64,000 nt of DNA, from positions 1,984,001-2,048,000 of the forward strand of contig NZ_AP012325.1 of the NCBI RefSeq assembly GCF_001025195.1, given 5' to 3'. Of this stretch, positions 1 through 64,000 are shown piece by piece (the stretch's first letter is position 1; each line of letters starts with the position of its first letter). The translations under genes and the position numbers were made by a program. Origin of the DNA: Bifidobacterium catenulatum DSM 16992 = JCM 1194 = LMG 11043. Lineage in GTDB: Bacteria; Actinomycetota; Actinomycetes; Actinomycetales; Bifidobacteriaceae. The notes beneath the pieces are model-generated. The model saw nothing but the letters and a program-made list of their open reading frames with translations. It was not told the origin of the DNA and did not search any database.

Positions 1-1513
1 CGGCTTCGGTGACGAGCTTGTTGTGATCCCACTTGATGTAGTCGATGCCGAGTTCACCAACGAGCTTGTCCATTGCGTCGTAAATGTAGTCGTAGGCGTC
101 CGGATTGGTCAGGTCCACAACCTGCTGGGTACGTCCCTGCATTGGCAGACGGCCTTCAGTGGGCTTCAACACCCAGTCGGGATGCGTGCGGAACAGGTCG
201 GAATCCGGGTTGACCATTTCCGGCTCGAACCACAGGCCGAATTCGAGTCCCTTGCCATGCACATAATCGGCGAGTGCCTTGAGTGACTTGTCGCCGTCGG
301 GCCACACGTCTTGCGAGATCTGCCAGTCACCAAGGCCGGAGGTGTCGTCGCGGCGGGAGCCGAACCAGCCGTCATCCACCACGAAACGTTCCACGCCACT
401 TTCCACGGCCTTGTCGGCGAGTGCGGTGAGGGTGTCGTAATCATGGTTGAAGTAGACGGCTTCCCACGTGTTGAGAATGACCGGGCGTGGCTTGGGTGCG
501 ATGTTGTGTTCAGCGAGCCAGTCGCGGTGCACGCGGCGAATGTAGCCGTGGAAGCGGGCTGCGACTTCGTTGAGGCCTTCGCCATAGGAGCCGATGAGCC
601 ATGGGGTGGTGTAGGACTCTCCGTTGGCGAGACTGATTTCACCGCCGAACAGCACTTCGCCGCCGCCAATCACGCCGCTGGTATAGGGCAGGCGTTCCGC
701 GGAAAGCACGCTGTTGCCGCTCCAGGCCACGTGTGCGGAGTAGACGTTGCCGTGCGTGAAGCCGAAGCCTTTTTCGCCGACGCTGAGCAGCAGGGTGGCA
801 TCGAAGTCTGGGCGTCCGGCCATGGATGCTTTGGCGAAGCGGCCGAGGGTGAAGTCTTGACGCTGTGGGGAGCGTTCGCGCAGATGGTGGCCGGTGGTGG
901 TGAGGATTTCGTTGGCGTCGGCCGGCACGGTGAATGCGAGTTCGATCTTGCCGACTTCGAGCTGGCCTTCGCCAGTGTTCACGACTTCGGCGTTCTGACG
1001 GATGAGGCCGGTTTCGTCGAGTTCGCAGGTCCAGATGAGTTTCACATGCTGTTCCACGTCTTCTGCGGTGACGGTAACGGTTGGGGTCTGCTTGGGTTCG
1101 TCGGCCACGCTCCAGCTCGGGTATCCGTCTTTTTCACCCATGACGTAGGTTTTGCCAGCTGCCACGGTTTCGGCGGTGATGTTGCTGACTGCGAACTTGC
1201 AGAACAGTTCCACGCCGTCGCGGCGCACGTCGAAGCGGGTTGCGCCAATCCAGGATTCGGATTGCGTGGGCAGTACGCTCGGCCATGGGGTGTAGTCGAG
1301 CGCGCCGGAAACGCGCTGTGGCATTTGCGCGTCGAACATGTCGATCACGGTTGCCGGGACTGCGAGCGGACGGCCCCAGTGCACAAGTCGCGGCAGATCA
1401 TTGCCGGGGAATACGAGTGCGAACGCCACGTTCGCGGCTGGCTGTTCGGCGTAGACCGCAGTGAGTTCGGTACCGTTGGTAGCGTTGCCATGGAAGGTCT
1501 GAATGAGCGTCAT
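1..1513 (-). CDS. aga: alpha-galactosidase, GH36 (C-terminus beyond window)
   Basis: This enzyme should remove terminal alpha-1,6-galactose from raffinose-family sugars and melibiose in the cytoplasm; no signal peptide is visible. About 504 codons are inside the window, and the catalytic end continues past position 1. The first ~320 residues are a beta-rich domain. The barrel then follows, with NTWEAVYFNHD near residue 346, DDGWFGSRRDD near 375 and the family nucleophile motif KWDHNK near 493, a few bases from the edge. The start at 1513 has AAAGGATG upstream and a TTGACA-type promoter about 30-60 bases away. It lies downstream of tadA on the same strand but is probably transcribed separately. 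The acid/base Asp lies beyond the window and cannot be checked. Confidence 0.93.
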   Translation of the reverse strand, partial: MTLIQTFHGNATNGTELTAVYAEQPAANVAFALVFPGNDLPRLVHWGRPLAVPATVIDMFDAQMPQRVSGALDYTPWPSVLPTQSESWIGATRFDVRRDGVELFCKFAVSNITAETVAAGKTYVMGEKDGYPSWSVADEPKQTPTVTVTAEDVEQHVKLIWTCELDETGLIRQNAEVVNTGEGQLEVGKIELAFTVPADANEILTTTGHHLRERSPQRQDFTLGRFAKASMAGRPDFDATLLLSVGEKGFGFTHGNVYSAHVAWSGNSVLSAERLPYTSGVIGGGEVLFGGEISLANGESYTTPWLIGSYGEGLNEVAARFHGYIRRVHRDWLAEHNIAPKPRPVILNTWEAVYFNHDYDTLTALADKAVESGVERFVVDDGWFGSRRDDTSGLGDWQISQDVWPDGDKSLKALADYVHGKGLEFGLWFEPEMVNPDSDLFRTHPDWVLKPTEGRLPMQGRTQQVVDLTNPDAYDYIYDAMDKLVGELGIDYIKWDHNKLVTEA

Positions 1514-1542
1514 TGCAGCATCCTTTACATATTGCGATTGCC

Positions 1543-1571
1543 TTGTATTGTCACCTTCGATGATATGTCAA
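1543..1571 (-). promoter_or_regulatory. candidate promoter for the alpha-galactosidase
   Basis: On the minus strand a perfect TTGACA (1566-1571) is followed after about 17 bases by an AT-rich AATACAA segment near 1543-1549. It lies about 30 bases from the start codon and faces the gene. The -10 match is weak, so the exact transcription start is uncertain. No clear operator palindrome was seen. Confidence 0.4.
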
Positions 1572-1642
1572 GCTTTATTTGTTGACGTCGTCGAGCGTGT
1601 TTCTTTCTTTCGGAAAGTATTTCTTGCGACTGCAAAATCGAG

Positions 1643-2101
1643 TTACCGTTTTCCAGCAAAAAAATCAGTCATTAATCGTGCGCATTCCATTTCGCACACA
1701 CCACCGACGACTTCCGGAACGTGGCCGACGTGAGGGTCACGCGGAATGTCCCAAATCGAACCGCATGCACCCAACTTGGCATCCCACGCGCCGAACACGA
1801 TTCGTCCGACATGCGTTTGCAGACACGCGCCGGCGCACATCGGGCACGGCTCCAAGGTAACAATCAACGTGCAATCGGCAAGATTCCACGTACCAAGCGA
1901 CCGAGCGGCCTGCGTCATGGCCTTGACCTCGGCGTGCGCCAACGGATCGGCATGCGCCTCACGCAGATTACGCCCCCGACCAATCACCGCTCCCCCAGCG
2001 TCAAGCACGACGGCACCGACCGGCACCTCACCCTCCGCGGCAGCCTCGCGAGCCAACTCAATCGCAAGTCCCATGTCGTCACTCCACTGCATATCCGCCA
2101 C
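1643..2101 (-). CDS. tadA: tRNA-specific adenosine deaminase TadA
   Basis: TadA deaminates A34 to inosine in tRNA-Arg(ACG). The 152-residue length is normal. The zinc and catalytic signature is complete: HAEV (His ligand and catalytic Glu) near residue 57 and PCPMCAGA (two Cys ligands) near 87. The start is GTG at 2101; an in-frame ATG at 2092 is equally possible, and neither has a strong Shine-Dalgarno site. It is divergent from the antiporter gene, with about 100 bases between them. Confidence 0.93.
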   Translation of the reverse strand: MADMQWSDDMGLAIELAREAAAEGEVPVGAVVLDAGGAVIGRGRNLREAHADPLAHAEVKAMTQAARSLGTWNLADCTLIVTLEPCPMCAGACLQTHVGRIVFGAWDAKLGACGSIWDIPRDPHVGHVPEVVGGVCEMECARLMTDFFAGKR

Positions 2102-2199
2102 TATACGGTTCCATTCACGTGAAGCAAAAGGCGAAACACACCCATAAATACCTCTTGGTAGGCTGGAAGAGTTTGGAAAATGCGCGCAAAGGAGGCACG

Positions 2200-4272
2200 T
2201 TGGCGGTATTCGAATTGATTGTATGTATTATCGCCGCGGTTGTGCTGTCTTCCTTTATCAGCCGTTTCATTCCCAAGGTTTCCACGCCTCTTGTACAGAT
2301 CGCGTTGGGTGCGTTGGCATCGCAATTGCCGTTTTTCCCGAACGTCACGCTCGACCCGGAACTGTTTATGGTGCTGTTCATTGCGCCACTGCTGTATTTG
2401 GAAGCGCATGAGATCGACAAAAATGAGCTGTTGAAATCCGTTAAATTGTCGCTTTCATTGGCGATTGGATTAGCGATCGCCACGATGGTTGCCGTTGGTT
2501 TCGCACTGCATGCCGCATGGCCCGCAATTCCCCTTGCCGCGGCTTTGGCACTCGGCGCCGCGCTTGGACCGACCGACGCGGTCGCCGTATCTTCGCTTGG
2601 CAAGGAAGCCGCTCTTACGCAACGGCAAACCAGCGTGCTCAAGGGTGAATCCCTGTTCAACGACGCGTCCGGCATCGTCGGCTTCCAGTTTGCGATTGCA
2701 GCGGCCATCAGCGGCGTATTCGAAGTGGGCGATTCTGCCATACAGTTCGTGTTCTCGTTCTTCGGCGGCGCTATTTTCGGCTTGGCAGTAGGCATGATCG
2801 CCGACCTGTTATTTGAATCGTTGCGATCTTTCGGTTGGGAGACGACCACAAGCCGTATTTTGATGGAATTGTTCCTGCCGTTCATTCTGTATTTGGGTGC
2901 GGAAGCGGTGCATGTTTCCGGCATTCTTTCGGTAGTGACGGCCGGTTTGATCATCCGTTTCGACCGAACCGGCATCGGCCCGAATGTTGCTCGCACCAAC
3001 ATTGTTTCGTCAAGCGTATGGGGGGTATTCTCGTTTACGCTCAACGGCACGGTGTTCATTCTGCTTGGCATGCTACTGCCGAATGCGATGAGCGCAAGCT
3101 GGGATGATCCTCAGGTCAGCAATTGGCGGCTGCTGGTTGCGATTCTTACGGTTTCCGCAGTGGTGATCGTCATGCGATTTCTGTGGATTTCGTTGATGCT
3201 GCGTCTCGCACGAGATACCGTCACCGGTAAGCGACGCAAGATGACGGCGCAACGTTGGCGTTCGGCCGCGGTCATGACGTTCGGCGGGCCGAAAGGCACC
3301 ATCACCCTGTCGTTGATGTTCACGATCCCGTACACCATTACGGGAGGCGCGTGGTTCCCCATGCGTGACGAACTGATCTTCATCGCAGGTGGCGTGATCG
3401 TCGTAACCTTGCTGCTCGCCAACTTCCTGCTGCCTCTGCTGGCGCCGAATCGCAATAAAGACGCTTCCGTGGAAATGACTGAAATCACCATCGAAGTGCT
3501 GCGACGGACCGTGGAGGAACTGACGGGACGAGTCACACCCGACAATCGTCGTGCGGTGCTGATGATCATCGACTCGTATACGAAACGTATTACACGGCTG
3601 AAGCAGCGCATCGGAGAAATCGATCCGCAAGGGTATATGCAATTGCAGATCGACGCGCTCAATTGGGAGAAGGAATACGTCAAGACGCGACTGGCGAAAG
3701 TCAAAGCGACGCCGAACGACGACAAGGCAGCGCACGATCTGGAAATCGAAGCATGCGAGCGCCTGCTCGACCAGATCATGAGCTCACTGCGCCATATTGA
3801 AACGGAACATAATTCCGGACGCACCATCTGGCGAGCCAAAGGCCGCTTCAGGGCGTTACAGAGGCGTATGGGCACCATGTTGAAGCGTGTGAACAGCCGC
3901 ATTCGCCGCACTACCCCGCTGTTCAGCGACGACGAGCTGTTCGCGCACACCCGCGTGGTGCAGGTGGATGCCATCGAACATGTAATCGACCGCCTGTATG
4001 AGGAGATGGGCCGCGACACATACAATACGGAACATTGTTCGGCACTGCTGCTGGATTACCGACGCGGCGAGGCTACGCTGAGGTCGCGCCCGAATGTGGG
4101 CACGAGCGCGGAGGCGCAGGCGCAGGCGGAAGATGTGAAGCGCGAAAGCTATGGTATCGAGCTGGGTGTGATCCAAGACATGTACGAGGCGGGCGACATT
4201 ACGCGTGCGCAATCCAAGCAGCTGCGACGCAACGTGTATGTGATGAGCGTGGACGCCGACGCGCAGATCTAG
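2200..4272 (+). CDS. Na+/H+ antiporter, CPA1 (NhaP) family
   Basis: A membrane cation/proton exchanger for pH and sodium homeostasis. About 12 hydrophobic helices fill residues 1-420. They include GPTDAVAV near residue 123 and GESLFNDA near 150, which carry the family's ion-binding and transport acidic residues. A hydrophilic C-terminal tail of about 260 residues, rich in Arg/Glu helices, is probably regulatory. I chose the TTG start at 2200 because a very strong AAAGGAGG lies 5 bases upstream and the protein then begins directly in helix 1. The in-frame ATG at 2119 would add 27 residues and has no ribosome site. The gene stands alone. Confidence 0.88.
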   Translation: MAVFELIVCIIAAVVLSSFISRFIPKVSTPLVQIALGALASQLPFFPNVTLDPELFMVLFIAPLLYLEAHEIDKNELLKSVKLSLSLAIGLAIATMVAVGFALHAAWPAIPLAAALALGAALGPTDAVAVSSLGKEAALTQRQTSVLKGESLFNDASGIVGFQFAIAAAISGVFEVGDSAIQFVFSFFGGAIFGLAVGMIADLLFESLRSFGWETTTSRILMELFLPFILYLGAEAVHVSGILSVVTAGLIIRFDRTGIGPNVARTNIVSSSVWGVFSFTLNGTVFILLGMLLPNAMSASWDDPQVSNWRLLVAILTVSAVVIVMRFLWISLMLRLARDTVTGKRRKMTAQRWRSAAVMTFGGPKGTITLSLMFTIPYTITGGAWFPMRDELIFIAGGVIVVTLLLANFLLPLLAPNRNKDASVEMTEITIEVLRRTVEELTGRVTPDNRRAVLMIIDSYTKRITRLKQRIGEIDPQGYMQLQIDALNWEKEYVKTRLAKVKATPNDDKAAHDLEIEACERLLDQIMSSLRHIETEHNSGRTIWRAKGRFRALQRRMGTMLKRVNSRIRRTTPLFSDDELFAHTRVVQVDAIEHVIDRLYEEMGRDTYNTEHCSALLLDYRRGEATLRSRPNVGTSAEAQAQAEDVKRESYGIELGVIQDMYEAGDITRAQSKQLRRNVYVMSVDADAQI

Positions 4273-4586
4273 CATCCGCTGATCTGATTGGGTTAGCAAG
4301 CTGGCGTGAGCCGGTGATCCGCCATGAGTTTGTTTGCGAACGAACTGTGGGAACGTGGAGGATGAGACAACTGCGCGGAAACGGAACACGCGTATAACGT
4401 GGCAAACTGGAGGCCATTCCACAATCTAAAACATGAGGGAATTGAAATTCTCAGATATTTCCCAGAAAACGCCAGACATGTACTCAGCATCGTCTGCTTA
4501 TATGGGAGATGTCAGCAAAAGAGCCGACCAGGAACCCACAGCAGTTCCCGACAATTGAACCCTTTCTTCTTCTCTCTCCTTTCTCT

Positions 4587-4621
4587 CCCCGGTGGTCTTC
4601 TCTCCACCGGGGTTTCTTTTT
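4587..4621 (+). terminator. rho-independent terminator with no obvious gene
   Basis: A 9-bp perfect stem (CCCCGGTGG / CCACCGGGG, 4587-4595 and 4604-4612) with an 8-base loop is followed by TTTCTTTTT. It lies 315 bases past the antiporter stop and 120 bases before the esterase. It may therefore end the antiporter transcript or a short untranslated RNA from about 4500. No convincing ORF lies between 4273 and 4586. Confidence 0.75.
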
Positions 4622-4629
4622 GCCTTCAA

Positions 4630-4730
4630 CGGGTGGATTCCTCCAGTCAGTGGGAGAATCTGCCCGCTTACAAGCCGCTCAGCGTCACAATCCTTCCAGT
4701 GACTGGGAGGATTGCCCCGTTGAAACGGGT
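4630..4730 (+). promoter_or_regulatory. two related palindromes and a hairpin before the esterase gene
   Basis: Two similar inverted repeats lie in the leader region. The first is at 4630-4666, with arms CGGG..GATTC and GAATC..CCCG around CCAGTCAGTGG. The second is at 4688-4714, with arms CAATCCT and AGGATTG around CCAGTGACTGG. Their centres are about 53 bases apart, close to five helical turns. A third small perfect stem, CCCGTT-GA-AACGGG (4717-4730), abuts the esterase ribosome site. They may be operators or RNA hairpins; the sequence alone does not decide. Confidence 0.5.
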
Positions 4731-4741
4731 ATATTGGAGGC

Positions 4742-5545
4742 ATGAGTGAAATACGCGAGCACGAAACCAGCGATTCCCACGATTCCAGCAATCCAAACAC
4801 CCCGACCGGTCTGATCGGGCACGAATCGCAGGTGGTTCCGGGGCGGTTCGGCGAGCCGCTGCAGGTCACGCACGTGCAGTATTCGCGCGGGGGCGGCAAT
4901 GCGGCTCCACGACGCCCGCTGTTCCTCTGCCTGCACGGCTGGGGTTCCAATGAGGCTGATTTGGCCGACATGATGCGTTACGTAGCTCCCTACAACGATT
5001 TCGCGTCGTTGCGCGCGCCGCTCGTGCTGCAGAAGGCTGGTTCCGGTGAATTCGGTTTCGGTCAAGGCGCGTATTCGTGGTTCCATGATTGCGTGCCTTC
5101 CGGCGAAGATTTGGATCGCGACGCTTATGCTGCCGCCCAAGCCATTGACGATTGGGTCGCGCGCAATGTTTCCGAAGATCGCGCTGTGGTGCCGATCGGT
5201 TTTTCGCAGGGTGGTTTGCTGGCGATTCAATTGCTGCGCGTCCATCCGGAACGGTACGCCGCATCAATCTCACTTTCCGGCTTCCTTGCTCCGGGAATCG
5301 TCGCCGGTAGCGCGCCTGCCGACAGTTATGTCGCGGAGTTGAATATTCCTGTGTTCTACGGTTATGGCAAGAACGATACCGTGATTCCGATGCCGGAGCT
5401 TTTCGCGACTGCCGCCTGGCTGGACGAGCATACGTTCCTCACGTCGAAAAGCTACCGTGGGCTCGATCATGCAGTTAGTCTCAACGAATTCAGCGATTTG
5501 CGCGACTGGCTTGCAACACATGATATCGCGCCGGGAATCCTGTAA
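4742..5545 (+). CDS. alpha/beta-hydrolase, carboxylesterase/phospholipase type
   Basis: A cytoplasmic serine hydrolase of 267 residues, resembling the small carboxylesterase/phospholipase (YpfH/YtpA-like) family. The oxyanion region LFLCLHGWGSNE is near residue 60, the nucleophile elbow GFSQGG near 152-157, the Asp in YGKNDTVIP near 211 and the His in GLDHAVS near 242, so the catalytic triad is complete. The start has GGAGG six bases upstream. The substrate cannot be told from sequence. Its promoter region carries the palindromes at 4630-4730. Confidence 0.85.
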   Translation: MSEIREHETSDSHDSSNPNTPTGLIGHESQVVPGRFGEPLQVTHVQYSRGGGNAAPRRPLFLCLHGWGSNEADLADMMRYVAPYNDFASLRAPLVLQKAGSGEFGFGQGAYSWFHDCVPSGEDLDRDAYAAAQAIDDWVARNVSEDRAVVPIGFSQGGLLAIQLLRVHPERYAASISLSGFLAPGIVAGSAPADSYVAELNIPVFYGYGKNDTVIPMPELFATAAWLDEHTFLTSKSYRGLDHAVSLNEFSDLRDWLATHDIAPGIL

Positions 5546-5777
5546 GAAATCCTGCAGAAGAATCCCGTAGAAAATCCATGCATCGGATTTTGCGCATCAA
5601 GCACACGGCAATCGTTACAGCCCGATATAAGCCACGATATAGCGATACCGCGTTAGACTAGAGCCAGCTAATAATCATTTCGCAATTGCCGGCATTCGCA
5701 CGCTCAACCATGCGAACGTTCGAATGTTGGCGAGCGCCATACCGGCACATTCGCGTGCCTGGCAATAAGGAGTTTCG

Positions 5778-6359
5778 ATGCTGCTGTCCGATCGCGACAT
5801 TCTCGCCGCGCAGGCCGAAGGTCATATTTCACTCGATCCGTGGACCCCGGAAATGGTGCAGCCCGCTTCCATTGACGTGCGTTTGGACCGTTTCTTCCGC
5901 CTGTTCAACAATCATGCGTACACGTATGTCGATCCGGCTGAGAATCAGGGCGAGCTGACCGAGCAGTTCGAGGTGGCTTCGGACGAACCGTGGATTCTGC
6001 ATCCGGGTGAGTTCGCGTTGGGGTCCACGTGGGAGTATGTGAAGCTTAATCCGACAATTGCCGCCCGACTGGAGGGCAAGAGCTCGCTGGGCCGCTTGGG
6101 TATTCTCACGCATTCCACCGCAGGCTTCATCGACCCTGGTTTCGAGGGTCATATCACGTTGGAATTGTCGAATGTGTCGACGTTGCCGGTGAAGTTGTGG
6201 CCGGGCATGAAGATCGGTCAGATGTGCTTTTTCCAGCTCAGCTCCCCCGCAGAACATCCGTACGGTTCGCAAGGCACCGGCTCGCATTATCAGGGTCAGC
6301 GCGGTCCGACGCCGAGCCGTTCCTACGTGAACTTCTACAAAGCCGACATCGCCGACTAA
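5778..6359 (+). CDS. dcd: dCTP deaminase
   Basis: Converts dCTP to dUTP, or directly to dUMP in the bifunctional actinobacterial/archaeal type, supplying dTTP synthesis. The 193-residue protein carries [10 protein letters not shown], the trimer-forming [13 protein letters not shown] segment and the catalytic [18 protein letters not shown] block. The C-terminal tail with [14 protein letters not shown] closes over the nucleotide. The start is supported by AAGGAG. I cannot decide mono- or bifunctionality without an alignment. Confidence 0.95.
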
Positions 6360-6441
6360 TCATCAAATATTCTTGGATTATCGCAATATATTGTCGGCAA
6401 TACATTGTCGATGTAGGGCGATTGATATCTTCCAAAATACA

Positions 6442-6484
6442 AAAAGATTGGCTATCACATATCGCATGATAGCCAATCTTTTTT
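6442..6484. terminator. terminator after dcd
   Basis: A long perfect stem AGATTGGCTATCA / TGATAGCCAATCT with a short loop is flanked by A5 on the left and T6 on the right. It could work on both strands, but only dcd points into it. Confidence 0.9.
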
Positions 6485-6614
6485 GCAATCCTCTATTGAG
6501 ATTTCTTGTTGCAATATCAGCAATATCGAATGATATTAAAAGATACTGCAACAGCTATTGGTAACGCCCTTTAGCGCTTGTGCATGGTACGGAGGGTAGT
6601 GGGGCTGCGGACGC

Positions 6615-6782
6615 ATGAAGACGGAATCCGTCTATCTCGGGCATTGGAAGGAGTGTACCCGCGATGAGGCGCTCGTCCTGATCGACGACTACATCCACTG
6701 GCACGACCATGAGCGCATCAAGCAATCACTCAGCTGAATGAGTCCGGTACAATACCGTCAAAGCCAGGGAATGGCTGCGTGA
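6615..6782 (+). pseudogene. IS3-family transposase C-terminal remnant
   Basis: Reading from ATG 6615 gives GRMKTESVYLGHWKECTRDE and then YIHWHDHERIKQSLS, the end of an IS3/IS150-type DDE integrase domain. An in-frame TGA at 6735-6737 replaces the usual tryptophan of the SLxWMSPVQYR motif. Reading through it continues with MSPVQYRQSQGMAA and the normal stop. An in-frame TAG at 6597 and loss of everything upstream show that the element is dead. No terminal inverted repeats were found. It sits next to the chimeric gene at 6927, so it may mark an old rearrangement site. Confidence 0.8.
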
Positions 6783-6926
6783 TTATCTCCAAGAAAACGT
6801 CCGCAGCTCTTTCGGTCTGTTTTTTGGTTTGAAATGCTTTAAGGCAATTTTTCCGTCATCAGTAAGAAACAATTCGAACTTATTCCTAAACGCATCACAT
6901 GAAAATATGGAGCGAAAGAAGGAATC

Positions 6927-7802
6927 ATGGCTGAGAAGACAACGATTCTCGACATGAACAGATTCGATGATTCCAATCTTGACGGACTGGATGAGAACAA
7001 ACGCGAATTGGTTCGTCGCCGCCGCATCCTTGGCAAGGGCTATCGTCTGTTCTATAAGGACCCGGTTGAAATCGTTCGTGGCAAAGGTAGCCACGTTTTC
7101 GATGAAAAGGGCAACGACTATCTCGATGCCTATAACAATGTGGTTTCAGTCGGTCATTGCCATCCGCATGTAGTTGAAGCAATCACCAAACAGGCCGCCA
7201 CGCTGAACACGCACACCCGTTACCTTCATGAGACCATTCTCGACTATTCCGAAGCACTTATCGCGAAGATGCCGAGGGAGATCGATCGTATCACCTATCA
7301 GTGCACCGGTTCGGAAGCGAATGATCTGGCCATCCGCATCGCACGAAACTATACCGGCGGTCGTGGCATCATCATTACAAACGAGGCCTACCATGGCAAC
7401 ACGGAGAAGAAGCCGGACGAACCGGGCGATCCGTGGTTCAATTTCCATGCGGGAAGGAACGATTTCAAACTGCGGTACGCGCTGCAGGGCACACGGTATT
7501 GGGGAAGCTACATAACCGACGCGATCAAGGATTACCAGGAAACCAATTCCGGTGAAGTGGAAAAGACACTCAGAAAAGACCCGAAACGCGTTGATGAGAA
7601 CCTCAAGGGATTGAGGGAGGAGCTCGAGCTACTCGGTGGCAAGCCTGTGTTGGTGGCTCTCGGATACGCCGCCGAGAAAAAACTGAGACGCATGAGGTCG
7701 GAAGGGTATGAAGTGGTCAGGATATTGCATCCCGCACGCTACATCGGCAAAAAGGAGTATCGCGATAGAGTGCTGGAGGTCTTGGACAACATTCGAAAAT
7801 AA
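6927..7802 (+). pseudogene. chimeric ORF: class III aminotransferase N-terminus fused to an unrelated C-terminus
   Basis: Residues 1-155 match PLP-dependent class III aminotransferases: YLDAYNNVVSVGHCHP, TGSEANDLAIRIARNYTGG and EAYHGNT are visible. The PLP-binding lysine and the whole C-terminal domain of a ~430-residue enzyme are missing. From about residue 156 (KKPDEPGDPWFNF) the character changes. The end, GGKPVLVALG...ILHPARYIGKKEYRD, looks like the C-terminus of a uracil-DNA-glycosylase-fold protein; that family guess is an inference. The frame is open throughout, so a 291-residue hybrid could be made. It cannot be a working aminotransferase. The start has AAGGA upstream. Confidence 0.7.
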
Positions 7803-7855
7803 CGAGGCATCCAACTTCGAGCCGCATCCAACCATCCAATCCGAACGGTCATGAG

Positions 7856-7880
7856 AGAAAAACGGGTCTCCCGCGACCCG
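7856..7880 (-). terminator. distal terminator of rRNA operon 1
   Basis: On the minus strand a perfect CGGGTC / GACCCG stem (7863-7880) is followed by T5-7. It lies about 180 bases past the first terminator of the operon and gives a backup stop. The stretch 7881-8050 contains other small GC-rich stems but no gene. Confidence 0.65.
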
Positions 7881-8051
7881 CGTCCGCCGGTAAGCCCCGG
7901 ATAGGAGAAGAACCCTTCGGGAAGTCATGGATGCCCGGCCGGGAGGTCCGGAGGAACGAGAGGGACGCAAGCCACGGAAAAACACCTTCGACGAGCCTGA
8001 AAGGCGTTGCCGGGAGGTCCGTGAAGGCCCGGAAAAATCCGGAAGAAAAAC

Positions 8052-8095
8052 AAAAAAAGGGGGTTCCCGGAGCGTTACGCTCGACGGGAACCCCC
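8052..8095 (-). terminator. main terminator of rRNA operon 1
   Basis: An 11-bp perfect stem, GGGGGTTCCCG / CGGGAACCCCC (8059-8069, 8085-8095), is followed on the minus strand by seven T. It lies ten bases past the 5S gene. The same hairpin with one loop change is present after operon 2. Confidence 0.93.
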
Positions 8096-8105
8096 AACAT
8101 GTGAA

Positions 8106-8222
8106 TGCGGCGGCGTGCTACTCTCCCACACCCTCTCGAGTGCAGTACCATCGCCGTGCCAGGCCTTAGCTTCCGGGTTCGGAAAGGGACCGGGCGTCTC
8201 ACCTGGGCCATGACCACCGCAA
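8106..8222 (-). rRNA. rrf: 5S rRNA (operon 1)
   Basis: The minus strand reads GCGGTGGTCATGGC and CCGAACCCGGAAGCTAAG, the conserved 5S helix I and loop sequences. The closing arm GCCGCCGC pairs with the 5' end. Ends are set from this pairing and may be off by two or three bases. Confidence 0.93.
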
Positions 8223-8447
8223 AACCACTCTAAACGGCCAACCCCCAACCGGGATCGGCCGGCAACGGAACCAGCCACACGACCGATTCCGGTCGTGGCG
8301 GTCCGGGAACCGGACAACGGACGCAAGCAAATCAAACGCCTTACCAGTATCGTCGTCGTGACCACAAGAAACAGCGTTCCTTGCCATCCAACGAGAAAAC
8401 CACCACAGGACGAGACCCAATCCCCAACCAGGGGATCGGAAAGAGTG

Positions 8448-13498
<5,051 letters not shown>

Positions 13499-13768
13499 AA
13501 AATTTCATGAAGAGAACCAACATGTGACTCTCAAAAAATAAGAAAATTGACGATCGCCTTATAAGGAAAGGCGCATCGCACGAAAACCCCACCGTCCTTC
13601 AAAGGCCTCCCGGCCACTCCCCCACACGGGAGAAGCGGACGATGGACTGGCAATCATTGACTATAAAGAAGTAGTACAAATACGCTCTTGAGTTCTCAAA
13701 CCACCACCACACCAGCAAGCCGCCCCAATCTCCAGGAGCGAGGCCGCCGTGCTGAGCAGCGAGAAGTA
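13499..13768 (-). other. rRNA operon 1 leader with boxA-like element
   Basis: This transcribed leader between promoter and 16S carries TTTGAGAACTCAAG (13687-13700), matching the antitermination element in the spacer. Small stems near 13550-13575 (CGCCTT / AAGGCG) are probably processing signals. No ORF is credible. Confidence 0.6.
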
Positions 13769-13797
13769 AACTTACACGAACTTGCCGATCCACGCAA
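13769..13797 (-). promoter_or_regulatory. candidate rRNA promoter
   Basis: On the minus strand TTGCGT (13792-13797) is separated by exactly 17 bases from TAAGTT (13769-13774). It faces the 16S gene about 270 bases away, a normal leader length. The divergent double-HTH gene begins 320 bases to the right. Upstream AT content is modest, so further promoters may exist. Confidence 0.5.
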
Positions 13798-14117
13798 CCC
13801 GAACCCTCACGGACGACCCGCGAACCATTGCAAAACAACGCATCCACCGGCGTGTCGAAATTCCGTCCTCCTGAATCGTTTTTCTCCTTTTCCACAGAAA
13901 CCAGCCTATCCTTCCGGAAAACATGTTCGTCGTATGAGTCGCCTTATCAGGAATTGACGGAACGATACGCTAAGGGGATTCTGTTATCCTGTGGGGCGCA
14001 GCGGAGCAAAATATGCCCTGCCAAGACGGGATGGTCCCTTTCATGAACAGGCTTTTAACTCGAAATAGAAGACGGATCGAATATTCCGTAGTGAATACCG
14101 TGAAGGGAGGGAACGGC

Positions 14118-14579
14118 ATGGAGGCGCAGCTTATGAGGCTACAGGACCTGAGACTCGAAGAAGGAATGTCTCTGGAACAACTGGCCGGGCTCTCCGGCGT
14201 GGATCATGATCGTCTCGCCATGTTCGAAAACAATCCGGAAACCGTACGCAATATGCATTTGGACACCGCTTGCCAAATTGCCAAAGCATTGCACTGCAAC
14301 GTGTTGGAGCTCCATCCCGACGAAGGTTGGAGAGGCGGAATCCACTGCGCTGAATCCGGTCTAAGAGACATTCGTCGGACTCGCGGCTATACGCAAAGCG
14401 AGTTGTCAGAGATGACAGGGATTCCCCAGCCGAACATCTCTTGGTTTGAGACAGGCTATCGCTCAACCTCAGGCATGCGGCTGGATACAGCCAGGCGTCT
14501 GTCGGAAGCGCTTCAATGCGATCCAACAGATTTCCTAAAAGAAGCGTATCGCCGATATGAATTTAAGTGTTGTATCTGA
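14118..14579 (+). CDS. double helix-turn-helix (XRE/Cro) regulator
   Basis: A 153-residue protein made of two tandem Cro/C1-type HTH units, about residues 10-65 (EEGMSLEQLAGLSGV) and 80-140 (TRGYTQSELSEMTGIPQPNI). No other domain is present. I chose ATG 14118 because GGGAGG sits seven bases upstream; longer in-frame starts at 14013 lack a ribosome site. The stop codon lies at the loop of a strong hairpin (14560-14600). It is a solitary gene divergent from the rRNA operon. Target genes are unknown; such tandem-HTH proteins often control neighbouring or toxin-antitoxin-like loci. Confidence 0.75.
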   Translation: MEAQLMRLQDLRLEEGMSLEQLAGLSGVDHDRLAMFENNPETVRNMHLDTACQIAKALHCNVLELHPDEGWRGGIHCAESGLRDIRRTRGYTQSELSEMTGIPQPNISWFETGYRSTSGMRLDTARRLSEALQCDPTDFLKEAYRRYEFKCCI

Positions 14580-14600
14580 TTTAGATACAACACTTAAATT
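14560..14600 (+). terminator. 18-bp hairpin overlapping the stop codon of the HTH gene
   Basis: Perfect arms AATTTAAGTGTTGTATCT (14560-14577) and its complement (14583-14600) enclose a 5-base loop. The gene's last five codons form the left arm and the TGA begins at its last base. There is no long T-run, so termination is uncertain; it could also control mRNA decay. Confidence 0.6.
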
Positions 14601-14704
14601 TCATCGGACGCCATACTTCGACAAACGAATGCATCCCACGCACCTCCCATCTCACCAAAAGGATTAGGCAAGAGAGAAGCCCTTCAATCATTGACTTCAC
14701 AAAC

Positions 14705-14742
14705 GATAACGTCCGAAATCTTGCGCACTTTCGGACGTTATC
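14705..14742 (-). terminator. hairpin ending the P-type ATPase gene
   Basis: A perfect 14-bp stem GATAACGTCCGAAA / TTTCGGACGTTATC (14705-14718, 14729-14742) overlaps the stop codon of the ATPase read on the minus strand. The following sequence GTTTGTG is only weakly T-rich. Confidence 0.65.
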
Positions 14743-17734
14743 TGGCGCGGAGGACGCATTTGCGCAGTTCGGAGGCGATGAGCACGATCATGGCAAGGCC
14801 CAAGCATTCGACCCATGCGCCGGCGCTGAGCGGTACCGTGCCGAAAGCGATGTTGAGGAACGGAATGTAGATCACCGCCAACTGCAGCACCGTGCTCAGT
14901 GCGAGCGCGCCCCATAGCCACTTGTTGGAGAACAGTCCGACGAACGCCGACTGCAAGTGCGAGCGCGAGGCAATCGCGTTCAGCATTTGGGCGAATACGA
15001 GAATCGTGAAGCCCATGGTGCGCGCTTCAGTCATTTGCGCGTCGTGGCCGATCGCATCGACGGAGCGGTCGGTGAACAGGCCTCCGGCCAAATGCATGTC
15101 CATGCCGATCAGGGTGACGGCCGCCATAATCACACCAATGAAAATGATGTCGCCCCACATTTCGGCGTCAATCACACGATCGGTGAGTTTGCGAGGTTTG
15201 CGTGCCATCACGTCATCGGTAGACGGGTCGACACCCATAGCGAGCGCGGGCGCAGCATCGGTGAGCAGGTTGATCCACAGCAGCTGCGTGGCGAGCAGCG
15301 GCACAATCACGCCTTGGCTGCCGGGCTGGGTGATGCCGAGGAATCCGGCGAGCATCACGCCGCCGAACACGGTGAACACTTCGCCCACATTGGAGCTCAG
15401 CAGGTAGCGCAGGAACTTGCGGATGTTGTCGAAAATGCCTCGTCCTTCGCGCACGGCTGCGACGATGGTGCTGAAGTTGTCGTCGGCGAGAATCATTTTC
15501 GCGCTTTGTTTGGTTACTTCAGTGCCGGTAATGCCCATGGCGACGCCGATATCGGCGGTTTTGACGGCAGGAGCGTCGTTCACGCCGTCGCCGGTCATGG
15601 CCACGATATTCCCTTGCCTCTGCAACGATTCGACGATTTTCAGCTTGTGTTCCGGCGCGACTCGCGCATAGACGGACACTTCACTGGTCACCTTGTCGAA
15701 GGCCGCTTCGTCGGGCAGTTCGTCAAGCTGACTGCCGGTCATGGCCTTGCCACCCTTGTCGATAATGCCCAAATCGGTGGCGATGCGAGCTGCGGTCAGC
15801 GGGTGGTCGCCGGTAATCATTACCGTACGGATGCCGGCGCGATGCGCTTCTGCCACGGAATCACGCACTTCCGTACGCGGCGGATCGATGATGCCGACCA
15901 TACCGACCCAAATCAAATCATTCTCAAGCACATCGCTTTGTTCCGCAATATCGGCAACATGACCCGCGGAGTTCAGCATGACTCCTGGCACTTGTGCAAG
16001 CGAAGCGGTACCGAGCGGACGGTAGGCCTGACCCAACGTGCGGTACGCGTCGGAAGAAAGCTGTTCGACAGTCGCAAGAATCTGCTGACGATCACCTTCC
16101 GTAAGTGGACGAACGGCACCGCCGACCGCAATTCTGCTGCAATATCCAAGAAGCACATCGGGGGCACCCTTGGAGAAGACGGTCAAGCGGCCGGCATCGG
16201 TGTTGTCTCGCGCCACGATGGACATGCGCTTACGTTCAGAAGTGAAGGGGATTTCGCCGACGCGCTCATAGTTGGCATACTTGCGATTCGCCTTCACTTT
16301 TCGTGCTGCGACAATGAGTGAGACTTCGGTCGGGTCGCCGACCGCTTCCCACGTTACGTTTTCCGTATTGCCGGCAGAAGCGGCGACTTCGCGCAGTTCG
16401 CCGTCGTTTGCCAGCGCACCCACGGCAAGGGTTGCGACGGCTTCCGATTCGATAATCTCGCGTATTTGCGCATGTTCCATGGTCTGCGAATCAACCACCA
16501 TGCGGCCTTCCGGCGCATAGCCGGTGCCCGTGAGCTGCACTTCACCGCTCGGTGTGACCACACGCTCCACGGTCATCTCATTGCGGGTGAGCGTACCGGT
16601 TTTGTCGGAGCAGATCACCGAAGCGGAACCGAGCGTTTCCACCGAATGCAGTTTCTTGACGATCGCATTGTGCATGGCCATGCGCTGCACGCCGAGCGCG
16701 AGCACTACCGTAAGAATCGCAGCCAAACCTTCCGGCACGGCCGCGACAGCCAGAGAAACGGCCAACAGTAGCGAATCGATTACATCGTGAACGTCTTGGA
16801 ATCCTTCGGTAAGCGCGAGCGCGACCAGCACCACGACCGCAATGATGCATACCGCAATGCCGAGGATTTTGGAAACGTAGTTCATTTCCTTTTGCAGCGG
16901 GGTTTCGTCGTCTTCCGTGGCTTGCAGCAGGTCCGCGATTTTGCCGACCTGCGTGCCCATACCGGTGCTGGTTACGATGGCGCGGCCGGTGCCTTGCGTT
17001 ACGGACGTGCCGTTGAACACCATGTTGGCGCGGTCGCCGAGGGCTTTCGCCTGTGCGAGGGTGTCGGTCTTTTTGCCGACGGGCACGCTTTCGCCGGTGA
17101 GGCTGGCTTCCGCGATGCGCAGGCTGGCGGCCGTAAAGAGGCGTCCGTCCGCGGAGACGGAGTCGCCTTCACCGAGCACGATGATGTCGCCGGGCACCAC
17201 GTCAACCGTGTTGATGCGTTCGATTTGACCGTCACGCAGCACGTTGGTCTGCGGCGCGGTCATGCTGGAGAGCGCTTCGACGGCCGCTTCCGCCTTCGAT
17301 TCCTGAATGTAGCCGAGCACCGCGTTGACGATGAGAATCAGCACGATGACGATGGCGTCGAACGGCAATGCTTCGCCACCTTCCGCACCTGGTACGGCGT
17401 TGGCCCGTTCTATGAACCATGCGACGAACGAAATGCCGGTTGCAGCCAACAGCAGGTAGACGAGGGGATCTTTGAATTGTTCGAGGAATTTCTTCCATTT
17501 TGGCACCGGTGGTGCGGATGCGAGTTCGTTCGGTCCGTACTTGTCGAGTCGCCGCTTGGCTTCCGCTTGGCTCAGGCCGGTATTCAAATCGACGCCAAGC
17601 GATTGCGCGACGGTTTGTGCATCGGCGAGCGACGGATCGACTTGCGTTTGCGTTGCGATATTCTTCGCTTGTTCGAAATTTCCCGAACTGGTCTCGCGGA
17701 ATTGGGTGGATTGATCTTCCTTGCGATCAACCAT
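14738..17734 (-). CDS. P-type cation-transporting ATPase (calcium-ATPase type)
   Basis: An ATP-driven cation pump in the membrane, 998 residues. The order is normal: N-terminal cation-ATPase domain (about 40-110), actuator loop with TGES (near 213), VPEGL in M4 (near 333), phosphorylation motif DKTGTLT (near 377), nucleotide domain, TGDGVNDAP (near 660) and six C-terminal helices with NLLTDAAPA in M6. The M4 and M6 motifs resemble SERCA-like P2A pumps, so Ca2+ is the likely substrate, though Mn2+ or Na+ cannot be excluded. AAGGAG precedes the start. It is monocistronic. Confidence 0.9.
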   Translation of the reverse strand: MVDRKEDQSTQFRETSSGNFEQAKNIATQTQVDPSLADAQTVAQSLGVDLNTGLSQAEAKRRLDKYGPNELASAPPVPKWKKFLEQFKDPLVYLLLAATGISFVAWFIERANAVPGAEGGEALPFDAIVIVLILIVNAVLGYIQESKAEAAVEALSSMTAPQTNVLRDGQIERINTVDVVPGDIIVLGEGDSVSADGRLFTAASLRIAEASLTGESVPVGKKTDTLAQAKALGDRANMVFNGTSVTQGTGRAIVTSTGMGTQVGKIADLLQATEDDETPLQKEMNYVSKILGIAVCIIAVVVLVALALTEGFQDVHDVIDSLLLAVSLAVAAVPEGLAAILTVVLALGVQRMAMHNAIVKKLHSVETLGSASVICSDKTGTLTRNEMTVERVVTPSGEVQLTGTGYAPEGRMVVDSQTMEHAQIREIIESEAVATLAVGALANDGELREVAASAGNTENVTWEAVGDPTEVSLIVAARKVKANRKYANYERVGEIPFTSERKRMSIVARDNTDAGRLTVFSKGAPDVLLGYCSRIAVGGAVRPLTEGDRQQILATVEQLSSDAYRTLGQAYRPLGTASLAQVPGVMLNSAGHVADIAEQSDVLENDLIWVGMVGIIDPPRTEVRDSVAEAHRAGIRTVMITGDHPLTAARIATDLGIIDKGGKAMTGSQLDELPDEAAFDKVTSEVSVYARVAPEHKLKIVESLQRQGNIVAMTGDGVNDAPAVKTADIGVAMGITGTEVTKQSAKMILADDNFSTIVAAVREGRGIFDNIRKFLRYLLSSNVGEVFTVFGGVMLAGFLGITQPGSQGVIVPLLATQLLWINLLTDAAPALAMGVDPSTDDVMARKPRKLTDRVIDAEMWGDIIFIGVIMAAVTLIGMDMHLAGGLFTDRSVDAIGHDAQMTEARTMGFTILVFAQMLNAIASRSHLQSAFVGLFSNKWLWGALALSTVLQLAVIYIPFLNIAFGTVPLSAGAWVECLGLAMIVLIASELRKCVLRAR

Positions 17735-18308
17735 GATGATCTCCTTGGGAGCGCCGCGGAGTAGTCAGCTCTCCCCTGCCGTTGCGATAGCACGAAAACC
17801 GCGGAAAATTGCGATTTTCGCAACCACTCGCTGAACTGGGCAATGCTGCGCGGTTGTGGACACCGGGCGTGTGCCATCGGTGCATTCCTGTCATTATTGC
17901 ACACCATGCCCATTTTGCAAGACTGCCACACACCGTCTTTTGTCAAAAATTCGCAAATTCGTGAAACGTGTCGTGAAACATAATTCGCAATCTCACTTCA
18001 ATCACATACCCAATCGATTGTTCCATCACAAGACAACATGGGTCGCAACGTCGCTACCATCTTTGTCGGAAAAATCGTGAGGTCACCAGATCAAAATCGT
18101 GTGGCAATTTGTTCAAATCGCGTGGCAAGACAGCCAAATCATGCGACCCATCCATCAAAATGGACGATGAGGAGGATTTTGTTGATGGCTTAAATTAGAC
18201 AGATTGCCTAGAATGAGGGATAGGACTTCCGAAACGTTCGAGCGCAGTCGAACACATTCACACACGTCCGAACGTCACGAAGCAAGCTCTTCAAGGAAAG
18301 GGGCCATC
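17735..18308. other. 574-base intergenic region with phased repeats
   Basis: There is no credible ORF here. On the plus strand the sequence AAATCGTG-GGCA recurs imperfectly at 18072, 18094, 18115 and 18136, that is every 21-22 bases, two helical turns. A possible -10 element TAGAAT is at 18209-18214. The array lies about 170 bases before the DUF308 gene and could bind its regulator. It is also upstream of the divergent ATPase, though about 340 bases away. Confidence 0.5.
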
Positions 18309-19199
18309 ATGAGCGACGCAATGAACAACCCGTATGCGAACAATCCGAATCAGAACGGCAGCAACGGACAGCAGCCGCAAGGTCAGCCGGAATACGGGGC
18401 ATACGCGCCAAATCAGCAATCGCAAGGCCAACAACAGAACGGCAATCCCAACAATTCGAGCAATCCGTATCCGAGCGAGCCGCAGACCCCACGCTACTTT
18501 GACGGCCCCAACGCCAACCAAAACCCGAACCAGAACGGCTTCTTCTACGCGAGCTACACCACCGGCCAACCGTACGGACAGCAGAACAGCCAACCAGGAA
18601 CCGGCAACGACAATTGGCAGCCAATCAGCCCGTTCAAACTTGCGGAGGAATGGCTGCCAAAGAAGGCGAAGAACGCGATCCGCGGCACCTACGCAATACT
18701 TGGCATCGCCGCCATCATCCTCGGCCTGGCACTGCTGATCTGGCCGGGAGCCACGCTGAAAGTCGCCGCAATCGCACTCGGCGCATACTTCGTGGTTTCC
18801 GGCGTGGTCCGCATTGTGACCGCAATTGTGGAACTCGGGCTTCCGGGCGGATGGCGCGTGCTTGACATTCTGATCGGTCTGATGCTGTCTGTCGGCGGTG
18901 TGGTCATGTTGAAGAACGCAGCGCTTTCCGGAGCCACGCTCGCGGTGCTCGTCACCATGGTGGTCGGCCTCGGCTGGATGTTGGAAGGCGTGATGGCGCT
19001 CGTGGAATCATGGCGCATGCCAAGCTCCGCATGGGCCGTGATTTACGCGCTGCTGTCGATTGTCGCCGGCTTCATCGTGCTGTTCTCCCCCATCAGCTCC
19101 ACGACCTGGCTGATTCTGTTCGGCGGATGCGCGCTTGTGGTGATCGGCATCGTCGCAATCGTGCGCGCATTCATGTTCGGCAAACCCAATCGCAAGTAA
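18309..19199 (+). CDS. DUF308/HdeD-type membrane protein
   Basis: A 296-residue protein. Residues 1-100 are low-complexity and rich in Asn, Gln, Pro and Tyr, followed by about six hydrophobic helices arranged as three pairs (from YAILGIAAIILGLALLIWPG at about 135 to the C-terminus). This is the DUF308 pattern of HdeD, an acid-stress membrane protein in enterobacteria; the role in bifidobacteria is unknown. ATG 18309 has AAAGGGG upstream; the longer frame from 18204 does not. It ends at its own terminator. Confidence 0.8.
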   Translation: MSDAMNNPYANNPNQNGSNGQQPQGQPEYGAYAPNQQSQGQQQNGNPNNSSNPYPSEPQTPRYFDGPNANQNPNQNGFFYASYTTGQPYGQQNSQPGTGNDNWQPISPFKLAEEWLPKKAKNAIRGTYAILGIAAIILGLALLIWPGATLKVAAIALGAYFVVSGVVRIVTAIVELGLPGGWRVLDILIGLMLSVGGVVMLKNAALSGATLAVLVTMVVGLGWMLEGVMALVESWRMPSSAWAVIYALLSIVAGFIVLFSPISSTTWLILFGGCALVVIGIVAIVRAFMFGKPNRK

Positions 19200-19244
19200 T
19201 TTTCACGGCGAAGGCCGTAAAGTCTGATTATCTCTGTTTTCCCA

Positions 19245-19278
19245 AGGGCACCAAGCAACAGCTCAGTGCCCTTTTTTC
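19245..19278 (+). terminator. terminator after the DUF308 gene
   Basis: AAGGGCAC / GTGCCCTT stem (19245-19252, 19267-19274) followed by T6. Confidence 0.88.
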
Positions 19279-19340
19279 ACGCCTATCATCGTCCGCTTTT
19301 CATATGTTGTTACTTTTTTTCAAGATTAGCCGATGATTTT

Positions 19341-19406
19341 ACAAAAGAAGTGACGATCGTCGCATGACATCGATGGTTTGCCCGGCTTAGAATAAAGGCA
19401 CAACAG
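19341..19406 (+). promoter_or_regulatory. promoter/regulatory region of peptide gene 1, conserved with 55593-55658
   Basis: The box ACAAAAGAAGTGACGA (19341) is followed 47 bases from its start by TAGAAT (19388-19393) and then AAGGCACAACAG. The same elements occur before the second peptide gene at exactly the same spacing (66 bases end to end), while the DNA between them differs. A TGACAT lies at the -35 position. I infer a shared activator site around -60. Confidence 0.65.
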
Positions 19407-19508
19407 AAGAACGAAGAAAAAAGATAAACACAATACAGACTTACGGCAGCGGCCAGAGGAATGACAAGAAGAAAAGACGCGCCGCCAAGCCAAGTGAAAG
19501 GAAACATC

Positions 19509-19631
19509 ATGAAGAACAACACTTTCGACCAGATCATCAACTCCGACCTCGCCTCCATCGACCCGGGCTTCGGCCAGTTCGCACTCGCCAAGGCCTCTGC
19601 CGACCTGATGAAGAAGGTCCTCAACAAGTAA
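19509..19631 (+). CDS. 40-residue peptide, member 1 of a paralogous pair
   Basis: The peptide begins MKNNTFDQIINSDLAS and ends FALAKASADLMKKVLNK. It is 22/40 identical, without gaps, to the peptide at 55726. Conserved positions are NTFDQI, N11, S16, D18, G20, QFA, AKAS, L33, KK and the last Lys. There is no Cys, no double-Gly leader and no signal peptide. The C-terminal half can form an amphipathic basic helix. GTGAAAGGAA precedes the ATG. It has its own promoter region (19341) and terminator (19709). Function is unknown; a secreted or membrane-active peptide, a signal, or a small regulatory protein are all possible. Confidence 0.75.
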   Translation: MKNNTFDQIINSDLASIDPGFGQFALAKASADLMKKVLNK

Positions 19632-19708
19632 GACCGCTTCCTAGACGGAAGGCAAGGCGCAGGCGCGACAGCACCCCGCTCCTCTTCTTTCCAATCCTTA
19701 AATCACAT

Positions 19709-19754
19709 AGCGGGAGGCCGCGGTTCCAAACGGAATCGCGGCCTCCCGCTTTTC
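19709..19754. terminator. terminator between peptide gene 1 and the MFS gene
   Basis: Perfect 14-bp stem AGCGGGAGGCCGCG / CGCGGCCTCCCGCT followed by TTTT on the plus strand. The convergent MFS gene ends 12 bases away, so it probably serves both. Confidence 0.9.
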
Positions 19755-19765
19755 ACGTACGTCGG

Positions 19766-21058
19766 CTACACCTCCTCAGCAGCGAGATTACGGGCTGCGG
19801 CACGTTCGCGGGGAACGCGCGTCACATAGAAACCAATCGCCACAATCACGAACATCACCGTGCAGCAGGTCCACAGCACGTGGCTGCCGAACGCGTTCAG
19901 AATCCAACCTCCGACAAGCGGCGAGAACGCATTGGACAGCGACCACACCAGGTTGTACAGGCCCTGATACGTGCCGCGCACATCCTTTGGCGCGATGTTC
20001 GCCACCGTCGTGGCGGCAATCGGGAACGTGCCAAGCTCGCCGAGCGTCCACAACACGGTCGCAATCGCAAATGTCACCCATGAATCGGCGCCGATTTGGA
20101 ACGCGTAACCAACCGCCGTGATGGACATGCCAAGCACCAGCACACGGGTGTTGCTCATCCGCTGAAACAACGCGATCGCTGGAATCTGCAGCAAGCACAG
20201 AATGCCACCGTTGATGGTCAGCAGGCTGGAATATTCGTCCGTGCCGAGCCCAATCTGCGTCATGGAGATCGGCAGGCCGCTGACGATCTGGTAATACGCC
20301 AGCGTGTACAGGAACATCAGCACCACCATCGACATGAGCGCTTTGTCGGCGCACGCGCGACGATAGCTACGCCATATGGAGAATTGCTGCGATTGGGTAG
20401 TTTGCGAAGTTTCAGAACGTTCCATAGGTTGTTTCACGCCGCGTTTCACAAACCGTCCGGCAACGCGCACACCCAATCCGGCTTCCTTGAAGAATACCAT
20501 CATCAGCAACGTGGCGAACACCAGCACCGCCGCTTCCACATAGAACATCAGCGAATAGGAAATCTTGACAAGCTGGTTGGCGATGATCGGCCCGATCGCA
20601 AAACCGAAATTCACAGCCCAAGTCTGCAACGAATACGCGCGCTTCTGCTTACGGAACGGGACAACGTCGGAAACGTACGCCGCGACCGCGGGCGTCGGTA
20701 CGGAGGAAATCACACCGTATATCAGCAACGCAATCGCCATAATCCAAGGATCGCCGATAAAAGCCAGCAAAACCAGCATCGCGGCGGAACCCAAGTTACC
20801 GATGACAATCATCGCAGGCCGCCCGAATCGGTCAGACAACGCGCCACCGTACAGGCAGCCGAAAATGCCACCGAAACCGTACATGGAAACGATGGTGCCG
20901 GCCACGCCCGCGCTCACATGCATGTCGGAAACAAGATACATGGAAAGGAACGATGTGACGAAACGGCCCATCCACAGGATGAGCAACGTGACCCACAAAC
21001 CCCAGAACATGACGGGCAAACCAAAAATCTCTCTTCTTTTCTCCATTCCATCCATCAT
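19766..21058 (-). CDS. MFS transporter (drug/metabolite exporter type)
   Basis: About 430 residues with 12 predicted membrane helices. The MFS motif GGALSDRFGRP follows helix 2 near residue 70, and a central basic loop (about residues 190-215) separates the halves. The frame is open to 21193, but the first 45 residues there are not membrane-like and would overlap the divergent methyltransferase gene. I take the ATG pair at 21053-21058 (MMDGMEKRREIF), with weak ribosome-site support. Substrate unknown. Confidence 0.82.
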   Translation of the reverse strand: MMDGMEKRREIFGLPVMFWGLWVTLLILWMGRFVTSFLSMYLVSDMHVSAGVAGTIVSMYGFGGIFGCLYGGALSDRFGRPAMIVIGNLGSAAMLVLLAFIGDPWIMAIALLIYGVISSVPTPAVAAYVSDVVPFRKQKRAYSLQTWAVNFGFAIGPIIANQLVKISYSLMFYVEAAVLVFATLLMMVFFKEAGLGVRVAGRFVKRGVKQPMERSETSQTTQSQQFSIWRSYRRACADKALMSMVVLMFLYTLAYYQIVSGLPISMTQIGLGTDEYSSLLTINGGILCLLQIPAIALFQRMSNTRVLVLGMSITAVGYAFQIGADSWVTFAIATVLWTLGELGTFPIAATTVANIAPKDVRGTYQGLYNLVWSLSNAFSPLVGGWILNAFGSHVLWTCCTVMFVIVAIGFYVTRVPRERAAARNLAAEEV

Positions 21059-21113
21059 ATCGGTTAGGAGCGAAGCAGCCGTTTTTCCCGGGGTGCTGGG
21101 ACAATAGGCAGTT

Positions 21114-22115
21114 ATGGCAATGAAAAAAGGACCGACCAAGGGGTCGGGTGGAAAGCATCGTAACTCGCTGAGGGGCAAGGGACCGACTCCCAAGGCCGAA
21201 GACCGAGTGTATCACAAGGCTTACAAGGAAAAGCAGGCCACTAATCGCCGTAAGATGGCGGATCCGCGGCTGGCAGCACGCCGCCGCGCGGCAAAGTTCA
21301 GCTCGGAATCCGATGATCTCGTCATCGGCCGCAATGCCGTGCTCGAGGCGCTGCGCTGTGGCGTGCCCGCAAGCACGCTGTATGTGGCCGCACGCATCGA
21401 ACATGATGATCGCACGCGCGAAATCATTCGTCTCGCCGGCATTCATGGACTGAACCTCATGGAAGCTGACCGTTTGGAAATGGATCGTATCGCACGCTCC
21501 TCCAACCATCAGGGCGTGGTGATGAAGGCGCAGCCGTTCCAGTATTCCTCGCTCGCCGAGCTGGTGGAACGCGCTGACAAGAAGTCCCGCGCCATGGAAG
21601 CGGCCAACTCCACAAGCGCACGCATTGCGGCACGTCCGCTGTTCATCGCGCTTGACGGCGTTACCGATCCGCAGAACCTGGGCGCGGTCATCCGTTCCGC
21701 GGCCGCATTCGGCGCGAACGGCGTGATCCTACCGGAACGTCGCTCCGCTTCAGTCACCGCAGCCGCATGGAAGGTGTCCGCAGGAGCTGCCGCACACATG
21801 CCTGTCGCCCGCGTGGTGAACCTCACCAAAGCCATTGAAAGCCTGAAGGAACGCGGATACTACAGCGTCGGCCTCGACGGCGGCGGCGACGCCCTTGTTG
21901 GCGAAACCGGTTTCGAAACCGATCCGCTGGTTGTAGTGCTTGGTTCCGAAGGCAACGGCCTGAGCCGTCTTGTACGCGAGACATGCGATTCCATCGCCGG
22001 CATCCCAATGTCGAACATGGTCGAATCACTGAACGCTTCCGTCGCAGCAGGCATCACACTGTATTCCGTCGCACGCGCCCGTCGTGAGGCCGGTGCCGCC
22101 GCCAACGCGAAGTAA
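21114..22115 (+). CDS. rlmB: 23S rRNA (guanosine-2'-O-)-methyltransferase, TrmH/SpoU family
   Basis: A SAM-dependent 2'-O-ribose methyltransferase of the SPOUT class, 333 residues. A basic N-terminal extension (about 60 residues) precedes the RNA-binding domain (VIGRNAVLEALRCGVPASTL). The knot motifs follow: DGVTDPQNLGAVIRSA, VLGSEGNGLSR and IPMSNMVESLNASVAAGI. It resembles RlmB, which methylates G2251 of 23S rRNA. The exact target is inferred from family. It is divergent from the MFS gene. Confidence 0.9.
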   Translation: MAMKKGPTKGSGGKHRNSLRGKGPTPKAEDRVYHKAYKEKQATNRRKMADPRLAARRRAAKFSSESDDLVIGRNAVLEALRCGVPASTLYVAARIEHDDRTREIIRLAGIHGLNLMEADRLEMDRIARSSNHQGVVMKAQPFQYSSLAELVERADKKSRAMEAANSTSARIAARPLFIALDGVTDPQNLGAVIRSAAAFGANGVILPERRSASVTAAAWKVSAGAAAHMPVARVVNLTKAIESLKERGYYSVGLDGGGDALVGETGFETDPLVVVLGSEGNGLSRLVRETCDSIAGIPMSNMVESLNASVAAGITLYSVARARREAGAAANAK

Positions 22116-22189
22116 TAACTCGCAAAGTAACAGCAAGCACAGCGAAACTGCGGAAGCAACCACAGCAAAGCAGCACGTCTGGAATGATT

Positions 22190-22227
22190 ATGAGCGGATA
22201 GTCCATACGGATTATCCGCTCATTTGT
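22190..22227 (+). terminator. terminator after the methyltransferase gene
   Basis: ATGAGCGGATA / TATCCGCTCAT stem (22190-22200, 22213-22223) followed by TTGTT. Confidence 0.75.
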
Positions 22228-22308
22228 TATGCAAGTCTGCACTTGGATTGATCCTGGGCTTACCGCAGACTCAGCATTGCCTTCGACTCGACTATCGTCT
22301 TGTCTCAG

Positions 22309-22355
22309 GGCGCACTAGCTGAGACTCCACTGGAGCCTCAGCTTTTCAGTGCGCC
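22309..22355 (-). terminator. compound hairpin at the end of the DUF4032 gene
   Basis: An outer stem GGCGCACT / AGTGCGCC encloses an inner AGCTGAG / CTCAGCT stem. The right arm overlaps the stop codon of the minus-strand gene. There is no T-run, so the role as terminator is likely but not certain. Confidence 0.5.
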
Positions 22356-23755
22356 CATACGGCTGCGTCGGGATCGTCGTCGGGGTTGTAGCCATCGTCA
22401 GGATCGTCATAGGTGTATTCGTCGTCGACCACACCGGAATCAGCTTCAGCGTTCAGGGCGTCCACATCCTTCGTGGTGAGCTTGTACTGCGGAAGCACCT
22501 TGTCCACATAGCTTTTCACAGCCTCGGCCATCGGCACATCATGACCAGCACTCTCAGCCAAGAACCAACGGTGGTCAAGCACCTCATGGAAGAACTGCGC
22601 CGGTTCGATCTGCGAACGATATTCGCGCGGAATCATGCGTACGGTCGGTTCGAACACTTCACGCATCCAATCGGTAGCAACAATCTCAAGATCCTCACCA
22701 TCACGCCATGTGGAAGCACGGTAGGCATCTAAATCGTTGAGAAGTCGACGAGCCTGATTCTCCTGCACATCAAGACCAGTCAAACGCAGCAGCTTACGAT
22801 TCGCATAACCGGCATCGACCACACGCGGACGCACCAGCACGCGCTTGCCATCCTCAGCGGTCTTCATTTCCAGCTCATCCACATCAAAACCAAGCTCATT
22901 CAGCTTGTTGACGCGCTTCTCAATCTTCCACATCTCATCCGGACCGAACTTGTCGGTATCAGTCAGCGCACTCCACAGCGAATGATAACGATCCACCAAA
23001 CGGTTACCGATCTCAATCTCATCAACATCGCTCGGCAGCAGCGAACCGGATGAAAGATCCATCAATTCGCCAATAATGTTCGTACGAGCCAAATCAACAT
23101 CGTATTCACGCTGGCCTTCCGTCAGATTAATCTGCAGATCACCGGTTTCCGCATCAACCAAAAATGCGGAGAACGCGTAGGCATCACGCAGGAACAACAC
23201 GTTCGACAGCGACACATCACCCCAATAGAAGCCGGCCAAATGCAAGCGCACTATCAGCACAGCCAGTGCGTCGATCAGTCGTTCCGCGGTATCTGGGCGC
23301 AGATTACGCGCGAACAGCGCACGATACGGCAGTGAGAACTTCAAATGCTTGGTAACAAGAATCGCTTCCAGCGGCTCGCCTTCACGGCTATGACGGCCCG
23401 TGACCACGGCGATCGGCTGCACGGTCGGCAGTTCCAGCTTCTGCAGGCGACGCAGCAGCTCGTATTCTCGTTCCGCCACATTACGCGTAATTTCCTTCAT
23501 GGCGTACACTTCGTCGCCCACGTGCACGAAACGCACCACGTGCCTGGAAATACCACGCGGAAGATTGGCCAGCAGGTCTTCCGGCCAAGTAGCCAGCGGC
23601 TTTTCCCACGGCAGGGTGAACATCTTCGGATTCGAGCTTGCGGCGGTGATTTTCAACGCCTGCGGCTCCGGAGATGGTGCGGCCGGATCTTCGGCCTTCA
23701 CGGAAGTTGCTTTCAGCACACGGGGATCCATCTGTGGCAATTCAAGAGATTCCAT
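22346..23755 (-). CDS. DUF4032 / lipopolysaccharide-kinase-like protein
   Basis: About 469 residues from ATG 23755 (MESLELPQMDPRVLKA). The central part has a kinase-like fold signature: VYAMKEITRNVAEREYELLRRL (Lys and Glu of the N-lobe), LHLAGFYWGDVSLSNVLF (HxD-type catalytic loop in the form WGDxSxxN) and FLVDAETGD (DFG-like). The C-terminal part contains a DUF4032 domain typical of actinobacteria. Substrate unknown. No good ribosome site is present; an upstream extension to 23893 has no support. Confidence 0.75.
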   Translation of the reverse strand: MESLELPQMDPRVLKATSVKAEDPAAPSPEPQALKITAASSNPKMFTLPWEKPLATWPEDLLANLPRGISRHVVRFVHVGDEVYAMKEITRNVAEREYELLRRLQKLELPTVQPIAVVTGRHSREGEPLEAILVTKHLKFSLPYRALFARNLRPDTAERLIDALAVLIVRLHLAGFYWGDVSLSNVLFLRDAYAFSAFLVDAETGDLQINLTEGQREYDVDLARTNIIGELMDLSSGSLLPSDVDEIEIGNRLVDRYHSLWSALTDTDKFGPDEMWKIEKRVNKLNELGFDVDELEMKTAEDGKRVLVRPRVVDAGYANRKLLRLTGLDVQENQARRLLNDLDAYRASTWRDGEDLEIVATDWMREVFEPTVRMIPREYRSQIEPAQFFHEVLDHRWFLAESAGHDVPMAEAVKSYVDKVLPQYKLTTKDVDALNAEADSGVVDDEYTYDDPDDGYNPDDDPDAAVWAH

Positions 23756-23950
23756 AAAACAACAATCTACCTGTTGACCTACCCGAAGAAGCAAGTATGG
23801 ACGAATCCGTTTCACCTGCCGATATTGCATCCATCGATATGCGATGATCACCATTGAAATTCCAATATCGCATTTCATTTGAGGTCTCACCATTGCAATC
23901 TCAATGATGAAATCTCACTACAGGAAAACAAATCTCACTATTGCAGATAC

Positions 23951-24055
23951 AACAAAAGAAGCCCCGCACCAACGCGGGGCTTCTCCAACGAGACGGTAAG
24001 AGAGGAAGAGTACGTCTCGTTTAATGGTTGACGGAAGTTCGCACTTCCGCCAAGT
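23951..24055 (-). ncRNA. candidate structured small RNA, copy A
   Basis: Read on the minus strand it has three hairpins. P1 is CGGAAGT / ACTTCCG (24032-24049), followed by the single-stranded block TCAACCATTAAACG. P2 is AACGAGACG / CGTCTCGTT (23987-24021) with a pyrimidine loop containing CTCTTCCTCTCTTA. P3 is a terminator, AGAAGCCCCGC / GCGGGGCTTCT, followed by TTTTGTTG. Copy B at 41196 keeps the linker and the loop while stem bases change on both sides. It lies about 70 bases past the msiK stop on the same strand, so it may be a 3'UTR-derived RNA as well as that gene's terminator. Confidence 0.6.
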
Positions 24056-24122
24056 TTTTATTCAGCCACCCGCCAGCCACTTCTCGAAAGCAGCAATCGA
24101 CGGTTGGTTACTCGGTATCAGC

Positions 24123-25250
24123 TCAGTTCAGACGCAGCTCGGTCGACGGAGCGAACAGGTGCATCTTGGACGGGTCGATCTTGATCTTGACGGTATCGCC
24201 GACCTTCGGGAGAGCACGCGGGTTCACGCGGATCGTGGTGAGCTTGTTCTGGTCGGACATCATGGTGGATGCCTCAGCAGCGGATCCATCGGTGATGATG
24301 TTGCCGTAGATGTAGCCGTCAGAGCCCAGATCCTCAACGTTCATGACCTTGAGGGAGAAGGCATTGGTGTCATCCGGGGCAGCCAGAGAAGCGTCTTCCG
24401 GACGGAAGCCGACAACGATCTGGTTGTTGTCTTCAGCGGTGAGCTTGTTGACAGCCTCGGCCGGCAGATCCACAGTGTCTTCGCCGATCTTTGCCTTGCC
24501 GTTGACCACCGGGTGGGTGTTGATGTTCATCGACGGAGAGCCGATGAAGCCAGCGACGAAGACGTTGGCCGGACGATCGTACAGCTCGGTCGGAGCGCCG
24601 ACCTGCTGCAGGACGCCGAGCTTGATGACGGCGATGCGGTCGCCCATGGTCAGAGCTTCGGTCTGATCGTGGGTCACGTACAGGGTGGTGACACCCAGCT
24701 GGCGCTGCAGAGCAGCAATCTGGGTACGGGTCTGCACGCGGAGCTTGGCATCGAGGTTGGACAGAGGCTCATCCATGAGGAAGACCTTCGGCTCACGGAC
24801 GATTGCACGGCCCATAGCCACGCGCTGACGCTGGCCACCGGACAGAGCCTTCGGCTTACGATCAAGGTACTCGGTCAGGTCGAGGATCTCAGCGGCCTTC
24901 TCGACGCGCTTGCGGATCTCTTCCTTCGGAGTGCCGGCGATCTTCAGGGCGAAGCCCATGTTGTCGGCCACGGTCATGTGCGGATACAGAGCGTAGTTCT
25001 GGAACACCATTGCGATGTCGCGGTCCTTCGGCTGCATCGTGGTGACGTCCTTACCACCGATGAGGATGCGGCCCTTGTTGACCTCTTCAAGGCCAGCGAG
25101 CATTCGCAGAGTAGTGGACTTGCCGCAGCCAGACGGGCCAACCAGCACCAGGAACTCGCCGTCCTTGATGTCCATATTCAAATCATCCACCGACGGCTTA
25201 TCGTTGCCCGGGTAGATACGAGTAACATGGTCGAATACGACTTCTGCCAT
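24123..25250 (-). CDS. ABC transporter ATPase for sugar uptake (MsmK/MsiK/UgpC type)
   Basis: 375 residues. Walker [10 protein letters not shown] is near 38, signature [14 protein letters not shown] near 133, Walker [12 protein letters not shown] near 153 and the H-loop VTHDQTEA near 190. A C-terminal TOBE/MalK-like regulatory domain fills about 240-375. No permease or binding protein is adjacent. In actinobacteria such a lone ATPase (MsiK) energises several carbohydrate ABC importers. GAAAGGATG precedes the start, and a strong promoter lies at 25414. Confidence 0.9.
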
Positions 25251-25413
25251 GATTTGTCATCCTTTCAGAGGCAGGTACGTGCCTCACGATCCGTTGTAAA
25301 GGGATTTCTTTCGGTGCCTCGCCTTGCGGCTTACAACTTCGACAAAGCCACAATTCAAAGCGTTAATTTATTTCTTTGGTTTAGCGAAGGTTCTCTTCGT
25401 CGAGCCACGTTCC

Positions 25414-25441
25414 ATGATACATACAACGCTAAAACTGTCAA
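25414..25441 (-). promoter_or_regulatory. promoter of the sugar ABC ATPase gene
   Basis: Minus strand: TTGACA (25436-25441), 16-base spacer, TATCAT (25414-25419). It faces the ATPase start about 165 bases away. The long leader (25251-25410) contains no uORF that I trust. Confidence 0.6.
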
Positions 25442-25568
25442 TGCGTGTCGCGAGTCGCGCTGTTTGCCTCCGCTGGCAAAAGAGGATTAACGGCGTAGTA
25501 AATACACGCATTTATCGCCATCATGCAAGACAATGGTGCGGAGCGAAAGACAGAACGGGGAGGTTGCA

Positions 25569-26285
25569 ATGCGCAATATTCGAATCGGCGTGGTCGAGGA
25601 CGATCCCGCAAGCTGCCAACTGGTACTTGACTATCTCAACCGATATCAACAGGAAAATGGCGAGCAATTTACCGTTTCCGTATTCGACGACGGCGCACGA
25701 ATCGTAGAAAAATATACCCCCGTTTATGATATCTTACTGCTCGACATCGAGATGAGCGAAATGGACGGCATGGCCGCCGCGAGACGCATCCGCGAGCGCG
25801 ACGACAAAGTCGTGATCGTGTTCATCACCGCTGCCCCGCAATATGCAATCAGCGGGTATGAGGTGCGTGCGTTGTCGTACTTGCTTAAACCTCTACCGTG
25901 GTTCGCGTTTTCGCAGGAGCTCAAGAAATCGATCGACATGGTGCGACGCAATGGCGACGATTCCATGCTCATCGAAACCGGCAACGGACAGATGCGCCTG
26001 AATCTTGCCGACATTCTGTATCTTGAATCGATTCGGCACACCATCGTCATCCACACGCTGGAAGGCAAACTGTCGATCAACGGAACGCTCAAAGACATGG
26101 AAGCCAAGCTTGCCGACCATCATTTCTTCCGCTCGAATTCCTGCTATCTGGTGAATCTCAAGCATGTGACGGGCGTTGCCGACCAGGATTGCATAATGTC
26201 GAACGGTGAGCAGCTGCGCGTGAGCCGCCCACGCAAGAAGGCGTTCATGGCCGCACTTACCGATTATATGGGAGGTGGCAGGTGA
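25569..26285 (+). CDS. LytTR-family response regulator
   Basis: 238 residues. A receiver domain (about 1-120) carries the acidic pair VEDD near the N-terminus, the phospho-acceptor Asp in LLLDIEM near 58 and Lys in YLLKPL near 105. A LytTR DNA-binding domain (about 135-236) contains DILYLES and FFRSNSCYLVNLKHV. ATG 25569 has GGGGAGG upstream. The next gene overlaps its stop, so kinase and regulator are translationally coupled. AgrA/ComE-like regulators of this class often control peptide or adhesion genes. Confidence 0.88.
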   Translation: MRNIRIGVVEDDPASCQLVLDYLNRYQQENGEQFTVSVFDDGARIVEKYTPVYDILLLDIEMSEMDGMAAARRIRERDDKVVIVFITAAPQYAISGYEVRALSYLLKPLPWFAFSQELKKSIDMVRRNGDDSMLIETGNGQMRLNLADILYLESIRHTIVIHTLEGKLSINGTLKDMEAKLADHHFFRSNSCYLVNLKHVTGVADQDCIMSNGEQLRVSRPRKKAFMAALTDYMGGGR

Positions 26286-27076
26286 TCGGCGCAGCATTGC
26301 CGAATATGTTGGCCGGATTGACTGCAGGATTGGCGAACATACTCCCTACAACACCTTCGGCCACGATAACCGTGCTTTCGGCGCCGTCGATGACGCCGAT
26401 TACCAACGCCCTGCCCGACATTCCTCGCTCATATACAGCGATCTGCGAATGGGCTGCCTGCATGGTGTATATCGCAGTGCTGTATCGGCGCGTTCCACTC
26501 CAGCGGTCGATCATCGTCAGCGCGGCCGGACTGCTGCTGCTGACTGCAGTGCAGTATTTTGACGGCAGTATGCCGATCTGGTTCTGGATTATCGGCATGC
26601 TGCTCGCATTCGCCTGCATGTATGCGACGATTCTGCTTGACGTTATTCTGACCGCGAAAGAACGCGCCTGCGCCGATCGCGGAATCACGTTCACCGCGGT
26701 CGCGGACGGATCGCTGTTAAGCGGCATGTCGTCGATGGATATCGCGTCGCTGTTCGGCAACGCGCTCGACAATGCGATCGAAGCGACGTCGAAACTGCCG
26801 AAACACGAACAGCGACTAATCAAACTTGCGTTATACGAGCAAAATCACTTTATTGTCATCCGTGTGGAAAATTATTACGATTCCCGGCTGAAGAAAGATG
26901 CGGAAGGCAATTTGCGCACCACCAAGCGCGACGACCAGCACCGGCACGGTTTCGGCGTGAAGTCAATTCGTCATATCGCGCAACAGTATGGCGGCGAAGT
27001 GACGATTCGCACCGAAGACCACTGGTTTGTGCTGACCGCGCTCATTCCGAAGAAAACCGGTCTTATGGCCATATGA
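26282..27076 (+). CDS. AgrC-like sensor kinase with deleted phospho-acceptor region
   Basis: A GTG start overlaps the regulator's TGA by three bases, with GGGAGG upstream. The 264 residues contain only about two or three hydrophobic helices (about 60-125), then VILTAKERACADRGITF and a GHKL ATPase domain with N-box SLFGNALDNAIEAT near 157 and HGFGVKSI near 221. Proteins of this family normally have five to seven helices and a dimerisation segment with the phospho-accepting His (about 430 residues). Both appear to be missing: the membrane part joins directly to the sequence just before the ATPase domain. It may be inactive or work as an ATPase/phosphatase only. Confidence 0.75.
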   Translation: MIGAALPNMLAGLTAGLANILPTTPSATITVLSAPSMTPITNALPDIPRSYTAICEWAACMVYIAVLYRRVPLQRSIIVSAAGLLLLTAVQYFDGSMPIWFWIIGMLLAFACMYATILLDVILTAKERACADRGITFTAVADGSLLSGMSSMDIASLFGNALDNAIEATSKLPKHEQRLIKLALYEQNHFIVIRVENYYDSRLKKDAEGNLRTTKRDDQHRHGFGVKSIRHIAQQYGGEVTIRTEDHWFVLTALIPKKTGLMAI

Positions 27077-27180
27077 AAAACCGCGCCTGAGTCATCTTCA
27101 TTATCGGGCGCTCAACACCGGCCACCTGTACGCCAACCCCCTAGTCTACCGTCTAATGCACCCTTACATGCGCATTCTTC

Positions 27181-28587
27181 TTAATTAGCCTCTTTTTTCG
27201 CACTTTTCGATAGATGAACAGCAGCAAGCGGTCCACCCAAACGGCTTGCGACGAACGCACTGACCGCAACCGCGAAGCCAATGGGCACAAACAGATTAAT
27301 CGGAGCATCCGCAAGTTCCATCACCAAACAAATCGCCATAAGCGGAGCCTGCTGGGACGCAGCCAACAACGCGCACGCACCCAGCAGAGCATACATGCCA
27401 ATCGAATTCGTGTGGAACACCTGCATCCACAGAACACCAAGCAACGCACCCCCCGAAGCGCCGAGCGCAATACCCGGCTGCAACACACCTCCGGAAGCGC
27501 CGGAACGGATCGTCAACAGCGTGACAATCGCCTTCGCAAGGAATGAAACCAACAAAATCGGCAGCACAGCCAAATCAACGTCGGACGAGAAACTCAACTG
27601 CGCGGTGGCGCGACCATTGCCCATAACCTGCGGCACCCAAATCGCCACCACACCGGTCAGCAAGCCCGCGAGCGGCAGCATCCACAGAATGCCAACGCCC
27701 GACGGCTTGGATTTCTCAGCCCACTGCGAGCCGCGACGGAACAGCGCGCCGGCAGCGCCGAAAATCATGCCGGCAACCAGCGCGAACGCCATGTAATCGG
27801 AGGTAAACAAACCGTCGGTTTCACCGATCAAATAGAACGTATGCGTGCCCTTGACCAGCGACGCCACCCACGAAGCCAGCGCGGAACAGGCGAATGCGAG
27901 CGTCACCGTTTCGAGAGTTATATCGGCGAGCAGAATCTCGACCGCGAAAAACGTACCCGCAAGCGGCGCGTTATACACACCCGCAAGGCCAGCCGCAGCC
28001 GTGATTGCCACCAGCATACGGGTGTCTTTCGCATCAAGATGCACCCAACGCGCGAACCGTTGGCCGAACATCGCACCCAACTCGCGCGGTGCCACTTCTC
28101 GACCGATCGACATGCCCGTACCGACAATGAAAATCTGCAGCAGCACATGCACGACGGTCTGCCAAATCGGCATAATATCGCCATTTACCGCCTTTTTAAC
28201 GGACGGTACTTTCGTACTGCGCGTACGCAACAGCCACCAAATCACGGCCGCGATGGCCGCACCCGCGGTCACGGAAATCAGTCGACGAATCACAGGAACG
28301 TTGAACGGGCCGGATTCCTGCGAATTCTCAACATAGCCGAGCGTAAGATGCTCGACGCCGTACAGCATCAACGTCAGCAGACCGGCGGCCGCACCAATGG
28401 CCACTCCCACAATCACCACCGCCGCAATCAGCGCCGGAATTCTGCCGATCTTTGGCTGCGTTCCTTGAGAATTCTGCAACTCCTGCGATTCCCGTGTTTT
28501 TTGCGATTCCCGCGATTCCCGCGCTCCTTGCACACCGTCTCCTTCGTTCAATCCACCCCCAATTGTCCCACCTGCCGCAGCGTTCAT
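27181..28587 (-). CDS. ClC-family chloride channel/antiporter
   Basis: 468 residues with a charged N-terminal tail containing tandem RES/QE repeats (about 20-45), then 10-12 hydrophobic helices. Family signatures visible are GMSIGREVAPRELGAMFG (gating Glu retained, but VAP replaces the usual GP) and GASGGVLQPGIALGASGG. There is no CBS domain. It may exchange chloride or another anion for protons. It is convergent with the kinase gene. The gene debris upstream (28591-29305) is on the same strand. Confidence 0.85.
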   Translation of the reverse strand: MNAAAGGTIGGGLNEGDGVQGARESRESQKTRESQELQNSQGTQPKIGRIPALIAAVVIVGVAIGAAAGLLTLMLYGVEHLTLGYVENSQESGPFNVPVIRRLISVTAGAAIAAVIWWLLRTRSTKVPSVKKAVNGDIMPIWQTVVHVLLQIFIVGTGMSIGREVAPRELGAMFGQRFARWVHLDAKDTRMLVAITAAAGLAGVYNAPLAGTFFAVEILLADITLETVTLAFACSALASWVASLVKGTHTFYLIGETDGLFTSDYMAFALVAGMIFGAAGALFRRGSQWAEKSKPSGVGILWMLPLAGLLTGVVAIWVPQVMGNGRATAQLSFSSDVDLAVLPILLVSFLAKAIVTLLTIRSGASGGVLQPGIALGASGGALLGVLWMQVFHTNSIGMYALLGACALLAASQQAPLMAICLVMELADAPINLFVPIGFAVAVSAFVASRLGGPLAAVHLSKSAKKEAN

Positions 28588-28590
28588 TTG

Positions 28591-28938
28591 TTACGCCCCG
28601 AGCGTGGCGATCGGCAGCACCAGAATGCCGTCATCACGACGGTATGCAATATCACCACGCCCGACAATAAACGTCATGAATTCAGGCTCACGAACTTGAG
28701 ATAGAGGATTTCCGCACACTTTTTCTTTGAAAGCATGTAGTTTGTCCACATTTTTCTCCGTGACTTTCAAGTCGCTCAGCTTAATCTCCACCGCAGCCCA
28801 GCGACCATCCACCAATTCAAGAATCACATCAACTTCAAGACCTTTTTCATCCCGATAATATGCGATTCGATTCGCACCACCCATCGATTCGAGATATACG
28901 CGCAAATCACGAATCACCAATGTTTCAAACAAATCTCA
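28591..28938 (-). pseudogene. C-terminal fragment of a DUF4143 ATPase
   Basis: Residues such as LFETLVIRDLRVYLESMGG, AYYRDEKGLEVDVILEL and WAAVEIKLSD match the C-terminal nuclease-like part of AAA/DUF4143 proteins. The AAA domain (about 300 residues) is absent, and an in-frame TGA lies immediately before the conserved part. The fragment ends three bases before the ClC gene. Confidence 0.75.
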
Positions 28939-28969
28939 TACTGAATCAAAGACAATAATGATGACGCTC

Positions 28970-29305
28970 TCAGCTCATCCAGCACAACTCATTGCACATC
29001 ATTTGATAGGGATTGCTGCGAGAGCTGCACTTTAGGTCATCGACTTTTAATCCCAAACGTCTGATATAAAGCGCCTGTCGACGGATAATCAAATCACGCA
29101 TATCATTTCCACCGGTTCCAGGGTTACCTTCATTCGTGCGACTGGAAGTAACCTCAGAATCGGGGAGATTCACCATTTTCAGCACTCGAAACGCATTCAC
29201 GCTTGAACCACTCTGCATATCGGATACGTGAACCAGTAATACTTGACTGCAGACAGCGAAGCCAGATATTGTGCTTGTTCCGGAGAGAATCGTTCGTCGC
29301 TCATG
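28970..29305 (-). pseudogene. degenerate remnant of an unidentified gene
   Basis: Two frames carry protein-like sequence: MSDERFSPEQAQYLASLSAV from 29305, and a later frame with SSVNAFRVLKMVNLPDSEV and MRDLIIRRQALYIRRLGLKV (28970-29218). They look like one former gene broken by a frameshift and internal loss. I could not identify the family; a HTH-type hypothetical protein is a guess. It lies between the pilus operon end and the DUF4143 fragment. Confidence 0.4.
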
Positions 29306-29315
29306 CTTACTTTTT

Positions 29316-30104
29316 TCACTTCATCGTGCAATCATCTGTATGGGATTTGCCGGCCGAATTGACGTCCCGTATGCGGCGCCTCATGCGCAATCTGAACAAA
29401 ATGAACGCAACAAGTAACATGAGCCCCGCTGCCGCAGCAATGCTGCCTACGGCGGCACCCGTATGACCGATAAGGCCAGGATTGCCAGGCTCCTCGCTCG
29501 GGTTATTTTCGGGCGGGACAACAGGAGTTTCAGTGCTAAATTTCGGCTCTACTGTGATGTTGAGATCAGCGGATGTGTCTCCACTGCCAGGAATCGAGAT
29601 GAGGAACGGATCACAGTCGTATGCTTTGTTGGCTTTCGCCGAGCTCGTGCGGGAGACCAGATATAGGCCGAGCGGCAGATTCTGGAAAGTGAGCTGACCA
29701 GCTACGTTAGTGGTGCCGGAATGCTGGTACAGCTTGTTTTTCGCCGCGTGCGTAGCGAGCTTCTTGGCAGCATCGTGATATTCACTTGATGTCAGGCGTT
29801 CCCAATCGGCAGTGAGCCCGGAAAAATCGCCGACGGTTTTATATGAGGAGACGCTACCATCATTGTTCGTTGTGACGGTGGCGACGCGCACGATGGAATA
29901 GGTATCGCCGACAAGCAATTTAGGCGAAGCCGTGTCTCGGTCCCATACGGCATTGATGGTGAGAGCGCCGAAAGAATTAGCTTGCGCATACGGCACCATA
30001 GAGCCGAAGGCTGCAAGAACAGTGAGGACGATAGTAACGGCGGCGGCAATCATGTCAGCAATGCGCGCCGCACCATATTCGCTTCCGCTATGCAGGTCTA
30101 ACAT
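29316..30104 (-). CDS. pilin-like surface protein, last gene of the pilus operon
   Basis: 262 residues from ATG 30104, with AAAGGA upstream. The frame is open to 30290, but that part lies inside the sortase gene. A membrane-spanning signal segment (IAAAVTIVLTVLAAFGSMVPYAQA) is followed by a Cna_B-like domain (SFGALTINAVWDRD..., LPLGLYLVSRT), a Pro/Glu-rich linker, a C-terminal hydrophobic helix and a basic tail. Where LPxTG is expected there is LIGHTG, so the sorting signal is not canonical. It overlaps the sortase gene by 17 bases. It may be a minor or basal pilin, or a membrane-anchored accessory. Confidence 0.75.
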   Translation of the reverse strand: MLDLHSGSEYGAARIADMIAAAVTIVLTVLAAFGSMVPYAQANSFGALTINAVWDRDTASPKLLVGDTYSIVRVATVTTNNDGSVSSYKTVGDFSGLTADWERLTSSEYHDAAKKLATHAAKNKLYQHSGTTNVAGQLTFQNLPLGLYLVSRTSSAKANKAYDCDPFLISIPGSGDTSADLNITVEPKFSTETPVVPPENNPSEEPGNPGLIGHTGAAVGSIAAAAGLMLLVAFILFRLRMRRRIRDVNSAGKSHTDDCTMK

Positions 30105-31071
30105 GTCTGCCCGGTCCTTTCCGCCGTGATGAATGTGATTGGTTATTTGTACTGTCTGGCTGAGGAGGCAAGTCACCGTCCGGCTCGATATCCGCAGAGT
30201 CAGAATCACCAGATGCGACCTTGGCGCTCCCACTCTGCCGGCGTCGCCGCTCATGACGCTGCCATAAATGCCATGCGATGAGCAAGGCAATCAGTGCAAG
30301 AGACGGCAACAAGTACTGCAGCGGAACGTCCACGTGGAACGTGGATTTGGCGTCATCCTGCTGCTGCGGCGCGTATGGGATGCGATGGCCGCGCACCAGC
30401 AGCCGATGCGTATTGACCGCATACGGCGTACAAGTGATGAGCGTGACCAAATCCTTGCCGGGCTCAATTGCCAGTTGTTTGGTATTGGTCGGCAGAACGG
30501 TAGTGATCTTATCGACCTGATACGCATACGTGTCTTTAAGTATTGTGATGTAGAACTTGTCGCCTTTTTTCATAAGGTTCAAGTCCGTGAACAGTTTTGC
30601 CGTGGGCAAGCCCCGGTGGCCAGACAGCGCCGCATGCGTGGACGCGCCACCAACTGGCAGTGAGGTCTGTTTGAGATGTCCGATGCCGGATTGCAACACT
30701 TTCTCGGAAGTGCCGTGATAAATCGGCAAGGTCTCCTCGAGCTTAGGCACAGTGATGTATCCCATCATGCCGTCACCGTCAATATTGAGCAGACTGTTGT
30801 ATTCCTCGTCCGTGGATGCGGAATTGACGGCACTGGCAAGAGCGTCGGTCTCTCCTGCATCGTTCTGGGCGAGCTTTTCGTTATAGGCGTGCGCAGCATC
30901 CAGCACCTTCTGGTACTGTTCCTGGCTCAATGCTTCAACGCTGGCGTCGTAGTTATTTACGGCGCGGCTGGCGTTGCGCATAATGAGGAAGTTGCTGATC
31001 GTCGGATAGAACAGAATGAGCATTCCACCGAGAATGACTAGTAAGGGTAGGATGTTGCGCAGTCGTTTCAT
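30088..31071 (-). CDS. srtC: class C sortase (pilus polymerase)
   Basis: A membrane transpeptidase that links pilin monomers, 327 residues. It has an N-terminal helix (ILPLLVILGGMLILFYP), a sortase core with catalytic His in SGHRG near 150, Cys in TLITCTPY near 213 and Arg in HRLLVRGHR, then a C-terminal membrane helix near 265-285, as in class C. The DP-type lid motif is not obvious. It follows the major pilin by 80 bases in the same operon. Confidence 0.92.
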   Translation of the reverse strand: MKRLRNILPLLVILGGMLILFYPTISNFLIMRNASRAVNNYDASVEALSQEQYQKVLDAAHAYNEKLAQNDAGETDALASAVNSASTDEEYNSLLNIDGDGMMGYITVPKLEETLPIYHGTSEKVLQSGIGHLKQTSLPVGGASTHAALSGHRGLPTAKLFTDLNLMKKGDKFYITILKDTYAYQVDKITTVLPTNTKQLAIEPGKDLVTLITCTPYAVNTHRLLVRGHRIPYAPQQQDDAKSTFHVDVPLQYLLPSLALIALLIAWHLWQRHERRRRQSGSAKVASGDSDSADIEPDGDLPPQPDSTNNQSHSSRRKGPGRHVRPA

Positions 31072-31151
31072 CGAGCGTTCTTTTCGCGAGGAAACCGTGT
31101 TGTGGGCGTAGCGGGTGTGTGCCCTTCACGCCCAAAACACGGCCATGCTCG

Positions 31152-32765
31152 TCAGGCGTTCTTGCGCTTGAGAGTCCAGGCAACGCCGAGCGCGATGACC
31201 AGCACACCAATCACCGTGAAGGCGATGGTACCCATGCCACCAGTGCCAGGCAGGATAGCACCGGACTTGTTCTGGACCGGGATGACACCGTTCGATGCGG
31301 TCTGGTCGTAGTTGCTGCCATTGTTGTTGTTGTAGGTGATGGTGACGGTGGCATTCGTGGTGTCAGTGCCGTTGTTCTGGCCATTAACCTTCACGCCGAT
31401 GGCGCTGGCGAGCTTGTTGTAGCCGGCCGGTGCTTTGGTCTCGGTGAGCGTGTACTCGCCGTTCTTCAGTCCCTGGAAGACAACCTTACCGCTTGCAGGA
31501 GTGATGATAGTCGTCGTCGCACCTTCCTCACCAGTCTTAGCTACACGGTATACAGCGTTCGTGGTACCGTCACCGGCACTGACTTGCACGAAGCTAATAG
31601 CGGTGCTGTCGGTGTCGTTCTTAGGTGCGAGTGTGAACTCAGCACCAGCAAGTCGGCGGGCTTTATCAGTATATTCGTCACCAGTGTACTTATCGACGGT
31701 GAAGCCATAAGTGAAGACGCGAACCTTGCTGGGTTCAGACTCACCGGTTTCATTGGTGCTCGGGTTGTTGGAGTACTGAATCTTTGCGGAGTTGGTGTTA
31801 CCAGCACCGCCCACAACAGCATTCTCGTTCAGCGTGGCCGTGTAGGTGACGGTGATCTTCTTGCCGGCATTGGCCTGCTGCTTGGCCTTGAAGTCCTTCA
31901 TGGCGACAGTAAGCGTATTGTCGGAGACCGTAGGAGTGGTGACGGTGTAGTCAGTGTTCACGGTCAGTGGATTAGTCACACCTTCGACCGTAACGGAAGT
32001 GACTTGTCCAAAGGTGAGGCCCTGAGACAACGTATCCTTGAAGTTGAAGGTGTAGGTGTCATAGGCGGACATGTCTGGAATGGTGGAGGTCAGGGTGAAG
32101 GTCAGGGTATCACCGATCTTCGCGTCAGTGGCGTCCTTACCAGTGCCGTCTACCTGTACCTTCTTGTCGACGGTAGGCAGGTCGCCCTTAATGTCGGTAT
32201 TCACATTGGTGCTATCAACGGAAACTAGCGTGGCGTATTGACCACTGGCGTTGGCCAAGGTCGCACCCGGCACAGCGACCACGTAGTAGCCGTAGTCGAG
32301 ATCAGTGAACGTCGCAGTGTAACTACCGTTCGTGGCATCGGCAGATACCATAGCGGTCGCGTCAGCCGTGATGCTGTTGGTCTTGGTCTGCGCCCAGTTC
32401 GATGCCTTGGTAGCGAAAGCAACCAAGTCTTCATCCTTCAGCTTGGATACGTAGTCGTTTGCTTTATCGTTGACGTTCTCGTCGGTAGCACCAGTTAGTC
32501 CGGAAGCAGTGGAGTTCTTGAAGAACGGCTTCCACTCGTCAGTCAACGTGTAGGAGACAGCCTTGCTGCCACCGTCACCGCTCACGGTGGCGGAGAACAT
32601 CTTGTAGGCGTTCACGGTCTTACCGGCGAACTTCGCGTCAGTAGTGCTGACCGTCAGCGTGGCATTATCCGCTGCGTTGGCCGTGGCGACTGTCGTCGCA
32701 GCCAATCCAAATACGGTGGCAATCGCCGCGGCGGCAGCGAAAACCTTTTTCATCAGTGATTTCAT
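31152..32765 (-). CDS. major pilin backbone subunit (LPGTG-anchored)
   Basis: 537 residues. The signal peptide (MKSLMKKVFAAAAAIATVFG) ends near 31. Several Ig-like isopeptide domains follow, including a D2-type domain (GDTLTFTLTSTIPDM) and a Cna_B domain with E-box YTLTETKAPAGY near 440. A Lys in DLPTVDKKVQV near 197 is the likely cross-linking residue of the pilin motif. The sorting signal ILPGTGGMG is near 504, with a helix and KRKNA tail. ATG 32765 has AAAGGAAC upstream. It is the second gene of the pilus operon. Confidence 0.9.
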   Translation of the reverse strand: MKSLMKKVFAAAAAIATVFGLAATTVATANAADNATLTVSTTDAKFAGKTVNAYKMFSATVSGDGGSKAVSYTLTDEWKPFFKNSTASGLTGATDENVNDKANDYVSKLKDEDLVAFATKASNWAQTKTNSITADATAMVSADATNGSYTATFTDLDYGYYVVAVPGATLANASGQYATLVSVDSTNVNTDIKGDLPTVDKKVQVDGTGKDATDAKIGDTLTFTLTSTIPDMSAYDTYTFNFKDTLSQGLTFGQVTSVTVEGVTNPLTVNTDYTVTTPTVSDNTLTVAMKDFKAKQQANAGKKITVTYTATLNENAVVGGAGNTNSAKIQYSNNPSTNETGESEPSKVRVFTYGFTVDKYTGDEYTDKARRLAGAEFTLAPKNDTDSTAISFVQVSAGDGTTNAVYRVAKTGEEGATTTIITPASGKVVFQGLKNGEYTLTETKAPAGYNKLASAIGVKVNGQNNGTDTTNATVTITYNNNNGSNYDQTASNGVIPVQNKSGAILPGTGGMGTIAFTVIGVLVIALGVAWTLKRKNA

Positions 32766-32829
32766 TACTGTTCCTTTCTCTAAATGGAAATCTTTTCTGT
32801 TTGGCAGGTACGGTTTGTCTATGTGATCG

Positions 32830-35800
32830 TCATGCGGCATGGGCACCTCGCTTTCGTATACGGCTGGAGCCCGAGCGGACTGTGCCGGATTGAACGCGTT
32901 GATTACGCACGTACCAGACCACGCCAGCTCCCATAAGCAGCAAGCCGAACATCAGGAACCACATCGTGCCCGCGCCTCCCGTATCCGGAAGCAACGCCGC
33001 ATTGGTAACAATGGCCACGCGTTCCTTGGTGTTGTAGGAGACCGATACTTGGTATCCGGCCTCCGCGGGCTTGATGGTCTTGGTGGTATCGCCGTCCTTA
33101 TAGGTCACGGCGGTTTCTTCCACGGTGTACGTGTAGTAACGCACGATGTCCTTGCCGTTGGCATCCTGTCCATCCACGAATGCGACCGGCAGTCCTTGAA
33201 TCACCTTGCGCCAGGTGTTGCTCCAGGAAGAGGCATCGGAGGAGTCCAACGTCACCGTCCATGGATTCTTCTGCGTCACGGTTGTGCAATCCGCGCCGAA
33301 GCATTGAATCGTCTGCGGCGTCACCGTATTGCCACTGCCATCGGTATAGTGCTCGGCGATCTTCAGCTCGACCGACTGCGGCCGTTCGAGGTTGCCGTCC
33401 TTCCATACCTTCTGGACAGTCAGGTCAATGGTTCGGCAACCGTCCTTGCCGCATGGGTCCTGGCCGTCGTCCGGTTCGGGGGTGAGTCCGCCGTTGTTGT
33501 CGGATACAGGCACGTCAAGCATGAGCACGGCCTTGGCCGGGGACTGGTAGGCATCGAGCTTCGTCTTAGTGCTGCCGTCCGTGGAGTCGACCACGGCGTC
33601 CTTAATGCCGACCCAAGTGGTGCCGGCGTCGCCGGATGCGGAGCTGTGCACAGCGCTGCTGTCGTATGTGTTGACCACGTCGAACAGCTTCACTTCCCAA
33701 CGATCGAGTCCGGTGTTCAGCGCATCGTCTGCCGTGTTCTTCTGCGAGAAGATCTTGTTGCCGTCCTGTGCGGAGGTGCGGGCCTCACCGGCGTTCGCGA
33801 CCGCCTTGCGGTAGATGCGATAGGTGTTGTATGCCTTGCCGCCGTTGCCGTCATCGACCGGTCCGAGGATGTCGCTCATGGTGTTGAAGTCCCATACGGA
33901 CTTGAGTTTGGTGTTCGAGAACGGGTCGACCAGTCCGCTGGTGCCGCGGATCGTGTCGGCGTAGACCATGTGGTCGTCCGCCAGCACGCCCTCGTCGTTC
34001 AGTCCGGCGAAACCGCCCGCGTAGCCGGTGGTGAGATCCTTCACGCCGTCGGTGTCCTGAGTCGCCCCACCACCGAACACGTCATAGCCGCTGGCGATGC
34101 CCGTCACGGTGGACTGTTCCACGCGGGTGCGGTTGCCCTTGATGAGTTGGACGGTCAGGTTGCTGCCCGACCCATCCATATCAATGCCGTCTTTGCTGCA
34201 AGGCAGTTTGATGACGCTGTCGCCGATGGTGACAATCGCCACGTCGGTCTGCTGCTGGTTTTCATCATCAGCCTTGGACAGGGCGACGCTCACCTTCAGT
34301 CCGAACAGGTTCACGTACAGCACGTTGCCTTCCGAAAGCACCTTGAGATCGAATACCTTGCCGAAGATGGCCGGGAACCACTTGCCTAAATCGATGACGC
34401 CGACCTGTTCCGCCTTGTCGAGGTACAGGAGCTTGACCAGCGCGTTCACCACTTGCAGCAGCAGTTCCACAAGTACAGAGTTGACCTTCGCGTCAACCAA
34501 ATAGGCACGGCTGGTTTCACCGACGAATCCGCCGGCAATCTCACCGCTAGTGACCTTCTTGAGATTGTCAGACGTGCAGCCCTTCACCCTGGCCAAATCC
34601 ACGTATCCAACAAAACCGCCTGCGACCTCACGTCCGGTAGCCTTGTCGGTGGCTTTGCCGTAATTGTCGCCATGGTGTGTGGCGGTGACGGTATAACCGT
34701 CCGGGATGCCGGTGACGCGCGAATCACCGACATGCGAGCCCCAGATGTCAAGTACGCCGGCCGTGGCACCAAGCAGGTTGAGCGCACTCGTGCCGAGTTG
34801 TGCGTTGTCGGCGGCGACCGTGCCGGATTTGCCGAGGTGCCCGATGAAGCCGCCCACGTAGTTCACGCCGGTCACACTATTGAGGTTGGTGACCGCAGAC
34901 TGCTTGACGGAGCCATTGATCAGTCCACCGCCGAAGCCACCGGCCGCACCGGTGTAACGCTTCGAGTCGAGCATGCCCTTCGTGGTGGAATCATGGGCGA
35001 CGACTTGGATGCCGTCGTTCACGCCGTTGACCTGACCGTCGTAGATGAAGGTGCGGAACGCTTCGAGCACGCCCACGTTGCCGACCTTGAGCAGTTTGAG
35101 CAGCAGGTTGGTATCCTGCTTATCGCCGGCCTCGCCGCCGCCGACGGAAGCGACGCTGGACACATCAGCAAGACCAAAGAAGCCACCGGCGTATTGCCCG
35201 CCTTCAACAGCGCGCAGCCCGTTAACAGTAAGAGAAGCCGGGTCATTGTTCGGATCCGCTTCACTGCCGGTGCCTTTGGCGGAATCCTTGTCACCGAGGA
35301 TCGCGGCCTGCAACGAACCAGCGAAACCGCCGGCGTTCAGGGCATACTTGGTTGTGGTGTTACCCTTATCGTCCTTGGTCTCATATGCGCCGTCGACCGT
35401 GTATCCCCATGCCGGGTCATCCGAGCTCACATGCGCACCGCGAATCGTCGTAACCGTGGCCTGCAATACGCTGACCAGACTTGCCGGGGTCGAGACCAGC
35501 GAGTCGAGGATTCCTTGCAGGAATCCCTCGGATGCGTTGGTGTCCACATCCGCGGCCGCGCCGGCAGTGGCCACGCCGATGAATCCGCCGACATTGTTGC
35601 GCCCTTCCACCTTGCGCAGGTTAGAAACGTTGGCACCGGCAGCGGTGACACCCTCGACAAGCTTCTGGCCGTTCTGGTCGAGATCGCCCCAGATCTGGCC
35701 ACCGACCGCGAGACCGGCATAGCCTCCGGCATTACCGGTACCGTGCGTGATGTCTTCACCGGTGGCCACGACCTTCATACCCTTGCGGTAGCCGGCCACG

Positions 35801-38800
35801 CTCGAAGATTTGGCGACGGGCACAAATACCTGTGCCACGTCGAGCATCTGTCCCAAATCAAGTTTGATGCCTTTGTCGCCGAATAGTTGGATAGAGCCGA
35901 ACGAGGATGCCGAGCCGGATTCCATCGTGCCCGCATAACCGCCTGCCGCACGCATGGCAGAGACGTTCTTGACATCCATCGACTGGCCATCGGTGATCGT
36001 GCCGGTGCGCATCAGGCCGACGTGTCCGCCGGCTACGCCGGAATCATGCAGGTTCGCGCCGGTCCGATACTCCGCACGTCCTGCGACGACGTTGAATCCG
36101 AAGATGTAGGATTCGAGGAACTTGTCCAGGGAATCCTGGTCGGTAACAGAGCCCGCACCATCAGCCGTGGTCACATCGGTGAATTCCTTGCCATACGCAC
36201 CGTACTTGCCGATGTTGTCGACCCACGTCTTCCACTGGTCGTAGCTCATATTGCGCAGCGGACCGGTGACCTTCGTGTGCTCCTCGGTCGGGTAGACCAC
36301 GGACAGCACGCCGGCGAGGTTGCCGGCCTTGATGAGACCGCCGAGCAAGGAGAGCGAACCGCCTTCAGCGGTATCGGCCGCTTCCATGAAGCCGGTGTAG
36401 CCGCCGGCGATTTCGGCACCGTATACGCTGCGGATGCGCGCGGCATAGGCTACGCGTTGCGGCCCGTTGTATTTGCCGTCGGTGTTCTCCTGCTTCCATG
36501 CTGCGGTGTTGTTGCCCCAGATATGGCCGCCGCGGTTACGTCCCGCATAGCCGCCGGCCATGCCGCGGCGTGTGGTCGTATCCGATGCCGCCTGTGCGCG
36601 CACCGCGCCGCCGCACACTGTGGCATCGGTCGAGCTGTTGCGAATCGTCGGCACGAAGTCCTGCACGAGCGAGAGCAGGTTGTCGAGGTTGACGAGCTTC
36701 TTGAGCACGCTGCCGTCGCCGAGTACGTTTGCCACGGCTCCCGGCTGCATGGTGCCCACGTAGCCGCCGGCCGAAACCTGGCCGATGATATATACGAACT
36801 CATGCGAGCTCGAGTCCTGAATATGGCCGCCTTCGATGTCTCCAGCGAAGCCGCCGGCCATACCCAGTGGATCGGGCTTGTTGTTGGCGTTCCTACGGTC
36901 TGCCGTGCCGGCCAGCACGGAGTATCCGCCGATGCCGCCGGTCACATCGGAATGTTCAATCGTCGAGACGACGACATCCAGCACACTGAGTACATCGTTG
37001 AGATTGACGTTCTGGCCGAGCAGGCTCAAGCCGCCGCCCACGGCCGCCGCCGAGCCGATGTCCATTTTGCCGATGTAGCCGCCGGCATACCGAGCGGCGG
37101 TGACTGCATACGAGCTGTCTTTGCTCAGATAGGTGTCGTCGATGGATCCGGTGGTTTCCAGATTCTTCGGTGCCTTGACGTCGGTGTGGCGCAGTTGGGT
37201 CACGCTGGAATGGGATACCTGCACGCCGGAACCGTAGCCGATGTAGCCGCCGGCGGAACCGGATTGCGTATCGGATTGGTCAAGTCGGGTGGCGGAGACG
37301 GTGAAGCCGGGATCGTCCGGGTCGGAAATCTTGTTGCCGCTGGTGGTCTCCACGGTGGTGGCATCGGAATGCACGCCCGCGTAGGAGATGAACGGCACAT
37401 AGCCCTGCACCACCTGCAGCAGGTTGGCGAGATCCACCGTACCGAATTTGCCGAGCAGGCTCAGGCCGCCGTTGCCAGCCGAAGCGAGTGCGCCGGAAAC
37501 GACCTTGCCGCCGAAACCGCCTGCGTATGCGCCGCCGGTCACATGGTCGAGGTTGACAACGGCCACGGGGTTGGCTTGAACGCGGGACTGCACGTCTGCC
37601 AGCGTTGAGTCGTTCTCGAGATCGGTTTCGGAGAACTGATTGACTTTGCCGCTTTGGAAGTTTCCCGCATAGCCTCCCGCGATATCACCTTCGACGTAAC
37701 CGCCGTTGACGTACGTCACGGTGGTATACGTATAGCTTGGAATCAGATACGGCATGGCACCGAGCAGGTCGTTCACGGACAGCAGTCCGCCCTTGATGAG
37801 GTTGTCCAACACGCTGGAATCATCGGCGTTGCTAAGTGCGTCAGCGAGGCCACCGGTGGTGGAGAAGCCCACGAAGCCACCCGCGATGCCATCGGATGTG
37901 CTGGTATCGGCCGTGACCGACTTGAGGTTCGTCACATGGCTTTCGCGGGTCTTGGTGCTGTTGGCCTGGCCGTAGAAGCCGCCCGCAGCGTAATCGGTGG
38001 TCTCGTTGTTCTCGTTCTTGCCGGTCGCCTTGACCGTGAATCCGTTGGCGATGCCGTTCACATTCGATGCAGTGACTGCAACCGAAGAATATTGGGCAAC
38101 CGATAGCAGACCGGATAGCTTGATAAGCCCAAGCACATTAAGGCCGCCGGCGCCAACGGCGTCGCCCGGTCCGGAGAAGCCGATGAAACCGCCGGCTTCT
38201 CCCTTGGCCGTAACCGTGGCCAGATTAGTGAGGTTGGTGTTGGTCACGTCACCACCGGTGGCGCATCCGATGGCACCGCCCGCATAGTATGAGCCAGCCG
38301 TCACTGTCAAGCCGGATGCCGGGGCAGCAACAGTCACGTTCTCCACGGTGAACGGGGCAAACTGGTCGAACTTCTTGAGCGTGGCGATATCGCCAATTTT
38401 CACCACACTGTTGAGCAACCCAGCCACTGTGGTCGGTTGCAGATTGCCGGCGATGCCGCCCGCGTAGGAGCCCGTGGCCGTGACCGATTCAAGGCCTTCT
38501 ATGGTGGTGGAACGCTGCTGTGGGAAGTCACGATGATTGTTGTACTTCCAGAATGTGAGTTTTTGAAGGCGGTTCTGCGAGGAATCACCGATCACCGTAC
38601 CCGAACCTTCGCCCACAAGGCCGCCCGCGTAATCACCGCCGGCAGCAACTGTGAGGGAACCCTTCATCTGTGTACCGAGAATCGCAGAAGGATTCACACC
38701 GACGATGGATAGCAGTTCTCCCGCACCACTACCGCTGCCGCTCAGCAGCTTGGCCACAGCCTTGGTGAGTTGTTTCAGCAGCGATGCGTTCGTGGCATCA

Positions 38801-41060
38801 TCCGTGCCGAGTTCTAGGCCCCATCCCACGGAGGCAAATCCGGTGAATCCTCCGGCGTGGGATTTGTCAGTAGACACGGCAGCCGTGGCTGAAATCGTAT
38901 TATTGACCGCGTAGGCATTGGCCATCGCGCCGCTAAATCCACCGGCATAGTCCGTGGCAGATACAGTGACCTTGCCATCGCCGTCGACGGTCAGGTTGCT
39001 GTTCTCGATGAGGCTCTGCGGACGCAGTGCAGACAGCAAATCAATACCAAGCGAGTTGAGCAGACCACCTACATTACCATTGCGGCTTATTCCGGCGAAG
39101 CCACCGGCGTATTGCGTTGCCCGCACGGTGAAACCGTTCGTGCTCGTCACCGAGGAGTTCTCGATGATTGCGCCAATCTGTGCACCGACGAAGCCGCCGG
39201 CTTGCGGATTATTCTTGTTGCCGATCACCACGTTCTTTTTGAACCCGTTCACCGAACTGTTCGAGATGACCGGGTTGTAGTAGCCGACCGGAATCAAGGC
39301 ATTCAGTCCGAGCGTGCCGGACAGCAACCAGTTCACCAAATCGCCCAGCCCGAGGAATGGGATGACACCCAAGATCTTCGAGAGTACATTGGTGAGCGTT
39401 CCCACGATGCCGGAGACCGCATCGTATCGGGTTGCGCCCTCAACATATCCCACGAAACCACCGGTCATACGGCTTACGCTGGATACCGAAACATCCGCCA
39501 CTTCACAATCCGTGACCTTGGCATCGCCGTAAATACGGCCGGCGAACGCACCCGTGGCGAGATTGGAAGGATTGTCTTTGTGCAGGGTGAGCAGACCTTG
39601 AAGATTGAGGTCAAGATTTACTTGTCCGAATGTCAGCAGTTTCAACGCCTTAAGCAGAAGATCCAAAAGTCCACCCACTGCCGAAGTGAGTGTGCCGAGC
39701 AGTGTCGGCGGAATATATGACTTGCTTGCCTGATTCGTCACAGACACGTCCTGCAGCTTGAGGTTCGACACCACGGCCGTACCGGCGCTGCCCAGACTGG
39801 TGTTGTTCATCACGGTCTTGTTCGTGATCGAGGCGAAGAAGCCGATGCCCTGCTGCTTGCGGACGTCCAGCTGCTTGCCCTGTTGATTGACGACCACATG
39901 GCTGATGACCGGCCGAGCTGCTGTGGTATGCTCCACGCTTGCGCCATCCGCGCCGACAGCCTTCCACAGGCTAGCCACAGCGTCTGCGCTGTTGGAGACC
40001 GCGCCGAGCATGGTGCCGGAGAACATGAGCGGAGTCCACTCAGTACTGGCGGTATCCGCCGCGTTCTTGGACAAATCGATGTCACGGAAGATCAGATAAT
40101 TCGCATCGGCCGAATATGTCAGACCAGTGTTGGCGGCAGAGTAGTCCGCTTGCGTACCATCAGCACCCACGCCGTAATACCTGATGCGGATCTTATCAGC
40201 GTCCACTTTCGTACGACATATCGCCAGCGAATTGTCATAGTCGGAGGCATCAGCATTGCGCAAGGTATCCGAATCGGCAAGATCGGCGTCACCGGCGTAT
40301 TCAGTGGACGACGCGCCATCTACCCAGTGGTAGCCAGAGAGTCCTTGCCCGGTGCAGGTCTGCGTGACCTTGTTGATACGGCCAATAACCTTCTTGCCGG
40401 AACCAATCGCACGCAGCTGCTGCTCGTTGCCAATCAGAATGTAGGTCTTGCCGTTGATTTCCTTGGTGACCTGGCCTTCAAAGTCACGGCCGCCAAGCGC
40501 CGTCGCGGCGACCTGCACATTGGCCTTCGCCGGCGATTGATCCGCCTCAGTCGAAGAATCGTTCTTGGCATTTTGAGAAGGTGCCTTAGACGTATCAGTC
40601 GGAGCCTGCGTTTGGGCTCCGTCATTAGCGGGATTGCCGACAGTAGCCCCTGCTGCGGCATCCGCCTTGTTGCCTGCCTCACCATTTGAGGATTCGGAAG
40701 AACCACCAGTAGTAGAAGATGAAGAAGATGAATCTTGCTGCGCGCCCTGATTCGTTTCAGAAGGTGCTGGCGCACCGTTTGATGTATTGCCCTCTTCTGA
40801 CGTCTTATCGTCAACATTGACATTGCGAGCAGAAGGAGCAGCTACGACAGTATTACCCCCCCCTCAGAAATTACGGCATTAGGAGAGCTACTCACATCGT
40901 CTATATTCTGAGCATATGCTGCAGGCACCATGCACACGATGGACAAGGAAACAGCAATAACCGAAGCAAGGCAACGCTTCAAGGCATGGCTCTGCCGTCC
41001 AGATTCCTGTTCTGTTCCTCCGTTAAACCCGCAACGGACGAACTTCAATTTCGAGCTCAC
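32830..41060 (-). CDS. giant pilus tip adhesin (LPDTG-anchored), frame broken at a G8 tract
   Basis: A GTG start at 41060 (GAGGGGA upstream) gives a signal peptide (LASVIAVSLSIVCMVPAAYA). The frame then reaches eight G (40856-40863) and stops at 40842. The other frame continues through a Ser/Thr/Asn-rich stalk to 32830. With nine (or six) G the two join into about 2,743 residues. Most of the protein is a long array of beta-solenoid repeats with GGFVG/GGYAG cores (GLUG-like), then a Cna_B domain (LTVQKVWKDGN) and LPDTG near 32978-32992 with a helix and basic tail. It is the first gene of the pilus operon. The in-frame GTG at 40518 lacks a signal peptide and is unlikely to be used. Confidence 0.85.
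40856..40863 (-). repeat. G8 homopolymer, probable phase-variation switch
   Basis: Eight consecutive G on the coding strand lie about 20 codons after the adhesin signal peptide. With G8, translation ends five codons later; G9 or G6 restores the long frame. The position just after the signal sequence is typical of slipped-strand ON/OFF switches. Confidence 0.8.
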
Positions 41061-41195
41061 TGTTTCCCCTCATAGATTCGCAATCCCCTTTTCGGGAGGT
41101 TACTGCATATAATCGTACCATCTTTCTAGGAAGAAGTTGACAAAAGAACAAAAAACGTTCATTTGCGGGGCCGGTTAGCGTATGTCTTTCTAGGC

Positions 41196-41303
41196 AAAAA
41201 AGAAAAGCCCCGCAACTATGCAAGGCTTTTCCAACGAGGTCATAAGATAGGAAGAGAACGACCCCCGTTTAATGGTTGACGAAGCTTTAGGACCTCGCCA
41301 AAT
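41196..41303 (-). ncRNA. candidate structured small RNA, copy B
   Basis: It has the same architecture as copy A. P1 is CGAGGT / GCTTCG (41280-41297, with G-U pairs), followed by the same linker TCAACCATTAAACG. P2 is AACGGGGGTC / GACCTCGTT (41233-41269) with loop CTCTTCCTATCTTA. P3 is AAAAGCC / GGCTTTT (41203-41230), followed by a long T-rich run. It lies between a terminator (41439) and the pilus operon, so it probably has its own promoter. Confidence 0.6.
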
Positions 41304-41438
41304 CACTCATCATTCCACACTTTCGAGTTTACGCCAATCTTGTTTTCGATTTTACGCCGGCAACACTGCTGACGATTACATTTCGATATTGAGAAATCAC
41401 AAGAAACTGCAGGAAAGCAGCAAAAGGGCATAAGAAAG

Positions 41439-41470
41439 CCCGCCCGGGAAAAGGGGGAAGACCGGGCGGG
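41439..41470 (-). terminator. terminator of the GH3-GtrA operon
   Basis: CCCGCCCGG / CCGGGCGGG stem (41439-41447, 41462-41470) followed on the minus strand by CTTTCTT. Confidence 0.85.
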
Positions 41471-41507
41471 TTGAGGAAGGGAAGAAAAGGAAGTCAGCTA
41501 TGAAGGG

Positions 41508-42065
41508 TTACTTGGTGGCCTTCTTGGAGCCCTTGCTCTTCGGCATAACCCAGAACTTGAGCAGCGGATAACTCACGATCACGGCGAGCAGGGTGTTGAC
41601 CACGGAAGCGATGGTGCCGGCGATGCCAGCGCCCATGCCCCAACCCTGACACAGACCGGTCACATAGCCTGGCAGCACGAGGTTCACAACCACGATGATC
41701 ACGGCGAGAATCACATACTTCCAAGCGGCGTCCTTGAAGCTGGAGTCAGACTTGAACACCCACTTCATCTGCACGAAGAAATTCACCACCTGAGCGAGCA
41801 CCTCGGCAAGCAGGAAGGTGAGAAAGCCGCCCAGACCGTTTCCCTGGGTGTCGTAGTTGAAAATCAGGAAGTGGAACGGCTGAGTCAGGCCCATGCCGCT
41901 GATGAAGATGGCAGTGCCGATCCACGTCACCACAAAACGGGTGATGGTGGAGATGTTCGACAGCAGGTTGAACAGGATGAATTCCCAGATATTCGGGTGA
42001 TCCTTGATCCACTGGCGGATCGGACCGACCTTCCTGGTCGGCTGCGTTGCATTGTTATCAGTCAT
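41508..42065 (-). CDS. GtrA-like membrane protein
   Basis: 185 residues with four hydrophobic helices (about 25-50, 80-105, 118-140 and 150-172), beginning IWEFILFNLLSNISTITRF and containing VNFFVQMKWVFKSD, the GtrA/DPMS-type pattern. Such proteins are thought to move lipid-linked sugars across the membrane. It overlaps the 3' end of the beta-glucosidase gene by 8 bases and has GGGAG upstream, so the two are co-transcribed. Why a GtrA protein is coupled to a glucosidase is unclear. Confidence 0.8.
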   Translation of the reverse strand: MTDNNATQPTRKVGPIRQWIKDHPNIWEFILFNLLSNISTITRFVVTWIGTAIFISGMGLTQPFHFLIFNYDTQGNGLGGFLTFLLAEVLAQVVNFFVQMKWVFKSDSSFKDAAWKYVILAVIIVVVNLVLPGYVTGLCQGWGMGAGIAGTIASVVNTLLAVIVSYPLLKFWVMPKSKGSKKATK

Positions 42066-44487
42066 TGTTCAGCTCCCTTGCAGTGCGCCTGTTTGCGGAT
42101 TGGTTGCGGAAGAAGCCGGCGATAACGCCGCCCAATCCGCGGAAGGTGTGGCCGTTGGCGATTTTGACGATGGCGTCGACCATCGCGGAATCGACCATGC
42201 CTTGGGTCATCTTGCTCATAGCTCGCGGAGGCATGTTCAAGATGAACAGGGTATTAAGGTCCGGAGCACCGGTCTTCTGACGGATCTTGGCTTCCTGCTT
42301 GGTGAGCATCTTGGCGACGGTACGCGCCACGAAGCCCTTTGAATCCACCCAAGACATAATCGGATCGTTCACATCGAACGTCACCGGCTTGCCCGGAGCC
42401 ACAACCTCATGACCAAACAGAGTGGCCATTTCAGCATCGGTCACTTCCTTGACGTGACCGATGAGGTAATGTCCGAGCGCAACATCTGCGGCAACGGGCT
42501 CGATATCACCGGCAACAGTGAGTGGAATCGAAAGCGGCAGATGCTCGGCGTTGTCGCCCACCATCAGCGTCCACTCGCCGGATTCCGTCTTCCATTCGTT
42601 GCAAGCAACGTCGAAGTGACGGAAGGTGTAACGGTCGAAATCAATGTGCACGCTCTTGCTTTCATGTGCGGCAAGCGAAACCTTGGCGAAGCCCTTGAGT
42701 TCGCGATCGGGGCGCAGTACGCCACCCTGCGGACCGCGCACATACAGCTGCACAACGGCCGAACCGGCAACGTCGGAATCGTTGCCGACCATCACATCAA
42801 CGCCCTTTTCACCGGCAGTTGCGGCGCTGTAGGTGAACTTGGAATAGCTCAGGCCATAGCCGAACGGGAAGCGCACCGGCACACCGGCGGTTTCGTAATA
42901 GCGGTAGCCAACGAATGGACCTTCGCGGTAGATCGCATCGCGGCCGATTGCCGGATACCAACCAGAGCTCGGGCAATCTTCGTAACGCACCGGCCAGGTT
43001 TCAGCCAAGTGGCCGGACGGATTGACTTCGCCGGTCAGTGCACGTACGGTTGCGGAAGCACCGGCCTGACCGGACAGGCCCACGTAAAGTACTGCGGCAA
43101 CATCATCGATCCACGGCAGTTCCACCGGAGAACCGGCAACAAGCACGATCACGATCGGCTTGCCAATACCCTTCAGCGCCTCAACCAGATCGTTCTGCAC
43201 CTGCGGAATCGCCATGCTGGAACGGTCAAGACCTTCGGATTCGCTACGCTCATCAAGACCGACGACCGCAAGCACCACATCCACATCATCCTTACCGGCC
43301 AGTGCGACGGCGTCTTCCACAAGCACGCGATCAGCCTTGCCTTGACGGTCGTAGCCTTGCTCGTAACCGGCAAGCACCAGGCCTTCAGCGTTCTTGACTT
43401 CCTCAAGAATGTTCTCTTCCCTGGTGGCGTTCACCTTGGAGGAGCCGGATCCCTGGTAACGTGCGGTTGCCGCCATATCGCCAACCACGGCCACGCGAGT
43501 ACCAGCCTTGAACGGCAAAGTTGCGTCATCGTTCTTCAACAGCACACTGGAGCCTTCAGCCACCTTGCGCGCCACCTCATGATGAGCCGCTGCGACTTCG
43601 TCCTTGAGCAGGTCGTTGCGTCCGACGCCGACCAGCTTGGTCGCTGCGGCGATCTTTGCGACTTCTGCGGCACGAGCGTTGATGTCGGCTTCAGACAAAG
43701 TCCCAGCCTTGACCGCACCTTCCAGCTCACGTACGGAAGTAAAGCCCGGAGACGGCATTTCCAGAGAACCGCCGGCCTTGACTGCTGCGACCGCGGAGTT
43801 GGATCCGCCCCAATCGGAGACGACCATGCCGTCAAAGCCCCATTCGTCGCGCAGAATCTCCTGCAGCAAATGCTTGTTTTCGTGCGCGTAGACGCCGTTG
43901 ATCTCGTTGTAGGAGGTCATGATGGTCAGCGGCTTGGCTTCGCGCACTGCGATTTCGAAACCGGTCAAATACAGTTCGCGCATGGTGCGTTCGTCGACCA
44001 CGGAGTTGCTCGCCTGACGGCGCAGCTCCTGGCTGTTGACTGCGAAATGCTTCGGGCATGCGGAGATGCCGTTGCTCTGAATGCCGCGAATCAGGCCCGC
44101 TGCCATACGCCCGGCGACAATCGGATCTTCGGAGTAGTACTCGAAGTTACGTCCGCACAGCGGGTTGCGCTTGATGTTCAAGCCCGGGCCGAGCAGCACG
44201 TTCACGTCAAGATCGTGCGCTTCGTTGCCAAGGGCCTCGCCCATTTCTTCGGCGAGCGCCGGATCCCAAGAATTAGCCACGGTTCCTGCGGTCGGGAAGC
44301 AGGTGGCCGGCTTGGATGCGCCAATGCCGAGATGGTCACCTTCGCCGAGCTGGCGGCGCACACCGTGAGGGCCGTCACTCATCACGAAGCTGGGGATGTC
44401 TGCGCGGTCGTTGCCCCGCGAATCCCATTCGGATCCACCGGAAAGCATTGCGGCCTTTTCAACGACCGAAAGTTCTTCGAGTTCCAT
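42058..44487 (-). CDS. beta-glucosidase, GH3
   Basis: 809 residues with no signal peptide, so it acts on imported beta-glucosides. The N-terminal GH3 barrel has GPGLNIKRNPLCGRNFEYYSEDP-type substrate residues near 100-125, KHFAVNSQE near 145, and the nucleophile Asp in VVSDWGG near 225. The C-terminal GH3 domain spans about 310-540 and a fibronectin-III-like domain about 590-665. A tail of about 130 residues follows, with an unusual domain near the GtrA overlap. GGGAG precedes the start. Confidence 0.92.
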   Translation of the reverse strand: MELEELSVVEKAAMLSGGSEWDSRGNDRADIPSFVMSDGPHGVRRQLGEGDHLGIGASKPATCFPTAGTVANSWDPALAEEMGEALGNEAHDLDVNVLLGPGLNIKRNPLCGRNFEYYSEDPIVAGRMAAGLIRGIQSNGISACPKHFAVNSQELRRQASNSVVDERTMRELYLTGFEIAVREAKPLTIMTSYNEINGVYAHENKHLLQEILRDEWGFDGMVVSDWGGSNSAVAAVKAGGSLEMPSPGFTSVRELEGAVKAGTLSEADINARAAEVAKIAAATKLVGVGRNDLLKDEVAAAHHEVARKVAEGSSVLLKNDDATLPFKAGTRVAVVGDMAATARYQGSGSSKVNATREENILEEVKNAEGLVLAGYEQGYDRQGKADRVLVEDAVALAGKDDVDVVLAVVGLDERSESEGLDRSSMAIPQVQNDLVEALKGIGKPIVIVLVAGSPVELPWIDDVAAVLYVGLSGQAGASATVRALTGEVNPSGHLAETWPVRYEDCPSSGWYPAIGRDAIYREGPFVGYRYYETAGVPVRFPFGYGLSYSKFTYSAATAGEKGVDVMVGNDSDVAGSAVVQLYVRGPQGGVLRPDRELKGFAKVSLAAHESKSVHIDFDRYTFRHFDVACNEWKTESGEWTLMVGDNAEHLPLSIPLTVAGDIEPVAADVALGHYLIGHVKEVTDAEMATLFGHEVVAPGKPVTFDVNDPIMSWVDSKGFVARTVAKMLTKQEAKIRQKTGAPDLNTLFILNMPPRAMSKMTQGMVDSAMVDAIVKIANGHTFRGLGGVIAGFFRNQSANRRTARELNND

Positions 44488-44753
44488 TGGTTCTCCCTTG
44501 CACTAAGCACGTCGCAAACCCGCTTCGCCAAGTCTGTATTGCTTGGCTCCACTGTGGTTTTTCTTGCGATTTTCCCGCTGCCGCACCGCGCCGCATCGTG
44601 CCGTACCGCATGCAGGTTTTCGCCGCTAGTTTGATTGAACCAGCTTTCGCCACACCACCACCGCGGTATTACACAACCTGTCGTTTTGCCCGCACAATCG
44701 GATATTTCTAAACTGATTTCGGAATCAAAGGAACTCACATGGCAGATACGTTT

Positions 44754-45455
44754 TTACCGCTCCCCCGCGCTTTCGTATGCGTTCCATACACACCATACGG
44801 CGTAGGAAATGAACGGACAGATGGTGGCGGAAATAATCACGTCGGTCGGATAGTGTAAGCCGAGCAGCAATCGCGAACAGGCGACCGCCACGACAAGCGC
44901 GACAGCACCGATGATCGTCCTGCGGAGAAACACCCGTCTTCTGTTTGCACGCCCGTCATCTTCTCCGTCGGGGAAGCATTTGCGCGCGAAATTACGCACG
45001 GTAAGAATCATCATGACCGATACGATCACCGCGGCTGCCGTGTGACCACTCGGAAAACTTGGATCGCCCGGCAACAGACCATTGCCGACAGACGTGATCG
45101 GACGGGGGCGTTCGACCAGCCATTTGACGCCGGTCACGTACAGTATCGGCGCCGCCGACACGACGACATCGCGGATGACGACGCGCCTGCTGCCGGTAAT
45201 ACGCAAATCGACAGCGGCGAGCGCGGCGACGATTGCGATGCAGCCTACCGTTGAAAACAAGTACGCAAGTATCGTGGAGCAGTCGCGCAACCCTTCTGGC
45301 AGCGCCGCTAAAGCCTGCAAAATATTGGTTTCACGCATTGTTGCGATTGCAGAATCGCGCAGCGCGACGCCAATCATAGGCACAATGCCGCACAATATGG
45401 CGGTTGCGATTACCACAGCCGCCGTCCTCGCGATACTTCCGTTCTTCATATGCAT
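44754..45455 (-). CDS. PAP2-family membrane phosphatase
   Basis: 233 residues, about six helices. The three-part phosphatase signature is complete: KWLVERPRP near 122, PSGHT near 143 and SRLLLGLHYPTDV near 205. Likely substrates are undecaprenyl pyrophosphate or phosphatidic acid. The frame is open up to 46235, but the upstream half is antisense to the acetyltransferase gene and is not used. I take the ATG at 45453 or 45447, with weak GGAA upstream. It is divergent from the acetyltransferase gene. Confidence 0.85.
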   Translation of the reverse strand: MHMKNGSIARTAAVVIATAILCGIVPMIGVALRDSAIATMRETNILQALAALPEGLRDCSTILAYLFSTVGCIAIVAALAAVDLRITGSRRVVIRDVVVSAAPILYVTGVKWLVERPRPITSVGNGLLPGDPSFPSGHTAAAVIVSVMMILTVRNFARKCFPDGEDDGRANRRRVFLRRTIIGAVALVVAVACSRLLLGLHYPTDVIISATICPFISYAVWCVWNAYESAGER

Positions 45456-45668
45456 AATTCCAGTTAAGCACAGTTCACTGTGCCGTCGCCATGTGTTCAC
45501 ATCCGGGATATCCCCGAAAATCGGCGGATTATCCTTCAGGATGCTTCCACGGCTTCCCTGACACGCGCGCTGCAAACGGCCGTGCAACGCAAATATGGCA
45601 TACCCGCACAGAAAATACCGTGAACGATGCGAGAATCGGAGTTGACGTTCAAGAAAAAAGAAGGAAAT

Positions 45669-46106
45669 ATGACCGAACCGATAGCAATGACCATACGCCA
45701 TATGAAAATCGAGGATTATCCGCTGGTATACGAACTGTGGATACGATGCACAGGTTTCACTATGAGAGATATAGACGATTGCAAGGATGCGATAAAGACA
45801 TTTCTCGAACGCAATCCCAACACCTGTTTCGTAGCCGAGGACGATGGCGGAAAGATCATTGGCGCGATTCTTGCCGGCCACGACGGAAGACGGTCGCGCA
45901 TCTACCACACGGCAGTCGACCCCGACGCGCGCGGTAGAGGCATTGGCTCGATTTTGGTGGGCCGCGTGGTTGAAACGCTTCGTGCGATCGGCCTGCCGAA
46001 AGTCGCTGTCGGAGTGCCCGCAGACAACGATGCCGGCAACGATTTCTGGGAACGTCAAGGCTTTGCAGTCCGTGATGATTTGGTTTATCGAGAACTGCCG
46101 TTGTAA
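45669..46106 (+). CDS. GNAT-family N-acetyltransferase
   Basis: 145 residues. Acetyl-CoA-binding motif A is visible as VDPDARGRGIGSILVG near 85-100, and motif B as NDAGNDFWERQGF near 120. AAGAAGGAAA precedes the ATG. The C-terminal FWERQGFAVRDDLVYRE resembles YpeA/RimI-like enzymes. Substrate unknown. Confidence 0.85.
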   Translation: MTEPIAMTIRHMKIEDYPLVYELWIRCTGFTMRDIDDCKDAIKTFLERNPNTCFVAEDDGGKIIGAILAGHDGRRSRIYHTAVDPDARGRGIGSILVGRVVETLRAIGLPKVAVGVPADNDAGNDFWERQGFAVRDDLVYRELPL

Positions 46107-46251
46107 TAACGAACCATCCACGATGCCGCGGCCCAACGCGTTCATTGCGTGGCGCAACAGCCACGCGTCAAGAGGGCCGCCGCGATGGAAGTCCGAGAGG
46201 CCATCGATGGTGAATGCTATTCGGACGGAAGACACGGTCTATGCGAGCGAG

Positions 46252-46887
46252 CTATGCCTTGGCTAGCTTCTTATGTCTGAGAGTGTAAACGGCATCGGCG
46301 GAATCGGCGACGCGCTTGGAATGCGTCACCACAATGACACATTTACCGAGTTGATGAGCGGCCTGCCGCAAAAGATCAATCACCTCATCAGTCATTTCTG
46401 GATCCAGGCTGCCAGTCGGCTCATCCGCCAGAATCGCACGGCCGGGCGCCACTAGGGCGCGGCCGACCGCCACCCGCTGGCGTTGGCCGCCCGACAAGTG
46501 CATGATGTTGCGCTTCGATTCCTCACGGCTCAGCCCCAGATCCTCGAGGATCTTCATATCGGCCTTGGGATTGACCAAGCGAAGATTCTCTTCGGGGGTG
46601 AGATAGTCGATCAGATTATGGTCCTGGAACACCAAGGACACGTGCTCGCGACGGTGCTTTGAGTAACCCGTCGTAGCTATATCCTTGCCCTCAAAACGAA
46701 CCACTCCATCAGAGGGGGCATCCAGACCGGCCAACAGAGACAACAAAGTGCTCTTCCCCGCTCCCGATGGGCCGGTTATCGCATACATCTTTCCGGATTC
46801 GAAATCTGCGTTCACGTCCGAAAGAACGCGAATCTTCGCCGCGCCGTATGAGTAATTGACATGGTCCAATTGCAGACAGATAGTCAT
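46252..46887 (-). CDS. ABC transporter ATPase (MacB/LolD type)
   Basis: 211 residues. Walker A GPSGAGKST near 40, Q-loop VFQDHNLID, signature [16 protein letters not shown] near 130, Walker B ILADEPTGSLD and the H-loop VVTHSKR. The DEPTGSLD form and the neighbouring FtsX-type permeases place it in the MacB/LolD export or stress-response class. It is the third gene of a three-gene operon. Confidence 0.9.
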   Translation of the reverse strand: MTICLQLDHVNYSYGAAKIRVLSDVNADFESGKMYAITGPSGAGKSTLLSLLAGLDAPSDGVVRFEGKDIATTGYSKHRREHVSLVFQDHNLIDYLTPEENLRLVNPKADMKILEDLGLSREESKRNIMHLSGGQRQRVAVGRALVAPGRAILADEPTGSLDPEMTDEVIDLLRQAAHQLGKCVIVVTHSKRVADSADAVYTLRHKKLAKA

Positions 46888-46899
46888 GATTAATATCTC

Positions 46900-48123
46900 C
46901 TAACGCATAGAGGAAAGAATGGATTTCGGGGATTTGGCCAGCACTGCGGCGCACGACACGGCAAGCGCGATTGCGATGACCGCGCATCCGAGCAGCAGAA
47001 TGAGTAGCGTCTGTTCTGGCGGCAGAGTCTCCACCTGCAATGATTCAAGAGGCGCGACTCCCGAATCGTGCAGTAGGAGTGAGGACACGTATCCAGACAA
47101 TAGAGAGCCTGTGCCCAGCGAGCACAGGGCGGCAACCACAGCCATGAGACCGGTTTCGATTGCGAACTGGGCGATAATCTGCATCTTACCAATGCCGAGA
47201 GCCAGAAGGGTGCCTATTTCATGGATACGTGAGCGGATCCAGAAGACAAGCGCCATGCCCAGTACCAACACATCAGCCAGGCAAACGGACAACAGCACCA
47301 TGCGGACCAGATCGCGCACCGTTTCCACTGACTGCAGCACGCCGGAAAGCCGCGCCGAGTCATCGGTGACGCCATACTTGCTTCCAGCGATTTTTTTCGC
47401 TTGGGCCATTGCGGCGGAAAGAGTCTGCGGATTATCTGAAAGGCACCGGATCGTGCCGACCCGTTCCTCTCCAGTCAGCGCGGAAACCACTTGAACGCCC
47501 GAATAGATAAGATTCTCCGACGCGTCCGATGGCATAGGGCTCTGTGCCTGCACATTGCCAGAGAAGATTCCGGCCACGCGAACGGTGGAATCGCGGTCTT
47601 CCTGACTGAGCTGGAATGTTGATCCCACCGATAATCCATTCTCACGTGCAAAATCCCGGTGAATCAGTACGTTCCGGCCATTACCTGAAATGTGGTGTCC
47701 TTGTTCCAACCGGTACAGACCGCTTTGGAACTCTTCGGACAACGAGGAGTCAGTGGTGCCCAGCACGCTGACCTGCGTGGATAGACCGGAATCCAGTCGA
47801 GGACCATGTTCGGGGACAACCGGATGCGCGCCATCCACCCCTGCCAGGGTCTTACGCTCGTAAACGGTTTTTCTTACGCCGGGGATGCGCGAGAACCGGC
47901 TCGCTTCCTTTAGACTTGCAGGATTCTCGCCTGTGTCGACGGTAAAACCTATTCCCATGCTTCTGCCGATATCGTCGGACATTCCCTGAAGCGCCGTTGA
48001 CACTCCGACCTGAGCCACAAGACTGGTGAAAACCATCAGCATCAACAGTCCGATGATTCCGCTGCGTACCGGTTTACGTACGATTGCCAGCGTGGCACGC
48101 TTCCACACGTTCATGCCCATCAT
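46900..48123 (-). CDS. FtsX/MacB-type ABC permease
   Basis: 407 residues. One N-terminal helix (VRSGIIGLLMLMVFTSLVAQVG), an extracytoplasmic domain (about 45-270) and three C-terminal helices with LLALGIGKMQIIAQF between them. ATG 48123 overlaps the preceding permease's stop in an ATGA arrangement, which fixes the start. It probably pairs with the 48120-49487 permease as a heterodimer. Confidence 0.87.
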   Translation of the reverse strand: MMGMNVWKRATLAIVRKPVRSGIIGLLMLMVFTSLVAQVGVSTALQGMSDDIGRSMGIGFTVDTGENPASLKEASRFSRIPGVRKTVYERKTLAGVDGAHPVVPEHGPRLDSGLSTQVSVLGTTDSSLSEEFQSGLYRLEQGHHISGNGRNVLIHRDFARENGLSVGSTFQLSQEDRDSTVRVAGIFSGNVQAQSPMPSDASENLIYSGVQVVSALTGEERVGTIRCLSDNPQTLSAAMAQAKKIAGSKYGVTDDSARLSGVLQSVETVRDLVRMVLLSVCLADVLVLGMALVFWIRSRIHEIGTLLALGIGKMQIIAQFAIETGLMAVVAALCSLGTGSLLSGYVSSLLLHDSGVAPLESLQVETLPPEQTLLILLLGCAVIAIALAVSCAAVLAKSPKSILSSMR

Positions 48124-49487
48124 CGGAGCTCCGACAGGCTTCGTGGCGACTTGCGCAGCATCGGTATGCACGATATGGCAACGCATACCAGCATCACCGC
48201 CAGCAGGCCGAGCGATACATACAGTACGGCGGTTGTGTCGATTGATACCGTGAGCGAATCCAAGGTGCGAACCGACATATTGGACTCAAGATCGCCGCCG
48301 ACCTGTCCCATGCTGCTCAGCTCCTTCGCCGCGGAGGCGTTCACGGAACGGAGGGCCGAAGTGCCAAGCCATTGGGCCATTCCTCGTGCGCACAACCATC
48401 CGAAGACCAGGGACGGCAGGCCGATCAGAATCATCTCGGTTAGATATTGGGCGATCAGGGATGGCTTGCCGATGCCGAGGGACACCAATACGCCCATCTC
48501 CTGACGTCGGTCGTTCATCCACAGTAAGAGCATGAGACTGAGAACTATCACGGCCGAAATAGTCACGCCGATCAAAGCGCTGCGCATCATGGAACGCACA
48601 CCTCGGGCGGCATTCAGCATGCTCGACGTATATTGGTCATTGCGCGTGATCTGGTAGTTATTCCAATCCACTGGAAGCTTCTTCGCCTCTTCCATGGTTT
48701 TCTCCACGTCGACGCCCTTGTCCAGAACGAAAGTGGCATCCTGGTATATTTCCTTACCGGCCTTGTACTGGTACAGAGTACTTGTAGTGTCCAAATCGGT
48801 GTACACAGTGTTAGAGGTGAGTTCCGCGCGGCTGGATACCTTTCTGTCGCTGTCTCCTTTGAATATTCCAACGATGGTGGTTTTGACAGTTGCCGTCGAA
48901 TGCGACTCATTGTCGGCATCATATGGATTGGCCTTGAGCGTGAGGGTATCGCCGACTTTAAGCCCATTGGTTTTGGCGAGATCCTCATGGACCATCGACA
49001 TATGCTTATCGGATGCCTTGAGATGACGTCCTTCGACCATGCCGAGCGTGTGAGACGTGAACACATTGAGTTTTGCCGAATCGTTTGTGCCTATGACGTT
49101 GGCCGTATTGCCGAACTGCTGTTCTTTCTCCGCATCGTAATCATCGCCGCCGGGGACCTTCACCACGCTGGCTCCCACGAGATCGGCGGTGGCGTTCTGC
49201 CTGACCATGTACGAGTCAACCCCGGACATCTTCGAGATTCGTTGCACATCAGCGGGACGAACCATTCCGCCTCCGCGAGGTGTCAGCATGCTGCCTTGCA
49301 GGTTACTGGCCAGCACGAATCCGCCAACCGCCTGTTTCTCAATCTGTCCAGCCTCATGTTGAGCTGCCTGAGAAACTGCGGTCGCGGACAGCATACTCGC
49401 CGTTATGATGGTCAGGACAATGAACAGCACCGCGGTGCGCACTCGTTTTCTGAGCACATAGCGCGCCGCCCGTGAGATGAATGTCAT
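48120..49487 (-). CDS. FtsX/MacB-type ABC permease
   Basis: 455 residues, same topology as the next permease: helix 1 (AVLFIVLTIITASMLSATAV), a large outer domain (about 40-315) and three C-terminal helices including VLVSLGIGKPSLIAQYL. AGGGGG precedes ATG 49487; the longer frame from 49559 has no support. First gene of the operon. No two-component system is adjacent, so the substrate class (peptide, antibiotic or lipoprotein) is open. Confidence 0.87.
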   Translation of the reverse strand: MTFISRAARYVLRKRVRTAVLFIVLTIITASMLSATAVSQAAQHEAGQIEKQAVGGFVLASNLQGSMLTPRGGGMVRPADVQRISKMSGVDSYMVRQNATADLVGASVVKVPGGDDYDAEKEQQFGNTANVIGTNDSAKLNVFTSHTLGMVEGRHLKASDKHMSMVHEDLAKTNGLKVGDTLTLKANPYDADNESHSTATVKTTIVGIFKGDSDRKVSSRAELTSNTVYTDLDTTSTLYQYKAGKEIYQDATFVLDKGVDVEKTMEEAKKLPVDWNNYQITRNDQYTSSMLNAARGVRSMMRSALIGVTISAVIVLSLMLLLWMNDRRQEMGVLVSLGIGKPSLIAQYLTEMILIGLPSLVFGWLCARGMAQWLGTSALRSVNASAAKELSSMGQVGGDLESNMSVRTLDSLTVSIDTTAVLYVSLGLLAVMLVCVAISCIPMLRKSPRSLSELR

Positions 49488-49707
49488 TAATACCCCCTGT
49501 AAAGCTGGGACCTTCTCATCCGAAACAATGAAATCTAATTCGATTCTTCGATTGGCCATTCACGAAAATACATGGTGCACCTCAGAACATGGCAAGATAT
49601 GCCTTGAGCGAAAAAGCGAAACAACATTGGTTGCATTATGCTCCGGGGCATCTGTCGTTTTGTTCATTTGACAAACTTTGAGCGGTTATAAAACAGTGCA
49701 TATACCA

Positions 49708-49739
49708 ATGGAGGCCCCAACCGAAATTGGGGCCTCCAT
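49708..49739. terminator. terminator of the galactoside symporter gene
   Basis: ATGGAGGCCCCAA / TTGGGGCCTCCAT perfect 13-bp stem with a 6-base loop. No strong T-run on either strand. The symporter ends 34 bases away. Confidence 0.7.
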
Positions 49740-49773
49740 CAGAGAGAAAGGAAGGAGTGGCAAGTATTGGTTA

Positions 49774-51294
49774 TTACTCAGTCAGAGTCTTAGCCTTCTC
49801 GTTGACGGCTTCAACCGTCTCGACCGTCTTGGCTTCCTCATCGGAGACCTCACCGGCCGTGAGCTTGGCTTCGAGCTGCTCGACGATTTCGGCGTGCATC
49901 TTCTCGCTGATCTTCACCTTGAAGGTGAACACCAGCAGGCTGAGCACAATCAGAACGAGCGGCACATAGAAGGCGCAGACTTCGAAGGTGTGGATGTTCG
50001 CAGGGGTCATATCGGCTGCAGTGGCGCTGCCGGTCATACCTGCCGCGACGGCGATGAAGCCGGTGATGCCGTTCGACAGAGCGCCACCGATCTTGTCGAG
50101 CATCGGGCGGACGGACAGAGTGACGGCCTCGTTACGCTTACCGTTCTTCAGCTGGCCGTATTCGATGGAGTCGGTCAGGGAGAGGATGGCGGTCATCTGG
50201 ATGAGCGTGCCCGGCACGTAGAAGAGCACCAGTGCGATGAACACCACGACGATGTTGGTGGAGAAAAGACCCAGCAGAACGTAAGCGACAATCATGGAGA
50301 TCATGCCACTGATGTACAGGTAGCGGCGTGGGATGCGCTTGTTCAGAATCGGGTACAGCGGAGCCATGATGAGGCCGGCCACCAGTGCGATGACGCCGGT
50401 CGCAGAGAAGGCAGCCTGGTTGTCGAGCACGAACTTGAACAGGAAGAGGAGCACGCCGGTGGTGGCCACGTTGGCGATGGCGTACAGCAGGTAGGACAGG
50501 GCGACCCACAGCAGCTGGTCGTTCTGGAACAGTGCCTTGAACGCCTCGAGCGGGTTGCCGTTCTTCTGGGCCTTGGCGCGCAGGGCGCTGGTGCTTTCCT
50601 TGGTGCCGAAGGCAACGGTCCAAGCAGTGAGGATGCCGAGCAGCATAACGATGATGCCGAATGCGGTCCAGCCGCTCTGGCTTTCGGCATGCTTGCCGGT
50701 GAACATGTAGCTGAAGTAGGTGACAATCGGGATAACGACGATAGTGATGCCGTTGTAGCCGATGGAACCGGTGAAAGATCCCAGAGAGGTGTAGGCGGAA
50801 CGCTCATGAGAGTCGGAGGACAGCGCCGGAATCATGCCCCAGTAGGAGATGTCACGCAGGGAGTAGAACACGTCGAGCACGACGAAGGTGATGACGAACA
50901 GCACGATGAACAGCGTGGTGTTGACATTCACCAGACCGAACATGCCGCTGAAGACGATGGCGAGCAGCACGGCCGAGACAGCACCGCCGATGAACTGCCA
51001 GGGACGGAAGCGTCCCCACTTGGTGGTGGTGTTGTCGACGATGTTGCCCAGCAATGGGTCGATGAAGATCTCTGCAATACGGATAATCACCACAAGGCTG
51101 GTGATGACGCCGATGAGCTTGGCCGCCAGCGCCTTGTCGACGCCAGAGAACAGGCAGCTGGTCACGTACACAACGAAGTACGTACTCATAGCGTTGTAGA
51201 AGGCAGACTGACCCAAGTTACCGCATGCGTAGGCGATGCGCTGGCCGAGCTTCCCCTTGCGGGCTCCACCGTCCGCGGCTGTTGCGTTGCTCAT
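49774..51294 (-). CDS. lacS: galactoside:cation symporter, GPH family (LacS/MelB type)
   Basis: 506 residues with 12 helices. GPH signatures are FIDPLLGNIVDNTTTKWGRFRP after helix 2 and SLTDSIEYGQLKNGKRNEA near 390. There is no C-terminal EIIA domain, unlike streptococcal LacS; the tail is a short charged helix. It is divergent from the beta-galactosidase, so lactose or galacto-oligosaccharide uptake is the likely role. Confidence 0.88.
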   Translation of the reverse strand: MSNATAADGGARKGKLGQRIAYACGNLGQSAFYNAMSTYFVVYVTSCLFSGVDKALAAKLIGVITSLVVIIRIAEIFIDPLLGNIVDNTTTKWGRFRPWQFIGGAVSAVLLAIVFSGMFGLVNVNTTLFIVLFVITFVVLDVFYSLRDISYWGMIPALSSDSHERSAYTSLGSFTGSIGYNGITIVVIPIVTYFSYMFTGKHAESQSGWTAFGIIVMLLGILTAWTVAFGTKESTSALRAKAQKNGNPLEAFKALFQNDQLLWVALSYLLYAIANVATTGVLLFLFKFVLDNQAAFSATGVIALVAGLIMAPLYPILNKRIPRRYLYISGMISMIVAYVLLGLFSTNIVVVFIALVLFYVPGTLIQMTAILSLTDSIEYGQLKNGKRNEAVTLSVRPMLDKIGGALSNGITGFIAVAAGMTGSATAADMTPANIHTFEVCAFYVPLVLIVLSLLVFTFKVKISEKMHAEIVEQLEAKLTAGEVSDEEAKTVETVEAVNEKAKTLTE

Positions 51295-51604
51295 TTTTCT
51301 TCTCCTCTAAGATAGTTGGAGCTTAGATCACCCATTGATCTTGTATTGCAACTATACGCCGTTTTATAAACGGAAGTAAAAAACATTAGTAATCAAGGCT
51401 TTTACCGGCGTGTTGCAGCAGTTTTCATAACGCAAAACCTATCCGTCACCGGCTTAAACATATTTGTGAGAGTGCTTGAAAAACAGAGGAAACCGTGGCG
51501 GTAAATACGATTTGCTTTTTCAGTAAAAAACATTTATCATTACCAGTAAAGGAAGTTTAGCTTCCACATCATTCACAACGAAGTAATGAAAGAAAGCAGG
51601 AAAC
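51295..51604. promoter_or_regulatory. divergent lacS-lacZ control region with a direct repeat
   Basis: AGTAAAAAACATTAGTAATCA (51375) recurs as AGTAAAAAACATTTATCATTA (51522), 147 bases apart and one near each gene. They are candidate operators for the pathway regulator, whose gene next door is broken. No further ORF. Confidence 0.45.
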
Positions 51605-54600
51605 ATGGCAAACAGCAATCGTGTTGAGCACGCATCCGAGACGTGGCTGACCGACGCGACTGTGTTCGAAGTCAACCGCACTCCGGCACATTCCAACCAC
51701 AAGTGCTTCACGCATGATCCGCAGAGTGACGAGCACTCCGATCTCACGCAAAGCCTTGACGGAGAATGGCGCGTCGAAATCGTACAGGCTTCCGACATCG
51801 ACTTCAACGAAGAGCCATTCGTTGCTGAGAACTTCGATGATTCCTCTTTCTGCCGCACCCAGGTTCCGGGCCATCTGCAGATGGCAGGCCTGCTGAAGAA
51901 CAAGTACGTGAATATCCAGTATCCGTGGGACGGCCACGAGAATCCGCTGGAGCCGAATGTTCCGGAAAACAATCACGTGGCGCTCTACCGCAGGAAGTTC
52001 GTTGTGTCCAAGCGTCTTGCGGACACCAAGGAGTCCGGAGGAAGCGTCTCCATCGTCTTCCATGGAATGGCAACCGCAATCTACGTATGGGTCAACGGCC
52101 TGTTCGCAGGTTACGGCGAAGACGGATTCACTCCCAACGAGTTTGATATCACCGACCTGCTGCATGACGGAGAGAACGTCGTAGCGGTCGCCTGCTACGA
52201 GTATTCCAGCGCCTCCTGGCTTGAAGACCAGGACTTCTGGCGTCTGCACGGTCTGTTCCGCTCCGTCGAACTGACGGCGCAGCCCCACGTCCATGTCGAG
52301 AACATGCAACTCGAAGCCGATTGGGACGCCGAGTCCGGCACCGCCTCTCTTGATGCCGCATTGTCCGTGCGCAACGCCTCCGATGCCGCTACCATCTCGG
52401 CCACGTTGAAGGATTCCGAAGGCAACGTGGTATGGGAGGCCTCGACCAACGCCGACGCCAATACCACGTTCGCAAGCGGTTCCTTGCAGGGCCTCGAGCC
52501 GTGGAGCGCCGAAAACCCATCTCTGTACGAACTTGAAGTCAACGTCATCGACCAGGCCGGCAACATCGTCGAAACCGCCGTTCAGAAGGTCGGCTTCCGT
52601 CGCTTCCGCATCGAAAACGGCATCATGACCCTTAACGGCAAGCGCATCGTGTTCAAGGGCGCGGACCGTCACGAGTTCGACGCCAAGCGCGGCCGTTCCA
52701 TCACCGAGCAGGACATGATCGATGATGTGATTTTCTGCAAGCGTCACAACATCAACGCCATCCGCACCTCGCACTATCCGAACCAGGAACGTTGGTACGA
52801 TCTGTGCGACGAGTACGGCATCTACCTGATCGATGAGACCAATCTCGAAACCCATGGCAGCTGGTGCCTGCCCGGCGACGTGGTCACCGCCGAAACCGCG
52901 GTTCCAGGAAGCAAGGCACATTGGGAAGGCGCCTGCGTCGACCGTGTCAACAGCATGGTGCGCCGCGACTACAACCACCCGAGCGTGGTCATTTGGTCTC
53001 TCGGCAACGAGTCCTACACCGGCGATGTGTTCCGTGCCATGTACAAGCACGTGCACGACATCGATCCGAACCGCCCCGTGCACTACGAGGGCGTGACGAA
53101 GAACCGCGACTACGACGACGTTACCGACATCGAAACCCGCATGTACGAGCATGCCGATGTGGTTGAGGAATATCTCAAGAACGATCCGCAGAAGCCGTAC
53201 ATCTCCTGCGAGTACATGCACGCAATGGGCAACTCGGTCGGCAATCTGGACGAATACACGGCACTGGAGCGCTACCCGCACTATCAGGGCGGCTTCATCT
53301 GGGACTTCATCGACCAGGCAATCTATGCCACCCAGCCGGACGGCTCCACCCGTCTGTGCTATGGCGGAGACTTCGGCGACCGTCCGAGCGATTACGAGTT
53401 CTCCGGCAACGGACTGGTCTTCGCCGACCGCACTCCCACGCCGAAGGCCCAGGAGGTCAAGCAGCTGTACTCCAACGTCCATATCGACGTGACCGATCGC
53501 TCGGTGTCCATCAAGAACGACAATCTGTTCATCTCGACCGGCGGATACCAGTTCGTGCTGCGCATCCTCGCTGACGGAGAGCCGGTGTGGCAGTCCGAGC
53601 GCCGCTTCGACGTGCCCGCCGATTCAGCATGCACGTTCGATGTCGAATGGCCGGTGGATCTCTACCGCGCCAATGCCGATGAGCTGGTGCTTGAAGTGTC
53701 CCAGCGCCTCGCCGAGGCGACCGATTGGGCTCCTGCCGGGTACGAACTCGCCTTCGGCCAGACTATTGTGGCCGGAACGAAGGCAGCCGAAGACGCGGCC
53801 CTGCCTGCGGACGGCATCGTCACTGTTGGCCGTTGGAATGCGGGTGTTCAGGGTTCCGGACGAGAGATTCTTCTTTCTCGCACCCAGGGCGGCTTGGTCT
53901 CCTACACGTTCGACGGTCACGAATTCGTGCTGCGTCGCCCGGCGATCACCACATTCCGCGCGCTGACGGACAACGATCGTGGCGCCGGCCATGGATTCGA
54001 GCGAGCCCAGTGGATGGTGGCCGGCCGTTACGCCCGTTGCGTGGACAATGTCATCGAACAGGTCGATGAAGACACGCTCAAGGCCGTATACACGTATGAG
54101 CTTGCCACGCCGCAGTGCACCAAGGTCACCGTCGGATACACCGCCGATACCACTGGCCGTCTGAACCTGCATGTGAAATATCCGGGCGAGTCCGGCGAAC
54201 TGCCCACCATTCCTGCGTTTGGCATCGAATGGACTCTGCCGGTCCAGTATTCGAACCTGAGGTTCTTCGGCGCTGGTCCCGAGGAAACGTACCAGGATCG
54301 CAAGCACGCCAAGCTGGGCGTGTGGAGCACCGATGCGTTCAAGGATCATGCTCCGTATCTCATGCCGCAGGAGACAGGCAACCACGAGGAGGTCCGTTGG
54401 GCGGAGATCACCGATGAAAATGGACACGGTCTGCGAGTCAGCCGCGCGAACGGTGCCGCACCGTTCGCTGTGAGCCTGCAGCCGTATTCCAGCTTCATGA
54501 TCGAAGAAGCCCAGCACCAAGACGAGTTGCCGGCTCCGAAGCACATATTCCTCCGTGTGCTCGCCGCGCAGATGGGTGTCGGAGGCGACGATTCCTGGAT

Positions 54601-54676
54601 GTCGCCGGTCCACTCCCAGTATCACATCCCCGCCGATCAGCCGATCAGCCTCGATGTCAATCTCGAACTGATCTGA
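51605..54676 (+). CDS. lacZ: beta-galactosidase, GH2
   Basis: 1,023 residues in E. coli LacZ order: jelly-roll domain, Ig-like domain, TIM barrel (about 340-640), Ig domain and a C-terminal beta-sandwich (about 750-1023). Acid/base Glu is in WSLGNES near 468 and nucleophile Glu in ISCEYMHAMGN near 535. The substrate-contact motif GADRHEFDAKRGR and TSHYPN are present. AGGAAAC precedes the ATG. It is cytoplasmic and hydrolyses lactose or galacto-oligosaccharides imported by LacS. Confidence 0.96.
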   Translation: MANSNRVEHASETWLTDATVFEVNRTPAHSNHKCFTHDPQSDEHSDLTQSLDGEWRVEIVQASDIDFNEEPFVAENFDDSSFCRTQVPGHLQMAGLLKNKYVNIQYPWDGHENPLEPNVPENNHVALYRRKFVVSKRLADTKESGGSVSIVFHGMATAIYVWVNGLFAGYGEDGFTPNEFDITDLLHDGENVVAVACYEYSSASWLEDQDFWRLHGLFRSVELTAQPHVHVENMQLEADWDAESGTASLDAALSVRNASDAATISATLKDSEGNVVWEASTNADANTTFASGSLQGLEPWSAENPSLYELEVNVIDQAGNIVETAVQKVGFRRFRIENGIMTLNGKRIVFKGADRHEFDAKRGRSITEQDMIDDVIFCKRHNINAIRTSHYPNQERWYDLCDEYGIYLIDETNLETHGSWCLPGDVVTAETAVPGSKAHWEGACVDRVNSMVRRDYNHPSVVIWSLGNESYTGDVFRAMYKHVHDIDPNRPVHYEGVTKNRDYDDVTDIETRMYEHADVVEEYLKNDPQKPYISCEYMHAMGNSVGNLDEYTALERYPHYQGGFIWDFIDQAIYATQPDGSTRLCYGGDFGDRPSDYEFSGNGLVFADRTPTPKAQEVKQLYSNVHIDVTDRSVSIKNDNLFISTGGYQFVLRILADGEPVWQSERRFDVPADSACTFDVEWPVDLYRANADELVLEVSQRLAEATDWAPAGYELAFGQTIVAGTKAAEDAALPADGIVTVGRWNAGVQGSGREILLSRTQGGLVSYTFDGHEFVLRRPAITTFRALTDNDRGAGHGFERAQWMVAGRYARCVDNVIEQVDEDTLKAVYTYELATPQCTKVTVGYTADTTGRLNLHVKYPGESGELPTIPAFGIEWTLPVQYSNLRFFGAGPEETYQDRKHAKLGVWSTDAFKDHAPYLMPQETGNHEEVRWAEITDENGHGLRVSRANGAAPFAVSLQPYSSFMIEEAQHQDELPAPKHIFLRVLAAQMGVGGDDSWMSPVHSQYHIPADQPISLDVNLELI

Positions 54677-54690
54677 CGATCGGATAGCGT

Positions 54691-54724
54691 GTCCCTCCTC
54701 TACTCCTTCCTGTGGAGGAGGGAC
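54691..54724 (+). terminator. hairpin after lacZ
   Basis: GTCCCTCCTCTAC / GTGGAGGAGGGAC stem (13 bp, one G-U) just after the stop. No T-run. Confidence 0.6.
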
Positions 54725-54759
54725 GACATTGTCTTGCAAGTTCTTGTCCGGAACAGCAT

Positions 54760-54933
54760 TGTCCAACAAGGCGATGTCCTGAGGAATGATGACACGCTGG
54801 TATCGCGGCACATTCTCATATCCCAATTCAAAACTGGCGTTCAGAACTTTTTGACGGGTAGCCTCCTCGACCGACAGCGAGGGATCGTCATTGAGCGATA
54901 CGGTTGCAAGGGAGAATCCAGCCATCGTGGCTT
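54760..54933 (-). pseudogene. LacI-family regulator, inverted N-terminal fragment
   Basis: On the minus strand AGFSLATVSLNDDPSLSVEE and RQKVLNASFELGYEN form a LacI-type HTH and hinge, read towards lacZ. The rest of the protein is not on this strand. The C-terminal part lies just to the right on the plus strand, so one gene has been split by inversion. TTGTCCAA (54759-54766) and TTGGACAA (54933-54940) flank the inverted part. Confidence 0.7.
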
Positions 54934-54974
54934 TGGACAAGCATCTTCTACAGGGCCGCCGGAAATCCAAGGTT

Positions 54975-55496
54975 CCCGCGAACTGGTCGTCAGCGAAATG
55001 ACCAACAACGGATCCATGGAGATGGTCAAGGAGACAACTTCATACGCCAGAGAGTTTGGCATCGGCATCACCGTAAGCTGCGCCGGACCGGATTCCGAAG
55101 AATACTCAACAAGAAACGAGGCCAGCAGCTGTCTCCGTAACGTCATCGAACGCAACCCACTAGGCGGCATGCGATCTCTTGGAAATGAGGGAGCAGGACC
55201 GACCGACCGCCATCTTCGCGTTCAACGATCTCGGCGCGATCAACGTCTATCGCGCCGCCCGACAGCACAGCATCAGCCTGCCCGAACAGTTATCGATCAT
55301 CGGTTTCGACGATGTCTATCCTGCGGCAAGCATGTGTCCATCCCTGACGACCATCAGGCAGCCATTCGATCTCATCGCCAGACAATGCATCGATCTGATT
55401 CTCGAAGCGTGGGAAGGAAAGGTGGACCAGAATTACTTCATTCTTCCCACACAGCTTGTCGAACGCGACAGCTGCGCATCGCCATCACTGCTGTAA
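54975..55496 (+). pseudogene. LacI-family regulator, C-terminal fragment with frameshift
   Basis: The plus strand has ELVVSEMTNNGSMEMVKETT and REFGIGITVSC in one frame. After about 55170 a second frame follows with AIFAFNDLGAINVYRAARQH and SIIGFDDVYPAASMCPSLTT, the sugar-binding and dimer region of LacI proteins. A frameshift near 55170 separates them. With the inverted HTH at 54760 this shows a dead regulator, probably the former lacZ/lacS repressor. Confidence 0.75.
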
Positions 55497-55592
55497 CAGG
55501 CAACGGCACTCAGAATCAGCTTCCACGAAGCACCCATGCATATGCAATCCGCCTCTGTCACAAGCATTTACTTCTGTTTACCAGATGAAAAT

Positions 55593-55658
55593 ACAAAAGA
55601 AGCGACGAAACCGGCGAGACCCCGCACCAGAGGAATGCTTACAATGAAGCCACAACAG
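55593..55658 (+). promoter_or_regulatory. promoter/regulatory region of peptide gene 2, conserved with 19341-19406
   Basis: ACAAAAGAAGCGACGA (55593) is followed by TACAAT (55640-55645) and AAGCCACAACAG at the same distances as before peptide gene 1. The intervening bases are not conserved, so the elements rather than recent duplication explain the match. Confidence 0.65.
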
Positions 55659-55725
55659 AACAAACGGCTCCACACGAAGCATGAACCAACAAACGAAACG
55701 ACGAGCCGCGTGAAAGGAAGAAAAA

Positions 55726-55848
55726 ATGCAGAGCAACACCTTCGACCAGATCGCCAACGCCAACACCGTTTCCATGGATGCCGGTCTCAGCCAGTTTGCC
55801 TTCGCCAAGGCCTCCTCCACCTTGTTTAAGAAGGCTTTCAGCAAGTAA
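55726..55848 (+). CDS. 40-residue peptide, member 2 of a paralogous pair
   Basis: Starts MQSNTFDQIANANTVS and ends FAFAKASSTLFKKAFSK. It matches the peptide at 19509 at 22 of 40 positions with equal length. GTGAAAGGAAG precedes the ATG as in gene 1. It is a single-gene unit with its own terminator (55871), between the broken LacI gene and the trxB/ahpC pair. No Cys or cleavage signal is seen. Function unknown. Confidence 0.75.
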   Translation: MQSNTFDQIANANTVSMDAGLSQFAFAKASSTLFKKAFSK

Positions 55849-55870
55849 GATTCCATAAAAGTCTTTATCA

Positions 55871-55915
55871 AACGCCTCGGCTGCTGTGATGAACCGGTCC
55901 AGCAGCCGAGGCGTT
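55871..55915. terminator. shared terminator of peptide gene 2 and the thioredoxin reductase gene
   Basis: Perfect 15-bp stem AACGCCTCGGCTGCT / AGCAGCCGAGGCGTT with a 15-base loop. Convergent genes end on both sides. Confidence 0.8.
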
Positions 55916-55961
55916 CCCATATACCTTGGACCGTCCGGCGACAAATCGAAACAAATCGTAT

Positions 55962-57728
55962 TTACGCGCCGACCAATTCAAGCATCTGCGGAATGCTCTT
56001 CTTGCCGAACTCAACCTGCTGTGTGCCGTCAGCCCGTGTGATGACGATGCAGGGCACGCTCATCGCACCATAATGGTCCCTAAGCTCGGGGAAGTGCGCA
56101 ACATCGTAGGCCTCGGCGCGCACGGCCGGGTTCAGCGAGGCGATACGCTGGGAAGCGAGCACGGTCTCCGGGCACATCGTGCAGGTGAGCGAGACGAGAA
56201 CCATAATGTCCAACGGGTCCGTGATGGACCGCGACCGATCGATCAGATCATCGCCCAACGGCTGACCAGGACCGGCCACGTTGTACAGACCCAGCACAAA
56301 CGAATTGAATTCATGGCCGGAAGGCACACCATGGAAGGCGAGGCCGGTCGGCTCGCCGTCCACCACCATGCGCACACATGGGCGCGCGGCGGGCAGCACG
56401 CTGTCAACGTCGAACACCGCACGGCCCGTATCGTCCTTCTTGTACTCGCCATCAACCACCGTCGATTTCAGCTTGCCGCCGGACAACGCGACCAACGCAT
56501 CAATGAATCCCCGCAGTTCCGTGGACAGCGGCGTATCGTCCAGTTCTAGAGCAAGCGTGACCGGCCGAGACATGCGGCCAAATACCACGTTGAGCTGCTG
56601 TCTGGTGGCGTCGGAGAACAATTCGCTGGACTTCCTGACGGCGTTCGCCGCGGCAGCGGCATCGGCGCTACGTTTGGCGGATGCCGGCGCGGGCGCTGTG
56701 GCGTCCAACGAGGCGGCATTTGTCTTCGCTGTGGACTGCTCATAGACGTAAGAGGCCGGACGCTGTGGCATCAAGCCGGTCTTCTCGCTCATCCGCTTGG
56801 CGTACCGTTCCAACTCCACCGCGGCAATAGCGCCATCAGCGGTGGCAGTAACCACTTGCCGCAGGTTTTTGGCCCGCAGATCACCGGCCGCATACACGCC
56901 CGGCACCGAGGTTTCAAGATAGCCATGCGTGACCACGTAACCATAATCGTCCAGCTCCACCACGCCGCGCACCAAATCCGTGGCGGGCACGTATCCTGCG
57001 AACACGAACACGCCGAACGTACCACCGTCAGCAGGCCTCCACGTTTCGGTCTGGCCGGTGGCCCGGTTCAGGATCGCAGCTTCACGTAAACCGCCTTGCC
57101 CAGCAGTGACGCCTTGCAGCTCGACTTGGTAACGCACCTCGATTTTCGGATTGTTTTTGGCTGCGGCGGCTACCGTGGCGTCGCAAGTGAAGTCCTGTTC
57201 CCGCACGAGAACGGTGACTTTGGAGGCGTATGTGGTCAGGAACACGGATTCCTCGGCTGCGGCGAACCCTCCGCCGACCACCAGCACTTCCTTGCCGGTG
57301 AAGAATTCGCCATCGCAGGTGGCGCAGTAGGCCACACCGCGACCAGCGTATTCAGACTCCCCTTCGAACCCTAGTTTACGTGGGCTGGCACCGGTGGCAA
57401 GGAGAATGCCAAAAGCCTTCAAGTCGCCGCGCGAGGTATGCACGGTTTTGACGTCGCCATGCACATCGAGGCCGATGGCTTCGGCGGAAAGGAATTCAGC
57501 ACCGAAGTCCTGCGCCTGTTGACGCATGGTCTGGGTAAGCGCACGGCCAGTGGTGCGACCGACGCCCGGATAGTTGACCACCTCATTGGTGATGGTGATC
57601 TGTCCGCCGAAATCGTCTTTCTCGAGAATCAACACGCGATATCGGGCGCGGGCCAGATACAATCCCGCCGTCAGACCAGCGGGACCGCCGCCGACAACTA
57701 TGACATCGTACAAATCATCTCGAGACAT
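55962..57728 (-). CDS. thioredoxin reductase fused to an AhpF-type glutaredoxin-like domain
   Basis: 588 residues. Residues 1-310 are a TrxB-type flavoprotein: FAD motif GGGPAGLTAGLYLARA near 12, redox pair CATCDG near 134 and NADPH motif GGGFAAAEES near 155. A linker rich in Ala/Lys (about 320-370) leads to two thioredoxin-fold units like the N-terminal domain of AhpF, with the pair CTMC near 514. In AhpF this domain precedes the reductase; here it follows. It lies 100 bases after ahpC on the same strand and should recycle AhpC with NADPH or NADH. Confidence 0.88.
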   Translation of the reverse strand: MSRDDLYDVIVVGGGPAGLTAGLYLARARYRVLILEKDDFGGQITITNEVVNYPGVGRTTGRALTQTMRQQAQDFGAEFLSAEAIGLDVHGDVKTVHTSRGDLKAFGILLATGASPRKLGFEGESEYAGRGVAYCATCDGEFFTGKEVLVVGGGFAAAEESVFLTTYASKVTVLVREQDFTCDATVAAAAKNNPKIEVRYQVELQGVTAGQGGLREAAILNRATGQTETWRPADGGTFGVFVFAGYVPATDLVRGVVELDDYGYVVTHGYLETSVPGVYAAGDLRAKNLRQVVTATADGAIAAVELERYAKRMSEKTGLMPQRPASYVYEQSTAKTNAASLDATAPAPASAKRSADAAAAANAVRKSSELFSDATRQQLNVVFGRMSRPVTLALELDDTPLSTELRGFIDALVALSGGKLKSTVVDGEYKKDDTGRAVFDVDSVLPAARPCVRMVVDGEPTGLAFHGVPSGHEFNSFVLGLYNVAGPGQPLGDDLIDRSRSITDPLDIMVLVSLTCTMCPETVLASQRIASLNPAVRAEAYDVAHFPELRDHYGAMSVPCIVITRADGTQQVEFGKKSIPQMLELVGA

Positions 57729-57765
57729 AACGACTCCCTTCGTGCCTTGATCTGGCTGTTCATGG

Positions 57766-57792
57766 GGTTGCCCGGAGGTTCTCCGGACAACC
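57766..57792 (-). other. hairpin between ahpC and the reductase gene
   Basis: GGTTG-CCGGAG / CTCCGG-CAACC stem with one internal mismatch and a 3-base loop. It could be an attenuator or processing site that lowers reductase expression relative to AhpC. No T-run. Confidence 0.45.
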
Positions 57793-57831
57793 TTGTCGGA
57801 TTAGATTGACAATCCGTCCATCAAGCGACGA

Positions 57832-58395
57832 TCACAGTTGGCCAACAAGATCGAGGCTAGGTTCGATAGTGTCCTCGCCCGGAGTCCAGTTAGCTGGGCA
57901 GACCTGATCGCCATGTTCGTGGACGAACTGAGAGGCTTGCACACGGCGTAGTAGTTCTTCGGCATTGCGTCCTACGTTAGAGGAGATGACCTCATAGGCC
58001 ACGACCTTGCCTTCGGGGCTCACGATGAAGTCACCGCGTTCGGCCATGCCATCAACTTCGTTGTAGGTGTCGAGATCTTTGGCCAATAGAGCGGTCGGGT
58101 CGGCAAGCATCGGATATTGAATCGTAGCAATCTTTTCATTGGCGTCATGCCATGCCTTATGCACGAAATGGGTGTCGCAGGAGACGGAGTAGACCTCGCA
58201 TCCAATTTCCTTGAACTTGGCGTAGTTGCGGGCCAGATCCTCAAGCTCAGTAGGGCACACAAAGGTGAAATCAGCGGGGTAGAAGAAGAACAGGGACCAG
58301 TGGCCGAGTACATCAGCCTTGGTCACCTCATGGAACTCGTTGTTCTGGAACGCGTTCACCTTAAAATCGGTCAGTTCATGCTGCAGAAGAGTCAT
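57832..58395 (-). CDS. ahpC: alkyl hydroperoxide reductase subunit C (2-Cys peroxiredoxin)
   Basis: 187 residues. Reduces H2O2 and organic peroxides. Peroxidatic Cys in FTFVCPTE near 47 and resolving Cys in VCPANWTPG near 166 identify a typical 2-Cys enzyme. I prefer the second of two adjacent ATGs (58395) because AAAGGA then has normal spacing. First gene of the ahpC-reductase pair, an expected main peroxide defence in an organism without catalase. Confidence 0.95.
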   Translation of the reverse strand: MTLLQHELTDFKVNAFQNNEFHEVTKADVLGHWSLFFFYPADFTFVCPTELEDLARNYAKFKEIGCEVYSVSCDTHFVHKAWHDANEKIATIQYPMLADPTALLAKDLDTYNEVDGMAERGDFIVSPEGKVVAYEVISSNVGRNAEELLRRVQASQFVHEHGDQVCPANWTPGEDTIEPSLDLVGQL

Positions 58396-58398
58396 CAT

Positions 58399-58603
58399 CG
58401 GTCCTTTCGCTGATTGTCAATCATCGGGCTTATGCCTTTTTCCATCGTAACGTGATTCTCTGGAACCCGCGCGGACGTAACGCGTGAGCCTCATCACATC
58501 ATTAATAACAGTCACGCTGACAGACCATGTGATGCGGGGGTGTCATGGAATGGGAGCCTCCCGCACGCCACGGGAAGCGAACACCGGAAGAAAAACAAAA
58601 AAA
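58399..58603. other. intergenic region upstream of ahpC
   Basis: No ORF. It should contain the ahpC promoter on the minus strand; TTACGAT near 58445-58455 could be a -10 element, but no -35 match or clear peroxide-regulator palindrome was found. Confidence 0.3.
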
Positions 58604-58640
58604 GGGGGTTCCCGGAGCGTTACGCCCGACGGGAACCCCC
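58597..58640 (-). terminator. distal terminator of rRNA operon 2
   Basis: The same GGGGGTTCCCG / CGGGAACCCCC stem as in operon 1 (58604-58614, 58630-58640) with one base changed in the loop, followed by T7 on the minus strand. Confidence 0.93.
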
Positions 58641-58651
58641 AAGGGAAATAC

Positions 58652-58699
58652 GAAAAGGGACCTTCCGGGAATCCCGCAGGGGACTCGACCAGAAGGTCC
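58652..58699 (-). terminator. proximal terminator of rRNA operon 2 (absent from operon 1)
   Basis: GGACCTTC / GAAGGTCC stem (58658-58665, 58692-58699) followed by CTTTTCG on the minus strand. It lies in about 64 extra bases between 5S and the shared terminator. Confidence 0.7.
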
Positions 58700-58710
58700 A
58701 GACAGTTGGA

Positions 58711-58827
58711 TGCGGCGGCGTGCTACTCTCCCACACCCTCTCGAGTGCAGTACCATCGCCGTGCCAGGCCTTAGCTTCCGGGTTCGGAAAGGGACCGGGC
58801 GTCTCACCTGGGCCATGACCACCGCAA
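58711..58827 (-). rRNA. rrf: 5S rRNA (operon 2)
   Basis: Same sequence as the 5S gene at 8106, offset 50,605 bases. Confidence 0.93.
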
Positions 58828-59052
58828 AACCACTCTAAACGGCCAACCCCCAACCGGGATCGGCCGGCAACGGAACCAGCCACACGACCGATTCCGGTCG
58901 TGGCGGTCCGGGAACCGGACAACGGACGCAAGCAAATCAAACGCCTTACCAGTATCGTCGTCGTGACCACAAGAAACAGCGTTCCTTGCCATCCAACGAG
59001 AAAACCACCACAGGACGAGACCCAATCCCCAACCAGGGGATCGGAAAGAGTG

Positions 59053-64000
<4,948 letters not shown>

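What the first reader, a model, noticed from the sequence alone, without database searches (positions are those of the whole stretch)
19341..19754. A paralogous family of 40-residue peptides with shared regulation (member 1; member 2 at 55593-55915)
Two orphan genes 36 kb apart encode peptides of exactly 40 residues, 22/40 identical without gaps (NTFDQI, QFA, AKAS, KK conserved). Each has the box ACAAAAGAAGYGACGA, a -10 TASAAT and AAGSCACAACAG at identical spacing (66 bases), although the DNA between these blocks is different. Each has GTGAAAGGAA before the start and its own strong terminator. Selection on both peptide and promoter blocks implies a real, co-regulated system. The C-terminal half can form a basic amphipathic helix. 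Possible roles: membrane-active peptide, signal peptide, or small regulator.
Basis: seen in the sequence. Interest (0 to 1): 0.85.

Follow-up and report, generated by a model that had tools for sequence, protein, structure and literature searches.

The report
AraC-switched regulon of tiny peptides
Two tiny genes in this Bifidobacterium chromosome belong to a set of four that share one promoter block and each encode a peptide of 40 to 43 residues; among 112 related genomes convincing copies of the block occur only together with one AraC-type gene, whose product likely switches the peptides on, and the peptides, whose role is untested, are predicted to be abundant effectors.

Summary
The two 40-residue genes are two of four in this Bifidobacterium catenulatum genome behind one ~100-bp operator-promoter block. 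A block-first search of the 112 held genomes of the genus gave 59 sites at E<=0.05; 52 of 59 precede an ORF of 38-46 codons with a ribosome-binding site, against 3.2% of random window positions. The peptides form several classes, some not detectably similar. The operator shows 10.5-bp periodicity and a 20-bp direct repeat ending just before the -35, an AraC-type layout. One AraC-family gene, single copy, occurs in 27 of 112 genomes: exactly those with convincing sites; on a 26-genome tree it changed at least six times. In 9 of 27 the operator lies 21-55 bp from the AraC gene, divergently. An operator-only model finds no further convincing target in this genome. So an AraC-type activator likely controls a regulon of small peptides only. 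Against exclusivity: relatives of one peptide class occur in 7 AraC-less genomes, behind a different block. Peptide function is inferred: most likely membrane-acting effectors; rivals are feedback on the regulator and signalling.

The parts
19320..19336 (+). member 1, first operator repeat: TCAAGA 19320-19325 and CCGATGA 19330-19336
   Evidence: read; conserved columns of A3, 20-bp direct repeat
19364..19369 (+). member 1, -35-like hexamer ATGACA, 18 bases before the -10
19388..19393 (+). member 1, -10-like hexamer TAGAAT
19399..19406 (+). member 1, conserved CACAACAG near the predicted transcript start
   Evidence: the transcript start is not mapped
19494..19503 (+). member 1, ribosome-binding site GTGAAAGGAA
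19509..19631 (+). member 1, 40-aa peptide gene (class A), stop included
19709..19750 (+). member 1, hairpin, likely terminator
   Evidence: -42.6 kcal/mol, z -10.4; not listed by the terminator scan
55582..55588 (+). member 2, half-site CAGATGA of the first operator repeat; its TCAAGA half has diverged
55593..55608 (+). member 2, second operator repeat (box): ACAAAA 55593-55598 and GCGACGA 55602-55608
55640..55645 (+). member 2, -10-like hexamer TACAAT; no consensus -35 found
   Evidence: 0 promoter-like sites
55651..55658 (+). member 2, conserved CACAACAG
55710..55719 (+). member 2, ribosome-binding site GTGAAAGGAA
55726..55848 (+). member 2, 40-aa peptide gene (class A), stop included
55871..55915 (+). 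member 2, hairpin, likely terminator
   Evidence: -38.9 kcal/mol, z -7.1; not listed by the terminator scan

Best explanation
The two genes belong to a four-gene set in this genome that shares one tandem-repeat operator and promoter, each gene encodes a peptide of 40 to 43 residues, and the set is likely switched on by a single AraC-type activator encoded elsewhere on the chromosome, with the peptides predicted to be the regulon's effectors and to act at a membrane. Shown: the shared block, its 20-bp direct repeat, the ORFs behind it, and co-occurrence of convincing blocks with one AraC-family gene in 27 of 27 genomes that carry that gene and in none of the 85 that lack it. Inferred: that the AraC protein binds the repeats, roughly one monomer per 20-bp unit ending just before the -35, and activates transcription. 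Inferred from codon usage, ribosome-binding sites and hairpins: that the peptides are made in quantity. Inferred with least support: that they are leaderless two-helix peptides (acidic or neutral first half, basic second half) working at a membrane, inside or outside the cell. They are read as the output because no other target is detectable and because peptides without detectable similarity sit behind the same operator.
For: Block: R2 gives 59 sites at E<=0.05 in 112 genomes; 52 of 59 (49 of the 50 at E<=1.5e-7) precede an ORF of 38-46 codons with a ribosome-binding site against 159 of 5000 random window positions. Operator layout: 10.5-bp periodicity p 0.0025, 20-bp direct repeat p 0.001 (best of 29 shifts). 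Regulator: an AraC-family gene (PF12833/PF00165) once in each of 27 of 112 genomes, the same 27 that have convincing sites. Operator 21-55 bp from the AraC match and divergent in 9 of 27 (coordinates; seen). Tree: at least 6 changes, all 4 independent pairs on supported branches concordant. Targets: operator-only model gives 4 sites in this genome at E<=1e-6, the next at E 0.137. Codon index 0.86 and 0.80 against 0.59-0.80 in 26 hand-picked ORFs. Charge layout in 18 of 18 class A, B, D, E, F peptides computed; significant amphipathicity in 4.
Against: No expression, binding or peptide data. Window peptides are not more amphipathic than shuffles. No signal peptide was seen and no dedicated exporter was identified. 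R1, R2 and R3 were trained on part of the sites they find. Four concordant pairs are too few for a significant sign test. In 18 of 27 genomes, this one included, AraC and peptide genes are apart. Relatives of class C occur in 7 AraC-less genomes behind another block, so that class is not tied to this AraC gene, and class C lacks the charge layout. G105 has an AraC-adjacent weak site with no peptide ORF behind it and G042 a strong site with none. A degenerate or shorter operator before other genes would be missed.
Confidence: 0.55

Rival explanations
1. The peptides are feedback regulators: small helical proteins that likely bind the AraC-type activator and damp or tune it, working like the ANR proteins (Aar on AggR) of Gram-negative pathogens.
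For: Peptide operator and AraC gene are divergent neighbours in 9 of 27 genomes; classes A, B, D, E and F were seen only in AraC-carrying genomes; Aar is itself activated by AggR, the family spans 39-80 aa and is predicted helical (PMC4038620, passages), and Aar acts by protein-protein contact (PMC10148876, passages).
Against: No other target to restrain is detectable; several copies per genome and mutually unrelated classes behind one operator are not expected of one binding partner; no sequence match to a known family.
Confidence: 0.22
2. The peptides are precursors of a signal: processed, exported and sensed through the helical N-terminal domain of the AraC protein, giving an autoinducing loop.
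For: Targets limited to the peptide genes and AraC-peptide adjacency in 9 of 27 genomes would fit autoinduction; the N-terminal half of the AraC model is all-helical and confidently predicted.
Against: No exporter or processing gene found as a consistent partner beyond a phosphatase and a permease that most AraC-less genomes tested also keep near each other or at least keep the phosphatase of; no fold match tells what the N-terminal domain binds; no peptide-responsive AraC protein tested here.
Confidence: 0.15
3. The transcripts act as RNAs (leader element or small RNA) and the ORFs are incidental.
For: The sequence CACAACAG near the predicted start is conserved and leaders run to about 70-180 nt.
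Against: No consensus leader structure (0 pairs in 10 leaders; z -1.4 and -1.1); no Rfam hit at these loci; ORF length, residues and codon bias are kept.
Confidence: 0.04
4. Co-occurrence is shared ancestry only: the block is driven by another, general factor and the AraC gene is a bystander.
For: In 18 of 27 genomes the genes are unlinked; only one gene was used for the tree.
Against: Exact 27/27 and 0/85 match, at least 6 changes of state on the tree with concordant change, AraC-type repeat spacing, and back-to-back position in 9 of 27.
Confidence: 0.1

Closest known systems
TIGR04094-type AraC regulators beside YSIRK surface antigens (e.g. Spy1337 of Streptococcus pyogenes)
   Same: Closest curated regulator model (131 bits); Spy1337 is divergent from its target gene and proposed to activate it and itself (PMC7098570, passages).
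   Different: Below the model's cut-off of 200 bits; the divergent neighbour here is a 40-aa peptide gene and targets lie unlinked elsewhere.
ANR family (Aar/AggR)
   Same: Small proteins (39-80 aa) under an AraC-type activator (PMC4038620, passages).
   Different: Gram-negative; known ANR proteins bind AggR and H-NS (PMC10148876, passages), untested here; no library match of our peptides; several unrelated classes.
Phenol-soluble modulins
   Same: Short, helical, leaderless peptides in several copies under one direct activator (recalled; only a search listing and abstract starts seen).
   Different: Other organisms and regulator; amphipathicity not significant in the window's members; export and lysis untested.

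Membership tests
AraC/XylS regulator family (the regulator) | C-terminal double helix-turn-helix domain | tested here: met
TIGR04094 YSIRK-adjacent regulator | score above the curated cut-off | tested here: not met
   131.3 bits against 200
TIGR04094 YSIRK-adjacent regulator | gene beside a YSIRK surface-antigen gene | tested here: inconclusive
   neighbours in 20 AraC regions were clustered, not scanned for YSIRK; in 8 of 27 genomes the operator beside AraC leads into a peptide gene
ANR family | sequence similarity to Aar | tested here: inconclusive
   no Pfam or NCBIfam match above cut-off; Aar itself was not compared
ANR family | gene activated by an AraC-type protein | not testable with these tools
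   inferred from operator layout and co-occurrence only
ANR family | binds the AraC-type activator and impairs DNA binding | not testable with these tools
   needs a two-hybrid or binding test
Phenol-soluble modulins / leaderless membrane-active peptides | amphipathic helix | tested here: inconclusive
   window members p 0.38 and 0.66, four class D/E members p 0.001-0.023, 22 peptides tested
Phenol-soluble modulins / leaderless membrane-active peptides | export and membrane activity | not testable with these tools
   needs supernatant mass spectrometry and liposome assays

The most novel reading that the evidence does not exclude
A peptide communication or effector system of gut bifidobacteria: an AraC-type protein with a helical sensor domain is dedicated to small-peptide genes alone, senses the peptides or their product, and has drawn sequence-unrelated peptides under one operator, so that each genome carries its own peptide set behind a single switch.
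Probability: 0.2. Interest if true: 0.9.

Novelty: new variant of a known kind. Interest (0 to 1): 0.72.

Why it matters
B. adolescentis- and B. catenulatum-type bacteria live in the human gut (recalled), and the peptide family recurs in 174 proteins at E<=1 of a genome-and-metagenome collection. The finding gives orphan 40-residue 'hypothetical proteins' a predicted regulator, an operator and a genus-wide presence/absence pattern, so that one deletion strain would test the whole system. It also shows that searching with the promoter block first finds small peptides that the peptide query missed.

Tried and rejected

Relatedness: 1/C(112,27) is about 1.6e-26 but ignores it. I therefore built a tree of one neighbouring phosphatase: 30 genomes searched (12 AraC-carrying, 18 not), 27 with a match, one (G029, two pieces) left out, so 26 rows. 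Four supported independent pairs cannot reach significance.

Literature: searches listed no report of this system; they cover one open-licence library. A survey of bifidobacterial sugar regulators set aside AraC proteins not beside sugar genes and counts no AraC protein in B. longum NCC2705 (PMC4746261, passages).

Full report
What is there. The window is G000:1984001-2048000 of a one-contig genome of 2,079,525 bp. The genome holds a third copy at 2069604-2069723. The 16-base box alone does no better than its reversed control genome-wide, so the claim rests on the larger block.

The family. Protein search found members in 17 of 101 genomes of the genus at E<=0.1, 13 loci in the named-genome collection, all Bifidobacterium, and 174 proteins at E<=1, of which the named ones among the 120 listed are Bifidobacterium or an unspecified hypothetical protein. 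Nearly invariant positions in 58 sequences are M1, L14, A15, S16, D18, P19, A25, K35 and K40. No library family covers the peptides.

Promoter-first search. A sequence model of the upstream block (alignment A2, model R1) found, besides genes it was built from, sites before ORFs that the peptide query had not detected. A second model with those sites added (A3, R2) gave 59 sites at E<=0.05 in 30 of the 112 genomes held for the genus. Fifty-two of 59 are followed by an ORF of 38-46 codons (longest start with a ribosome-binding site), starting 14-173 bases after the site; of the 50 sites at E<=1.5e-7, 49 are, the exception being G042:C2:400077. The same test is met at 159 of 5000 random window positions (3.2%). 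R2 was trained on part of these sites, so its E-values for them are not independent. I named the classes A (the window's), B (DPSxGxYAL), C (IFSAIKRGFE), D, E and F; A, B and D share a DP near the middle, while C shows no evident similarity to them. Two peptide ORFs stand in tandem behind one promoter in G084/G052 and in G024/G012.

Operator. Conserved columns of A3 have a 10.5-bp period (p 0.0025, 2000 shuffles, 12 periods tried) and a direct repeat at a shift of 20 (z 2.9, p 0.001, 1000 shuffles, best of 29 shifts). In member 1 the repeats are TCAAGA/CCGATGA and ACAAAA/GTGACGA at 19320-19356, followed by a -35-like ATGACA and the -10 TAGAAT; in member 2 the first half-site has diverged and no consensus -35 is found. 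Two monomers of a double helix-turn-helix protein, each reaching two major grooves, would fit (inference; the araI layout is recalled).

The regulator. In B. pullorum, B. goeldii and B. phasiani loci an AraC-family gene lies next to the peptide gene, and in B. phasiani peptide genes lie on both sides of it. A genus-wide search found this gene once in each of 27 of 112 genomes and in none of the other 85 at E<=1e-30. The 27 are the genomes with convincing sites; the three further genomes with R2 hits (G017, G022, G062) have E 0.0105-0.0491 and no such ORF. In 9 of the 27 (G003, G016, G018, G042, G052, G066, G084, G105, G107) an operator lies 21-55 bp from the AraC match and is divergent from it; in G105 that site is weak (E 0.0156) and no peptide ORF follows. 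In the other 18, this genome included, they are apart. On a phosphatase tree of 26 genomes the AraC trait changes at least 6 times, and the 4 independent pairs on supported branches are all concordant, too few for a significant sign test. In 20 of 20 AraC regions fetched (of 27) the neighbours include a histidine phosphatase and a uracil/xanthine-type permease (names are my reading). The phosphatase is also present in 15 of 18 AraC-less genomes searched, and AraC was found in the 1.5-kb flank in 11 of 12 carriers and 0 of 14 non-carriers aligned, so the phosphatase is not specific to the system.

Extent of the regulon. An operator-only model of 55 positions (R3) gave four sites in this genome at E<=1e-6 and then one at E 0.137; five AraC-less genomes gave none below E 0.05 (best 0.0576). 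As far as these models can tell, the targets are peptide genes only. A shorter or degenerate operator could be missed.

A result against exclusivity. Relatives of class C occur in 17 of 112 genomes at E<=0.01, 7 of them without this AraC gene. Those read there, and extra copies in G051 and G056, stand behind a different-looking upstream block (by eye). So class C is older than, or independent of, this switch, which would then have recruited it in some species.

Selection and expression. dN/dS is 0.47 between the window's copies and 0.41-0.49 among the three own copies; 11 pairs ranged from 0.11 to 1.10. The codon index is 0.86 and 0.80 against 0.59-0.80 for 26 ORFs that I picked by hand, some of which may be wrong-strand. 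Both signs point to translated, well-expressed genes; neither is proof.

What the peptides do. AlphaFold gives two helices, 3-16 and 19-38, at mean pLDDT 71. Eighteen of 18 class A, B, D, E and F peptides computed have a basic second half and a neutral or acidic first half; the four class C-type ones do not follow this; four D/E peptides are significantly amphipathic, the window's two are not (22 tested). I commit to effectors at a membrane because nothing else is detectable in the regulon, dissimilar peptides share the operator, and the charge layout is kept in most classes. Taken apart, I put the regulatory link at about 0.85 and the membrane role at about 0.4. Feedback on the regulator, as ANR proteins do, is the main rival.

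Novelty. AraC-type activators and small-peptide families are known kinds. A dedicated AraC-type switch whose detectable targets are only small peptides was not listed in my literature searches, which cover open-licence full texts only.

Noticed in passing
L187-L197 (G056 x2, G051, G071, G062 x2, G041, G109, G110, G038, G030): Class C-like peptides of about 40-44 aa (RGxExSGxxAL...GYSES) in AraC-less genomes and as extra copies in G051/G056, behind a different conserved-looking block (TTTTxxAAA..TTTTCAxAAGTCG..): possibly a parallel small-peptide regulon with its own regulator.
   Followed up: partly
L060 (G042:C2:400077-400175, -): A promoter block close to that of member 2 (E 2.2e-16) with no peptide ORF behind it.
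   Followed up: partly
L167 (G099:C4:318-561): A member-2-like copy whose peptide frame is recognisable (59% identical) but which has no intact 36-48-codon ORF with a start and ribosome-binding site.
   Followed up: partly
L154 (MT837054.1, listed as a phage): An unverified faecal 'phage' scaffold carries the block, leader and first codons of a class A peptide gene and then unrelated sequence; it looks like a bifidobacterial fragment.
   Followed up: partly
window 8105-13498 and 58710-64000 (-): Two ribosomal RNA operons with equal scores for 5S and 23S flank the region that holds both peptide genes.
   Followed up: no
window 25253-25312 (-): Match to the msiK RNA family, 61.3 bits against a gathering score of 33.
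   Followed up: no
(proteins P0147 onward): The regulator's nearest relatives outside Bifidobacterium appear to be Firmicutes-type proteins at about 47-60% identity, while 395 other genomes drawn from its own phylum had none at E<=1e-30: possible horizontal origin.
   Followed up: partly
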